Below the pieces are notes generated by a model. The model was given only the letters and a program-made list of their open reading frames with translations. It had not been told where the DNA came from and did not search any database. Below, piece after piece: positions 1 through 64,000 of a stretch of 64,000 nt of DNA; position 1 is the stretch's first letter; every line of letters begins with the position of its first letter. Source of the stretch: Branchiostoma floridae (Eukaryota > Chordata > Leptocardii > Amphioxiformes > Branchiostomatidae); NCBI RefSeq assembly GCF_000003815.2, contig NC_049996.1, forward strand, positions 14,388,067-14,452,066, read 5' to 3'. The position numbers and the translations under genes were made by a program.

Positions 1-231
1 ATCTACCAAAACAGCCGCAGGTGAGAAAGAACAAAATGATACTCATGTCATAATGAAAATGTATGGACAATATAGGCTTAAACACTTGACAATAAATAAG
101 CTAAACACTGTCTTCCCTGTGTAGGCAACAAGTGAAAAGTGGGTAAAATTCCTGATGAAAACTGAATCCAATTTGGGGAGTGACTGTGTTAGATTTAACA
201 AACAATTTACTGATTATAAAAGAGTGCATAC
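1..231 (-). other. Probable intron downstream of the large exon
   Basis: Read on the minus strand, the large exon that ends at 232 is followed by GTATGC, a normal 5' splice donor. Beyond it the frame stays open only about 130 bases and encodes sequence unlike the charged exon before it. I take this stretch as the start of an intron; the remaining exons lie outside the window. Confidence 0.6.
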
Positions 232-3200
232 CTGCTTCTATTGCCCCCAAGAAGACTGGGATCCGCGGAATCTTGGCCGGGCGGCTTTTCTGAGCGTCAG
301 ACGGCTTAAGAGTCTGCAGCCTTCGGCGAGCTTTCAGCGCTCTCCTCTCCTCTTCCTCATCTACTTCATTCTTCTTATCTTCTGTCTGTTCTGGGTTGGT
401 AGTGTTGTCCTGGCTGGGTGCATCAATCTTTGGTGTTTTTGGTCGGATGCTTGGGTCCAATGTTTCAGACGGGTCTTGCTTTTTCTCAACCGTAGACTTC
501 TCTTGGTTGGTAGCGTGCGACGATGCTGTACTACTTGCTTGTCGAGAATGAGAGCCTTTTGTCAGTGTATTCCTCCTCCGTCTCTCAGGCTGAGTGTTAG
601 GTTTGTACTTCTTTGCTGGCGGTTTTGGCGGAGATGGTTCAGCTTTGTGTTTCTCCACAGGTTTGGTCTGCGTGTGGTGAGGACGGTTTTGAGCATACGA
701 GTGTGAATTGACTCGGTTTCTGTAGTACCTAGGTGGTGTAGTTCCCGTAGGTAGGTTTGTCACCCTTCCCCCACCAATCCACGTCTGCATTTCTGGCTGT
801 TGTACGGGCTCACCGCTGATAGCCGAACTTCCCTTCGGCATCCGTCTGTGAGGTCTTGGCCCTGGTCGTGAGAAGCTCGTACTCCGACGTACTCCGGAAT
901 CTAGTGCGTTGTTTGCCGGCCTCTGTGTATCCCTTGCAGGCGCATCTTGGTTGGAATTCTGACTCATTCTCTCGTACCGTTGAGCCATAGTGTTTTGTAT
1001 GTGACTATGATTAGGCTCACTTGCATGTCTACCCCTGTAGTTCTGCGTGGTAACTCTGTTAGAAGGGTTACCAGTCACAGGGACATGGTAGCTGCTGTCT
1101 TGTTGTTGCTGGTAGGAAGGACCAGTCCTTTCTGGGTTGCCGTACCTTTGGTAGTCGTTAGGGGGCGCAATCTGTGACCACTGCTGTTGTGGTGGTGCTT
1201 CGTGGTGTGCTGTCTTTGTCTTGATGACCGGGTTGACCATATTGCGCTGTCCATAGTAGCTATTGTCATTCCTACCTTGACCAGTGAACATTTGACCGGA
1301 CATTTGTACGGGACCGTTAGGGTTGGGAGCTCCAAGCAGCTCTCTACGCATCTTATGCAAACTTGCTCGCTCTTGGTACCATCGCCTCTGTTCATACATG
1401 TAGGTCAAGTCTTGTGCAGTGCCTTGTTGGTCCGCTGGGGGCATATCAAAGCCATTCACCTGTCCAGGATACTGCAAATTCCCTTCAAAACCCTGCCAAT
1501 TATCAACATGGCTAGGAACATCCCCCATGCCTTCTTGAGCCTGGTGTCCCAAATTGTAACTTTTGGTGACATAGGCTTCCTCTCTTTGTTGATTCTTACT
1601 CTTCCTCCATTGTTTGAACTGCTGGAATTTGTCGGCAAGAGGTTTGAAGGCGCTTGCCAGTTTCTCCTTGGCAGTTTGGCCCCTTTCTACAGTTCTTGGT
1701 TGTTCATGGGAACGAGTTGCATCCGGGTTATCAGCTCTGTCCCAGGTTGGCTGACGATCCTGTAGTGGTTCACCATAGTTATGCCAGCTCTGATTCGGAA
1801 ACACATTAGGTGGGTGCTGGTACCGCAGGGGATTTCTGTGTGGCATTTGGTGGTTGCCTATCTGCATTTGGTGGTTGCCTATCTGCATTTCGTGGTTGCC
1901 TATCTGCATTTGGTCTTTAGGCCTTGCCCCCTCTGAATGGTCCAGTCCATTTCTATAGGTAGTACCAGGGTAAACCGTCTGAGGGCGCTGCTGGACGGTC
2001 TCCTGTCCTTGGTACTGAATCTGTGGAGTGGTGTTTACCGATGCTTGTTGAGCTGTACGATCCAGCTTTTCTGTCTCCGTGGCAACAAAACTTGGCTTTT
2101 CTATCATCACTGAGGCATTAAAAGCTGGCTCGGTAGTCATAATGGATGCTGTATCCAACATAGCCCTGCTATCAAACGTTGGCGCATTTGGGTTGAGGGA
2201 TTCTTTGTTGTTAGTTGAAGCATTTGGAGCAACATGCATCTTTGTACCCACAATGGTTCCATTTTGAGCAAAATCATGATCAGATTTCAAAGGGGGCACA
2301 TCCTGTTTATTTTGCTGCTGTATAGCCTTCTTGACCTCATCAGTGGTGGGCTCAGAATCAGATATGTCCTTGCTATGCTCAGGGTTGTCGCCAGGAAGTG
2401 CTGCTTGAATCATCATGTCGTTTACAGTGGGCGGTGTAGGTTTGTATGGCACCATCTTGACCGGATTAACGTTTCTCGCTGGTTCAGAAGAGGGTGCTTT
2501 GACCTCTTCAATGGTGGGATGAATCTTCTCCCTGTCATGCCCGAGGTAGTCGCAAGGGGGCGCTGATTGACTTGTCACGTCGTTTTCCAGCACGTTTCTC
2601 GCTGTCTCTGGAGGAGATGTTTTGACCTCTTCAATGACAGGCTGATACATCTCGTCATGCTCAAAGTTGTTACATGGAGGCACTGATTGTCTTATCATGT
2701 TTTTCGTTGGAGGTTTGTACGGCACCATCTTCACCGAAAGAACGCTTTTTGTTGGCACAGTGGCGTCGAGTTTCTCATTAGACGGCAGAACTTGTTCTGT
2801 CCCACACACGTTGCCTTGAATCTTGTTTGAAGCGTCAATTTCAGGATTAACTTTCTGGCCCAGAGACTGTTGGTACGCCGGTTCTGCTTTAGCGGTTGGC
2901 TCTGGAACTGCACCTGGAGCCAAAGTTTTTAGCGACGCCTCTGGTGTGGAGTCTACCATGAATGAAAGCATTGTTTCATTGTTAAGTATTGCTCGAACGT
3001 CTTTGGCACATGCTGTCTCTGTGGAAATCATGATTTTTCTTTCCGCTTTAGCAATTGTAGTTGATGTTTGAAATGCAGAAACAGCCGAAGACTTCTCGGA
3101 TGCGTCAGACATTGCGGCTGTTGTTGTTGGTACTTCTGACTGCTGTTGTTCCTCTAAGGCCGCCAAGGTTTCCATGGTTGGTCCGTGTAAGCCCGTGGGA

Positions 3201-6200
3201 GGTGGTGCAACATAAGGAACCATCTTTACATACAGCTTTTTACCCAGAGACGTATCAGGACATTTCAGGGTGGCGTCAGCGTGTTGATGCTTTAGTTTAG
3301 AGCTAAGAGAGACCGTGTCCCCTATTGGCTGTTTAGTCGTAGGGGATTGTGTCGTAGCTGGTTTTTGATTGGCCACAGTTTGCTTTGGCAGCTGTACGCC
3401 ATTCGTCGCCTTTGCCTCAGGTGCTGTCGTAGACTTTGGGCTTAATTTGGATGGATCGTCTTTGCTTGTAAATGATATGATTGGCTTAGATGGTAAAGCG
3501 GGTGGACTAACCTGTTTGCCTGTCTGTTTGGTGGCTGCTTTTTGAGGACTGGAGGCCACCATTTTGTGAGATTCTGGCTGAGGTTTCGTCATCGTTGTAG
3601 GTTTGGGAATTATGGTTGGGGTTTGTGCTGACGTCACTTGTTTATGTGCTGCCTCATCAGTTTTTGTGAATGAAGTCGTTGCTTTTAGCGCCACTGGCTG
3701 CGTCTGAAGAGTTTTCGCATGTGTTGCAGGCATGGAATCCACAGACGATACCACTGTTGGTTTCACTTGAACCGATGTCGTAGTGATAGAACATCCCGAC
3801 GGACCTGAAGAAGACTTCGAAGGCGTAGACTGAGGTCGGGGAGATGTCACTTGTTTTGTAGCTGTCGTCTGCGTCTGGTCAGCCACTAGTGATCTAACAG
3901 GTGAGGCTTCTGTCTGTGATGACGTCATAGAACGAGAAGACGAGGCCAGCTCCTGTACACGAGCAATTTGCTTGGACGCATGCGACGGCATAGTTGATGG
4001 CGCCATGACTTTGGCGTCTTTACTCTTTGCGTGAGATGACGTCATTTGTTGGACGACAGTAGACTGAATGACAGACGATTTTGCGGGTGTAAGCATAACG
4101 GGCTTCTCACCAGTTGGTGCAGTAGGGTCAAGAGCTGTCCGCTCTGTCGTATGAGTCAGTGATTTGGCAGCAGTTGGTTCTATCTGTGAAGGAGTCCTCG
4201 CCTTTTGAACCATACTTTGCACTTGTAAAGGTGTCATTTGTTTAGGGGTCATGGACTGAGACAGCGCCGGTGTTTGGACAGTTGGCGGCTTCACTAGCAA
4301 AGTCTTGGTGGCTGTAGCAGCTGCAGTTAGCATATGAGAATCTGCAGCTGTATTCAGAGCAGCCGGCTGCTCTTGAGACGAAACTTGTTTCTTGGCAGAT
4401 GTTGATTCGACTGGGCCAGGACCAGGTGACTTTGCCGCAGCATCTTGCACCTGGGATGACGTCATTGATCTTACATCTGTAGATTGCATCTGAGGCGCGG
4501 TAATTGATTTTGTGGCAGGTTGTTGCAATGGTTTAACAACAGCTACTTTTCCCAGTGCATCTAGCATCTTGGGCGACGGCACACTCTTGCCATCGCTTGC
4601 AGACAACTGGGTTGAAACAGTTGGTTTGACAATTGCAATCCGCAACTGAGTAGATTGGACGGTTGCTTCAGGTGCTTGCGAGGTCGCCACTGTTTTCACT
4701 GGTACAGATTGCACGCTAGACGGTGCAGTAGATGTAGTCGTAGTACTCTCTGCATTGTCTAGTTTTACCTGTGGTACTGACACTGGCGTAGACAAGTCTG
4801 GTATCGGGCGAGAGGTCGCGACCTTTCCCACTGCAGACGGCGTTGCCACTGGTTTGCCTGTATCAAGTTTCTCATTGGTCAGCTGTGGCTTAAGCGATGC
4901 TGATCCAGAAACGCCGCGTGTGACGCTGGAAGCTGTGACAGAGAGGGCTGCAGATGTGGATATCGGGGCTTGCTGTACATTCTTGGAAGAAGGCAGGGGC
5001 TTTTGCATTGTCGAATTTTCTTGAAAACCCGACTTTGTGTTGCGTTGGCTGTCCACTGAAAACTTAAGAGTTTCTTCAACATGGTTTTGCTTTCCAGTAA
5101 CTGCGTTTGATTGCATGTTCTCTTGCGCAGCTCCGAGAGACGTTTGAGCTGGAAGGATCTGTTTTGTGGTTTTTGAAAGCAACTCAGTTGGAGCAGCAGA
5201 ATTTGTTTGTTTTGGAGCGTGAGGAGATGAAACGGGTCTTTTCATCGGCTGTTCCCTTGGATCTTCAGCTGGCTTTGCCAATCCGTCTGAAGGTTGGACT
5301 TGTTGCTTGACCGTGACAAGTCCTTGAGAAGTAGAGGATGGTGACACTGAAATGGCTGATGTTGCTGTTTCTGTTGTCGCAGCTTGTGTGGTGACTTTTG
5401 TAACAGGTGTAAGCGGTGGATGCGCAGTTACTGTTACGGGAAGTCTCGATGAACCAGACCCACACGAAATGATCTTTGACGGTTCAGGTCTGTCAGGAGT
5501 CGCTGATGATGTAAGAATTCTACGTGTATCATCCTTGCTTACAGTAGAGACTAACGAAGACGTGGCTTTCATTGGTGGTTGGCCAATCACACTGACGTCA
5601 CCCTGACCTGTGACCTTCTTCACAGCAACGTCGCCGCCATTTTGTTTTCGTTGCACTAGGGTTTTTTCCTCTGCTATTCCGCCAGGTGGCGCTTTTGTAG
5701 AGGGCACGGAAGAGTCTTTTCCAGACACTTTGGTTTCCACCTTAGTCGTAATCTGTGTTTTAGTTCCTGGTGGCAAGGAGTTCGGAGTGTCCACATTTAG
5801 CTGTACATTTTGCTTCTGAATCTCGTGTTTTGTTTGGTTCTGAGTCACTTGTGCTTGCCTCTGGGTCTCTTGTTGTATCTGCTTCTCGGTCACCTCTTGT
5901 GTACGCTTTTGAGTCACTTGTTGGATTTGCTTCGGAGTCACTTCTTTTGTTTCCTGTTTAGTCACTTGTTTGGTTTGCTTCTGAGTTACTTCTTGTGTTT
6001 GAATTTTAGTCTCTTGCTTCTTAGTCACTTGTGTTTCCTGTTTTTGACTCACTTGTTGCGTTTCCTTCAGTGCCACTTGTGATTGCTTCTGAGCTACTTC
6101 TTGTGTTTCAGAAACAACGACATTCGGTTTATCTTTACTCACATTCACAGAGGAGCAACGTTGTTTTTCCGTAGGTTTTGGACTGGAGGTTTCTGCCTGA

Positions 6201-7432
6201 CGAAGCTCTACCAATTCCTTCCGAACTTCTTCCAGCCGAGCAGTTGTAGTGGTTTTTGGTGTTGGCACTGTTGCTTTTTCTGTGCATCGTGGCGACGAAG
6301 GTGGTGGCGGCGGAACAATTTTCTGCAAAGCTTCATCATTAGCTTGATCCACTGGAGTTTCTCCAACAGAAGCACTCGCCGAAGCGTTCGCGGCAGCTAG
6401 CTTGGTCGCCCGAGCGCGTCTCGACAAACCGTCGGTAAGAATTTGCAACTGTTCGGCATTTTCCGGAACCGAGCCCTCTCCTTTCGGCAGCTGCGGTCGG
6501 TACGCTGTGTAGGTCGGCTCGTGCGTTCTCCATTCGCTCGCGTACGCTAGCCGTACGGGCTTCTTAGTGATGAGGTCCTTGTTTTTACCTAGGGAAAGTA
6601 CATGCTGTCCAATGTAACACAGCCCATCGTAGTTACGCGACCCAGTAACTAGCAAAACCGAGGGAATAGGGATCACAATTACAAGGTCACCGTCAACGTC
6701 CAGATCGTCCATGAACTTGGCCATGGTGAACAGGGTAGCAGCCGCCAGAGATTTGTTCTTTTCCTCCAGTTTGACTTTGTACACCCCAGCTTTCACGGTC
6801 TCAAAAAGCTCGTCCCGTCCGAAATGCTTTTCTCCCTTTGTCCACAAGCGGTACATGTTGTATGAGGCTAACAGGAAGGCTAACTTCCCGGTAAAACCCC
6901 ATTTGTCGAAGAGAACCTTCTTGAGTGCAGTTATCTTTCCCTCCGCTCGGGGGAGCTGCATGATGGCCACCTTCGTGCCCGGGATGTTGCCGAAATTGAA
7001 GTTTGCGAAGTCAACGATGCTTTCGAGCGACCCTCCCTTCCCTCCAGCCATGATTTTGGGGATCAACATCGGAGCTACGTCATAAAAATCTTGATGGTGG
7101 AAAGCTCGTATCTTGAACTTAATGACTTGAACAATCCTTTTCTTAAGTTCTTGTAAGTCATGGATGTTAGCTTTCTTCAACTCCTTCGCTTCTTTAGTCA
7201 AATCCATGGTGAACTGGATTCGACGAGAGTTGGTTTGACTTACCAGCACGGTGATTGACAGCTCTCCGTCCGGTTCCCTGACTTCGGCGGTTTTCTTTCT
7301 GTCGAGAACCTTTTTCATCTCCATCTTGGTATGAAGGAAAACCTGGTGCATGAAGCCCTTGTACCATTTGGCCCAGTTGACGTGGATTTCGCACTGACAC
7401 TGGTTAGCCGCGTCTCCTCCGGCCATCGTCAT
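232..7432 (-). CDS. Very long, mostly disordered protein (one exon, 3' end outside window)
   Basis: I do not recognise this protein. The first ATG is at 7432; a second, two codons later at 7426, has a better context (A at -3, G at +4). The exon runs about 2,400 codons and ends at a donor (CAG, then GTATGC) at 231-230. Roughly the first 330 residues alternate hydrophobic and charged segments and look folded, with a W-x2-W-Y-K-G stretch near the start. The rest is rich in S, T, P, Q and K and looks disordered. It contains an eight-residue repeat of the form x-V-T-x-K-Q (about residues 440-540, DNA 5810-6110), three VKMVPY motifs (DNA near 3213-3230, 2716-2733 and 2443-2460), a seven-residue QIGNHQM repeat (near 1855-1915), and an arginine/lysine-rich C-terminus. 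No membrane segment is seen. It is head-to-head with the ankyrin gene. A scaffold or adaptor role is only a guess. Confidence 0.75.
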
Positions 7433-7798
7433 CTTACAAGTCAACGAGTGTTCGCTTGGGACGAAAGAAAATATACTATTTTCTCAGTTTCTCAAGAAAT
7501 AATGCCAAGTTTACGCCTTCGGCATCATTTCCGAGAGTTACCGTTGCGAGAACATCAGTTCGTCCGTGGAATAACGAGCGCGTCAACGTTCTCCAACACA
7601 AATAAACAAAACACAAAGAGGTTATTCGCGAACAATGACCCTCTGTGACGTCACGCGTCACGTGACCGTTCGTTCGAACGCCGATTCGATAGGTTCTCGA
7701 ACGTTCGGTAGCAACGGCGATGCCACGGTGACAGGTATTTGTTTGTTTGATTGTTTTCTTAGCAAAACACGACAGAAAGTACGAATTTTGCGGTCGAC
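7433..7798. promoter_or_regulatory. Divergent promoter with CRE and palindromic E-box
   Basis: Only 366 bases separate the start codons of two divergent genes. The stretch holds a full CRE (TGACGTCA, 7646-7653) and five bases on a palindromic E-box (TCACGTGA, 7658-7665), the USF/MITF-type core. Several TTCGAACG-like CpG-containing repeats follow at 7668-7710. There is no obvious TATA box. Shared control of both genes is inferred from the layout. Confidence 0.6.
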
Positions 7799-10700
7799 AT
7801 GGATCGTGATTTTGTACAGACTGTCGAGGGTGGGGATCAGACTGAAGTGGCGACCAAGAAGGAGGAGAAATTTGCTGAAGGAGACGAAAAATTGACCCAA
7901 GTCACCAGGGAATTGGTTGAAGAGGATTCCAAGGACGAAGGAATCGGGAGTTTTGAAGTTGTGACCGTTACTGCGGAGTCCTTGCCTGCTGCAAGTGGCG
8001 ACCATGATAATAAATCTGACCAAACAGAGTCAGCCGCCAAGGTAGGAAACGAAGCTGCCGTCGAAAAAGACAAGGAAGGTTCAAGATCACGTAAAAGAAA
8101 GGCTGGTTCACGAGGAAGTCAGGAGAGTACAGAAGGTGAAGAAAGTGATTCTGATTCTGAGGAAAGCTACACGTCTGAAGAAGAAACCGAAACGGACGAC
8201 AGCGAATCAAGCAACAGTTCTGGGTCAGAACGAGTTCGTAAGAAGAGAAAACAAGATGGCGACTCCAAGGTCATCGCCCAGGAAGACGACAACGACGATA
8301 CATTTGTATCAATCGATTCACCAGCGCTCCAAACGGAAGATAACAAAAATGCAGCTGTCACCACCGATGATAAAACGAGCACTTTAAGGCGACGTAAGCG
8401 AAAGTCTCGCGAAGAAGTGAAAGACGAAGATGAAAACAAGGAGGAAAGCCGCCCACCACAGCGTCAAGCCCAACTTGAGGAGGAAACAAACCTGCCCGTG
8501 ATCATAGTAACCGTGACCTGCTGTGTTGCGCTGGTCCTGTACTGTGTATGTAGCTACTACATGGACAGGGCAGCAAGCACCAACAAGGTTCGTAAAAACA
8601 AAGGTTACCATGAATACAAAATGTTTATTGCAACTATGACGTAACAATGGTAGCAAGATACATCTGATTTATTGGCAATTGCTACAAAACCTAGCTAAAT
8701 TTTGAGATTTAGAGGTACAGACATGAATACATTAGGTAGTCACAGAATGGCAGTTTACACATTACCAGTTTGAATACAATACGATACATATGGCGCCTGC
8801 ATACCCCTTCTTCTTAAGACGTAAGCAAGTCCTGTGATTCGTTGAGAAAGCTACCAAAATTAAGTATCTTATGTCGATGAAAATTATACCAAGTACCTTA
8901 TTGTACGTAATTTGTATGTGGCCCCTATTATGAGGATGAAAAAAACAACCCTTTTGACACAATCAAAACAATATTTCCAACTTTTCACCGGTTGGTAGAC
9001 CTCTAAAAAACTATATTGCTGTTAAAATCACAGAACCCACTAATCATTAAAGACGTCGGACTTTTCATCAGCCACTGCCTCCAAAGAAGAAGTCAAACCT
9101 TAATAATGTAGAATCATGTACATAGATAGCTGTTTAGAATTATTAAATGCATTTACCAGAAATATTTAGCGTAATAAGTTGGTGGTCCTCTTGCCTACCA
9201 CAAGATTGGCATACAGGCACAATGTATAACAAAATTTGAAATCTGATGGCATTAAGTAGCATAACATTTACAGTGATGTTAACAGTGCTAGCCTGACTCA
9301 GACACTAGCCAGTGGAAGGGCCCCTAGAGGAGACAAAATTAGCCCCTGACGGCATGACACTGTGTAGCACAGGCTATTGTAAGTGTTCTCTGTTATTCTA
9401 TGTGTTGAACTGCCATCCAGGAAGAATATGTTTCAACGCCTACAATGTTAATACAATAGTCGTGGAAACACCTCCAAACGTATATCTGATGCTACATACA
9501 ACTAACGTTGTAAAACTTTTCTTTAGATTGGAGGGCGCACGGCGCTCCACACCGCAGCTATAAAAGGTGACGTCACTAAGCTGATGAGACTCTTAGCTCC
9601 CAACGACATTGACATCAACAAACAGGACAACATGGGGGACACCGCGCTGATGTTGGCAGTCAGGTAAGGTAGGAATAGTAAAAGTCAAAGTAAGAGAAAC
9701 CCCGTCAGTTTAGGCAGACTTTTTGGTTGAATGATCACATCAGAACGTATATTGAACGTCATCTTTGAGTTTGCATAAATATTCCTTGCTGCTTTCAAAC
9801 TTAAAAAGTTAGAGAACTAAACATTTATCTCAAAGATATTGAAAGGGGAGAATGTAACATTTTCTTTCTGCCCTCTCTTATACACTATCTCACTCCTTCC
9901 CTAACATTCAATCTCTTCATGTGTAGGAATAGTTTTGACTTTTGTTTTACAAAACGGGGCAGTTTGATAAGTAGTTACAATCGTCCCTCCGAACATCTGC
10001 TTGAGGATCTTTTAGTTTTCCTGTAATACAAAACACACCAGTGACCATTGATACAAGATTTCGTTCTGTCAAGCAGAAACCTGTGTTCACTAAATGTTTT
10101 GATCGTTTCGGATAGAATTTGTTGTTTTTTGTTTTGGTTGAACTACTAGATACAAAATGGAAGACGCAGCCATCTTGCTGTTGAGCGAGGGAGCGAACCA
10201 TTGGTTGTTCAATCTCAACGGCGTGGCAGCCATTCACGAGGCAGCGACCAATGGACTTCACGCCCTTATCCGTAAGTACATTTAGCCAATATGAGTGCAG
10301 GAGTGAGCCACGTGATCATCACGTGATCGTTGCTTCCACCCAGAAATGTTTGCCATCCGTTGACATTCTAACTACTCGAAATGCAAGGAAGAGCTTTGAC
10401 TGGCTTGGACTCGCATGGTCAGCTGTAAAGTGAAGGGCACAACCCGCCGTACGTGCGTTTCTTTTGGGTAGTCACGTCCGCCACGTATATCTGAAAACGT
10501 TCAGGCTCTACAGGGCAGGTGCGTCGCCCGTACTGGCACGTACGGGGGGCGAATCCGCAGCCCGATGGCACACAAAGTTTTGCCTGCACGTTAAGTTCTA
10601 GTGCGTGTCGGAGTGACCGGAGGCGGTACTTTTCACTTACAGATCCCAAAAGATTGCCCACGTTTTGGTACGTAGACAGCACGTATTTGCACGTACGGTG

Positions 10701-11698
10701 GGTTATGCCCTTAGCTTAACGGTACGGTAGCTGGGAATACGTGTCACTAAGTGATATGTAATTTTCTGTCTTAGAGATGATTAATTGATATAGATGAATC
10801 ACCAAAATAATGCTTCTTCCCTTGCACAGCCAACCTGCGGGAGTACGGCGCGGACCCAGAACTACAGACGTATGACGGCTGGACTCCCCTGATGTTGGCT
10901 GTAAAGGCGGATCAGCTGATGACTGTACGGGCGCTTCTGGAGGTATACCGAGGTCTATCTTGAGAATGTGTGTAAGAAAAGTGCTCTAAACAGAAACCAA
11001 AGTTTCACTGTCGCCTAGATACAGCGGTGCTTCTTAATCTATAAAACAGTTGTGCGTACACTAGTGCGTACAAAATGTTAGGGGAGAAATATCATGGACG
11101 TTGTAGTTAGTTAATCGTCGTGCAGTAACTGTAGCGTAATAAGCACCATATCATTAAGCACCATATCATTAAGCACCATACAGGCTAAAAATGAGACCAA
11201 GGAGCTCCTTGGTGAGACGGAGGTTTTTCGTTACATGTACAGGGAGTCTTTGACGCATAAACCCATGAAATCATGTGTCATCTTTTATCGTGATAGGAGG
11301 CAGTAATCATATTATGGCTAATTTTCTAACAACCGCCATATCCTTTCCCTTGCTCACAGAAAGGCCATGCCAACCCAAACACTGTGTCAGACAGCGGCGG
11401 CCTAACCCCCCTCCATCTAGCCGCACAGAAGTCCCCGTCTTATGTCAGCGTCCTTGCCAAAGCCGGCGGGAACGTCAATGCCAAGGACGACATCTTCGGC
11501 CTGACGCCCCTGCACGTGGCCGCGTCCGAGTGCAACGTGCAGACGGCACGGGAGTTGCTCAAGAGGGGCGCCGATGATTATCTGGAGGCGAAGGACGGTA
11601 CCAGACCACGTCACATAATCGGTAAAAAGGTTCACAGGAAAGGTCGGACGCAAAAGAACATGCAGTGCGAAGGGGTCAAGAGGCTCTTGATGGGTTGA
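7799..11698 (+). CDS. Single-pass membrane protein with C-terminal ankyrin repeats (five exons)
   Basis: The model is join(7799..8587, 9527..9663, 10150..10271, 10830..10942, 11360..11698), 499 residues, stop at 11698. All introns are GT-AG and the phases fit at every junction (0, 2, 1, 0). Residues 1-235 are acidic, serine-rich and disordered, with basic clusters such as RKRK and no signal peptide. A hydrophobic segment (VIIVTVTCCVALVLYC) near residues 236-255 looks like a membrane anchor. Exons 2-5 encode about five ankyrin repeats, with TALHTAA, TALMLAV, TPLMLAV, TPLHLAA and TPLHVAA cores, followed by a basic tail. The anchor plus ankyrin layout suggests a membrane-tethered adaptor. The donor of exon 1 (AAG, then GTTCGT) is the weakest site; without splicing there the frame stops at 8644 and gives 281 residues. 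The exact family is not recognised. Confidence 0.8.
8588..9526 (+). other. Intron 1 of the ankyrin gene
   Basis: AT-rich intron ending in a pyrimidine stretch and TTTAG acceptor before the first ankyrin codons. I see no gene or clear repeat in it. Confidence 0.65.
10433..10712. mobile_element. MITE with AAGGGCA(C/T)AACCC ends (intron 3)
   Basis: The ends are inverted repeats: AAGGGCACAACCCGCCGTAC at the left and, reversed, AAGGGCATAACCCACCGTAC at the right. The body holds many CGTACG/ACGTGC words. A second, one-ended copy lies at 26955-27087 and shares the words GCCGTACGTGC and GTGCAGGCAAAACTT. Non-coding, about 280 bp, inside an intron of the ankyrin gene. Confidence 0.7.
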
Positions 11699-12484
11699 TT
11701 TATTGTCGAAATATATCAGTTTGTTGAGCTTTGCTCTCACCTCATAAATACCCTAAGCCAGCAATTAGCTATTCAGAATTATAACCTTATGCAAAGTTAC
11801 TCCCTGGTTCAGTGAGGAAAGCAATTGTACGTATTCACAACCGATTTTACACGTTTGTAAAACGTTAAATTCACTTTCAAATGTTTTACCTGTTTATCAA
11901 AGTTTATGAGTTACAACATCCGTCAGAAAGAAGAGAAATCCTAAATATTTCGCTTAAACTCTTTGCCTTAAACCTTTCCGTCTTTTAGCGCATTCGATTC
12001 TTATCATTCTATTGCCTTTATTACAAAGGAAAATGTTGAAATGAAAATATGTATATAGCTGAGAATTATAACAGCACTATGGTCAAACAAAAGTGTCTGG
12101 CGATAGTAGTACACATTTTGTGTATTGTATTTCATTAATTTAAATATTAACCTTGCATGAAATTGTCTAACGCACATTGGATATCAATGATTACCTGGAA
12201 GTTTGAACGTGCATTGTTTTCAGTATCACGCGTTATATTGCCACCTATCTACTTTCCACAATGCTTACAACCCTAGCGTAACGGCAGTGCCATAGTCTAA
12301 TTCTAACTTTCCTACTCATAAAGCAGAAGCTAGTTTGATAATGATATCAAACAAGAAGACCACTTATACAGAAATTGAGATACTTGCATAGATCTGAAGA
12401 CTGTTTTGATTTTATACAGCGCTTTAAACAATCAACACCAACAAGAAGGTAACTAGGCACTTGAGCTAACGGAACACAACGGTT
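11699..12484. other. Intergenic, convergent 3' ends
   Basis: AT-rich spacer between the convergent ends of the ankyrin gene and the small secreted-protein gene. No gene or repeat was recognised. Confidence 0.6.
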
Positions 12485-14813
12485 CTACGATTGACTTTGT
12501 CCCTTAACGCTATTGATAATGTTGTCGATGAACTCCTGATGCTGCTCGTAGAATTCGCAGACTCTCCCGCCGACCGTTGTGATGTAGCCAATCGCAGCAC
12601 CCGCAGCTGACGTAGCGTAAACATTGGGCCCCCTACCGAACCATGACAGCATGCCAGCCACAGGACCACCAACTCCCATTCTGTGGAGTGTAGAAAAACA
12701 GTAGTATTATGTTGACGTCGATGTAGGTTAGACATCCAGGTAATAGGATACACCAAAAAGTAGTTACTCAAGCAAGGATATGGTTTTGGAAACGGTCAAC
12801 TTAGCTTTTTTCCCATTGAAATCCAAATTGTCTTCAGCTTGACTTTGCCCTTCCTTTGTTTACTATTGGAATCCAAATTGTCTTCAGCTTGACCATGTCT
12901 TACAATGTCTCCGATCGGACATCTAAAATTGTCTTCTTCATAGTTAGGGTATAAAAGATCAGTTCTTCCAGATCACTTCAGTGTCACTGACGAAGGATAG
13001 TGGATTCTATCCGAAACGTCTGACCGTTTCCAAAACCATATCCAGTTGCTTGAGTAACTGCTTTTTGGTGTATAATAATATTATGTTTACTTTCACGGAA
13101 GGGAAACATGTTATTGCATCGTCTTTTCCTCTTCTTCCATTCCAAACAACTTAAGGTCAACGACCTGGACAAAACGTCTGTCACCATGGTCACCATTGGT
13201 AAAGAACACCCAATTACTGTTAGGTAGCGAGTGGTAGGACAGAGCTGGAGGGGCTGGTCTCTATACGCATGGGTACGTAAGAATGAGTAAGAACTAGAGT
13301 TCGGCGACCTCATACCTCCATGAAATATTTTGAGCTTTTGTAGATTTTATGCAAATGACTTGGACATATTTTATGCATGGTGATGTTCATCATTGACTAA
13401 CTTACACATATCACAAGTATAAAATTTACAACATTTAAGCGTTTATTTTTACAACATTTAAGCGTTTATTTTAATTTTTACATAGCACGATGTACACATA
13501 AGCGACAGGCTAGAGGCTTTGACGAAAGCACACTCACTTGTCCCCCATGATTGTCATGGCCTTAGCGACGGCTCCGGTAACCCCAGCCCCGACCACCGCC
13601 CCGACAGTCTGCACCGTGTCCCGGCACCAGTTAGCGGGCTCCGTCTGCGGCTGGTCCGCACCTGGGGCACTGGAATGTTTTCCTGTGGAAAGAAAAAGAA
13701 TATACTGTAAATGCAGAAACTTTCACGGTGGTTTAATGTTCGCGGTTTGCATGGCGGCCGCTTCACCGCGAATTTAAAACCACCGCGAACATTTTAGCGA
13801 GAGACTCAAGTGCATGATACTACCGCGATATTAAAACCACCGCGAAAAGTCCATTTTGCCGCTACCGCGAAATTAAATCTCCGCAAACTTAAATGCATTT
13901 ACAGTATCTTAGAATATCAGAAGCTCAATTACACATTGATCTTTTCTCAGCACCAGAAATAGGACACAATGCTGTGCGTTACACATAGGAAAATAGGACA
14001 ATGCTGTGAATTTCTTTCATACGCGGCAGCGTTTAATTTTGGCTTCAATAAAATGATAGTTTTATATATGCATACACTCTTAAGGCTATCAAAGGCGAAG
14101 CGTTATACAAACGCAGATCAGTCAAGAAATGCAGGTACATATAATTTGCGCAGTTCATTTATACATACGTAGACGCACCACATATCGACTTATCAGCGAA
14201 CTGCAGAAGGTACCAAACACGCCTGCGTCAGGTATGACCAGCTAGCAGCTATATTCCTCATATAACCTTCCAGCAGTGCCAATGAGCATTATATCTGAAG
14301 TGTTTTGATCTGATTTGCACCATATAGTACACATAAAATATGTGACATTGCCGTTTTAGTTTGACTTGAGAGTGAAATGTGTTTCTTACCACAATGCAGA
14401 AATTATGATACCTGGGTTTTACGATGCAATTTGCAAGGCAATAAATTTGGGAGACATATATGTACATACGCCGGCTATCAAGCATTTGATAATCATAGCA
14501 TTATAGCATGAGACTCAGGCAACCATAGCAATACATCAGCCCAACGTTAACGTTTGGTACGATTTGTTGGTTCTATCACAATGCCAATGTTGTACATCGC
14601 CCTCCCCTCCCACCCTCCGTGTTTGACAAATTTTAAGACCGCCACCATGGCTATCACCAAGTGATTTAAACCGTCCTTACCCCCAGCCTCCGCTGTCTCA
14701 GGCTCTTTGGGTGGCGCAGACGGTTCCGTGCGTCCCTTGGAAGGCTCAGCAGCGAATGAGAGGCACACTAACATAAGGGCCGCGATACAAACGAACATGT
14801 TCAGTCCCGCCAT
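12485..14813 (-). CDS. Small secreted protein, three exons
   Basis: The model is complement(join(12485..12680, 13538..13682, 14681..14813)), 157 residues. All splice sites are GT-AG with strong donors (GTAAGG, GTGAGT), and phases 1 and 2 fit. The start at 14813 has a good context (AAAATGG) and gives a signal peptide of about 22 residues (hydrophobic core FVCIAALMLVCLSF, then AAEP). An upstream in-frame ATG at 14876 would bury that signal. The mature protein has a P/E-rich linker, then a Gly/Ala/Val-rich hydrophobic stretch (TVGAVVGAGVTGAVAKA), a second Gly/Ala-rich stretch (YATSAAGAAIGYITTVGG) and an acidic/aromatic C-terminus with one Cys. The alternating Gly/Ala helices recall membrane-active or ISG12-like small proteins, but I see no diagnostic match, so no function is assigned. 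Confidence 0.75.
12744..13076. repeat. Inverted pair of a dispersed repeat end (intron 2)
   Basis: Two copies of one roughly 100-bp repeat end lie in opposite orientation. One starts with CACCAAAAAGTAGTTACTCA at 12749; the other ends with its reverse near 13072. Both contain AACGGTCA/TGACCGTT and CCATATCC words. The plus copy carries GACGAAGGATAGTGGATTC. Related pieces lie at 17076-17195 and 32722-32822. This looks like the 3' end of a retroelement or the ends of a fold-back element; the family is not identified. Confidence 0.6.
13703..13906. mobile_element. MITE family A copy 1 (TACTGTAAATGCA ends)
   Basis: Terminal inverted repeats TACTGTAAATGCA and TGCATTTACAGTA bound an interior built from repeated, inverted CCACCGCGAA / TTCGCGGTGG words. 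Two more copies lie at 45064-45210 and 46170-46390. Non-coding; this copy sits at the edge of intron 1 of the secreted-protein gene, only 20 bases from its exon 2. Confidence 0.85.
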
Positions 14814-15061
14814 TTTGGATGACCTTTTTACTCGTAATCGTGTCACACCCCTGCTGCCTCCGGGGCATCCTGGCATCGCATGTCAGCTGGTACAGACAAC
14901 CACGCCCACAGTTCAAGGCCTTAGGGTTTAATGGCAAGAGGGCTCATCCGTTTTATCATGGGGAGGAGGGGTGAGAGAAATAATCATTTGGGTGATAGAG
15001 TTTATTGACTCTTTATTAGCACTTGGTAAGTGTATCTTCTACTAAGCACACCATCTATTTA

Positions 15062-15236
15062 TACAGAAGCCGCTTAATTGCACGGCCTATTTGCCATTGA
15101 ATTTCTTGCAATTATCCGGCTGGTGCAATAACGTGAAGTTATCTAGCTGGACTGCACCGGTTTGAGAATTTGGGATTCCGTGCAGTTAACAGAAGTGTGC
15201 GTTAATCCGTTGTACAATTAACTGGCTTCCGCTGTA
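15062..15236. mobile_element. MITE family B copy 1 (TACAG..GAAGCC ends)
   Basis: The ends are inverted repeats of about 25 bp, TACAGAAGCCGCTTAATTGC at the left and, reversed, TACAGCGGAAGCCAGTTAAT at the right. The interior shares ATCCGG.TGGTGCAATAA, GGGATTCCGT and AGTTAACAGAAGTGTG(C) words with the copy at 62103-62267. Confidence 0.8.
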
Positions 15237-15244
15237 AAAAGTTA

Positions 15245-15480
15245 CCAGCGTAAAGGCCAAGTGGACACTGGTAGGTCGTGAGTTCGAGCCCCGGTCGAAT
15301 CATACCAAAGACATCAAAGACTTTTAAACGGTACATGCTGCTTTCTGAGTGCACTCCATAATTTGGGAGAGAGTTTTGCACTTGAACACACATCACCGCC
15401 AATGGACTAGCCGCCTGCTGTAGTGATTGCATAAAGTTGTGTGGCCCAGGGCTACTGAAACAGAGATATGCGTTACCCTT
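15245..15480 (+). repeat. SINE-like repeat with a box-B-like site
   Basis: Contains GTGAGTTCGAGCCCC at 15278-15292, matching a polymerase III box B, without a clear box A. The downstream part (ATGGACTAGCCGCCTGCTG, GTGTGGCCCAGGGCT, GAAACAGAGAT) recurs inverted at 62745-62880, which shows a dispersed family. Probably a tRNA-derived SINE truncated at its 5' end. Confidence 0.6.
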
Positions 15481-16425
15481 TGCACCAGTTGGTGCAGGAA
15501 GAACTTTGCCACATTTTTTTCCTTTTTTGGATGTTAGAAAAAAACGAAATAAAATTGAAATTCATTCACATATTGGAAATGGCCAATTTCTACTATATTT
15601 ACCAACCCATTGAACCTGGGTAAGACTCATACATAGTTTCTTTGTGACAGGTCATTTTTTAGAAGGAAGTTCTATGACAAAAGTGGAGTAATCGTAACAA
15701 TGATGGATAAGACCAAGTCTTTTGAAAGTTGGTAAGATTTTTAACAACTTTCTGGATAGTGTCATTGATATATTTGGTGAAAGGAGACTGCTGTTATTAG
15801 CGGTAGAACACTAGATTGTTGTACTTCTAAGTTATAGTACGTAAGCCCCTATCTTAACAGGTATTAGAATAAGCATGTCGCCGTGGCATTTGAGGGACAC
15901 ACAGTAGACATTGGGTTGAACAATAACGAACAACAGGTCTGTTATACGTTACTAAGGTTTTAATCACCACCTGTCTTATACACGTGGAATACATTTAGAA
16001 ATGTGGCAAAGCATTTCAAAAGGCCACTGTGCAAATACTTTATCTACGTCTCAGAATGCTCTGCGCCACGGAAGATGACATTTACAGGTCAGGGGCATGT
16101 GTTACACGAAGACGTTATATGTCTATGACGTTATAGTATGACCTTTAACGTAAATCTAATATATTACCTTCCTGATTGCACGGCGCCGATTCGCGCCAAA
16201 TGTTCCTGACTCTATATGACCTTTTGGCAGAAGGTAAATAGTGCAGAAACACACACAAAAACAAAACAAATAACACGAAAAGACAAGCCACAACAAAGTG
16301 AAGCTCATAAACACACATGCGCGCACTGTCGAATTGAATGTTTGCAGGACAGATGTACTTGATAAAATTACCTCGCTCTACGTCTTGTGGTGTTTATATA
16401 AAAAAAACACAATGTTTAGACTAAT

Positions 16426-16980
16426 GTAATATTCCATCATACCTCAGAAATTACTGAAAAGTTTAGAATCGTACACTCAAATAGGTCAAGGCAGGGATCA
16501 AGCACCTTTCACTGAGATTTAAGAAAGCTTCTTTTCTAAATACAACATGTTTGCCAGACAATCCTACAACGATTTAATGTCCCAGGCTAATCCTAGATTA
16601 CCTGCCAGTTTGTACAAAACAACTTTACGGCAAGACCTTGTCCAATAACGTAGACGTTAAAATGATACCTGATCCCTAGCAACTGTAAGGCCGGTCATGA
16701 TTTCAGTCAGCCTAATATTCCATCATACCTCAGAAATAACTGAAAAGTTTCGAATCGTACAAAAAAATACTTCAAATATGAGATTTGAACAAAGCCTATT
16801 TTCTGAATACAAAATGTGAAGGCTGCCATTCAATCTTACCAATGTTTGCCAGACAATTTTCCAACGACATGTGGATTTCCATAGGACAATCCTAGATTAC
16901 CTGGGTAGTGTGTAAAACACCCTTACGGCAAGGTCTTGCCCAGTAATGTAGACATTAATATGATGTGTAATCCCTCAGTT
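16426..16980. repeat. Direct duplication of about 270 bp
   Basis: Two head-to-tail copies start at about 16426 and 16713. They share AATATTCCATCATACCTCAG, GTTTGCCAGACAAT, AATCCTAGATTACCTG and CTTACGGCAAG in the same order, with clear divergence and small insertions. No coding sequence. Confidence 0.75.
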
Positions 16981-17075
16981 TGAATAGGGCAATATAAGAC
17001 TTTTGGCCACACCTCAGGAGCAACACATCATGTACTATTATCTCTTTGAAAACATTCTTTTGAAATCTGATAAAA

Positions 17076-17195
17076 GTTACGCCAAAAAGTAGTTACACAA
17101 GCAAGTGGATATGATTTTGAAACGGTCAGACGTTTCAGATAGCATCCATTATCTTTCTTCTGTGACAGTCAAGCTGAAGACAACTTTGGATTAAA
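17076..17195 (-). repeat. Dispersed repeat end, third copy
   Basis: Carries GCCAAAAAGTAGTTAC, AAACGGTCAGACGTTTC and CAGTCAAGCTGAAGACAA words, the same family as 12744-13076. Confidence 0.55.
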
Positions 17196-17778
17196 AGTTA
17201 CAGGTAAAAAACTATTTGTTTCTGTCTGGTGACCTTGCTCTGTTTCTGGACACTCAGCTTTGACCAAGGCTGAGGGTTAAACCTGGATTTCTTGTAATCC
17301 AGCTGAATCCCCTTTGATCTGTGATTACAGATTAAGAGATCTACATGGTACATTGTTTTCTGAGTTTGGCCATGAAAAGATTGACATGAAGTGATGAATA
17401 GGCACTAGTCAATATATTTCCACTACGAATTTTTATTCCACGTTTCTTACAATCTATGACACAGAATATATCATCTTTATTTTATTGAATGCAACATATA
17501 TTTGTTAGATTCATACAAAGTACGATTTCGGGAAAAATGAATATTACAGAATAGTAACATTCCTGAATTTCAATACTTCTACAAGTGGCTGCAAAAAACT
17601 ATTATTGTGTAGCCAATACTTAAGTGTGATGACATTAACCCTAACATCATGAATACTTTGGTTGGATGTGTTTCCTGTTTCACTCAATTTCAGAAAGCCT
17701 ATGGCGTCCCCCGTCTTTTATAAGCTTATATAGTCACGTATCATAGTGGCAAGTACACGCATGCACGTATTGACACTA

Positions 17779-18245
17779 CTAGTCTTCAGCAACTGAGACG
17801 GAGGTCTCTTGGTTCTCATCAGCTCCGTATATGACTGGAATCGAGTGTTTGTCACCTGTTTGTGTCGTTGCCATAGAAACGGTGCCGTCGTACAGTCGAC
17901 TATCATCCTCATTCTTTGGTACGATAGCAATGTCTGCCTCCGCTGCTGATGCGTAGAAGGTGACGGGGTCATCATCATCATCAGTGTCGTCATCTGAAAT
18001 GTTCCAGTACTGATGGGGAAGGGATGTTGGTCTTGGTGCGCCGTCGCTTGTCTCGGTTGGGACTGTTGTATGGAGAGAGGCATCGATAGAAAGGCGTCGT
18101 TGGCGTCCTCGAACGGTATCGGCGTCGTGTTTTGTCGCGTGGCGAGTGGAGTTCACGAGGGTGCCCGGGGTTTCCCGACGGGTGCCGATTTCGTCCGAAT
18201 TCGGTCGGGGTGCAGAGTCAACCGGGTTGTCCGGTATTTCCCAAT
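17779..18245 (-). pseudogene. Severed C-terminal tail of the LRR receptor
   Basis: Minus-strand open frame of about 155 codons encoding a cytoplasmic tail: YWEIPDN, SAPRPNSDE, GTRRE, LVNSTR, then QYWNISDDD, an acidic DDDTDDDDD run and a final stop at 17779. The block from YWEIPDN to LVNSTR is nearly the same as residues 668-701 of the LRR receptor at 23979-26324 on the same strand. It has no start codon, signal or membrane segment of its own. I read it as the last ~155 codons of that receptor, cut off by the transposon at 18246-24110. A separate paralogous gene fragment is a less likely alternative, because the joined reading frame fits exactly. Confidence 0.8.
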
Positions 18246-18317
18246 ACGCCCTATTCACGTATGACGCAATCTAGCACCAAAACGAGGCGTGGAACGCACG
18301 AACAACATCGGGACAAT

Positions 18318-20941
18318 ATGGCGGCGTACCACTGTTGTGTGCCATCCTGTGTTAGCGATTCGCGCTACGATATCGGTAAAAAACTCACATTTCACCGTAT
18401 CCCTCATGACAAGCAACAGCGCAGAGAATGGATTGTAAAGATCCGCAGAGATGTCGGAAAGAATTTCAAGGTATTTTCGCATTATTTCGTAATGTTGTGG
18501 TTGGTGTAACGTTACATGCATGTTGGGGTGGGGGAGGGGCAGGGGCGTTAACTGGGTGTGACAGTTTCTAAGCTATTATCTTTTGTGGACAAGTTCTCGC
18601 CGCACAAATCTCAGACTTTTTTCTCAGAATATGCTCCGAGTTGTCTCCTATTTGTAAATCCTGAGTTTCAAGCCGATCCAAGCATCCAAAGTGACATTTT
18701 CTTTGTTTGGACCTTTGTTTACTTGCGTATTTTCTAGCGAATATCCATAAAGGCCCCGCAAAATATCGCTCGCACAGTCGGTGTTTAAAGATCAGCCACT
18801 GCCCGTGAATACTCAAGAAAATGTCCCTGTATGTCTGCGAAGTTTCCTTACTGTATAAGCATTTCATGTTCCTTTCTTAGCAAACTTTCCGCCGTCAATA
18901 TCGGCATTTTCAATTGAATTTTGAGACTCGTGCAGTGCGGACTTGTGCCTATTAAAATGTAAGGCGTTATATTTCTCGCACAAATCTCAGACACACCAGC
19001 TTATTTGAAGTTGTGATTACATTCAGTACATGTAGTATATCACATTTGATACCTTACAAAATTCGGTTAACTAGCAACAAATAAGATACATGTATATAGT
19101 ATTACATAATATATATATTATACACTAAAGCTAATCCAATGAAGTGGTCTTTATAAATATACCCTTCAAGCAGATGTTTAATTGGAAGAGACTTTTGATT
19201 TGAGTATCTTTGTCTAAGATGGTCTCATAATAAATGATCTACTTTATTGACTAATGGTCTGAGCTAGGACCTGAGTTTTCTGTACCAGTACCCACCCCTA
19301 GCCTGAGCTATTGATGTGTAATCAAACAGTAAATATATATACAGATAGTGAACAGAAATCTGAATATGGTAATATTTGTATATTACAATATATTCTGAAT
19401 GATCACAACCAATATACAACATGTTCTTCAATCAATTCTAGATATCATCTGCAACCCGTGTGTGCTCCGAACATTTCCATGAGAAAGACTTTCTCAGAAC
19501 ACTGTCCGGTCTAACACGGCTCAGGCCAGGAGTCATACCATCAGTATTCCAGTGGACAAAAACGACTACTGAGAGGCCCGCGCCAAAGAAGCGTTCCAAT
19601 GAGTAAGAGTTTATCATATTTGTGTACTGACCTACATTGCTCATATCTATGTTGCAATAATAAAGTTTATTTACGCATACATCCAGTCATTGTTATCCAC
19701 TGACATGTAAAAATATGTCAAATTTAAAAAAACTCAGAATTATGCAATACATTATGGAATGTTGATAGTTTTGCAGGTTTTCATCTCCATAGCTCATAGA
19801 ATTTTCTGTTTTGTATTTCAGTGTTGCTCCAGACCCATGTGTAGGCTGTGATGAAGGAGTGGCAGCTGATGGTCCAGTAGACACTACACCGGCACCATCA
19901 GCTGACCATGACTATTCCTCCACCCCTGTTCCTGCAGAGAGTCAGCTGGCAGCTGCCCAGGCAGAGATTGCCAGACTGCAGGAAAAGGTTAGACAACTGG
20001 AGCAGGAAAAGTTTTTCCTTGATAGATTTTCTTCTGACCCCCAAGCAATTAGTTTTTACACTGGCTTTAATAATTATCAAACATTAGTTAGCGTTTTCAC
20101 ATCTTTAGAACCTTCAGCTAATAACATGATCAGGTGGACTCAGATGCAGAGACATTCATCTAATATGAACAATGTTAGAATGTCATCTTTTAATGATTCA
20201 AGTCTTCCTCTTATTGACCAGTTTTTCATGTTTTTGTGCCGTGTGAGGCAGGGTCTTGCAGAGAATGATTTAGCTGTTAGGTTTGGTGTGTCCCAGTCTT
20301 CTGTTAGTAGGTTGTTAATCACCTGGGCAAATTATTTGTACTTCATGTTGGGCAGTTTGGCAATTTGGCCTTCTCGGAGTGTTGTTGATAAGAATATGCC
20401 AGAATGTTTCCGTAAGACCTACCCAAAGACAAGAGTTATACTTGACTGTACAGAGCTAAAGGTGCAGACTCCAAGTTCTAAGGTACTTAATTCTGAAACA
20501 TATTCACAGTACAAAAGCCACACAACATTTAAGGGTTTAATCGGAATTACACCATGTGGGGTCCTGTCCTTTGTCAGCACACTGTATACTGGATGTATAT
20601 CAGATAAAGAAATCACAGCTAGATCAGGAATAGTTGACCTTATTGAGCCTAATGATTCTGTTATGGCTGATAAGGGGTTTCTGATACAGGACCTACTGGA
20701 CAATAAACAAGCAATGTTAGTGATCCCCCCATTCCTTGGCAAGAAAGGAAAGTTCTCTGCCACTGAAGTTAGTCAGACCCATGGGATAGCTAGGTTGAGA
20801 ATACATGTGGAGAGGGCCATCAGGCGGGTAAAGGAATACCACATTTTTGATGGAGTAGTCCCACTTTCACTTGCTCCGTCAATCAACCAGATTTGGACTA
20901 CTTGTTCGATTCTGACAAATTTCAGGGGACCCTTATTCTAA
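18318..20941 (+). CDS. THAP-domain DDE transposase (ISL2EU-type), three exons
   Basis: The model is join(18318..18470, 19442..19602, 19822..20941), 477 residues, GT-AG introns with phases 0 and 2 fitting. Residues 1-90 are a THAP zinc finger: Cys6/7 and Cys11, a Trp in EWIVKI, Cys59-x2-His62 (VCSEHF), and a GVIPSVF motif. A short coiled coil lies at about 144-171. A helix-turn-helix near 246-276 (LAVRFGVSQSSVSRLLITW) matches the transposase HTH_4 type. The DDE_Tnp_4 core follows with Asp313 (ILDCTELK), Asp388 (MADKGF) and Glu435 (HVERAIRR). It should bind the element ends and catalyse cut-and-paste transposition. No stops or frameshifts are seen, so it may be active. The start has ATGGCG context and lies 72 bases inside the left terminus. 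Confidence 0.9.
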
Positions 20942-23063
20942 TAAGGGAAGTTGATAGATGAAGCAAGTGAAAATGGGACTCCTCCATAAAAAATGTGGTT
21001 TATTTGTTTGCATCGCACTAAAAAGTATAAAGATGAAATGAAGACCAAAAATACATAATACATTTTTTTGTACTAGTTATTCTACTCAATATTAACATTT
21101 GATGCTACTTTCTGCCCCTCACATTTTTTTGGAGTTCTTCATGTATTCTCCTGAAGTGGGTCACCAAATTGTGTTAGAAATTCCTGAGACAAAGGCATGA
21201 TTAAAACAAATTTGACAACATCTATTACTAAGTATTAGAAAAGCCCCTATTATATTGTTCTTGGCACTGTAACATTCAAGACTACAAAATGCTTGTTTAT
21301 CGTCCAGTAGGTCTTGTATCAGAAAAGAATATGTTATATACAATTGTTTGTGCTCAATAGTGCTTAGAAACCATTTAAATGTATGAAGCTTGGAGTCTAT
21401 ATCTCAAAGCATTAATAATCTTTTCGAGGGCACCAAATTTTCTTAACTTCTGGCGCAATTTTCGCATGGAAAGACGTGTGCTCTCAATATTACTCTTGTC
21501 TTTGGGTTAATTTTTGTCTGAGGGCACCAAATTTTCTCAACTTCTGGTGCATTTTACATGGAAACATGTGTATATGACATATATGACCGTGTTGTATTCT
21601 GTATATCCCACCCTCATAAACATAAATTTGAATCTATAGTTCTTCATGTATGTTTTTATCCTGTTGTAGACTCTGGCATAGTCTTATCAACAACACTCCT
21701 ATTGTAACTAACTTATCTTATATTTCTATGAATACCAAAGTTGTATGGTATGATTAAATATATATGTCTTAAGACCAAATCATTATTTGTAAAACAATAC
21801 ATATTGAACAGAATCAAATAGATACAGCAGATTTTATGAATCTTGACATTACATTTATTCACAATGGCATTTTATATATGACCAGATGTGGTTTGCAAAT
21901 GATCATGTTGTACCAACAAACTGAAATGTCTCCAACCTTGTAACATTGTAAGGTAGTCTGAGGCAATATTTTTCCTAATCCATTAGTTGAATACTGTGTA
22001 CTCATGTAATGAAGGTGTTACGTTGGGAAACTATGTACAAGATGCTTTCAACAAATCTACCATTCTTTAGTTGTCCAAATAAACTAGCCTAAATACCAAC
22101 TGGTAATGATTTATTACCGTAACCACATGTTTTCTAAATGGTGTTTTACTTCTTGCTGTTTCAGATACATTATACTATTGTTACTTGAAAAAAGATAGAA
22201 GATAAGTGTTATCATATTATATATTGTATATTGTAGAATGTATTTCATATGATGGGTATTTTTTTTATATTTTATAATCTGCATCTGAGTCCACCTTTTT
22301 ACAAATATGCCTGCAAGTTTGTACAGAATAAAGTCTCTAGTTGATATTTGATTTGCACAAAAAACATATTTCTTGTGTAATTATATATTATTAAGCAATG
22401 TTTTGTAACATCAACCTGTCTTTATATGTCTTAAGAAGTGAGAAAAATTGAACCTGTACAGACCAGAATTCATTAGCCATTGTTGATATCATATTCTTAT
22501 TGGCATTGAGCATGGGCCAGCAGCTGCCACTTATTAAGCTTTATTGCCTGATAACTGTACATACATGTTTCTAAGAGCATAAATATACAATAAAGGCAAT
22601 AAATTCATTTAGTCATTAAGAAATCTTGAGCTTGGTGTCATCTCTGAATGTCAGCTTCATGACTACATGTACAAATTGAAAGCTATTTAGGCAGTTATGG
22701 AGGGGGAGCGGTGCTGTTAGTGTGAAGTGTAGGGCCGACTATCATTTGGAAGGCATTGAAAATACTGTAATATTAACAACATATGCTTTTTTGAAATGGT
22801 AGATAATGACTTCATATAGATTATATACATGACAACCTTATTTACATATTCAATTAGAGAAGGTCACAAACTCATTCAGTAAATGGTAGGAATCATATTT
22901 GTGACATGCTACTAATACATAGAAGTGAGCATTGCAAGTTATATATTGCAAATTAGATAGATTACATTTCCATAGTTTAAAACATATTTTTCTCTTTCTG
23001 AAGGGATATATCTTATCTAAGTCATCTTCAGATTTTTGTTAACTTCAGATTTTGATTGACATG
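20942..23063. other. Spacer between the convergent transposon genes
   Basis: AT-rich and non-coding, inside the transposon. It holds a direct duplication near 21426-21560 (GAGGGCACCAAATTTTCT twice, about 104 bases apart) and a short inverted copy of a transposase segment at 21287-21330. The rest shows nothing I recognise. Confidence 0.7.
21287..21330 (-). repeat. Inverted copy of a transposase segment
   Basis: Read on the minus strand, this stretch matches the transposase codons for LIQDLLDNKQA (about 20685-20716) with few changes. It is a small inverted duplication inside the same element, or a remnant of an older copy. Confidence 0.65.
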
Positions 23064-24046
23064 TTAGTTTTTGCACATCTGTGGCAGATGGAACAGGAAG
23101 AAGAAACTATCTAGGGCAGTTTTCATAGAGCACCACAGATCTTCGTTAAATGCAATGCGCTCCAAATGATAGTCATCCCTACACTTCACCAGAAAGTCGC
23201 ACCACTTCTCCCCTGTCAGGCCCATCTGCCCCATCACCTGGTAGTAGTAACTGTGGGTGGATTTTAGTTTGTAGGTGCCATTGTTTTGCTTCTTTAAGTA
23301 GGGGCATGAATAGAATGAGTCTTTGTCAGGGCACTTTATTTCTAATAGGCCATGAGGGGTTTCAGAATTTGGGTCATACACTTTCCTATCAGGTGATGCT
23401 CCCAGGTGTGGGGCAGATGGGTTGATCACAAACCCAGACAGGTAGACATTGTTGCCAGTGACTTCAGAATACAATTTGTGATTACTGAACATATCAATGG
23501 GTGTCTGTCACCAATATGACTATGGACGGTGATGTAATATTATAACTGGAGAAGACGAGCGTAAGGCGGAGCTACTAGAACTAGTATCGGCACCCCGTCG
23601 GCCCCCAAGCACTTCCAGCGCCGCAGCGCCCAGCAGCGAAAACTTGGCCACGCCCCCAGCCGCCTTATGTTACCGCCACGGTAACAAGAAGCGTCACGTC
23701 ACCATTACGGTAACCAAAGCCGGCAGGGGGTGTGGCAAGTTATGTCAGGCTTGTGTAATGCTGTTTGGGTGCCGACAGGGGGCGCTGATCCAGTACACCA
23801 GTAGTAGTAATGTATGCCGCGCGCGCTAGTCTTCGGGCAAAGTAATGATACAAAACAGACAACATAAAACCACGTACCTTCAACGTCGTGCACATAGCCT
23901 TCAATAAAATTTGAATACCCCTTCTTCTGTTGTGACAGTGGAATTTTCGCCGACTTTTTTGCCCATGCGTCGACGCTATCAAACGTCAAGGGCGGTATAT
24001 TGCCTAGGTACTTGGTCCACTGTGTTACGGACCACGAGGACGCCAT
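23064..24046 (-). pseudogene. YqaJ-like exonuclease gene of the transposon, internally disrupted
   Basis: Two coding pieces are visible on the minus strand. The first (24046 to 23878, good donor AAG then GTACGT) gives a 56-codon N-terminus, MASSWSVTQW to EGYVHDVE. The second (about 23504 to 23064) has the YqaJ/lambda-exonuclease signature: GASPDRKVYD, then LLEIKCP (the E-x-K nuclease core), then YYYQVMGQM and WCDFLV. These enzymes are DNA exonucleases that accompany ISL2EU transposases. Joining the two pieces directly shifts the frame into a stop, and the Cys/His-rich middle part expected in this family is missing. The 370 bases between them are GC-rich and unrelated, and hold a plus-strand open stretch (about 23533-23829) of doubtful meaning. 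I conclude that the gene has lost its middle and probably cannot make the nuclease. Confidence 0.75.
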
Positions 24047-26324
24047 TTTGTTTTTCTTGCGTTCCAAGCCTCGTTTTCGTGTAAACATGGCCGCGGCGTG
24101 AATAGCGTGTATAATGTGCCTCGTCAAGCTCGTTCGGTGTCGCCTGCCGAGTGGAGTTCACGAGGGCGTCCGGTATCTCCCAATAATGGAGATCGCCGCA
24201 CTCGGCCGTGGTCGGCTGGCGAGTCGAGTTCACGAGGGCGCCCGAAATTTCCCGACGGGTGCCGACTTCGTCCGAATTCGGTCGGGGAGCAGAGTCAGCC
24301 GGGTTGTCCGGTATTTCCCAATAATGTGGAGCGTCGAGTTCTCCCGATGTCTGTATGTGAGGGGAACCTACGAGCGCGTCCGGGATCTCCCAGTAATGAG
24401 GGGCATCAAATGACGTTGACCTGGTCAGATGCGACCTCCGACGACGGGCGCCTGTTCTGTTCTGATTCGCAAGATTAGGCAGCGAATTTTGCCGTTGGAG
24501 ATGCGTGCATCTGTCTAACCTGTCAAAGATTCGGACGTCCCGAAGTGCCACAACCGGAAGTGACGACTGTCTCGTTCTTTCATCTCTGCCTTCCATGGAT
24601 ACAGTCGTAGTCGGTTGACCTTGACGACGAGTGTCTGTACCGTTGCCATGGAAATGGGAGATTCTGTCATTGTTTCGTGCAGCCAAACGTCGTCTTCTAT
24701 AGAGGTAAGCCAAGGCAAGCCCCAAACAGAACAGCCCGACTGCGGTCAGCACCAGAATTGAGCCTACAGTGATATGTTGTTTTCCAGACTGGTCTTCATG
24801 TACCACTGTTTTGCTAGTAACGATGGTACTTGTTGTTGCAAGTACTACAGTGGTATTGTACGTGGCTGTATTGTACGCGTTTGTATTGTACTTGGCTGTG
24901 TTGTACGTGGGATTGCTGGAAACTTGGTTCTCATGGCACATTTTGCTTGCGGTGATTTTTGTGGGATCGACTTGAAACGAAGAGATGGATACATTATCTG
25001 GGGTAAGCGAAAGACACGTCACATTCATGTTTTCTGGATCTTCACCGGTCTTATTTTGCTCTATGGTTCCTTCTGGACTATTCGACTTGTTTCCCGTTTT
25101 TGGTGGCTGCTCATCGAATACCAGCGCCACCGTCTCATGTGTGAGATTTCTGAGGGTTTCCGTATCCATGGTTACAAGCCGAATGTTAAGACGATCATTC
25201 ACGGGCAACTTTATTCCTTTTTCGTGCTTCCAAGCAAGAAGACACTGCTCGTTTTGAGATGCCTCTGATTTAGCCGAAACAAGAACAAACGGTGACACGA
25301 CAATCGCTGTCTTTGCAGGAGTCATTGCTCTAGCCGGTAACCAACAAGGGGAGGTGCCAAAAATGTCATTTTCGGATCCATGCTCCTTCCACTGTACGCG
25401 ATATTCGTTCTCCTGGCCAGTGTATATTGAACAGAAAAGGTAATTCTCGATAACAGCAGTTACATCTAGTCTCAGAGCGCTTACATGAAGCATAAGGCTC
25501 CACAATTTTGTTACATCAGCATCGCCATGGGTGTTTGAGAGTTTTATAACCACCGTTGACATGGCGTGGTTGGTTAAACCGCGAAATATCTCAGCACTCA
25601 AACATGCCCTTACCAACCTGTTCCTGCTCAAGTCCAAGATCTGGAGCTGCTTCAATGATTGGAAGGACCTACCAGGGATTGTTTCAATGTGATTTAAACC
25701 CAGAAACAGTCCCTTTAGCATATCAAGTCCCAGAAAAATAGATTGGTCTACATACGTCAGCTGGTTCCCCCATAGTACCAATTCCAGAAGACCCGTGAGG
25801 TTTTGGAAACAACCCGGTTCTAGGTGTGCAATGTTGTTGTGCGAGAGAGACAAGGTACGGAGATGTTCAAACACAACAGGTAAACCTGTGAACCACTCGG
25901 TTTTTACCTCCGTCAGGTTATTGAAGTCCAAATGCAAGTCCATTAATGCGGAAAGGTTTGCGAATGTGTTCTGTTCTATGTCCGTAATGTCTGTATCAAC
26001 CAGGGCAAGGTACTGCAATTTTGTCGGCTCGGGCACGGGTAGCTTTGCCGCCGACAGGACACCGAACGGAACGCCCCTCACCCCTACCCAAGTTGGGTGG
26101 CGAAAACATGAGACTTTAGGGACTGGGTCTTTTGAGTCGCGGTCGCAAGTAATACAAGGATGGTTGATGTTTCTAGTCTTGAACCAACTGTTCCGAAACT
26201 GTAGACGGCCGTCAGAACAGCTTCCCCAGCTGCACGTAGGGGGGCACGTATCCATTGTGGTGGCGGATTGCACGACACAAAACAACAGCAGCCATACCTT
26301 CAGAGCACTAAGGTGACGTGCCAT
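23979..26324 (-). CDS. Leucine-rich-repeat transmembrane receptor, tail interrupted by transposon
   Basis: Residues 1-20 are a signal peptide (VWLLLFCVVQS). A Cys-rich LRRNT-like cap covers about 27-73. LRRs of the xLxxLxLxxNxL type follow at about 102-238. An ectodomain with many N-x-S/T sites and a YNT-repeat stalk (near 473-491) leads to one membrane helix (about 518-541) and an RRRR stop-transfer. The cytoplasmic tail carries HYWEIPD at 643, 667 and 713. Tyrosine in a Y-x-x-I context suggests phosphotyrosine docking, an inference. A fourth motif begins (HY at 737-738) and the transposon follows at once: residues from about 739 to the stop at 23979 are transposon sequence. The native tail continues at 18245-17779. 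As it stands the receptor would lack its last ~155 residues. The exact family is not assigned; TIR and death domains are absent. Confidence 0.85.
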   Translation of the reverse strand: MARHLSALKVWLLLFCVVQSATTMDTCPPTCSWGSCSDGRLQFRNSWFKTRNINHPCITCDRDSKDPVPKVSCFRHPTWVGVRGVPFGVLSAAKLPVPEPTKLQYLALVDTDITDIEQNTFANLSALMDLHLDFNNLTEVKTEWFTGLPVVFEHLRTLSLSHNNIAHLEPGCFQNLTGLLELVLWGNQLTYVDQSIFLGLDMLKGLFLGLNHIETIPGRSFQSLKQLQILDLSRNRLVRACLSAEIFRGLTNHAMSTVVIKLSNTHGDADVTKLWSLMLHVSALRLDVTAVIENYLFCSIYTGQENEYRVQWKEHGSENDIFGTSPCWLPARAMTPAKTAIVVSPFVLVSAKSEASQNEQCLLAWKHEKGIKLPVNDRLNIRLVTMDTETLRNLTHETVALVFDEQPPKTGNKSNSPEGTIEQNKTGEDPENMNVTCLSLTPDNVSISSFQVDPTKITASKMCHENQVSSNPTYNTAKYNTNAYNTATYNTTVVLATTSTIVTSKTVVHEDQSGKQHITVGSILVLTAVGLFCLGLALAYLYRRRRLAARNNDRISHFHGNGTDTRRQGQPTTTVSMEGRDERTRQSSLPVVALRDVRIFDRLDRCTHLQRQNSLPNLANQNRTGARRRRSHLTRSTSFDAPHYWEIPDALVGSPHIQTSGELDAPHYWEIPDNPADSAPRPNSDEVGTRREISGALVNSTRQPTTAECGDLHYWEIPDALVNSTRQATPNELDEAHYTRYSRRGHVYTKTRLGTQEKQNGVLVVRNTVDQVPRQYTALDV

Positions 26325-26954
26325 GATGGCTTGTAGAAGTTTTTGGTGCGTGTCCCGAAGGCTTTATAGCGTTCGTCGAAGGTTGCTGCGGCCGGATTGT
26401 TGGATGTAGAAATGTTTGGTGCGTTCGGCTTGTTTCTCCTGCGTCCAAGTACTGAACTGCGTCGCGACAAGCCTCTTTTTAATGACGCACTTTTGAATAA
26501 ATCATGCTTTATTTTTCTTCTGGAGATTGCTTGGACATCCAATTTGCGTCAGTGTGACGTCACGAAATAGGCCAGACGTTAATTGTTTTGAAATGAAAAC
26601 AACAGCTTTTATTTCTCCAAATATGGATCCAATCATTCTACAAAATAATAACAAATAATAATAAATGAAAAGTATCTTGTTTGCAATGCATGTAACGCAT
26701 ATATGTCACTGCCATTTAGAGACCATACAGGTGAAAACCGTGGCAAAAATGACTACACCACCTTTTATGTCTGTCATAAAATTTTGATAAAGATAGTGTA
26801 TCGTAGAAAATTGGAATTTTCATGCATCAGACAAATCCAGTGTTTCTTTAATTAATCGTTGCCAGACAATCAAATGGGAGTCGATATCTCCAGTATTGCA
26901 GTCATCATCATCATCCGGGCGTGCTGGTCGCACGGATGGACATGACTTAAGCTT
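26325..26954. other. 5' flank of the LRR receptor gene
   Basis: Likely holds the promoter of the LRR gene. A CRE-like GTGACGTCAC lies at 26553-26562. AT-rich beyond that; no gene is seen. Confidence 0.4.
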
Positions 26955-27087
26955 AGGGCACAACCCGCCGTACGTGCAAATACATGATGTCGTACGAACT
27001 CGTAGGGACTCCCACTGATTTTGGAGCACGCAGACACGCCGTAGAAGTTAACGTGCAGGCAAAACTTGTGTTCCATCGGGCGGCGGA
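26955..27087. repeat. One-ended copy of the AAGGGCA MITE
   Basis: Shares the terminus AGGGCACAACCCGCCGTACG and internal GTGCAGGCAAAACTT with the intron element at 10433-10712, but has only one recognisable end. Confidence 0.6.
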
Positions 27088-27265
27088 TTATTTTACTGGT
27101 TGTTTTCTTTTTACTTTATAGGGCGGGCACCGTAAGGCTCTATAAATGAGTCTGTAAATCGTTCATGAATGTATTTATAGGTATGAAATGTGCTAATGTA
27201 TGTTTCTTTCGTTTTTGAGGCTACCAACTACAATTTGCTGAAGACTTTTGTAGCCTCTATACTAT

Positions 27266-27384
27266 AGGAAAGTCGTGTAAAGTGCCTTTCCCAAGGGCAC
27301 AAGATTAGTGACACGGCGGGGTTTGAACTCAGGACCTTCTGGACCTCTGTCAAACGTGCTGCCGATTGCGTCACGCGGTCCCAC
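27266..27384 (-). repeat. tRNA-derived SINE head, minus strand
   Basis: Reversed, it starts GTGGGACCGCGTGACGCAAT and has a box B (GAGTTCAAACCCC), followed by CTTGTGCCCTTGGGAAAGGC. It is the same head as the SINEs at 44520 and 56725, diverged and without the rest of the body. Confidence 0.75.
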
Positions 27385-27874
27385 AATATTTGCCCCGACA
27401 CTTCGTAGCAAGCAGGCAAGAGGGCGTTTCAATGGGATATATTTCAACGCTGATAGAATAGATTCTATAGATCGTTAGCCTTTTCTAAGAATGATATGTT
27501 GTGTCAATAAAACTTCATATGTTTTTGAATACCGTTTGTCTGTGGCTGTGTCAGTGTTTGTGTAATCTCCAAGCAGATCACACGATGGCATGAGATGGTA
27601 TTAAACTGGCCAAGGAGTGTAGTAGACAGTCAAGAGGTGTACATTTGCCATGTAGACGAACACATTTCTAGGCCGGCTTCACTCCTCTGCCAGCTACATG
27701 TATCTTATGCTACTTGTTTATGACATTTACTTCTAGTATGCGGGAAGGAGTTGGGAGGCCAAAAGTCAAGTTTGATAATGGTGGCTTTCTACAGTACTGC
27801 AGCGGAACTTCCTATTTTAATATCTCGTTTGAAATTGTTGATCTATCACATTTCTACTGTAGACAGAATGCATG

Positions 27875-28042
27875 TTAGCCTGAGTACCATCCTCCGTTTG
27901 TTTGTTTGTGCCTTTATTTTAACTCGATAAGACTCCATCGGCCTACTAGGCCGCTATTCGCTGGCTCACTACTTTCGCTTCCGTGGTTAGCAAGCGAAAG
28001 TAGTGAGCCAGCGGTCACTACGGAGGATGGTACTCAGGCTAA
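27875..28042. mobile_element. Nested-palindrome MITE
   Basis: The ends are a perfect 22-bp inverted repeat (TTAGCCTGAGTACC...). Inside lies a second, perfect 22-bp inverted pair (27959-27980 and 27992-28013, core GGCTCACTACTTTCGC) around an 11-base loop. ATG flanks both sides and may be a 3-bp target duplication. Non-coding. Confidence 0.8.
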
Positions 28043-28420
28043 ATGTATGTCACACGTTCAATAGATGTATATGTAACTCATAAACAACTTGCACTATTCT
28101 TACAAGCTTTTATGATAGTCAATAAATATTTCAGATACGTGTTACGTGTCATGAAACAGAAAAATAACGGACTGTACGTGTTACATCGGTTATATATGTC
28201 TGAATAGTCAATGGTTAACTTTTGACACCATTCACTGTGTCAAGTACAGCTAGCGCCACTCCCATGAAACTATGCAAGAAGACATAATTTCACATTGTTA
28301 GCGTGCAATAGAGGGAATCCATGCGTTAACCGTTGCTATGCAGAAAACTCCCTGTTATATCCCATAGATGCCATTTGAATCTTAGCAAGAACGCAAGCTG
28401 CATTTGCTGTTGAGCACACA
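28043..28420. other. 5' flank of the first small membrane-protein gene
   Basis: AT-rich, no gene seen. A TATA-like TTATATCC lies at 28353-28360, about 130 bases before the start codon. Confidence 0.35.
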
Positions 28421-28454
28421 GCTTGGTTGGTGCACGCACGCAAGAATCCCGGGC
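28421..28454 (+). promoter_or_regulatory. Conserved 5' block, paralogue 1
   Basis: GCTTGGTTGG, then CAAGAATCCC, 60-40 bases before the start codon. The same order (GCTTGGTTGA, CAAGAAGCCC) lies before paralogue 2 at 30313-30342. Either a promoter element or 5' UTR retained after duplication. Confidence 0.45.
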
Positions 28455-28488
28455 TTGTTATACTGGTGTTACTGCTGTGTTATAAGCG

Positions 28489-28956
28489 ATGGAGGAAGTT
28501 GGTACCCAACCAGACACCTTCATCCCGGCCACAGCCGACCTCGAACCGCCCAAACCCGACAACCAGGCGGCACCCGAGCGCCTTCGTCCCGAACCGTCGT
28601 TCGACTCGAAGCCTCCCAACAAAGTCGGGCGGGCTTTACTCGTGGTGGGTTACCTGTTGGGGATATCTGCGGGTGCGATCGGGCTGGTGGTGTTCTACAG
28701 TTTCTTTTGGACCGGAGACGCCGAGCTGTTCCCGTCGACCGGCGGTGGGATGAACGCGACAACCCCGGCGGCGCCTGGCGCGGGAGACGGCGGCGGTGGT
28801 GAGGGGAATGATGGCGGGAATGATGGCGGCGGCGGCGGCAATGGCAACGGTGGGGACATGGACGGAGGGTCGACAACGACCGGTGGAGATGAAGAAATAA
28901 CAGCCACAGCTTCCGCCACTACAGACCCAGCCACACAACCGCGACTTTCACCTTAG
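28489..28956 (+). CDS. Small single-pass membrane protein, paralogue 1
   Basis: Intronless, 155 residues. Residues 1-45 are polar and proline-rich, with no signal peptide (MEEVGTQP start, PEPSF motif). Residues 49-71 form one membrane helix (GRALLVVGYLLGISAGAIGLVVFY) ending in SFFW. A short GDAELFPSTGGG motif, an N-A-T glycosylation site and a long Gly/Asp/Asn/Thr-rich tail follow. The positive residues before the helix and the sequon after it suggest N-terminus inside and C-terminus outside, an inference. Two paralogues follow in the same orientation at 30363 and 33030. I do not recognise the family. Confidence 0.75.
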   Translation: MEEVGTQPDTFIPATADLEPPKPDNQAAPERLRPEPSFDSKPPNKVGRALLVVGYLLGISAGAIGLVVFYSFFWTGDAELFPSTGGGMNATTPAAPGAGDGGGGEGNDGGNDGGGGGNGNGGDMDGGSTTTGGDEEITATASATTDPATQPRLSP

Positions 28957-28976
28957 CCTGACAACTTGTTTATGCC

Positions 28977-29135
28977 AAGGTCATATTTCTAAACCGGGAA
29001 ACCGGCTGGGATGCTTGCTGAAACCGAAAATGAAAGTGTTTATCCAGGAATATGCACAAATTGTGCAGATGGTTATTTTTCTTGTACGTTATCCGTGTTT
29101 TGTTGTCTTTTATATTGTATTAGTGGTTCCCGAAA
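28977..29135. repeat. MITE family C, degenerate copy
   Basis: Starts GGTCATATTTCTAAACCGGG and shares ATGCACAAATTGTGC and TTGTCTTTTATAT words with the better copy at 29319-29512. Its right end is lost. It lies just after paralogue 1. Confidence 0.5.
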
Positions 29136-29318
29136 GTTTCATCTAAACATTCCTACAGGCTTTTTATCATAGTCTGCAAAAACTTGGACTCAGACACGGT
29201 CGTCGTCTTCTGCGGCGTCACCTGTCACAGAACATTTTGTATGTTTCGTATAACTGGTTAACCGCCATTAGGCGTAACACACCAGTTTTGTACAGCCAGT
29301 GCAAGCTCTGTAAGGCCT

Positions 29319-29512
29319 GGGTCACATTTTCAAGCCGGGGGGCCCGGTCGGGATGTTTTAAGAAACGAAAAATCAAATTGTATACCTAGAAAAATACACA
29401 AATTATGCCCTTGAATCTTATTTTGACATTTTTTGTATTTTGATGTCTTTTATATACTTTTTTTCGCTCCCGATAGCTGCCCGACCGGGCCCCTTTTTTA
29501 AATTGTGACCTA
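29319..29512. mobile_element. MITE family C (GGTCACA...GGCCCGGTCGGG ends)
   Basis: The ends are inverted: GGGTCACATTTTCAAGCC with GGGCCCGGTCGGG, and reversed GGTCACAATTTAAAAAAGG with GGGCCCGGTCGGG. AT-rich interior. Related copies lie just after paralogue 1 and just after paralogue 2. Confidence 0.75.
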
Positions 29513-30312
29513 AGCCTAAGACCAGACTGTAATGGTTTGATCCACCCACACTGGAAAGTACCCCTACTCTTTGCGGTAAGTGTAGCGGGACCTCTGGCGT
29601 TACGCCCCATCCGAGAAGACGTCCCTAACCGACGCTAAGTACTCATTTCCACCCCGAGTTAAGTAAGGAAATACTACAGCTTTAAAGTGCTTCTCTCGAC
29701 TTAACAAACCTTTAGAATTTTAATTCAAGGACCCTATCCACAAGGCCACTTTGTATCATCTTGTGCCTTGTAATTCGTATCTTATTACACAAATGGGTGG
29801 TTATGGCTTGAACGCTCTACTCTGTCAATGGTAAAACTGTGGTAGTTCTTCAGGCTACATCTATTTTGTTAAGCATAGGAATGCAAAATGGAAGTGTCAC
29901 AGAGTAGGTAGATACATGAATGCATGTCGCTTTATATTTTGTACTTGTTTTACAATGGAAAAGCAGCTAGCAACTTCCTTGACATTACGAACATACTAAC
30001 ATTGTCATCGTGTATCAGACCGAATCGTCTATATATAGCTTAACAAAGGATGATGTCATGTTAACAGAACTGGCACTCTAGAGGAAACGGGCGTGGCTTG
30101 AAAATTCATTACACTGTGATAAAAACGTATGTCATTTTGTCATTATGCGTCAGAACCATTTTCTTAACAAACGGTTGCTCCCCTATCTTTCTCATACATA
30201 CAACCCACCAAGTAATAGAAATGGACACTCCCCTACCATCAAGATAATTACATGTAGAAAATTAACCCACTGCAGATACCGATACATATTTCTTGAGAAC
30301 ACTTAAGAGTGT
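29513..30312. other. Intergenic between paralogues 1 and 2
   Basis: No gene or repeat recognised; AT-rich. Confidence 0.5.
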
Positions 30313-30342
30313 AGCTTGGTTGATCTACCCAAGAAGCCCGCA
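30313..30342 (+). promoter_or_regulatory. Conserved 5' block, paralogue 2
   Basis: Same GCTTGGTTG and CAAGAA-CCC block as before paralogue 1, here 50-20 bases before the start codon. Confidence 0.45.
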
Positions 30343-30362
30343 TTGCTGAAGAGTTGTAGACC

Positions 30363-30743
30363 ATGGAGGAACTCGGTACCCAACCTGTTACGTCTTTACC
30401 AGTGGACCCAGCCGGTATAGAACCGCCAAAGCTTGAGGACGGACCGCAGCGTCTTCAACCCGAACCATCCTTCGAGAAGCCTACCAACAAAGTCAGGCGG
30501 GCCTTGCTGGTGGCTGGTTACCTGTTCGTGATCTCCCTGGCGGCTATAGTGCTGGTGATCTACTATAGCTTCTTCTGGTTCGGCGACGCCGCGCTGTTCC
30601 CCTCGACTGGTGGCGGGGGAATGAACGTTACGACCGCGGCGCCTGGCGGTGGAGGCGGCGGGGGCGGTGGTGAAGGCGGGGATGGTGGCAACGGAGGGAC
30701 GGGGACTACCGCTGCCGCGACTACCATGGCCCCACAAGCCTAA
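30363..30743 (+). CDS. Small single-pass membrane protein, paralogue 2
   Basis: Intronless, 126 residues. It matches paralogue 1 through MEE(V/L)GTQP, the PEPSF motif, TNKV-RRALLVAGYLFVISLAAI (membrane helix about 46-69), YYSFFW, GDAALFPSTGGG and an N-V-T sequon. The Gly-rich tail is shorter and ends in TTMAPQA. The start has CCATGG context. It has a MITE family C copy right after it, as does paralogue 1. No function is assigned. Confidence 0.75.
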   Translation: MEELGTQPVTSLPVDPAGIEPPKLEDGPQRLQPEPSFEKPTNKVRRALLVAGYLFVISLAAIVLVIYYSFFWFGDAALFPSTGGGGMNVTTAAPGGGGGGGGGEGGDGGNGGTGTTAAATTMAPQA

Positions 30744-30854
30744 TCCTGAGTCTAAAGGTATATAGTTTCTTCTATTTGTCTTCAAGACTATTCTTTGAAG
30801 TACTTTTTTCTTCAGGTAAAGAATTGTGCAAGTAGAGAAAATAGCGGAAAGCGA

Positions 30855-31049
30855 AATGTACCTTATTTCCAAACCGGGGCCCGGTCGGCAGCTTTATAGG
30901 GAACGAAAAGTATTATCTGAAAGACACCAAACTACACAAGACGCCAATAGCCGTGGTCATTATTTGTGTATATCTGTACGAATACATGTCTATTTTTCGT
31001 TTCCATAAACACCCCTGCCGGGTCCCGGTTTGGAAATGTGACGTTAGTC
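30855..31049. mobile_element. MITE family C, third copy
   Basis: The ends TTTCCAAACCGGGGCCCGG and, reversed, TTTCCAAACCGGGACCCGG are near-perfect inverted repeats about 155 bases apart. The interior is in reverse orientation relative to the copy at 29319. Confidence 0.75.
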
Positions 31050-32721
31050 TAACAGAGTATTGCTCAAAAGTATCGCTGACGCTGCCTACGTAACAACATG
31101 CCTCATGCAGATAGAACGACATAAGCTTTGAAATAAGAATGAATTTTAATGTAAGGGGTTTGGAATACGTGTCCTGCTCTGACAGATACGGGATATGGCT
31201 ATACCTTTGTGACGTTAAGCTGTTTGAAGGTAGCATCAACTCTCATGATTTGGCACTCTAAGACGTCTAGACCTCCACATTGAAAAGGGTAATTTGAAGA
31301 GATCAAATAAACAAATAAACAAATAACGTAGCATCAGTATCTCAAGACCCTCAAATACTTAATGATAACACGTAAGATATCCAGGAACTCAAGATGTACT
31401 TCAGAAGGCCTCCATAATATCCTTTTATTTAATTTCATGGTCTGAATTTATCTGGTGACCATGGAATTATAAAGGATAACTAAAAAAAAAACTTCATCAT
31501 ATTTACAGACATATTGCCATCTACTTAACAGTGTCTTCATATCTTGACATAGATGGTATTTTTGTTGGATATACTCAACTCCCGATTACAGCTTATCAAT
31601 TATTCATATACATCTACACTATTAACAATAAGCTAATGCAATAACATCATGATAGTCCAATGCATACTGACTGCAAACTGTGTAAGTGATGGCATCTGAC
31701 TCAATCTCCGATCGGCATGGTTTTGTTTTTACTACTATGTCATTTTTCGGTTCAGAAATATGCCTATGTTGGATACAATTGGTATAACGTTAATGCATTT
31801 TATGCAATGAACGAGTCCCTATTTGTTACTTCTATGGGACATACATTGTCCATCGCTACCAAGGACATTCTAAGAGAATAGTTGCACATATAATTACACA
31901 CTGACGTGTCTGTAAAGGGATGTGTCATTGATAGGCCCTTAGGAGAGGGGTTCATGAAACCCGTCAACTCAAAGTAGTGTAGATAAAAGAGTTTATCAAT
32001 TTAGTTTAGATTTATAAACTTAAAGACAAACACATCAATGATACCCAGTTTTGATACTGCGACTTCTTGAGTTCTTTTCTCGTACAGGATATTTAGAGCC
32101 AATGCTTATTTAAGTTTTATTAAATGTATTAATATTTCCTTTGCTTGTTTCAGGGTACTAAGCGGCATCAAAATAGAAACGCCACCATCCGATAACGGGC
32201 ATCACTGCAGCGCGAAGGCGTCAGCAATGGCGTTACATACGTGTCTCTTAACAGGAATCAGGGAATCCTACATATGGACTGAAACATTAACTCTCAACTT
32301 TACTATACAGGCGTAATACTAACTACCAGTACTATGGTTGTATCTATATGTTGACAGTTGCATGAAAGTTGTAATGTCATAATCTATTTATGGAACATAA
32401 AAGGTTTGTGAATATTCGATATTCTTACTGTAGATAATAATACCAGTTCATTGATTTAGCCAAAACAGAGATAAACAACAATCTATGCAGTTGTAATGTC
32501 ATTGTCACTTAGATTATTTTCCGAACTTTGATGTTTTAGAAAACAAATTAAACTCTGTGGTTGTATCCTTTATCTGAAGCTTGTGTCTGTTCTTAAATCA
32601 GGGCTTGAATGAGGGCATAGTCATTCGTAATAGACCGTTTTCACATGAAGTTCATTGGTACAGAACAGAGTGAATCTACAAGTATATTAGTGCCTTTCAT
32701 CGTTTTGGTAGTATTTTTTGA
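31050..32721. other. Intergenic between paralogues 2 and 3
   Basis: AT-rich. I see no gene, tRNA or inverted-repeat element in it. Confidence 0.5.
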
Positions 32722-32822
32722 AGGCACGCCAAATAGCAATTACTCAAGCAACCGAATATGATTTTGGAAACGGTTAGACCTTTCAGGTAGAATCCACTAC
32801 CTTTCGTCAGTGACACTGACGT
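32722..32822 (-). repeat. Dispersed repeat end, fourth copy
   Basis: Carries GCCAAATAGCAATTACTCAA, TTTTGGAAACGGTTAGACC and CTTTCGTCAGTGACACTGAC, the family of 12744-13076. Confidence 0.6.
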
Positions 32823-33029
32823 TTATGACCTTGGCTCTTACCAGTCTATTAGACAGTAGTTTCGTGTATATTAGATAAGTAAATTCGATGTAGAAAGCCT
32901 CTGCCTTCACTAATAGAATTACGCGATCGGGACGAAGGTTTGGGGCATTTTACGAGTAGACCGTTGGTGTAACCATTTCGGTTGTTTTGTGTTGTCCATG
33001 AAACCCGCCTTGCTGTTTTTGTGTCCACG

Positions 33030-33356
33030 ATGACCAAGGCTAGATGTCCACGGCAGTCAGCTGTAGACGTTCCAGACACAGCGAGCCGAGAACCTCCCAA
33101 CCTCCCGAAGCTCCTGACACAAGTCACGCAGTTCGACATCTCTTCCAGCAAACTTGACGAACGACTGTCGTCCCGGGAACATATCGGCAACGTCGAACGC
33201 GCTCTCCTTGTAGTGGGGTACTTGTTCTCTATCTCTCTAGTCGCTATCCCACTGGCGGTGTACTACGGATTCTTCTGGGTACAGGAACCGTGGGTATCAC
33301 CCACTGCACCTGCGGGAGTTTGCCAGTGTGGAAATTTGTCAGTAGGAGCAGAATAA
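33030..33356 (+). CDS. Small single-pass membrane protein, paralogue 3
   Basis: 108 residues from the ATG at 33030; an upstream in-frame extension to 32982 has no ATG. It shares the family helix (VERALLVVGYLFSISLVAIPLAVYYGFFW, about 56-83) and has an N-L-S sequon after it, but the Gly-rich tail is gone and is replaced by a short Cys-containing end (CQCGNLSVGAE). The N-terminal half differs from paralogues 1 and 2, so it is the most diverged copy. A polyadenylation signal lies 123 bases past the stop. Confidence 0.65.
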   Translation: MTKARCPRQSAVDVPDTASREPPNLPKLLTQVTQFDISSSKLDERLSSREHIGNVERALLVVGYLFSISLVAIPLAVYYGFFWVQEPWVSPTAPAGVCQCGNLSVGAE

Positions 33357-33478
33357 CTATAGACTACTATGACGATGGGGCCGCCGTAGACAAGAGATGC
33401 TTTTTTCCCAAGTCATTAAAACGAAGGTATGTCGTTATTCCTTTATTCTGAATTGGTCATTTATTTTTACAAAGCGTT

Positions 33479-33484
33479 AATAAA
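33479..33484 (+). terminator. Polyadenylation signal AATAAA
   Basis: AATAAA about 120 bases past the stop of paralogue 3, followed by a TG-rich stretch (GATGATTTTTGTAGTG). Fits a 3' end of that gene. Confidence 0.5.
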
Positions 33485-35299
33485 GATGATTTTTGTAGTG
33501 CAAGCCATTGGTGAATTTTGTTATACTTTTAAAAAACCGACAGAGATCGGGCTTCTTTTTAGCCTATCAAGTGTTTGAAGTATTGAAAAAGAAATTGTGG
33601 ACTGATTGAACAGCGTTTACGGCATGATCATTTTCAGTCTGAAATGTTCCTCTCACCACTGGTAAAAATGGTTACTTGTGGAGGAGGTATTTCAATCTTG
33701 ACTGTACACGAGCCATACATTGTAAAGGATTATAATGTGATATAGTTTCATTAATACTTGTTTAAATTATCTTCATTTATCCCATGAATGGTATATTTTA
33801 AAGCTATAACTGATACGAGTGAGATACTAGCATTGATACCTCCATATCTAGGTACTAGTATATGGATAGAGACGCAACCGTTTTCAAAAGAACGCCAAAC
33901 GATTTCATTTATTATTTATTCATACATCTGCAATAGCAAAGACCCTAATTCAATTGCACTTCTATATAATACCGACTTCAGGATGTATTTTAGTGATGGC
34001 TTTTGACTCATACCTCGAACAGCATCGGTTTCTGAATATATTATAAAGCAATCAAATTTGTTTCGATCTAGCGATGAGCAAAGTGCACTTGTCCTTCAGT
34101 TGTAGCTGCGTTTGTTGTGCGTGTTTTGGGCACTCGATCTATGACTCACAATATGTCCCTGAAGAAGTCAAGGATGTTTTTACGGAGCCCATTGCATGTT
34201 GGGAAATACGGGACACCATGAGAAGCCCGAGGGGGTAAACACCATCGTTGCCATGACGACTTGTTTGCGGCGTATGCGTATTTTGCCCGGTCTATGTTGT
34301 AACGATAACGGTATTTCTTCTTTGCCACTGACACATGACGGATTAAAACCATCAACGTAACATAAGTTTTAGTTTGTGAAGTAGAACACAACTGCACCAA
34401 ACCATTAATGGTGTTCAGTTGTCTTGCTGTGCCCTGTTGAGTATAAACAGTTTTCTCTTACAAGATATTCTAGTCTTAGAGTAATACCATTAAAGTTTGA
34501 ATATCTGTGATTCTAATTCATTTTATTGTAATAATAGGCCGACAGTTGAAAAGATGCACCGCTGTATGAAGAGCATAGCTACAACATCAAGATGTCAACC
34601 ACAGACTACTGCAGCACATGAGAGATGAAGAAGAAACCCTCACCTCTAAAGAACTGGGCATACTGCCACTAGTTATCAACATCTATATGTGTAACAGCTA
34701 CATGTATTGGAAGCTGAAATAACGCAGACTATACTTAATAGGACATTACTAGGAATGTTTTGAATAGTCCCTTATTTGAAGACAGGCATATAGTTTTCGA
34801 ATAATATAGTGAACCACCGCTTTCGTCCAGTTACCTCTCCGTTTGCCGCTATATAATTGAGTCACAATATGATTTACTACGATTGCAAAGATCTTTATTG
34901 TTTTATTGTCCCATTCATAGATGGATGTTCAGTGCTTGATTGAATAATGACCATGGTATGCAAAATTAAAAGATTGAAAGAATCATAATCATAAAACATT
35001 ATATGACTATCTCTTTGGCTAGTTTTGGTATGCATACACTGATTTGTTGTATTAACATATAAATACACTGTATATATTTGGCTACATTTCCACCTATAAA
35101 ATTCTAATAGGCAACCTCTAGCACACGTAGTATGAAAAACCGTTAACTTTTATGTGCATGCAGTCAAACTGAAAGCAAATTTAGATGTTTAAAACATTAT
35201 ATAATTGTCAGTACAATTTGTATAGTTGGTGGAGAAAGTCAAATGAATCATATTAGATACAACAGAAACAAAATACACTAGTAATTGAGATACACGTTT
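33485..35299. other. Intergenic
   Basis: AT-rich spacer between paralogue 3 and the 3' end of the TRIM-like gene. A GC-richer patch at 34080-34330 shows no open frame I can support. Confidence 0.5.
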
Positions 35300-37252
35300 T
35301 TAGATTTTATAGATATTTACTGGCATACCCCCTACCAGACTAGAAACAATTAGACACCGCCCATCACGTGATAGAGCCACGCCCATTGGTGCAAACAGCC
35401 CGTCATGCTTGGTGATCACGTGCTTGACGAATGTTCCATCCCGACCGAACTTTGACACGCGATCGTTACGGCAATCTGCTACAATTATGTTGTCGTCACC
35501 ATCCACGAAAACACCGGTAGGGCAGAAGAGTTGTCCGTCCCCTTTACCATACCCTGCTATGGTACCCACACGATTCCCCACCATATCAAACACACTGATG
35601 TTGTTACTACTCGGATCACTGATGATGATTTGGTCTCTACTGTTGGTGGCAATGTACAGCCTCCAGGCAGATCGTACAGTTTTACGGGTCAGCAACTTTT
35701 TGAGCTCCTCGCTTCCCACAAAACTGCATTCAATGCCACCGTTAGGAAGTAACACATACACCTGTGCACCCATAGACACTATGATATGGCCAGGCTTGTT
35801 TGCTGCTATACCCTGCGTACTATACCGTTGATCGGCATCCTCTACATTAACGGCGTCTTTCTCCGCCCCACCACTGGTAAAGATGTGGATGTTGCTTCCA
35901 TCTCCTGTGACGTACACGTTGTCGTTTGAATACGCCACGTCCTTAGGTTCGAAGGTCAAGTCAACGGTTTTTCTGACGTCAAAGGTCTCTCCGTTGAAGA
36001 TCTTCAGCACTCGTTGCCCGGCGACGATGACGTCACCGGGGGCGGTGACCGCTAGACTGAATGACCGTGGTCTGCCGCTCTTCCATTGAGTGGTCAGTCC
36101 TCCCAGTGACGTCACAGTTTCTTCCCGATTTTCCCGCGGAGAGGTCTCTTCCATGAAGTTATCTGTCTTCCCTACTTGACCAAAAAGCGACTCGACTTCG
36201 GCTTTGACATCTTCCCTCTCTACTTCAAAAGTGAGGCCTTTGGATGCTTTTGTTGATAGTCCGTCTTTGTTTCCCGATTCAAAGCTTTTCATCTTCAAAC
36301 TGTCCAGTCGATCTGCCAGACAACCGCTAAGGGACAATATCTCCGTTGAGTTACCGTGGGCTAAAAGTGTTTGGGAGAGGTCTATGTGGGTCTTGTAGGA
36401 ATCTAGAAGCTCTTCTTGCTTTCCAGATGTACTCTCTACCTTGTACTTGAGATTTTCTTCCAGCTCTTTGAGACAGCGTTCTTCTGACTCGCGTACGAGC
36501 TGGATAAGATACTGGGAACGCTCGTGAATTTGTTGGCGAGATGTATCATACTGTTCCGACGCCCTCTTCGCAGTCTCCTCCGCCATGTCGAGTTTTCTCC
36601 GCTGGTTCTCCACGCAAAACTGTGCCTCGTCGATTCCTTTCTCGATTCGCTTCAGCCCCTTCTCCCTGGCTTCCGTTATCTCGACGAAATCGTGCAGCTT
36701 GTGTGTTTTGACGACACAGTGTGCGCAGAGAACCTCACGGCAAGTGTTACAGTAGAGAACGCTCACCTCGCCATGGTCTTTACACTTCGTCGCTTCGCTC
36801 GAGCTCTCGGTGGCAACCACCTTCTGTGTTTCTGACAGGTTGTCCGCTATCCACAGTTCGTGACGGTTAAAGGTGTCCGTCAGCCTGTGGGCTTCCTCAC
36901 AAGCCACGCAGAGATACTTCATGCACTGAAAACAGTAGAATGCAGCATCTTTCTCGTCTGACTCACAGTCCGTGCAACTGGCTCTTACAACCTTTGTGTT
37001 GGGATCCCTTTGTACATACAGCTTTGCCACAAGAGTGTTGTCCGGCAAACTCTGTACGCCGCCTTGTGACAGAGGGGTGTCCTGGCCGCACGTTGGACAC
37101 GTCAACGCACCGCCGGTTGCCGGGATGTTCTCGAGACAACTCCGGCAAAACGTGTGAAGACATGTCAACACTTTGGGTTGATCGAAAACTTTAGAGCAGA
37201 CTTTACAGAGATGATTTTGGCTGGAAAACGAAGCGGTTGGTCGAGACGCCAT
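35300..37252 (-). CDS. TRIM-like RING / B-box / coiled-coil / NHL protein
   Basis: Intronless, 650 residues. The RING finger at 16-55 has the C3HC4 pattern (C16, C19, C31, H33, C36, C39, C52, C55). A first B-box starts at C93-C96 and a second lies at about 155-190 (CKDHGE...CNTC...CAHC...HKLHDF). A long charged coiled coil covers about 190-310, then a linker. Six-bladed-propeller NHL-type repeats fill about 390-650; the clearest is QLFCPTGVFVDGDDNIIVAD, with CRNDRVSKFGRDG after it. The architecture is that of TRIM2/3/32/56/71-like proteins: probable E3 ubiquitin ligase with a substrate- or RNA-binding propeller, cytoplasmic. No filamin domain is seen between coiled coil and NHL, unlike TRIM2/3/71. 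Such genes are greatly expanded in amphioxus, so orthology is not claimed. Confidence 0.9.
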   Translation of the reverse strand: MASRPTASFSSQNHLCKVCSKVFDQPKVLTCLHTFCRSCLENIPATGGALTCPTCGQDTPLSQGGVQSLPDNTLVAKLYVQRDPNTKVVRASCTDCESDEKDAAFYCFQCMKYLCVACEEAHRLTDTFNRHELWIADNLSETQKVVATESSSEATKCKDHGEVSVLYCNTCREVLCAHCVVKTHKLHDFVEITEAREKGLKRIEKGIDEAQFCVENQRRKLDMAEETAKRASEQYDTSRQQIHERSQYLIQLVRESEERCLKELEENLKYKVESTSGKQEELLDSYKTHIDLSQTLLAHGNSTEILSLSGCLADRLDSLKMKSFESGNKDGLSTKASKGLTFEVEREDVKAEVESLFGQVGKTDNFMEETSPRENREETVTSLGGLTTQWKSGRPRSFSLAVTAPGDVIVAGQRVLKIFNGETFDVRKTVDLTFEPKDVAYSNDNVYVTGDGSNIHIFTSGGAEKDAVNVEDADQRYSTQGIAANKPGHIIVSMGAQVYVLLPNGGIECSFVGSEELKKLLTRKTVRSAWRLYIATNSRDQIIISDPSSNNISVFDMVGNRVGTIAGYGKGDGQLFCPTGVFVDGDDNIIVADCRNDRVSKFGRDGTFVKHVITKHDGLFAPMGVALSRDGRCLIVSSLVGGMPVNIYKI

Positions 37253-37689
37253 TGTAGATTTGCCCTCTGACTAGAAGTCGTATGATGCCACGAAATGTTC
37301 AACAATGAATGCACTAGAGTAGATAGGCGTGACAATGCCTCATCATCTGATGGTGTTGAATATTTTATAAGGTAGGCAAAACGCACCTATTGTAATATCC
37401 CATGTAATACCCCTTGATTGCACTCTCTCTGATGGAATTTTGCAATATAGTTGAGTACCCACTGGCGTGAAGCTATTCTGTCTCTAACAATAGTCAAGGA
37501 TGTCCTCAAATGTTCTGAAACGTGAGAATATTATGAAAACGTAAGGATGCCTGGTACATAAATGAATATAACTATATATTTTCTGTTACCAAGAAAGAAA
37601 AAAAATCGCAGCCTTAAACCTCTTGTAGCCAAATGTTATCATAAAAGAAGGGACGCGCTAAGTTTATTAGAATAAGAACAGCTGTGTTT
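37253..37689. other. 5' flank of the TRIM-like gene
   Basis: AT-rich, with no second gene visible. Presumably contains the TRIM-like promoter. Confidence 0.4.
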
Positions 37690-38120
37690 GCTTGTGTGGA
37701 TGGCAATCAGCACCAAGGACAGGTGTAATTACATGTGTATGTGAGTCTGTGTGTGTGCGCGCGCGTGTTAACTATAGGCAACGTGTGTATGCCTGTGTAT
37801 AGATGGCATTCAGCACCAAGGACAGGCATGATTTTATGTGTATGTGTGTGTGTATGCGTGTGTGTGCGTGCGCGCGCGCGTGTGTGTGTGCGCGCGCGTG
37901 TGTGTGTATATGTTGATTATAGGTAAGATGTGTTTGCCTGTGTGTGGATGGCATTCAGCACCAAGGACAGGCATGCTTTCCTGTGCATGTGACTGTGTGT
38001 GTGTGTGCGCGCGCGCTTGTGTTTGTGTTATCCTGTTTATGAGCCTGTGTGGATGGCATTCAGTACCAAGGACAGGTATGGTTTCCTATGTATATGCTCT
38101 TTCACGTGTGTGGGGTCAGT
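37690..38120. repeat. Four-copy tandem repeat with alternating GT/GC tracts
   Basis: The word GGATGGCATTCAGCACCAAG (with small changes) recurs at 37698, 37801, 37946 and 38051. Between copies lie long alternating purine-pyrimidine runs (GTGTGTGCGCGCGC), the type of sequence able to form Z-DNA. Unit length varies (103-145) with the length of the run. Confidence 0.85.
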
Positions 38121-38765
38121 AAAGAAGAAGGTGTGTTTGCATGTGTGTATTCGTGTCGAAATGCATAATGTTGCATACACAAGCTACGTAGCAAAGTGCT
38201 ACACCTTTATCAGATATTTCTGTTTTCTGAGAAGTAAAGCGGGCAAACTGGTATATAAGCAACCCATAATTCCATTGACTCTCTTACCAATGCACCTGAT
38301 CAAGTTCCACATACATATTGAGATTAGATAGGAGATCGCAACCAAACAGTAGTTTGAACAAAATTCTCGTTGATGCAGACGTTAAGTTTGACATGGATAA
38401 GTTTGAAATGGCGAGGATAACACAACTACTTTCTAAGGGCTTTCAATTCAGTGATAAGGTAGCTACGGTTTTCAGGGTACAGTAAGTAATTGAAAACAAA
38501 TAGATAAAGCTGTTTTGCACCCCTGTGTAAAAATCACACTTGGTATGGTCCATTCAGCCAATGTCTGTTCTTGTCTTGCGGAAAAGGCTTGGATTGTTTT
38601 TCAACATTTTGGGTAAATTTATAGTTTTTGGTTCACAAATTAGTTATTCTAACGCGTGGAGTAAATATCAGGGTTGTTTCCACTGTGGATTTATGCCGTT
38701 TGTTCGATGTTGGAAGGAGAAAATGCACATTTCCTGAGCTGGAAGATTCTGAAGAAGACACGAAA
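38121..38765. other. Intergenic
   Basis: No gene recognised; AT-rich. Confidence 0.4.
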
Positions 38766-38815
38766 ATGGCGTCATCGGAAGGACCGGGTTGGTTGGGGAG
38801 ACGCGTTTTTACAAG
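38766..38815 (+). CDS. Possible first coding exon
   Basis: ATG with good context (GAAAATGGCG) opens 16 codons, MASSEGPGWLGRRVFT, then a near-perfect donor (ACAAG, GTAAGA). No matching next exon was found before the assembly gap. It could be a host 5' exon or the start of a transposon gene, since the nuclease gene at 24046 also begins MASS. Low confidence. Confidence 0.3.
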
Positions 38816-39319
38816 GTAAGACAGCAAATTATGTCGTATTATCAATTTTTAATAAACTCATAACATCAAGTTATAATTACATGTGAATTGTTTCAGTAAT
38901 TGTGAAAATTAGTGTGCTTCTCGAAATACTGCGCACTAATTTATAGGCCGGTTTATATTCGGAAATCTTTTTTGCATTTTCTTGATTTTTTTTTCTTTTT
39001 GGCGTCTTTAGAGAATGTCGAATTTGTTTCTTTTTTGTCGTAACGAAATGAGAGAATTGCGATGTAATATTGGTAGGAAACGTTCTATATACCCTTTTGT
39101 TTTTCATATCTCGACATGGTAATCAGCGTGTTTCAACGACCACCTGTTTATCATAAACCGCACGTGGGCATCTTTGAATCGTGATGTTTTTCCCGCCAAA
39201 CAGTACATTCCTCTAAACAACGCAAAAGGCTTCCGCACATCTGAAATATTCCAGTCCATTATTTAGATAAGTCTCAGCTTTTGTTGGCGCAGTAGAATAT
39301 TCAGGGTTATTCTTCTTTG
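38816..39319. other. Non-coding, no feature seen
   Basis: AT-rich sequence after the possible exon; no repeat recognised. Confidence 0.4.
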
Positions 39320-39404
39320 ATACCAAGCCGACGGTTGATGGTTTCAAACTACAATAATTTTGAAAATATTGCAGTTTGAAACCACGAACATCGACTTGAT
39401 ATCC
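39320..39404. repeat. Short hairpin element, copy 1
   Basis: Inverted arms of about 36 bases (TACCAAGCCGACGGTTGATG and reverse GATATCAAGTCGATGTTCGT), continuing into GGTTTCAAACT(A/G)CAAT on both sides. Related to the better hairpin at 39745-39839. Confidence 0.7.
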
Positions 39405-39680
39405 ATCACTACACTGTCTTTAGAAAGGATGTAGGTTCCCCCTCGGATATAGGTGAACTAGCATTAGACTCATTCATCCCTTCGCAGTACGCTATTTGTT
39501 GTAATTTTTCTACAAGCAAACATTAGAAAGTGATGGTCAAAATTGTTAGGACTGTTTTGAAACATTATTTATTGCTTCAAAGTTCTTCAAGAGTAGCAAA
39601 TAATGACAAGCAACCAGTGGTGGCTAAAATTCTGGTAAAAGGCAGTATGAATGTATAACAAAGTTTTTTAGTGTAAGATA

Positions 39681-39747
39681 CATGTAATGCTGGTGCTCCT
39701 TTATCCGTTGTGTAACCTATATCCGTTGTTTTTAAAAACGGTATTTA
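39681..39747 (-). repeat. Dispersed repeat with ATAACAACGGATATAGG words, copy 1
   Basis: Reversed, it reads TAAATACC...ACAACGGATATAGG...ACGGATAAAGG...AGCATTACATG. The same order occurs forward at 42753-42822, and a part of it at about 39430-39475. It borders the hairpin at 39745. Confidence 0.6.
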
Positions 39748-39839
39748 GGAATATCAAGTCGACAGACATTAGTTTCAAATTGCAATATTTACAGGATATT
39801 GCAGTTTGAAACTACCATCTGTCGACTTGATATTCCTAA
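39745..39839. repeat. Short hairpin element, copy 2
   Basis: Arms of about 40 bases, TTAGGAATATCAAGTCGACA at the left and its exact reverse at the right, then AGTTTCAAA(T/C)TGCAATAT on both sides around an eight-base loop. Non-coding fold-back element. Confidence 0.8.
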
Positions 39840-40110
39840 CGGGAGGTGCCCCAACACGGTACGCTTTTTCTTGCGCTCAAACTCATGGCGCTCCATCGCT
39901 AGTTGCCTGAGAGTGCTCAAATTTTTATGACTGAATTTTTTACACATAGATTTGAACAACACACTTGAATAAGAAATGCATTCATGTGATTCATGAACCT
40001 TTCGCGCTGCGTGTTACAAGCGGCAAACACTGTGAGACAATTTCGTGTATGTAACCTTCCAATTTTGTGCTACGCTGGACAGTGTGCCTAACTCGGGTCT
40101 ACCGAAAGTG
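39840..40110. other. Non-coding, no feature seen
   Basis: Spacer between the hairpin and the first 10-bp array. Confidence 0.4.
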
Positions 40111-41490
40111 CGAAAAGGAACGAAAAGGAACGAAAAGGAACGAAAAGGAACGAAAAGGAACGAAAAGGAACGAAAAGGAACGAAGTATGAAGCAAATTCA
40201 AATAAAATCGATGGTAATATTAGGAAAAGGTAAACTGTGATCGGCAAATGCATTTTGCGGCTTGTTCCACGAAATTCCTATAGCAATGGTTCAATGGAGG
40301 AATGAATATTGATGAGACCTATCTATGCATATCTATGTTCATGTACGTGTTAATGTGGTTATAACATTCCTTAGAATATCCATATTACATTTATATTATA
40401 AAATTTCACAAGAAGAAATGGATTATGTTGAGAACGATTGCGCATATTTTATCATAAAAAGCCATGCTATGTGGATATAGTTGTTTAAAAAATGCAATGA
40501 TAGCAAAGTTACAAGTATATGTATTGCACAATTTGTAAGAACTTGACCTTAGAGAAATATAGGTCGAATGTTCGAACCCAGGGAAGTCGACGATCGGAAG
40601 TTCGAGCCCAGCATGTTGGGAATTATTCTTCCTTCCTTTTCTTTCACACTTTCATTAATATCAATACAATGCCTTAAATTTGTTTTGCAACCAGGACATC
40701 TAAACCCGGCATTGGGATTTTTTTATCATCAGCGAGGGCCTGATGTCGGTCGCAAGAGGCAGAAATTTATTTGTATTGAATATGACGGAAAATTGTTGAC
40801 AGAAATTGTATTTCCCAATATCCTTTGCACAAATTCCTCACGTTGGCACCTTTCTTCCCGCCAAAATGATGAATACTCATTGTACAACTTGATGAAATCT
40901 CTTTGGTACAATGTATATATGTCTCTCCTTTTACAGCTTTTCTTTCGTTGTGAACGAGCGAGAAGATATGTCTCCAGTCTCCAGAAAACCATGTTGTTGG
41001 CCCTGTTGAAGGGAGCTGTCATGCTCGTGGGGCAGCAGTTTATTAGCATATCTTTCCTGACCGGATTTCGCGGGTCATTTGCATGCGGCGCTCCCCTCTA
41101 GGGAGAATAAAAGCCACCCAAATACAACAACAACGTTACAATCTTGCCTCATCCTGAAAATGTATAATAATCGATATTCATCTACCACCCACTGAATTTT
41201 AGTCCTTACTTTCTTATCTCAGTTCCGTTTCTTTGTATTTCGCAGATCTTCAAAGAATAATTTAGCCACACAAAAACAACAGCCTGAAACAGCGCTGTAA
41301 AAATTTGATAATGTCAAATTCTCGGTAAAATAGAACACGTTTTATAGGCTTCTAACGCCCGCAGTACCGATTCCTTATATTCTCATTGATTTTATTTAAG
41401 TTTGCTTCATACTCCATTCCTTTTCGTTCCTTTTCGTTCCTTTTCGTTCCTTTTCGTTCCTTTTCGTTCCTTTTCGTTCCTTTTCGCTCC
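40111..41490. mobile_element. Element with tandem-array-containing inverted ends
   Basis: Left: seven perfect 10-bp units CGAAAAGGAA (40111-40180). Right: the reverse complement array of at least six perfect units (41421-41480) and one variant. Inward of both arrays the inverted match continues for about 50 bases: GTATGAAGCAAA, AAATAAAATC and AATAT(T/A)AGGAA on both sides. That continued match shows one unit rather than two chance satellites. The interior has a 177-codon open frame (40568-41101) without a recognisable domain. The outer ends are poorly defined. No family is assigned. Confidence 0.65.
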
Positions 41491-41787
41491 TTTTCGACCC
41501 CGTTCAATCCTGTACGCTCCTTTTCCCACTTGCTCTACTCCGACGAACTCGGTACACTTTAGTACCATTTTGCTCTCTTCAGAAGATATGGTAGCTTTCA
41601 TTACACAGAAAAAACTAACAGTATGATACTTCAGGTCTCTTCTGACAAAAGCATCGCGACTGACAGTCCATCTTGGCTCACATGAGGCAGGCTGCTTTGA
41701 TGTGTTTTAAGCAGTTACGGTGTATAAGGTTATATATCGTACTATGATATGTTACAACGCATGCGAACACAATACACCATAATTTGC

Positions 41788-42424
41788 NNNNNNNNNNNNN
41801 NNNNNNNNNNNNNNNNNNNNNNNNNNNNNNNNNNNNNNNNNNNNNNNNNNNNNNNNNNNNNNNNNNNNNNNNNNNNNNNNNNNNNNNNNNNNNNNNNNNN
41901 NNNNNNNNNNNNNNNNNNNNNNNNNNNNNNNNNNNNNNNNNNNNNNNNNNNNNNNNNNNNNNNNNNNNNNNNNNNNNNNNNNNNNNNNNNNNNNNNNNNN
42001 NNNNNNNNNNNNNNNNNNNNNNNNNNNNNNNNNNNNNNNNNNNNNNNNNNNNNNNNNNNNNNNNNNNNNNNNNNNNNNNNNNNNNNNNNNNNNNNNNNNN
42101 NNNNNNNNNNNNNNNNNNNNNNNNNNNNNNNNNNNNNNNNNNNNNNNNNNNNNNNNNNNNNNNNNNNNNNNNNNNNNNNNNNNNNNNNNNNNNNNNNNNN
42201 NNNNNNNNNNNNNNNNNNNNNNNNNNNNNNNNNNNNNNNNNNNNNNNNNNNNNNNNNNNNNNNNNNNNNNNNNNNNNNNNNNNNNNNNNNNNNNNNNNNN
42301 NNNNNNNNNNNNNNNNNNNNNNNNNNNNNNNNNNNNNNNNNNNNNNNNNNNNNNNNNNNNNNNNNNNNNNNNNNNNNNNNNNNNNNNNNNNNNNNNNNNN
42401 NNNNNNNNNNNNNNNNNNNNNNNN
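41788..42424. other. Assembly gap (637 N)
   Basis: Run of N. Open frames that cross it are artefacts. Confidence 0.99.
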
Positions 42425-43140
42425 TTTATTTATGTGTATCATGGCGTTGTGTGACTGCTGAAAAGAGTTCGTATAGTTAGCGACACGAGCCGCCAATACG
42501 CAGAGGCCGGTGACCGCAGTGATTCAGCACTGTCAACATTACTGTTAGAATTCTGTTTTTTGAAAAAAAACATGAAGTAAATATGTTAAAGTATACTTTG
42601 AATGCAAATTAAAGCTGTGTGCATGGACTTGGTTTATTTACCTTTGTAATCAGCATAGTCAGTGGTAACAAACACGGTGTACTTATTGATAATAAGATCA
42701 GCAAAAAATCCGTGCCGTCTTAGGACGGGAACCGTCTTAGGGCGGCCCCCGTTAAATACCCTGTTTTGAATAACAACGGATATAGGATACCACACGGATA
42801 AAGGTGAACTAGCATTACATGTCATGCTCAAGTAAAACTTCTACCAAAATACCTATCATCTCTAGCAGGACTCACAAGTTGTCATTTGATGAAGTCAAGT
42901 CTCTTTTGGGTACATCTTTTCCCATCAGTGCTCTAAATTGATTCTTGTTTATTATAAAATAAAGATGGGTGATCATATCATGATTGGTAACCAGGTTATT
43001 AGATACAAGAGTATTGGGCTAACTACTAGTACTCCAATGAGTTACTATAATTGTGTATTGTTACTTCTTTGCCTCAGACTGTCATTTCACAGTTTGATTT
43101 GTCTTAAGGAGTGCTAATATACCTTTCTATTGTACAACCA
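42425..43140. other. Spacer with one dispersed repeat
   Basis: Holds the forward copy (42753-42822) of the ACAACGGATATAGG repeat also seen at 39681-39747, and next to it a short direct repeat CCGTCTTAGG(A/G)CGG (about 42716-42744). The rest shows nothing. Confidence 0.55.
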
Positions 43141-44215
43141 TGTAGTTACCTGTGTCCTGAGAGTCAGCCAGCTGTGCAGGTGTTCCTGTCCTGATGAGAT
43201 GAGACTTGTGATGACAGAGGCACCAGGTGATCAGATACAGGAGTATCAGGCTAGGTGAGAAAAATCTCAATTCTGTATTTTATCTACTGTTCCCTTTGTG
43301 TTATTTGAGACAAGTCAGTAACTTGTAATGTCTGTATAGTTATAGGTGTCTTCTGACTGCTGCAGAAGTGAGGACTCCTGTCTAAACCTGACAAGACTGG
43401 ACTGAACTAGACCAGACTGAGATAATATGAAGATGGAAGAAGAATATCAGGTAAGAAAAATCTGTATCTTTATTTTGACTACTATTCACTTTGTGTTATT
43501 TGAGACAAGTGTGTAACTTGTAATATCTGCATAGTTAGGTGTCTGCTGACTGCTGCAGTAGTGAGGACTCCTGTCTGAACCTGACAAGACTGGATTGAAC
43601 CAGACCAGACTGAGATAATATGAAGATGCAAGAAGAATATCAGGTAAGAAAAATCTGTATCTGCATTTTGACTCCTATTAACTTGGTGTTATTTGAGACA
43701 AGTGTGTAACTTGCAATGTCTGTATAGTTAGGTGGCTGCTAACTGATGCAGTAGTGAGGACTCCTGTCTGAACCTGACAAGACTGGATTGGACCAGACCA
43801 GGTGATTTGAAGACTGCAGAGAAATATCAGGTGAGAAATATATGACTTCTGCATTTTATCTAACATTTACTTTGTGTTATTTCAGACAAGTGTGTAACTT
43901 GTAATGTCTATAGTTAGGTGCCTGCTGACTGCTGCAGTAGTGAGGACTCCTGTCTGAACCTGACAAGACTGGATTGGACTAGACCAGACAATTTGAAGAC
44001 CCAAGAGGAATATCAGGTGAGAAATACATGAATTCTCCATTTCATCTTACATTAATTACTATGTGTTATTTGAGATGTGTGTGTAACCTGGTGTCTGCCG
44101 ACTGTTGCAGTAGTGAGGACTCCTGTCTGAACCTGACAAGACTGGATTGAACTAGACCAGACTAAGATAATATGAAGATGGAAGAAGAATATCAGGTGAG
44201 AAAAATCTGTACCTG
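43141..44215 (+). repeat. Tandem array of five exon-like cassettes
   Basis: Five head-to-tail units, 173-193 bp apart. Each has an acceptor (TG(C/A)TGCAG or TGTTGCAG), an exon-like body of 79 or 85 bp, and a donor (ATATCAG, then GTAAGA or GTGAGA). Bodies: 43366-43450, 43559-43643, 43752-43830, 43938-44016, 44111-44195. Shared body words are TGAGGACTCCTGTCT, AACCTGACAAGACTGGA and ATATCAG. Stops occur in all three frames near the 5' end; in copies 1, 2 and 5 an ATG lies eight codons before the donor, opening MKM(E/Q)EEYQ. A more diverged relative precedes them (about 43180-43254). They may be alternative 5' UTR/first-coding exons or exons of a non-coding RNA; only splice signals and conservation are seen. 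Confidence 0.7.
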
Positions 44216-44269
44216 CATTGTGACTACTACATGCATTCACTTGGTGTTATTTGTGTTAATTGACCCGCC

Positions 44270-44402
44270 GCCCCAAAATCGACCCGCCGCCCTGCACGGA
44301 GGAATGGGATCCTTGCTAGCACCCGCCGCCCTGCACGGAGGAATGGGATCCTTGCTAGCACCCGCCGCCCTGCACGGAGGAAGGCGATCCTAGCTAGCAA
44401 GC
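44270..44402. repeat. 39-bp minisatellite, three copies
   Basis: Unit begins CCCGCCGCCCTGCACGGAGG and ends CTTGCTAGCA, 39 bp. Read forward it keeps frame (PAALHGGMGSLLA), but this is a consequence of unit length, not evidence of a gene. Confidence 0.85.
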
Positions 44403-44519
44403 CTACCCGCCCGCCCCTTTCATTTCCAACAGAGAAAGTGCTCTCATGCCTTTACATGCTTTTTTGTGGCACAATTTTATGATAGAAGAAACTTATTACT
44501 GATTTAAACCATTGATTAT

Positions 44520-44928
44520 GTGGGACCGCGTGGCACGATCGGGAGCGCGTTGGTCTCAGGCCCGAGAGGTCCCGGGTTCAAATCCGCTTGCCGTGTCACC
44601 GATCTTGTGCCCTTGGGAAAGGCACTTTACACGACTTTCCTCACCTAACTCAGGTGTGAATGAGTACATAGCTGCGGCTAGTGGCAGTGACAGGCCTTTG
44701 TGGTGGTGAAAGGCCATAGGGGCATGTTCGGGCATGACGCACCCGCCATGACACATGAGTCAGGGGTAGGAGGAACCCCTTGCATCCTTGGTCGGAAGTC
44801 CTCCTAGGAGACGGAAACTCCAAACAACAAACCTCTGTGGATCTGCCGCTACCAGCCCAAAGCTGCCTAGGCAGATCCGTGTAATGAGTTGTATCATTGG
44901 CAAATAAATAAATAAATAAAAAAATAAA
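44520..44928 (+). mobile_element. tRNA-derived SINE, complete, with target duplication
   Basis: Starts GTGGGACCGCGTGGCACGAT. Box A-like TGGCACGATCGGGAGCG and box B GGGTTCAAATCC sit in tRNA-like order, followed by CTTGTGCCCTTGGGAAAGGC and a body ending in an (AAAT)n tail. A perfect 12-bp target duplication (TAAACCATTGAT) flanks it at 44505-44516 and 44929-44940. The head and first ~300 bases match the copy at 56725; the last ~90 do not. It is a retroposon, not a tRNA gene. Confidence 0.9.
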
Positions 44929-45063
44929 TAAACCATTGATCTAAGCCAGTTTATTTAAAAGACAACAAAATTTTGTTTGCCTTTCAAACATATGATAGAT
45001 TTTGACAACAGTCAGTCCTCTTGATTGTAATGTAAGCTTTTGATTAAGCAATCTCACATACAT

Positions 45064-45210
45064 TACTGTAAATGCAGAAATGTTCGCGGTGGATTAATAT
45101 TCGCAGTTTTCGCGGTGACCACTTCACCGCGAACTTAAAACCACCGCGAAAAGTCCTTTTTCCCGCAACTGCAAAATTAAATCACAGCGAACTTAAATGC
45201 ATTTACAGTA
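45064..45210. mobile_element. MITE family A copy 2
   Basis: TACTGTAAATGCA and its reverse at the ends, TTCGCGGTG/CACCGCGAA words inside. Shorter than the other two copies. Confidence 0.85.
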
Positions 45211-45504
45211 TTCTAATCCTCAAAGAGACTTCCATCAGGATGAAATGGTACTGCAGGAAACTGCACAATAATGGCTGAATTTGACTTGCAAAGTAAAAGT
45301 GGTATCCAAATCCACGTTCAGTGCATGCCCTTCCAATATGTTCCGGGAGACCTGGCGCATCCCCGTCTCGTAATTAGCCAGAGAAAGGGTATGTCACTCC
45401 GTAAGGGGCGGTATAACCCTGTCGTGTGCAAACATGTGCTAACACGACTCGACCGATGATGACGATGATGTGTCAAACTGACTCAGTCTTCTTTTCATTC
45501 TTAG

Positions 45505-45611
45505 GTTTGTCCTGGAGGCCAGCAGTGATTCCGATCCAGAATGCGCCGCGACAGATGCCTTGGCGTGCAGTGTTGCTTAGAGACACAGAGGGAGAGGAAA
45601 AGTTTCCACTG
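45505..45611 (+). other. Possible exon D
   Basis: 107 bases between a pyrimidine-rich acceptor (CTTTTCATTCTTAG) and a good donor (CTG, GTAAGC). It resembles the possible exon at 45959-46067 in order of words (CTGGAGGCC; ATCCAGAATGC against ATCTGGAATGC; GAGGGAGAGGAAAAGTTT against AAGGGAAGGGAATGGTTT). Coding status is unclear. Confidence 0.4.
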
Positions 45612-45958
45612 GTAAGCTTGACTCTTCTATCTGCCACGATGATCAGATTTCTTATTCTTACTTTCTAATTCACAGTGAGTCACTATTAATTCATGCAGCA
45701 GAGAAAAGCATAGTCGCACTGAACTTTTTACAGTGCATCAATTTATTCTGAAGAATGTGGAAACAACTAGTACTATCTTTCCTTAAAATATATCTGAAGT
45801 TGATAAATGTTATGCAGCGCACCAAGTAATGTAAAAAGAACAGCTATTTCTAAATATGTGGAATGTTTTGAGCCAAACTATATACACACGGTACCAATTG
45901 TGCTTTCTTAATGTTGCCTCTGTCAATGCCTTAAACTGTTTGTTGCTTCCTGATATAG

Positions 45959-46067
45959 ACAGACGCCTGTCTGGAGGCCTGAGCTGTGACTCCTGTCCAT
46001 ATCAGATGAGGATCTGGAATGCAGTGTGGCTAATAGAAACACCAAGGGAAGGGAATGGTTTACAAAG
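45959..46067 (+). other. Possible exon E, diverged duplicate of D
   Basis: 109 bases between acceptor TCCTGATATAG and donor AAAG, GTACAT. Related in sequence to 45505-45611. Together with the cassette array it may belong to one plus-strand transcript. A further weak candidate ends at a GTGAGT donor near 46774. Confidence 0.4.
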
Positions 46068-46169
46068 GTACATTGTAAGCTCTTCTGTTCATCAAATACC
46101 CTCACTTCAAGTCCATGTTGATTTGGTTATATGGATGACATCCTGTAAGAACCCCGAAACTGATGCAAG

Positions 46170-46390
46170 TACTGTAAATGCATGTAAGTTTGTGGAGATT
46201 TAATTTCGAGACACAAACCAAGAAAAAGGACTTTTCGCGGTGGTTTTAAGTTTGCGGTAGCACCATGCACTGTAGTCTCTTACTGCCTTCGAAAAATATT
46301 TGCGGTGGTTTTAAGTTCGCGGTGGTTTTAAGTTCGCGGTGAAGTGCCCACCGCGAAAACCGTGAATCGAAAGTTTCTGCATTTACAGTA
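46170..46390. mobile_element. MITE family A copy 3
   Basis: TACTGTAAATGCA at the left and TGCATTTACAGTA at the right; the interior is rich in GCGGTGGTTTTAAGTT repeats. Confidence 0.85.
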
Positions 46391-46849
46391 TATGAAAATA
46401 AATGTTTATTCTTTGACCATGGAATCGACATTGGTATCCTATGACATTAGTATCCATTATCTGATTTTTTTTCAAATCCATGGTATATAATAAAGTTTAT
46501 TGCAAATTCTTGCCCATGGGCTAATTGCAGGTAACATAAGAGATAAAAACAGTGTAAAAACAATATCACAAGTGTCTACTCTAGTCTAAAGCTAACTCTA
46601 GTGCATCCAAACGTTTGTAGTTGGAAGAACAGACAGGATAGATACAGCATGTTGTTGTAGGCGTTAAGTTCTTAGCTGCAGTCCATCCACTGACTTTTGT
46701 TTCTCTGTCTTCAAGACATGACCCCGGAGACTGGACTGCGCCAGCAAAACCAGCAGTGAAAGAAGATAGGGGGAGTTGTGAGTATGGTCTCTTTGCTAAC
46801 ACAAGACGTTCACCTCACCTCACACAGCACCCCTCTTCAGTCAGCAGGC

Positions 46850-47320
46850 ATGACACACATGCAGTCGTTTTCCCTACAGTTAGGACCACCACACGTTACA
46901 CTTTGTAATGGACCTTTACAAATAACATACCTCCATGCACATACTAGATATTCACTCACATTGGAGCACCTTCCTGAGACACTTTTTAGACAAATTTTAC
47001 ACAAATTTTACACAGTACATCAGACCTTCATACAGTCACTTTCCCAAGGACCTCTACACTTAAATGTTTGCTACATTGGAGGAGCTACTCAAAACACTGA
47101 GCCACACTACGCCCAGCACTGTTAATTACACAATAGGTCAGACCTTACACTAAATCCTCAAACACTTAGCCAGAATTTTACACGGTACGTCACACCTTCA
47201 TGTAGTCTCTTTCCCACTCTTAGGACATCTACACTTAAATATTCACATTGACTCATACAGCACTACACCAGAGGAGCTTCTTAAAACACTTAGAATAATT
47301 TTTACTCCTGTCAGCAATGC
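46850..47320. repeat. Diverged tandem repeat of about 150-170 bp
   Basis: Words such as CCTTCATACAGTCACTTTCC / CCTTCATGTAGTCTCTTTCC, GGAC(C/A)TCTACACTTAAAT and GAGGAGCT(A/T)CT recur in order two to three times. Non-coding. Confidence 0.6.
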
Positions 47321-47684
47321 ATACAGTGTGCTCCCCAGGGGAGGTCTTTGCTAAGCTGAAGACCCGGTGCTTCGAAACACCAGCATACCTTGGCAATGAC
47401 TGATCAGGTATATAACTTAGAATTAAAAACATTTAAAAAATACTTAGTAAATAAATTAACTTAGCTTATATATATACAAGATAAATAGATAGAAAAAAAA
47501 ATTATATAAATATATATACACACAAACCAACCACCCCCTTACTATTTTCAGAACGTGTATCGTGTATATTATGCGCACTATCTCCCAGGAATACTGACAT
47601 CAAGCAACCAAACCTAGCGTCGAAGCCTGGAGAAGAAAACCTCTGGGCCAGGGTAAAAAAATCCACAAAGCCCCCTCTCCTTTA

Positions 47685-47736
47685 GCGTAGTAGGCCTGAT
47701 GACGGACAGAGCTGTTCGTCAACAGGTCTACTACGC
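47685..47736. repeat. Hairpin with GCGTAGTAG arms
   Basis: Arms GCGTAGTAGGCCTGATGACG and, reversed, GCGTAGTAGACCTGTTGACG, around AGAGCT. The CCTGATGACGG word is common in 3' ends of CR1-like LINEs, so this may be a retroelement end. Confidence 0.6.
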
Positions 47737-50189
47737 AGAGTCAAGGCATGTGTAAGTTAGAACCCTGGGACAGAAGTTCCTCCTCCAGGCTAAGCCCAGG
47801 AAGAAGTAGAAATTGCACATACAGAAAGAGAGAAATTGTGTTTTGTCAGGCAGTCTATCAAACTTTGCTACAACTGTTTACATACTTGCAACACTTCTAT
47901 CCCTCTGCTCCAAAATCCAGGCCTAGACTCAAGCTCATCAAATAAAGTCTGTCAGCGTAACACATCACTGTCAAACTCTACTAGATCAACAAGAGACAAG
48001 TCCTAAAGTTTGCAACAGAGGATTGGAATAGCTACAAATACATCAACAATGATAACAAAGTCTGATATCAACTTGATGACTAAAAAGAAATCGGCCGGAC
48101 AAAACTAGACCTGTTATTTTCTCATTAGTTCTTTCCCTAGGCTACTTTTACATGCTAAAGTTATCTCTTTTACAACTGCCATTAAATAATTATGTTCAAC
48201 ACTGTGACTATCTAACTGAAGTTAACTATCTACCTATCAACTACTTATTATGCGATTGCCTAACAGTATAAAATCTACTTTTTAAATCATGTCAAACTGA
48301 CTGACTTCAACATTTAAATAATATACTTGTTACATTACTGACTTGAAAATAAAATGTGGAAACCTCACCCGGCAACTGTTTAGTGTTTATAACCATCAAA
48401 CTATCTGTCTTTACTATATTTCAAGGATACCTAACCTCAAAATGCAAAACCCCTGAATGAAGAATGTATTTTTGTTCGGCCGTCATCATTTCTTACACAC
48501 AATTCCTCTCCTTCCAACATCACACACAGCTTACCTGTAGTACATTTCACTCTACAGAAAGAAAGCACAACATTGTCTGTTCCATTTCCTGTACAGCAAT
48601 GGGACATATTTCTGGCAATCAATTGTGTAAACAAAGAAATTTCCCTGAAATCCACTTCTTCACTGACAGTATTATACATTCTGTTTGTCATTGTCACCAC
48701 AATTTCTGTTTAAATTGTTCATTTTCCACGATACCCTTTGTTTGTAATGTGGACATTTAAATGCCTCTATGATATATATGTGGCGGCATTATCGCACCCG
48801 GTGGAATTATGAAAGTTAATCTTACTATCTAAAATCAATTATTTGGAGAAAAATGTGCATCCAGCTGTAGATACATTTTTGTACATGTTATGTAAATTCA
48901 CCTGAGTTAAACCATTGTCAAATAGCAAATAATGATTCAGAAGAACATTAGATATCTGTGCTGCGTAGTATTCAATTTGGTATTTGACTGCTAATTCGGT
49001 GTACATTTATTACAGAAAAACAAGATTCAAACATTTCCTAAATCTCTGCTTTTTACAAATTGATAATGAATCATTCAATACTACACATGCGGCAAAGTTG
49101 CCCAAATTACCATGAACTTTTACTGTAGTTTAGTCCTAAAGAAGGATGGAAATTTCTTCATTCGTTTATGGTCTGACAATTTTTTCCAGTCATGTTGTAT
49201 CACTGCTATGTACTTTGTAATATTCTATTTTGTGTTTTTGAAATTGAAAGGGCAGTTTTTGACTCACAGTTCTGTATCTATTGTACATGTATTTTGAATC
49301 ATCACAGTGCTGCATTTTATTACTATCTTAGTACATACTATATCATTTTTTTGCATTTGCCTTTTTCTTGTTAGACATCATAAATCACACAAGTCTTGTT
49401 ATTTGTAAAAATGAATAAAGAATCGTCTGGAAAAAAGTGCTGTGACAATTCAAAACATTGAGTGTGAAACATCATCTTTGTTCTATCTCAATTTCTTTTT
49501 GTGCAAAAGTTGTAGTATTTTTCATCAATAAAAATTTGCTGTTTTATGTGACTGTACATCTTTATTGTCTGTTTACACTAAAAACAACTTCTATTTCAGA
49601 AATGGGTCTGAAAAGTGTCTACTAGGTGAATCATTATGAAGAGGATATCAGGGAAAACAATTTGATCACAAATGATTTTGAAAATACATGCCATTGCCAT
49701 ACAGAATGAAACAACAGACAATATTACAAGTTCTCTCCTCCAATAGGCAAATGTACTGTGTTCTCCACCATATCTGCAAGAAAATATTAGTCACAACCTT
49801 AAACTAGATGTTAGTATGAGAAATATGAATTCTTTTAGAAATGACAATAAATAGCAGGAAGGGCTAATTTAACAATGTTTTAAACAATATTGAAACTTGA
49901 AAATTCAGAGGATCGCAGATATGCCCTTTCCAATTCTGGCATCATTCATTGTCATGTCCAGGGATCTGCATGGGAGGTCCCGATCACGCTTGGCGCTAAA
50001 TTCCCGAATGCAGCAGCCTCGAATTACGCTTCATTCATGCAAGCTCAACGCTTTCGCATGATGCACAGATTACGATAAATCACAACCCGGTTTTACGCAA
50101 AATGGCTGATTACGCTTTGCGGCATGCAGACCCCTGTTTTTAAAAGAATTCTAAAAGCGTAAAGCCAACTCACAGTCAAGTCCGATGTT
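47737..50189. other. Long AT-rich non-coding stretch
   Basis: I see no gene, RNA gene or inverted-repeat element. A slightly GC-richer patch at 49900-50150 has no supportable coding sequence. Confidence 0.5.
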
Positions 50190-50352
50190 CTCTTCTCTGT
50201 GAACAGCTGACAGATCCTCCTGGAATACAAACAGGTACACAGGATTACTGGCAGGTAGCACAGGAACATGGACAGGTCCTCCTGGAATATGGACAGGCAC
50301 ACAGGATAGCTGCCAGGTCCTACAGCACACTGGAACATGGTCAGGTATACAG
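50190..50352. repeat. Short tandem repeat (CCTCCTGGAATA units)
   Basis: TCCTCCTGGAATA(C/T)..ACAGG(T/C)ACACAGGAT recurs about 70 bases apart, with a third, weaker copy near 50701 (ATCATCCTGGAATACAGACA). Confidence 0.6.
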
Positions 50353-51126
50353 TATGGGAGGTTTTCACTTCACTTCCCACAACCTAGGAGGTAAAAGAAA
50401 AACTCATTCAGAAGAGTCAGACTAAGTGCCACATCATTACATCGCAATATTCACAGAACATGCATATCATCAGACAAAAAACATTTTGTATAACATACAC
50501 AATATTAATGTTCAAGTTCTAAAACCTGCTTTGGGTCAGGGGCAAGAGAACATAAACTTAGTTAGTGAGGCAAAAGAAGAGCATACCCAAATTACATACA
50601 GTTATAACAATCAGTCAAAAGTAAACCACCACATAAAAACAAGACAGAATATATCACATCAACATATATCAAGTCTAGATGTTCCCTTCTCTGTAAACAG
50701 ATCATCCTGGAATACAGACAACCCATATGACATTAGTTAACACACATTTCATGTAGATAAAGCAGTCAAAATGCTACTACACCATAGAGTAATGCTGCAT
50801 ACAAAACAGGCATGAAATACCTTAAAGTTTGCTTTGAACAGTTACATTAACAATACTAATAGTACATGGAAATTATTTGCTATCACATGAATACCACATG
50901 GCTTTCTGTACAGTTCATGACACACAAGATTTGGCTGCACAGATTAGTTCAAAACCCCTCGTTATTTGAAGGGTAAATTATAATGATGATTCATGAATGA
51001 CAACACAAGAATAACGTCATTGTTAAGTCAAAAGCAACACATTGCATTGTTATGATACAGAATAATCCCATCAATGCAAAATATCATGCCACATGATAAT
51101 ACATCTAGTTATGATAGCATATCATG
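50353..51126. other. Non-coding, no feature seen
   Basis: AT-rich spacer. Confidence 0.4.
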
Positions 51127-51430
51127 CAGGGCTCGAAATACTTTTTCTGCATACCCGCACTGGTGCAGGTAACATGCAAAATTACCTGCACCAGACAAAT
51201 TTACAAAGTATGGATCATACTAAAATTGTTTAGAAAACATTGCTACTTTTTTCTTTATACTTTGTAAGTGGTATCATTCAATGCAGCTGATAACAATCTA
51301 CATACACCTACATCATGTGACCCAGTACATGGACCGGTGCAGGTTAGGTGCAGGTAGACAACAGAAATACCTGCACAGCTCCAATCTTACCTGTACTAAC
51401 CTGCATATGCAGGTGGTATTTCGAGCCCTG
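51127..51430. mobile_element. hAT-like MITE (CAGGGCTCGAAATAC ends)
   Basis: Perfect 15-bp inverted ends CAGGGCTCGAAATAC at 51127 and its reverse ending at 51430. The interior has repeated ACCTGCA/TGCAGGT words. CAGGG termini are typical of hAT elements. A clear 8-bp target duplication is not seen. Confidence 0.7.
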
Positions 51431-51847
51431 TTATGTGAAAATCATGACAAGTGTAACATACATCTCATACCTAGTTACAGAGCAATTATCACAGTATCAT
51501 TAAAGTTCCGAGTGGAGAAAGGAGTGGAGAAAGGATGTTTGACATTACAGGAAGAAGAAAACAACCAAGGTGAAACAAACCATACCACAAACACAAGAAT
51601 CGTATACAACACATGCCATGTTTGTAATAATACTGAGCATATCTACAAAACTGAGCAGAGTTTTAAGCTTTAAGCAACAAAATATAATGCAATTCTGGAA
51701 AACAGACATTTATAGCAGTTACTAGTTCTAAACAATTCATGCATATCAAATATCAAATATAGAAACATAATATTTACAGCATTTCAATTATTGATACAAC
51801 TTTAACCAAAGTCCCCCATTTCTCAAATCATATTAGTTCTTGAATTC
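51431..51847. other. Non-coding, no feature seen
   Basis: AT-rich spacer. Confidence 0.4.
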
Positions 51848-52610
51848 AGTGCTTTTACTATTTTATTGATAATGTTACCTGCCTCTTACCCACTTCTGCA
51901 CCCTGTAAGACCAAGGTATCATCTCATCTTCCCCTTTAAACAAAGTACTTCAGTTCAGCACCTGGAAGGGAGTTGAGTTCTGGGTGTTGCACAAGATCTA
52001 GATAAATGTAGTTTAATTAAGTGCTTTCACTATTATCTTATCTTATAATAATGGTACCTGCCTCTTACCCATCCCTGCACCCCACAAGACAAAGGCATCA
52101 TCTCATCTCTCCCTGTAGATACAGGACTTCAGTTCAGTAGCTGGAACAGAGTTTGGACTACAATGTTGTACACCAGGACATAGGAACCAACATGATCTTA
52201 TCTCACCTGATCTATTGGGTAGGTAACCTGAGGTCTACCCATCAAACGTTAAGTAGAAAATTGTGTGGAAGATAAAGAATATTGCTGTGGGTTGATGGCC
52301 TGGCAGCAATGCACAGGCAAGACAACCAAACCATGCAGATAAGATGCAAGATCAGATCTAGATGCATGTTGAGTAATCTAGTGCTTTCACTATGATAATG
52401 TTACCTGACTCTTACCCATCTATGCAACCCGCAAGACCAAGGTATCATCTCATCTTCTCTGTAGATACAGTACTTAAGTTCAGCACCTAGAACAGAGTTT
52501 GGACTACAATGTTGTACAGCAGGACATAGGAACCAACATGATGTTATCTCACCTGTTCTATTGGGTAGGTAACCTGAGGTCTACCCATCAAACGTAAAGT
52601 AGAACATTGT
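51848..52610. repeat. Tandem triplication (about 170 and 360 bp)
   Basis: Copies start at about 51848, 52020 and 52380 with AGTGCTTT(T/C)ACTAT. They share ACCTGCCTCTTACCCA, AAGAC(C/A)AAGG(T/C)ATCATC and TTCAGTTCAG. Copies 2 and 3 also share a long 3' part (GGACTACAATGTTGTACA, CAACATGAT, GAGGTCTACCCATCAAACGT); copy 1 lacks it. Confidence 0.8.
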
Positions 52611-52803
52611 TGTAGCCAGCACCCCTCCTTCCGGCAAAGTTATTGCAGCTGGGCACAAAAAATTTTGCCCATTCCGACAAAAATTGATATGTAAAATAAA
52701 ATAAAACAGTCTCCCTTGTGTAATTTTTCATCCAAACAGATGCTGTTAAACAGCTTAGTCTATCAGCAAAATTGACACCTCTATAAAGTATACAATTATG
52801 TAT

Positions 52804-53448
52804 GACTATGAGCGGAGAGGGGCTGGAGCGGAGAGGGGCTGGAGCAGAGAGGGGCTGGAGCAGAGAGGGGTTGGAGCGGAGAGTGGCTGGAGCGGAGAGG
52901 GGCTGGAGCAGAGGGGGGCTGGAGCAGAGGGGGGCTGGAGCAGAGGGGGGCTGGAGCAGAGGGGCTGGAGTGGAGAGTGGTTGGAGTGGAGAGTGGTTGG
53001 AGTGGAGAGTGGTTGGAGTGGAGAGTGGTTGGAGTGGAGAGGGGTTGGAGCTGAGAATGGTTGGAGTGGAGAGTGGTTGGAGCGGAGAGGGGCTGGAGTG
53101 GAGAGTGGTTGGAGTGGAGAGTGGTTGGAGTGGAGAGGGGCTGGAGTGGAGAGGGGTTGGAGTGGAGAGTGGTTGGAGTGGAGAGTGGTTGGATTGGAGA
53201 GTGGTTGGAGTGGAGAGGGGTTGGAGCTGAGAATGGTTGGAGTGGAGAGTGGTTGGAGCGGAGAGTGGTTGGATTGGAGAGTGGCTGGAGTGGAGAGTGG
53301 TTGGAGTGGAGAGTGGTTGGAGCGGAGAGTGGTTGGAGTGGAGAGTGGTTGGAGTGGAGAGTGGCTGGAGCAGAGAGTGGCTGGAGCGGAGAGGGGCTGG
53401 AGCAGAGAGGGGCTGGAGCGGAGAGTGGCTGGAGCGGAGAGGGGCTAG
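52804..53448 (+). repeat. 16-bp G-rich minisatellite, about 40 copies
   Basis: Unit GGTTGGAGTGGAGAGT and variants (GGCTGGAGCGGAGAGG near both ends) over 645 bp. Because 16 is not a multiple of three and the unit lacks stops, all three forward frames stay open and give the same 16-residue cycle. I do not regard these frames as genes. The strand is almost free of A/T runs and full of GGA steps. Confidence 0.95.
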
Positions 53449-53525
53449 AAAAGTATTTCCTACTGTTTGAAGACCTTTTGGAGCTCTTAATGAAGTATAT
53501 GTCTCCCTGGATCAGTCATAAAACT

Positions 53526-55628
53526 TTGTTGTTGTTGTTGTTGTTGTCCTCGTTTAATGTCTATTATTTCGCTAGACGTGGCCTCTTGGTGCTGAGTAAC
53601 ACATGGTTTGCATTTGAGTCAATAGTCTCTCTTGGTATTTAACTCTTGGTTCCTTGTGCTTGAGAGTTGCAGGAGGAGCTTCTAGGAGAGTACGTCGAAA
53701 CGGTGTGTACTCTCAATGTACTGGGAGAAGGCCATGTCCATCTGTTTGTTGATTCCTTCTGAAAGGTCTTCTCTCATTCCAGCAAGCGTAGTGATGTCCG
53801 TGTCTCTGCTGTCCTCTGCTGTGTTGTATGTCTCATATATATTCTCCACTTCTAGCAGCATGTGTTGTCTTTCCTTTGCATAGCGAGGGCAGTGGTACAG
53901 GAAGTGGTTGGTGGTCTCCACAGCACCACAGTCTGTGCAGCTAGGTGAGATTTCAGGGTTCATCCAGTTTTGATAGGAGTTGAGTCTGGTATGGCCGCTC
54001 ACTAGCTGGTTGATGATGACTTGTGTGCTTCTTCTTCCAAGTGTTTGTCCTTTCTTCTTCATGTTGGTGGCTATTTTCTGCATGTGCTCACTTCTTGTGT
54101 TCAGCTTAGTCCTTCTATTCCATCTCTCGTGTGCTTGTGACTCAATGTGTTTCATGGCTTGCTGTTTTGTCCAGGATGTGTAGTTCTGGCAGTTTCTTGC
54201 TTCCTCTGCTGCCAGCTTAGCTTCCTTGTCAGCAATTTCATTTCCAGGAATACCCATGTGTCCTGGGCACCAGGTGATCTGTATGGTGTAGCCTTTAGAT
54301 TTCAGTGTGCTGAGTTTGCTTCTGAGTGTGTTTATCAGGCTGTTGTAGGCTTCCACTTGTTGCACCCCTGTGACGGTTTCAATCGCTGCCTTGCAGTCGC
54401 AGAGGAGGAGTATCTTGTTTGATGTGGTCGGTCTTCTGGTGATGGTGTCTATGGCTAGGTGTAGTCCCTCAATTTCCCCTTCGTAGTTATTTGATTTGCT
54501 GGCAACCGGTTTGCGTACAGCGAACGGCTCCGTGGTTCCCCACTTTTCGTACACTACTGCAGCACAACCGGTGGGCCCAGGGTTCCCAAGGGCCGAGCCG
54601 TCAGTGAAGATGACTGTGGTGGGTACATTGTCGTCTGTGATGTTTTGAAGTATGGTCAGGATTTCCTCTCGTGCCTTGTCTTTCCCCCCGGTGGTGATGG
54701 TTGTAGCTGTAAAGGACCCAGTGATGCTGCCCATGGTGAAGGGAGGAAGTCTGGAGTCGTAGTATGGCTCCTTGTCAACCATGCTTTCTTCCATCTCGCC
54801 CTTCATTTCGTTGAGTCTGGTCTGTAGCAGATGAAGCGGAGTTCCGATGTGGATGTCTGTCTTGTGTGAGTTCATGTTTGTAATGGCGTCGAAAATGGGG
54901 TTTCCCATGTGTTTGGACTTCATTCTTAGGTAGCTCTGTGCCTGTCTGCAAGTGAGATGGATGTCAATAGGTGGGATGCCGGCTATCGATTCCAGGGCCT
55001 CAGTGCTTGTTCTCTCGAGACATCCAGTAGCAGTGAGTAGTGCCTGTCTCTGTATAGGAGAGTAAGCCTTCTCCAGTCTGTCTTTGGCAGTGATGGTGCA
55101 TTCGGCAGCGTAGTCTAGGATGGGTCTGACCAGAGTTGTGTACAGCAGGATGTGGGCTTGTTGAGAGGGATTCTTCTTAGCTTGTGTGACCTTGCTTACA
55201 GCTTTCAGGGCTCTGAAAGCCTTCGCCTTTGTCGTCGTGATGTGTTTGTCATAGGAGAGTTGTTGGTCTAGTGTGACTCCTACAAGCTTGAAGTTGTCAA
55301 CCACTTCAATGCTCTTGTTGTCAACTGTCAAGTCCTCTATCTCTATGTCATCTGCTTGTGGAGGGGGAAATATCATGGCTTTAGTTTTGCTCTGTTGGAT
55401 CTTCATGTTCCAGAGTGGGCACCAGTTGAGGATGACTTTGGAGATGCCAGCCTCTACTTCTTCCTTTACTGATTGGACATCTTCCCCAGACGACCAGCCT
55501 GCTCCATCATCTGCGTACTGGAAGTTGTCAAGGTTTGTGCTTGTGTATGCGTCAGCTGTGTATAGGTTGCAGAGTGTTGTAGATAGTACCGCCCCTTGGG
55601 GGATGCCGACTTTACTCTGTTGGTGCAA
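53526..55628 (-). mobile_element. 5'-truncated non-LTR retrotransposon (RT plus RNase H)
   Basis: Contains the C-terminal part of an RT-RNase H open frame, then about 135 bases of 3' UTR, then a (CAA)n tail (53526-53547 on the plus strand reads (TTG)n). Truncated at the 5' end inside the RT domain, as is normal for target-primed integration. An RNase H after RT with a simple-repeat tail fits the I group. Confidence 0.85.
53682..55628 (-). CDS. Reverse transcriptase / RNase H, C-terminal 648 residues
   Basis: Open to a stop at 53682 without internal stops. RT motif GIPQGAVLS at residues 8-16 and the catalytic YADD at 38-41; the upstream RT motifs and the endonuclease are missing. The thumb follows. 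RNase H spans about 338-475 with its acidic residues in FTDGS (about 341), YEGEIEG, LLCDCKAA and the final NEIADKEA after PGHMG. A C-terminal zinc knuckle (CTDCGA...NHFLYHCP) sits near 566-584. It would copy its own RNA into DNA in the full-length element. The frame has stayed open after truncation, which suggests recent insertion. The methionine at the listed start is internal, not the true start. Confidence 0.85.
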   Translation of the reverse strand: MHQQSKVGIPQGAVLSTTLCNLYTADAYTSTNLDNFQYADDGAGWSSGEDVQSVKEEVEAGISKVILNWCPLWNMKIQQSKTKAMIFPPPQADDIEIEDLTVDNKSIEVVDNFKLVGVTLDQQLSYDKHITTTKAKAFRALKAVSKVTQAKKNPSQQAHILLYTTLVRPILDYAAECTITAKDRLEKAYSPIQRQALLTATGCLERTSTEALESIAGIPPIDIHLTCRQAQSYLRMKSKHMGNPIFDAITNMNSHKTDIHIGTPLHLLQTRLNEMKGEMEESMVDKEPYYDSRLPPFTMGSITGSFTATTITTGGKDKAREEILTILQNITDDNVPTTVIFTDGSALGNPGPTGCAAVVYEKWGTTEPFAVRKPVASKSNNYEGEIEGLHLAIDTITRRPTTSNKILLLCDCKAAIETVTGVQQVEAYNSLINTLRSKLSTLKSKGYTIQITWCPGHMGIPGNEIADKEAKLAAEEARNCQNYTSWTKQQAMKHIESQAHERWNRRTKLNTRSEHMQKIATNMKKKGQTLGRRSTQVIINQLVSGHTRLNSYQNWMNPEISPSCTDCGAVETTNHFLYHCPRYAKERQHMLLEVENIYETYNTAEDSRDTDITTLAGMREDLSEGINKQMDMAFSQYIESTHRFDVLS

Positions 55629-56121
55629 AACAACGCTGTTACCGCCCCCCTCCCCACAATTATCGTACCTCCTACCGTCTGTTTCTCGTCTTGTGTCAAC
55701 CCTTGGATGTCACCTTCATCAAAACCGGCGTTATCGTGTCCCTGTCTCCAGTTCCTGGTCTCGGAATACCCATTTGTACGTCAAAACGCTTAGAATTTAA
55801 CAGGAACAGTGGACAACTTGACAAAACCACGTTTTCCAAAGTTTCAGGCCAGGGGTCACATACATTAGTGACATCTAGCGACCTAAATACAAAGTGCAGT
55901 AGCAAAAGGTTTCACACACGGTCTAAAGGCGCCCCTATGCGGTTCATTTACAAAATACAGGGCTTGAAGTTGGCTTTGCCTAGTGATACCGAAGTTACCT
56001 GTATTTCATATTGGCCCGTACGCGTATGGAGGTAAATGAACGACACGAAAGACCGTTGCCATGGTAGATAACCTTTTTTTAGGTATAAGGAAGGAGGTAT
56101 CGCTCACAAGAAGCACATCGC
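55629..56121. other. Non-coding, no feature seen
   Basis: Flank of the LINE; nothing recognised. Confidence 0.4.
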
Positions 56122-56279
56122 GTTTTAGATCGACAGTCGATTATATAGTGCTACCTATGACTATGTGTGTAATCAGGCATAGTTCGCTTTGAACCTTTGA
56201 CCTTTCCCAACTGAGCTGTGTGTCCTGATTATCCAGATGAGTTGATCCGGCACAATATAACCGACTGCCGATCTAAAAC
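56122..56279. mobile_element. MITE family D copy 1 with DR1-like motif
   Basis: Ends GTTTTAGATCGACAGTCG and, reversed, GTTTTAGATCGGCAGTCG, extending to about 30 bases (GTTATATTGTGC). Internal motif at 56191-56206, reversed AGGTCA-A-AGGTTC. Other copies at 57338 and 60925. Confidence 0.85.
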
Positions 56280-56477
56280 ACAATGATCTTTACTGTTATT
56301 GATTACACCCCCTTTTCTACGTACAAGATGGCTTAGAGCAGTGCATATTCACTGTCAAACTAAAGATAATTAGGGTGGAGATTATGGTTACCGCGCTCTT
56401 GAGTGACGCTAACATTAGCCTGACAAGCAGAGAAACCACATACATTAGCAAATATACAAAAGTAACGGTCTCCTCTG

Positions 56478-56702
56478 TCAGCACTGGAACACCAGTGCTG
56501 AAGTGGTCGTCAGCACTGGAAGTCCAGTGCTGAGCCGGCATCAGCACTGGATATCCAGTGCTGAGGCAGCTTCAGCACTCGAAGCCCTCCTGTCAGCACT
56601 GGAAACCGAGTGCTGAGACTACAATCAGCACTGGATTTCCAGTGCTGAGGACATTTCAGCTCTGGAAATCCAGTGCTGACAAATATTCTGCACTGGAAAC
56701 CG
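56478..56702. repeat. Array of 24-bp palindromes at 31-32-bp spacing
   Basis: Eight units start at 56478, 56510, 56541, 56572, 56593, 56625, 56656 and 56687. Each is TCAGCACTGGA, a two-base centre, then the inverse TCCAGTGCTGA. They are separated by 7-8 variable bases. Unit 4 has lost its right half (a 10-bp deletion) and unit 8 is partial. It is not a CRISPR: the spacers are far too short and the genome is eukaryotic. Confidence 0.9.
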
Positions 56703-56724
56703 AGTATAAAATGTATAAAGTTTA

Positions 56725-57135
56725 GTGGGACCGCGTGGCACGATCGGGAGCGCGTTGGTCTCAGGCCCGAGAGGTCCCGGGTTCAAATCCGCTTGCCGTG
56801 TCACCGATCTTGTGCCCTTGGGAAAGGCACTTTACACGACTTTCCTCACCTAACTCAGGTGTAAATGAGTACATAGCTGCGGCTAGTGGCAGTGACAAGC
56901 CTTTGTTGTGGTGACAGGCCATAGGGGCATGTTCGGGCATGACGCACCCGCCATGATACACGAGTCAGGGGTAGGAGGAACCCCTTGCATCCTTGGTCGG
57001 AAGTCCTCCTAGGAGATGGAACCTCCGAACAAAAAAGCCAACGGTATGGTGGCTTTGAAAAGGCGTCTTTGGCACCTGTTTCGCCATACCCTCCATATGT
57101 ATATGGAGAATCTCAATTAAAAAAAAAAAAAAAAA
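56725..57135 (+). mobile_element. tRNA-derived SINE, second subfamily
   Basis: The same tRNA-like head and body as the SINE at 44520 (box B GGGTTCAAATCC, CTTGTGCCCTTGGGAAAGGC), but a different last ~110 bases (AAGCCAACGGTATGGTGGCT, TTTCGCCATACCCTCCATA) and a poly(A) tail. Inserted right after the palindrome array. Confidence 0.9.
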
Positions 57136-57337
57136 GTTGGTGAATGGACAACTGTATTATACAATGTTTTTTAAATGATGCTTCTTTGCCGCACAAGCAG
57201 AATGTGTCGTCCACCTGTAACTACCTATTCTTTGTAAAAAAAAAGCTTGCCATACATTACATCTACGTAAATGACATATCAAGTTCTCTTCGAGTTTAAT
57301 ACAGGAAGGAGTCATGGATTACAAGAACGCCAAACGC

Positions 57338-57495
57338 GTTTTAGATCGACAGTCGGTTATATTGTGCTGCACACGACTGTGTGGGTAATCAGGCATAGTA
57401 AACCACGAACCTTTGACCTTTCCCAAATGATCTTTGTGTCCTGATTATCTAGATGAGTTGATGCAGCACAGTATAACCGATTGTCGATCTAAAAC
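57338..57495. mobile_element. MITE family D copy 2 with DR1-like motif
   Basis: Ends GTTTTAGATCGACAGTCG and, reversed, GTTTTAGATCGACAATCG. Internal motif at 57407-57422 identical to copy 1. Confidence 0.85.
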
Positions 57496-57911
57496 CTGTA
57501 ATCAATAAATCACACAATTTTATAACTGAAAGAGAGCTTGGTGCAATTTCGTGGGTTTTTTTGTTTATTACTATCACACAACGTGGTATTATAGATAAAA
57601 TTTGCCATCAGCAGCGCTACCCTGAGGTTTTACAGTTTGCAAATGTTTGCAGTACTCCATTCGGTCACAGGGTGTCCTTTTTTTTTTAACCTTGCCGACT
57701 GCCCGAGGGTCAGGCTACTTTGCTTCGTACCGACGGCCGGGGGGCTTGAGTTTGCGCCACAGCAAAACTGTTTATTTATTTATTATTTTTTTTGCTTTTC
57801 GACAGACGGGGACAATGTGGCACTGTACTCAAGTTTTTTGGTAACTTATATTAACAGTGCCACATATACACGGTACAGACAGAAGGTACCCATTTTTACA
57901 CCTGGTTGAAG
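57496..57911. other. Non-coding, no feature seen
   Basis: Spacer with T-rich runs. Confidence 0.4.
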
Positions 57912-58036
57912 TGAGGAAGATCGTTTAAAGTGCCTTTCCCAAGGGCACAACGTCGGGGCGGGGCAAGGCGGGGATCGAACTCAGAACCTCTAGGTTCCGA
58001 GCCGAACGCTCTACCAGTTACCCCACGCCCGACGCC
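57912..58036 (-). repeat. tRNA-derived SINE head, another subfamily
   Basis: Reversed, box A-like TGGGGTAACTGGTAGAGCG and box B GAGTTCGATCCCC in tRNA spacing, then TTGTGCCCTTGGGAAAGGCA. It abuts the left end of the transposon at 58043. A tRNA pseudogene is possible, but the shared CCCTTGGGAAAGGC tail marks it as a SINE. Confidence 0.75.
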
Positions 58037-58889
58037 ACAATAAGCCTATTTGCATTTACCAGTACGCATGCGCGGAATTTCCTTAGCAACGAAAAAAGTG
58101 AGATAAACAAGTCGCGTTCGACAGGGCAGCGTGTGTCCAGGTTCAATGTTCAAGTGTCGAGATTTTTAGCCTCTACACGGCGTTAACGGCAGCTACCCGC
58201 CTGGATCTGATGTTCCAACGATGTCCTAAACCTTGTGTACCTGAAACACCGTGTTCAGTTTCGCTTCAGAGGAATTTACGGTACGTTTTTTGACGGTATC
58301 CAAGCAAGTGTTCCCACAGTTAGTGATAACGCATGCATCCCTCCCCCATGCACGATGCCATCTATCTTTGCCGCTTACTTCTAGAATTTTTGTCCATTCT
58401 CACTACAGCCAGGTTTTTGTCTGTAAAGGTTACCAGTGTGACATAATTAGGAAATTTTAACCTACGTATGTTATAAACCGTAAAAATGTTAGCTAAAATG
58501 CACGACCTTGTGTCTTCACAATAATGAAAGCCGATATGGTCACTGTCTCGTGATCTCTCGTGTCTGGACATGACCCCGCTTGCACTGACTGAGGAGCTTT
58601 CGTACTGTGACCAACACTTCGATTAGAAAGATAAAAAAATGTTAAGAACCAACAGCGAGTACACTAATAATCGCAGTAAATGGCTTGGATGTCCGTATTA
58701 GTATTAAACTGGTGCTTTAGGTTGAAAAATTGTGCTAATAAATGTGCAAGCAAGGTCGCTGCAAGTTATGCAAACGTGACGGTGGGGAGGGGTGCATGTA
58801 GAATGTGCATTGAAGTGTATTACGCTTTAAAGCTGTATTTTTTGTTTAAGTGTTGATATTTGCTTTAATGTTTCTTCCTTTTTTTTAAG

Positions 58890-59769
58890 GTGCCGGAGTT
58901 CAACATGAGGCTGTGTGCAGTGGTCGGCTGCGGTAATGGAACATATCAACCAAGGCGGTTTCAACCTTCTTGTATCAACTTTAAAAAAAGGAAGTCAGGG
59001 ACATGTCCAAATAAAAACATGGAACAAAAAAAGGATTTTGATGATGCAACTGTCCCCAACCTTTCCAGCTATGCATTTCCCACTGACAAGAAAGACCCAT
59101 GGTCGGACAAAACTGTTCTTGCTCACAGATTGCCAACACTTGGGTTCGCTTCCTGTCTGTGACACTACAACCACTGATAGTATGGCCAAGTAGAGCTGCA
59201 ATTTCCAAGACCTTGCCACCACAGTTCAAGAAACAATGTAGTAGAATAAGATGCATAATTGATTGTACAGAAATATTTATTGAGAGACCTAGATCTTTAG
59301 ACTTACAAGCCTCCACATGGTATGACTATAAATACACAATACTTTAAAGCCGTTTGTAGGGATCACACCAAATGGGCACATCTCCTTTCTTTCAAAGACC
59401 TATGGCGGAAGAGCCTCTGATGTGTTCATTACCTGGGACTGTGGCTTTTTAGATTTGGTTGATCCAAATGACGTTATAAAAATAATGGCAGATAGGGGAT
59501 TTCCAAACCAGGAGGACCTGATGCTGCTGAATGCAACACTAGAAATACCACCAGCAGCATAGGGGAGGCGACACATGACAAGAGACAAAGTAAAGAAAAC
59601 AAAAACTGTTGCAAACTTGAGGATCCGCGTAGAGCGTGCTAACAATCGACTGAAGGACTTCAAAATCCTGGAGGGTACATTTCCCATAACACTCATGTCA
59701 GCATTAGATGACATTATCAAGGTCTGTGCTGCATTGGTTCGGAACCTGCAGCCAGACTTGGTCAAATAA
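58890..59769 (+). pseudogene. Broken THAP-DDE_Tnp_4 transposase
   Basis: The pieces lie in order but in shifting frames. A THAP-like start (MRLCAVVGCGNGTYQPRRF), then a helix-turn-helix remnant (SQIANTWVRFLS, LIVWPSRAA), then IIDCTEIFIERP with the first Asp. A stop follows after YKYTIL. GITPNGHISF and MADRGF (second Asp) come next, another stop follows EIPPAA, and then LRIRVERANNRLKDF (Glu) and the end at 59769. Two in-frame stops and at least one frameshift are visible, and most of the THAP domain and the first half of the HTH are missing. All three catalytic acids remain, so this is a decayed copy of a once-active gene. No function is expected now. Confidence 0.85.
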
Positions 59770-60736
59770 ACAGTTGGCATACAAGCCATTCAAGTTGGCA
59801 GAGATAAACTGTATTGAATTGCTGGCAGCTGAGTGCCAGTGACTTTTTTAATGATCCTTTACTGATTATGTTGTGATAGCAGGAAACTGTGACCGATGAT
59901 AATAATGACAATGTAATGAAGATGTAATAGATAAAAGTGGATCCTTTCTGTAACATGTCCTCAAATGTATTCTCAAACATTTTTCATACATTAAGTTGTG
60001 AGTTCTTTACATTTATGCTGCCATACTGGTGGTGATGTAGGAACATATTTTTTGGAATAAAATCAACGGGATCTTACTTTTGCCTTTGTTCATGAAGTGG
60101 CTTGTGTAATGGGAAATGATTTATCGAACAGACAAACTAACAAACTAGCTGTAGGAGCTCACAATAATTATGTTTTCCCGATATGGATAAAATTGCTCTT
60201 GCTGGTGTCTTCTTTTCATTTCTTTTTCTACTGTCAGGAACCAATCAGAGCTTGTAACTGCCATGAACCAATCAATTTTAGAACTGCATTAGCAAATTAG
60301 CAGTATAACTATGAAGAACCGTCCTGTGTCTTAGCTCTTCATGTGTATAAACTTCCGCCTCCTCATCCATTACGGCCGGAACGAAAATGAAGAAAAAAAA
60401 CTCCACTTACTTCATATACTGTCAGTAAAACACAAGGTCAAGGGACTAGGTAGGTAGGTAGGTAAAACACAAACACACGTCTTACACCAGACTTCAAAAA
60501 CTTAAAATTATCTTTATTCTTAACTGACAGTTCTAGAATCTTCTTTAGAACAGGTGTACGTTCGTACCTGTCAGGTGGGAACACCTGCGGCGCCGCACGG
60601 CGCGGCGCGGAGCGCCATCTCCTTAAACAAACGCTGACACTACACACGCGTGACGCAACACTGGGTTGGCAAGTTATCTCCCAAAATGGCGGATTTTACC
60701 CGTCATGCATTTCGCGCCGGTAATTGCGAATAGGCT
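59770..60736. other. 3' part of the degenerate transposon
   Basis: Non-coding. A GC-rich palindromic patch GGCGCCGCACGGCGCGGCGC lies at 60589-60608. No nuclease gene remnant is recognised. Confidence 0.45.
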
Positions 60737-60924
60737 TATAGTTTACTTACGAGGTTATCATGCCTCAAGGCCACAACAACAACTATACAAACCAAATACA
60801 TTATCATCAGGTCTATAAAGCCCTCTTTTACGTATCGATTGCAAGAACACTCCTTTCATATGGAGTTATGTCTCTTACAAACTCGGTCTTGTGAATCAAC
60901 ATTAAAAGCCATGTCAAATGTCGC

Positions 60925-61094
60925 GTTTAGATCAACAGTCGGTTACATTGTGCCCCGAGCACTGCGCGGGTAATCAAACATTGTACGTCGCGAACTTTGA
61001 CCTTTCGAGACTGCACGTCATCATCATCATCATCATCACATTGTCCTGATTATTCAAATGTATTGATACAGTATAACCGACTATCGATCTAAGT
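60925..61094. mobile_element. MITE family D copy 3
   Basis: Ends GTTTAGATCAACAGTCGGTT and, reversed, CTTAGATCGATAGTCGGTT. An internal (ATC)n run lies at about 61018-61037, and the DR1 motif has changed (AGGTCA-A-AGTTCG). The most diverged of the three copies. Confidence 0.8.
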
Positions 61095-61356
61095 CACAAT
61101 GGACTATTATATATTCGATCACTCCACCATCTGCGCCTAAAAGTTGACTTGTAAAAGATTTCGAAGCGTTTTTAGTTTATTACCGTGACAATGGTAATGA
61201 CAACCCGAGAACCGTGGATAGAGTATTGCAGCGTTTCAACGAGCTGCCAGGCGTCTCTTTTGGACCGTGCCAACTACAAACTCAAGCTCTTAAGTATTCA
61301 AATACAGAGCATTGGGCAAATATTTACCGTAAATAAGCCTTTTCACGGAGATCATA

Positions 61357-61548
61357 ACGCATGTGGTGGCGACAGGAATTCTCATAATATGTCAAAGGGT
61401 ATTAAGGCCCACAAAAAGTAAACAAATTCCGTCTGGATGTTGTTAATGATATGCAAATTGAAACAATGGTCGAGACAAGGACTATTAACTTTTTGTGGGC
61501 CTTACCCTTTGACATATTACCTTGAATTCCTGTCGCCGCATAAGCGTC
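61357..61548. mobile_element. Fold-back element, 60-bp arms
   Basis: Left arm 61357-61420 (GGCGACAGGAATTC, TATGTCAAAGGGTA, AGGCCCACAAAAAGT) and right arm 61487-61548 in reverse, with a four-base and a two-base indel, around a loop of about 66 bases. Non-coding. Confidence 0.8.
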
Positions 61549-62102
61549 CTGACTTTTGTTGTTGTTTATATCCGGGGTATTTCATCGCTCGTATGTAAAA
61601 TGACAAGTAAGTTGTGGCACATTCCAAGGACCACACAGCATCGCCCCCAGCGGTTGTTGGACAAAGTGCAACTTTTAACTCAAAGAAACAGTTAACGCAT
61701 TTGTTCCCGAATTCTGTGCGTTTGCTCCATTATTTTTCAACGAGAAGGATATAAAACGGCCACGAGAGTCTCCAATAGAATATTAAGTACTACTTACCAC
61801 CCGAAACGGATGTAGCGCATCTTCCAAGGTCGAATCTTACCAGAGGCTTCTTCCCTTCCAAACACACTCGCCATTTTGCAAAGGCGTGGTTCACTACAGG
61901 TATCACCTGTTCAACATCATTAGCTTAATTTGAATTTGTTAATTAGTTTGATCATCAGATAGGGTTTGATTGATTTCATCATAGTTGTCCCAAAGCATTA
62001 CTCCATGCCTTTTCCTTGTTCTAATAAAACGAAATACAATCAACTTCATGAGATCACGTCTTTTGAGGTCATACTGATACAATCTTTCCATATTTGAAAA
62101 AA
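61549..62102. other. Non-coding, no feature seen
   Basis: Spacer between repeat elements; nothing recognised. Confidence 0.4.
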
Positions 62103-62267
62103 TACAGTAGAAGCCATTTAATTGTACTTTCCATTTGCCAGCACATTTCGTGTAATTATCCGGGTGGTGCAATAATGCGAAGCAGCACCCCTACGGGACG
62201 TTGGGATTCCGTACAATTAACAGAAGTGTGCAGTTGTCCGTTGTGCAATTAACTGACTTCTACTGTA
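62103..62267. mobile_element. MITE family B copy 2
   Basis: Ends TACAGTAGAAGCCATTTAAT and, reversed, TACAGTAGAAGTCAGTTAAT; interior words shared with 15062-15236. Confidence 0.85.
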
Positions 62268-62744
62268 TGTCATGTGCGTTTCCCAGCACCCAACGATTGC
62301 CATGGTAAGGTCTGTTTGCTGGCGTCTCTTGTGTCTACCAGGGTGATGGGCGTGTCTTCCATGGTAACGACGGATCACATTGACAGAAAGAAGAACATAT
62401 GTATGAAGAATCGTTAATTAAAGTACCACTTGTGTGGGTATGCAAAGGTAAACTGATTTGTTGTCAAACCTGTACAAGTGATCACCTCTACACAAGAACC
62501 AATGGCAATTGATATTAACCTGGCAATTGATCATGATATATAAACCTATGCAATGACCATCTTTTTATTACATAAGGTCCAACTGCCTAAAGTGACTAAG
62601 TTTTTGTTGACTTGCTACCTTAGATTGTTCCCATTGACAAAATAATTAAGAGTCTTGTCTATAGTGACCACCTATCCACATAGACCGGCTTTCATTGAGG
62701 GCTTCTTGGGCAGTTTTGACTGCTGTTAAAGTTGAAAAGTTAAA
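62268..62744. other. Non-coding, no feature seen
   Basis: AT-rich spacer; nothing recognised. Confidence 0.4.
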
Positions 62745-62880
62745 CCCTTCCCGCGTCTGATGGCGCGTAGGGCGGCGCCCATCTCTGTTTCTTTAGCCCT
62801 GGGCCACACAACGCAATCACTGCAGCAGGGGGCTAGTCCACTGGTAGTGGTGTGTGTTCAACTTCAATACTCTTCCCCAC
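62745..62880 (-). repeat. SINE-like repeat, inverted second copy
   Basis: Reversed, it shares TGGACTAGCC.CCTGCTG.AGT, TTGTGTGGCCCAGGGCT and GAAACAGAGAT with 15245-15480. The box B part is not included. Confidence 0.6.
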
Positions 62881-63387
62881 TAGGCCATTGTACCGGTTTT
62901 TGACTGCTGTACTTGATGGGAATACCTCTATGCTTATTACCCCTAGATGGTATAAGTTAGCGAAGTCCTACCAAGAAGCTTAAGAAGAAGAAGAAGACTT
63001 GTCACTGGATACTAAAGCTTAGTAATCACTATATTTTCGTTTTGTTTGGGGCATCTAGTGATATAGTTTCCTTCACATTGAAATCTCTGAAGTTAAAAAA
63101 AGTTGTTTTTTTTTCTTTCAATCATCCAGAGGCCGCCTTTGTACATGTGTGTGCGGTTCTATTGCTTGAAACCTTTCTCAATCGACTGTAAGTTCTGACG
63201 TACAGGTGTTCTTTGATCCAACAACTGAGGGCATTCCCTGTTTGATTGAACTGTGAGGGGGCTTGCAAAATACTTGGAAACATAAAAAGGCTGCTCTCAA
63301 TTATATCAAGACGCTTTGATACAGATTCTTCAAACCGAGTTTTTTTCTTGCAACCAGTCGCATAATTATAAATTAGTCTGTAGCTTG

Positions 63388-63720
63388 TAGAAAAACAAAA
63401 TTCCTTTCGTTGGACATAATCACCATTTCTCACGCAAGGCAAATCATTTTTCATATTCATAGTTTCGTGGTATTCTATCACTTGTAGAAAACAAAATGTC
63501 ATTCAAGCCCGTACCACGCCTCTCGTCGAGCATAATCACCAATACTTAAAAAGACAAACCGTTTTCCATATTCATGCAGTTTTTGTGGTATTGTATCACT
63601 TGTAGAAAACAAAATGCCATTCAAAATACAAACCACGCCTCTGGCTGCAGCTGGGCATAATCACCATTACTTCAAAGTACAAACCATTTTCCATATTCAT
63701 GCAGTTTTTCACGGTATTGT
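63388..63720. repeat. Tandem repeat of about 115 bp, three copies
   Basis: CACTTGTAGAAAACAAAATG, CATAATCACCA and TTTTCCATATTCATGCAGTT recur in order at about 115-base spacing, ending just before the possible exon at 63750. Confidence 0.8.
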
Positions 63721-63749
63721 ACATATCCAGACGTCGCATTGTAGCGCAG

Positions 63750-64000
63750 ATGCCAGTACAGTACAGATGTACGCGCAAGCACAGCCGGTTCGGGACCCGG
63801 GCAGGGGACCCGGCAGCCGCCCCAAAACCGTTGAGACACCGCCACCACCTCTTCCTGTCCGCCAGAGCGGTGCAACAGGGCGTGTCTACCATGGCAACGG
63901 CGCTTCTGGACAGCCGAAGGAAGGGCCAAGAACCTCTCCAAACATTTACGAATCAGCAGAAGCTGTGAAACCACAGAATGTTTCGGAGGGCGGCAGGCGT
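63750..64000 (+). CDS. Probable internal exon, runs off the window
   Basis: An open plus-strand frame follows a possible acceptor (TTGTAGCGCAG) at 63749 and stays open to the window edge. It encodes a polar, proline- and glycine-rich, disordered chain: QMYAQAQPVRDPGR, TVETPPPPLPVRQS, SPNIYESAEAVKPQN. NIYESAEA puts a tyrosine in an acidic context, as in tails of animal receptors, but this is weak. The open frame extends upstream into the tandem repeat, which I do not trust. The opposite strand also has open frames; I prefer the plus strand for its composition. No family is assigned. Confidence 0.4.

Follow-up and report, generated by a model that had tools for sequence, protein, structure and literature searches.

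We describe a 5,865-bp ISL2EU-type transposon that has very probably inserted into an AT dinucleotide within tail-coding repeats, interrupting one LRR receptor gene of Branchiostoma floridae. The insertion lies in a window of 64,000 nucleotides (contig NC_049996.1, positions 14,388,067 to 14,452,066), the whole stretch of DNA that was analysed and the one to which all coordinates refer. The mutation is of an ordinary kind and is unusually clear, while a series of antisense patches inside the element constitutes an unexplained structural oddity of the element itself. Because the allele comes with an internal control for the empty site, it offers a clean test of a transposon truncating a repeat-tailed, immune-type receptor, and a test case for the fate of such alleles, which may be degraded, spliced over or kept.

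Insertion site and interrupted receptor

The tail-coding part of the receptor, on the minus strand, is interrupted by the element at 18246-24110. The features that define the insertion, with the evidence for each, are the following:

17779-18245, minus strand: cut-off 3' part of the receptor, 154 residues to the original stop (joined open frame, 113-nt repeat)
18244-18245: left copy of the AT target site duplication (sequence, script check)
18246-24110: ISL2EU-type transposon, 5,865 bp (borders, domains, AT duplication)
18246-18307, plus strand: left terminal inverted repeat (repeat comparison)
24049-24110, minus strand: right terminal inverted repeat (repeat comparison)
24111-24112: right copy of the AT target site duplication (sequence, script check)
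24113-26324, minus strand: 5' part of the LRR receptor frame (Pfam LRR_8, PDB relatives, hydropathy, motif lists)

At the left junction the sequence ...TTTCCCA-AT is followed by ACGCCCTATTCACG, the first base of the element being 18246, and at the right junction CGTGAATAGCGTGT, ending with the element's last base at 24110, is followed by AT and then by AATGTGCC. An earlier note on this DNA had claimed that the join is readable to the base, and the sequence and a script check agree on the junctions, the two AT copies and the frame. The minus-strand receptor frame runs to DEAHY and then into the element; removal of the element and one AT yields DEAHYWEIPDNPVDS... in frame, with 892 amino acids open up to the stop. 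We thus reproduce the further claim that excision of 18246-24110 together with one AT (or ATA) gives DEAHYWEIPDN in frame. Seven offsets were tried for the join. Two of them keep the frame open throughout, and the YWEIPD motif is restored by the exact join only, the other open offset yielding YNWEIPD. The predicted junction of an empty allele is CCCAATAATG / CCCAATAATGTG. Taken by itself this empty site fits an AT or an ATA duplication equally, and AT is favoured because both ends of the element then start with AC.

The gene also supplies its own comparison. A 113-nt repeat of the tail-coding region is present at 18134-18246 and at 24211-24323, with 91% identity between the two copies. When the joined site is aligned with the intact repeat from 24211, the alignment extends over 141 columns across the junction without a gap, with 102 of 112 matches before the junction, which falls after column 112, and 20 of 29 after it. 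It follows that a paralogous empty site is present within the gene itself and that both halves belong to one gene. The earlier note had placed the tail at 17779-18245 in the same gene, and both the open 892-aa joined frame and this ungapped alignment bear it out. The reading that the two halves come from separate genes, or were brought together in a chimeric assembly, is extremely improbable; nothing speaks for it except the 5.9-kb distance between them, and it was ruled out by the 2-bp duplication, the matched terminal repeats and a motif that only the exact join restores.

The present frame of 781 amino acids gives a Pfam LRR_8 match (9.7e-30), and its relatives in the PDB are LRR proteins, the best being LRRC15 (2e-35). 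The frame has a signal-like N-terminus, as judged by eye, and a single transmembrane helix placed by hydropathy only at about residues 518-542. No match to the receptor was found in viral contigs. The joined frame contains five YW[EN]I motifs (Y644, Y668, Y714, Y738 and Y817), of which the 5' part holds YWEIPD at Y644, Y668 and Y714 and also the beginning of a fourth, at Y738. The cut-off part holds the remainder of that fourth YWEIPD, the YWNI at Y817, and the tyrosines Y835, Y856 and Y877. A strict ITIM ([SIVL]xYxx[IVL]) occurs at one of the eight tail tyrosines of the joined frame, Y714 (LHYWEI).

Expression and age of the interrupted allele

We propose that an ISL2EU-type DNA transposon entered the receptor's tail-coding repeats at an AT dinucleotide, presumably by cut-and-paste and through a transposase of this family. 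Receptor transcription and the YqaJ gene of the element share their direction, and transcripts from the receptor promoter would thus enter the element in the YqaJ direction and be read through 43 foreign codons to a stop:

23979-23981, minus strand: receptor-frame stop codon inside the element (frame translation)

The present frame comprises 738 native and 43 element-encoded residues and is identical to the joined frame through residue 738. These figures match the 43 added and roughly 155 lost residues claimed earlier, the native residues cut off numbering 154. A donor at 23877, located 101 nt downstream of the new stop, scores 5.4 and is the strongest in the scanned region; the next donor scores -0.8 and others -1.3 to -1.8, all splice-site scores being taken from simple matrices. 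As a general rule, mRNA decay is triggered when a stop codon precedes a splice junction by more than some 55 nt, and the receptor mRNA is a decay candidate because its stop is 101 nt before this strong donor. Judging by these positions, mRNA decay is likely to be at least as probable an outcome as a truncated receptor, and the allele would then most likely be null or a strong hypomorph. The earlier claim of a truncated receptor is accordingly upheld for the reading frame and is not upheld for the protein. Any mRNA that escapes decay would encode a receptor with its ectodomain, its transmembrane helix, three YWEIPD motifs and one strict ITIM, minus the last 154 residues.

The transcript might instead lose the element wholly or nearly so as an intron, a near-complete receptor still being made. 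Among 896 scored donor-acceptor pairs, 108 keep the frame to the end of the tail; two donors inside the element, 24011 (-1.7) and 24032 (-1.8), would restore the last 76 residues when joined to a good acceptor at 18009 (3.8), and the best-scoring in-frame join, from the native donor 24371 (-0.8) to 18009, outscores those from inside the element and would yield 727 amino acids. These three donors score little below the weak donor (0.0) of the transposase gene, whose two donors score 2.0 and 0.0. They are nevertheless weak (-0.8 to -1.8) against the 5.4 of donor 23877 right after the stop, and the gene strand carries AATAAA signals, at 23340, at 22545 and at further positions beyond, that could terminate the transcript earlier. 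We regard splicing over the element as unlikely.

In another reading, the insertion reached fixation long ago and the receptor, truncated and extended by 43 new residues, functions in a short-tailed form; we consider this quite unlikely. In its favour, the open 781-aa frame retains the ectodomain, the transmembrane helix, the motifs at Y644, Y668 and Y714 and, at Y714, the sole strict ITIM. A loss of signalling cannot be claimed for this shortened frame, because it still has the helix, the single strict ITIM and three of the YWEIPD motifs. Against a functional short-tailed form stands the position of the stop, which predicts mRNA decay, and against an old insertion stands the cut-off tail, which is still open over 154 codons past the element. 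In a simulation of neutral drift (4000 runs per setting), the probability that the tail is still open was 0.52 at 5% substitutions and 0.09 when one indel was added per ten substitutions, and it dropped further at higher divergence. On this modelling the insertion is not necessarily very recent, and a very old insertion without selection is unlikely because the tail is still open, which sets a weak bound on age. A transposon insertion interrupting a single receptor gene remains the reading that we favour.

Structure of the element and its antisense patches

The earlier note had assigned the element to ISL2EU, and its composition agrees with that assignment: THAP, HTH and DDE_Tnp_4 domains are encoded in one spliced frame, a YqaJ gene lies on the opposite strand, and the element is flanked by an AT duplication. 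By these sequence features the element fits the ISL2EU type. Its terminal inverted repeats match at 12 of the 14 outer nucleotides and imperfectly over about 62 bp. Its internal features are as follows:

18318-20941, plus strand: transposase gene, 477 aa (exons 18318-18470, 19442-19602 and 19822-20941 at GT-AG sites)
23064-24046, minus strand: YqaJ gene, incomplete (first exon 24046-23878, 56 aa, donor 23877; open stretch 23507-23064)
20950-22531, minus strand: six patches antisense to the coding sequence of the transposase (repeat search, alignment)
20950-20999, 21290-21325 and 21488-21507, minus strand: patches 1-3 (44/50, 34/36 and 19/20 identical)
21672-21702, 22278-22296 and 22513-22531, minus strand: patches 4-6 (28/31, 19/19 and 17/19 identical)
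22722-22758, plus strand: seventh patch, in the YqaJ 3' region, with an antisense match (89%) to 23153-23189 in the last YqaJ stretch

The spliced 477-aa transposase matches THAP (4e-17), HTH_Tnp_4 (4.9e-13) and DDE_Tnp_4 (4.4e-40). In its gene model, two regions each contribute their highest-scoring donor (18470/71 and 19602/03), and given those two donors the exon-3 acceptor 19822 alone keeps the frame open; since 24 splice combinations stay open in all, these exon ends are one selection among several. With the transposase as query, five stretches of viral contigs matched a pattern and none was confirmed, and the same held for seven stretches of genome contigs. At gathering thresholds Rfam gave no match within the window.

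The YqaJ match (7.2e-13) at 23507-23064 covers model positions 65-149 of 150, and the first half of the domain was not found in 23508-23877. This interval between the two YqaJ pieces is GC-rich (54%, versus 37% for 18246-23507) and contains a 39-nt imperfect hairpin. One of five acceptors tried (23461) would link the first exon to the remainder in an open frame of 188 amino acids, and a shortened YqaJ protein with an incomplete domain is therefore possible.

The six patches (19-50 nt) lie past the transposase stop, strictly colinear with the gene in reversed order and separated by unrelated spacers; the patches show no clear similarity to one another. Their global alignment score was 167.8, against 13.7 +/- 6.3 with a maximum of 41.4 in 200 base shuffles, and 19-nt windows with at least 17 matches between 18320-20941 and 20942-23060 numbered 68 in inverted and 0 in direct orientation. 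The shuffle scores and these window counts rule out a chance origin. Conservation between families at the protein level was likewise ruled out, the patches agreeing with the gene at most silent sites too.

We consider it likelier that the patches remain from an inverted copy that was formerly longer and whose unstable palindrome would have been broken up by insertions and deletions. The other account that we weighed holds that antisense copies in the 3' regions of both genes are kept for pairing, such that the transposase message folds on itself, tuning translation or small-RNA targeting; if true, this foldback would give a DNA transposon a brake of its own. In an RNA fold of 19823-22560, taken as a provisional extent of the message, five of the six patches pair almost fully with their partners and the sixth does not pair with its own. 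Five versions with a shuffled 3' part gave an energy of -653 +/- 8, compared with -781 for the actual sequence. Under this account some of the foldback pairing would fall at codons adjoining the putative catalytic residues of the transposase. Of the 14 differences between patches and gene, six are silent, eight change a residue and three are G:U-compatible; they look neutral, which speaks against kept RNA pairing, as does the sixth patch that stays unpaired in the fold. Maintenance of the patches for pairing, which only the pairing itself favours, appears very unlikely. Among the papers listed on inverted or self-complementary transposase genes and on transposons spliced out of exons, none bore on the patches, which would gain broader relevance to transposon self-control if other copies of the element carried them in matching positions.

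Comparison with known elements and receptors

As described in the consulted portions of PMC4482050 and PMC9179366, ISL2EU elements (the PHIS/Harbinger-like superfamily) encode a transposase with THAP, HTH and DDE domains and carry a second gene with a YqaJ exonuclease domain; they duplicate a 5'-AT-3' target, with a preference for A-AT-T and a conserved 3' T (PMC4482050). The present element shares with them, as far as those portions describe them, the transposase domains, the YqaJ domain and the AT duplication, and its terminal repeats fall within the reported range of 6-259 bp. It differs from ISL2EU as reported there in its incomplete YqaJ gene and in its insertion site, A-AT-A on the plus strand, where the 5' A fits the preference and the 3' base is A, not T. 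It also carries colinear antisense patches of its own genes, a feature that the consulted portions do not describe, the word 'antisense' having 0 occurrences in PMC9179366.

Among amphioxus receptors, BbLcLRR is described in part of PMC8211107 as an inhibitory LRR receptor with tail tyrosines in an ITIM or ITIM-like context. The receptor studied here resembles it, by description only, in its LRR ectodomain, its hydropathy-predicted transmembrane helix and its tail ITIM. Unlike BbLcLRR as presented in that source, its tail motif is a repeated YWEIPD with a strict ITIM at Y714 alone. Another amphioxus LRR receptor, in the part of PMC10199209 consulted, is without a YWEIPD-type tail, and the string 'YWEI' is absent from the main texts of both PMC8211107 and PMC10199209.

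Heterozygosity is high in amphioxus (PMC12500494, in part), and defence and immunity families are enriched among the genes whose presence varies between individual lancelets (PMC12373286, in part). That study scores the absence of whole genes, whereas here a tail is interrupted, and direct evidence on LRR receptors is absent from it, its main text having 0 occurrences of 'leucine-rich' and 0 of 'LRR'. Should polymorphism of the allele be established, the allele would contribute a specific mechanism to the variation in lancelet defence and immunity genes that the consulted part of PMC12373286 describes.

Antisense patches of the transposase gene

Within the 3′ region of the transposase gene of the ISL2EU-type transposon (20950-22531) lie six antisense patches, short reversed copies of the gene's own coding sequence, whose partners fall in 19858-20887. 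The six patches are colinear in order and separated by unrelated sequence, an arrangement far beyond chance matching. One antisense patch, at 21488-21507, is flanked by the two copies of a direct repeat of approximately 64 nt (21416-21479 and 21508-21571; 83% identity), as if it had arrived through local duplication.

The YqaJ gene

The incomplete YqaJ gene, the second gene of the element, also carries in its own 3′ region an antisense patch of its last stretch (22722-22758; partner 23153-23189, 89%). At the expected place of the middle of this gene is a GC-rich segment with an imperfect hairpin (23508-23877), which is perhaps a small nested insertion or repair filler.

Other coding features of the window

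Three further coding features were recorded on the minus strand, the first of which returned no matches in a Pfam search at E 0.01:

104-7483, minus strand, open frame of 2,460 codons
35303-37270, minus strand, TRIM-NHL-type open frame of 656 codons, with RING, B-box and NHL
53685-55709, minus strand, retrotransposon fragment, with matches to reverse transcriptase and RNase H

Two small open frames, 28486-28953 and 30360-30740, resemble each other, with 71% DNA identity over 353 aligned positions; a Pfam scan, run on the former only, identified an InaF (TRP-interacting helix) motif.
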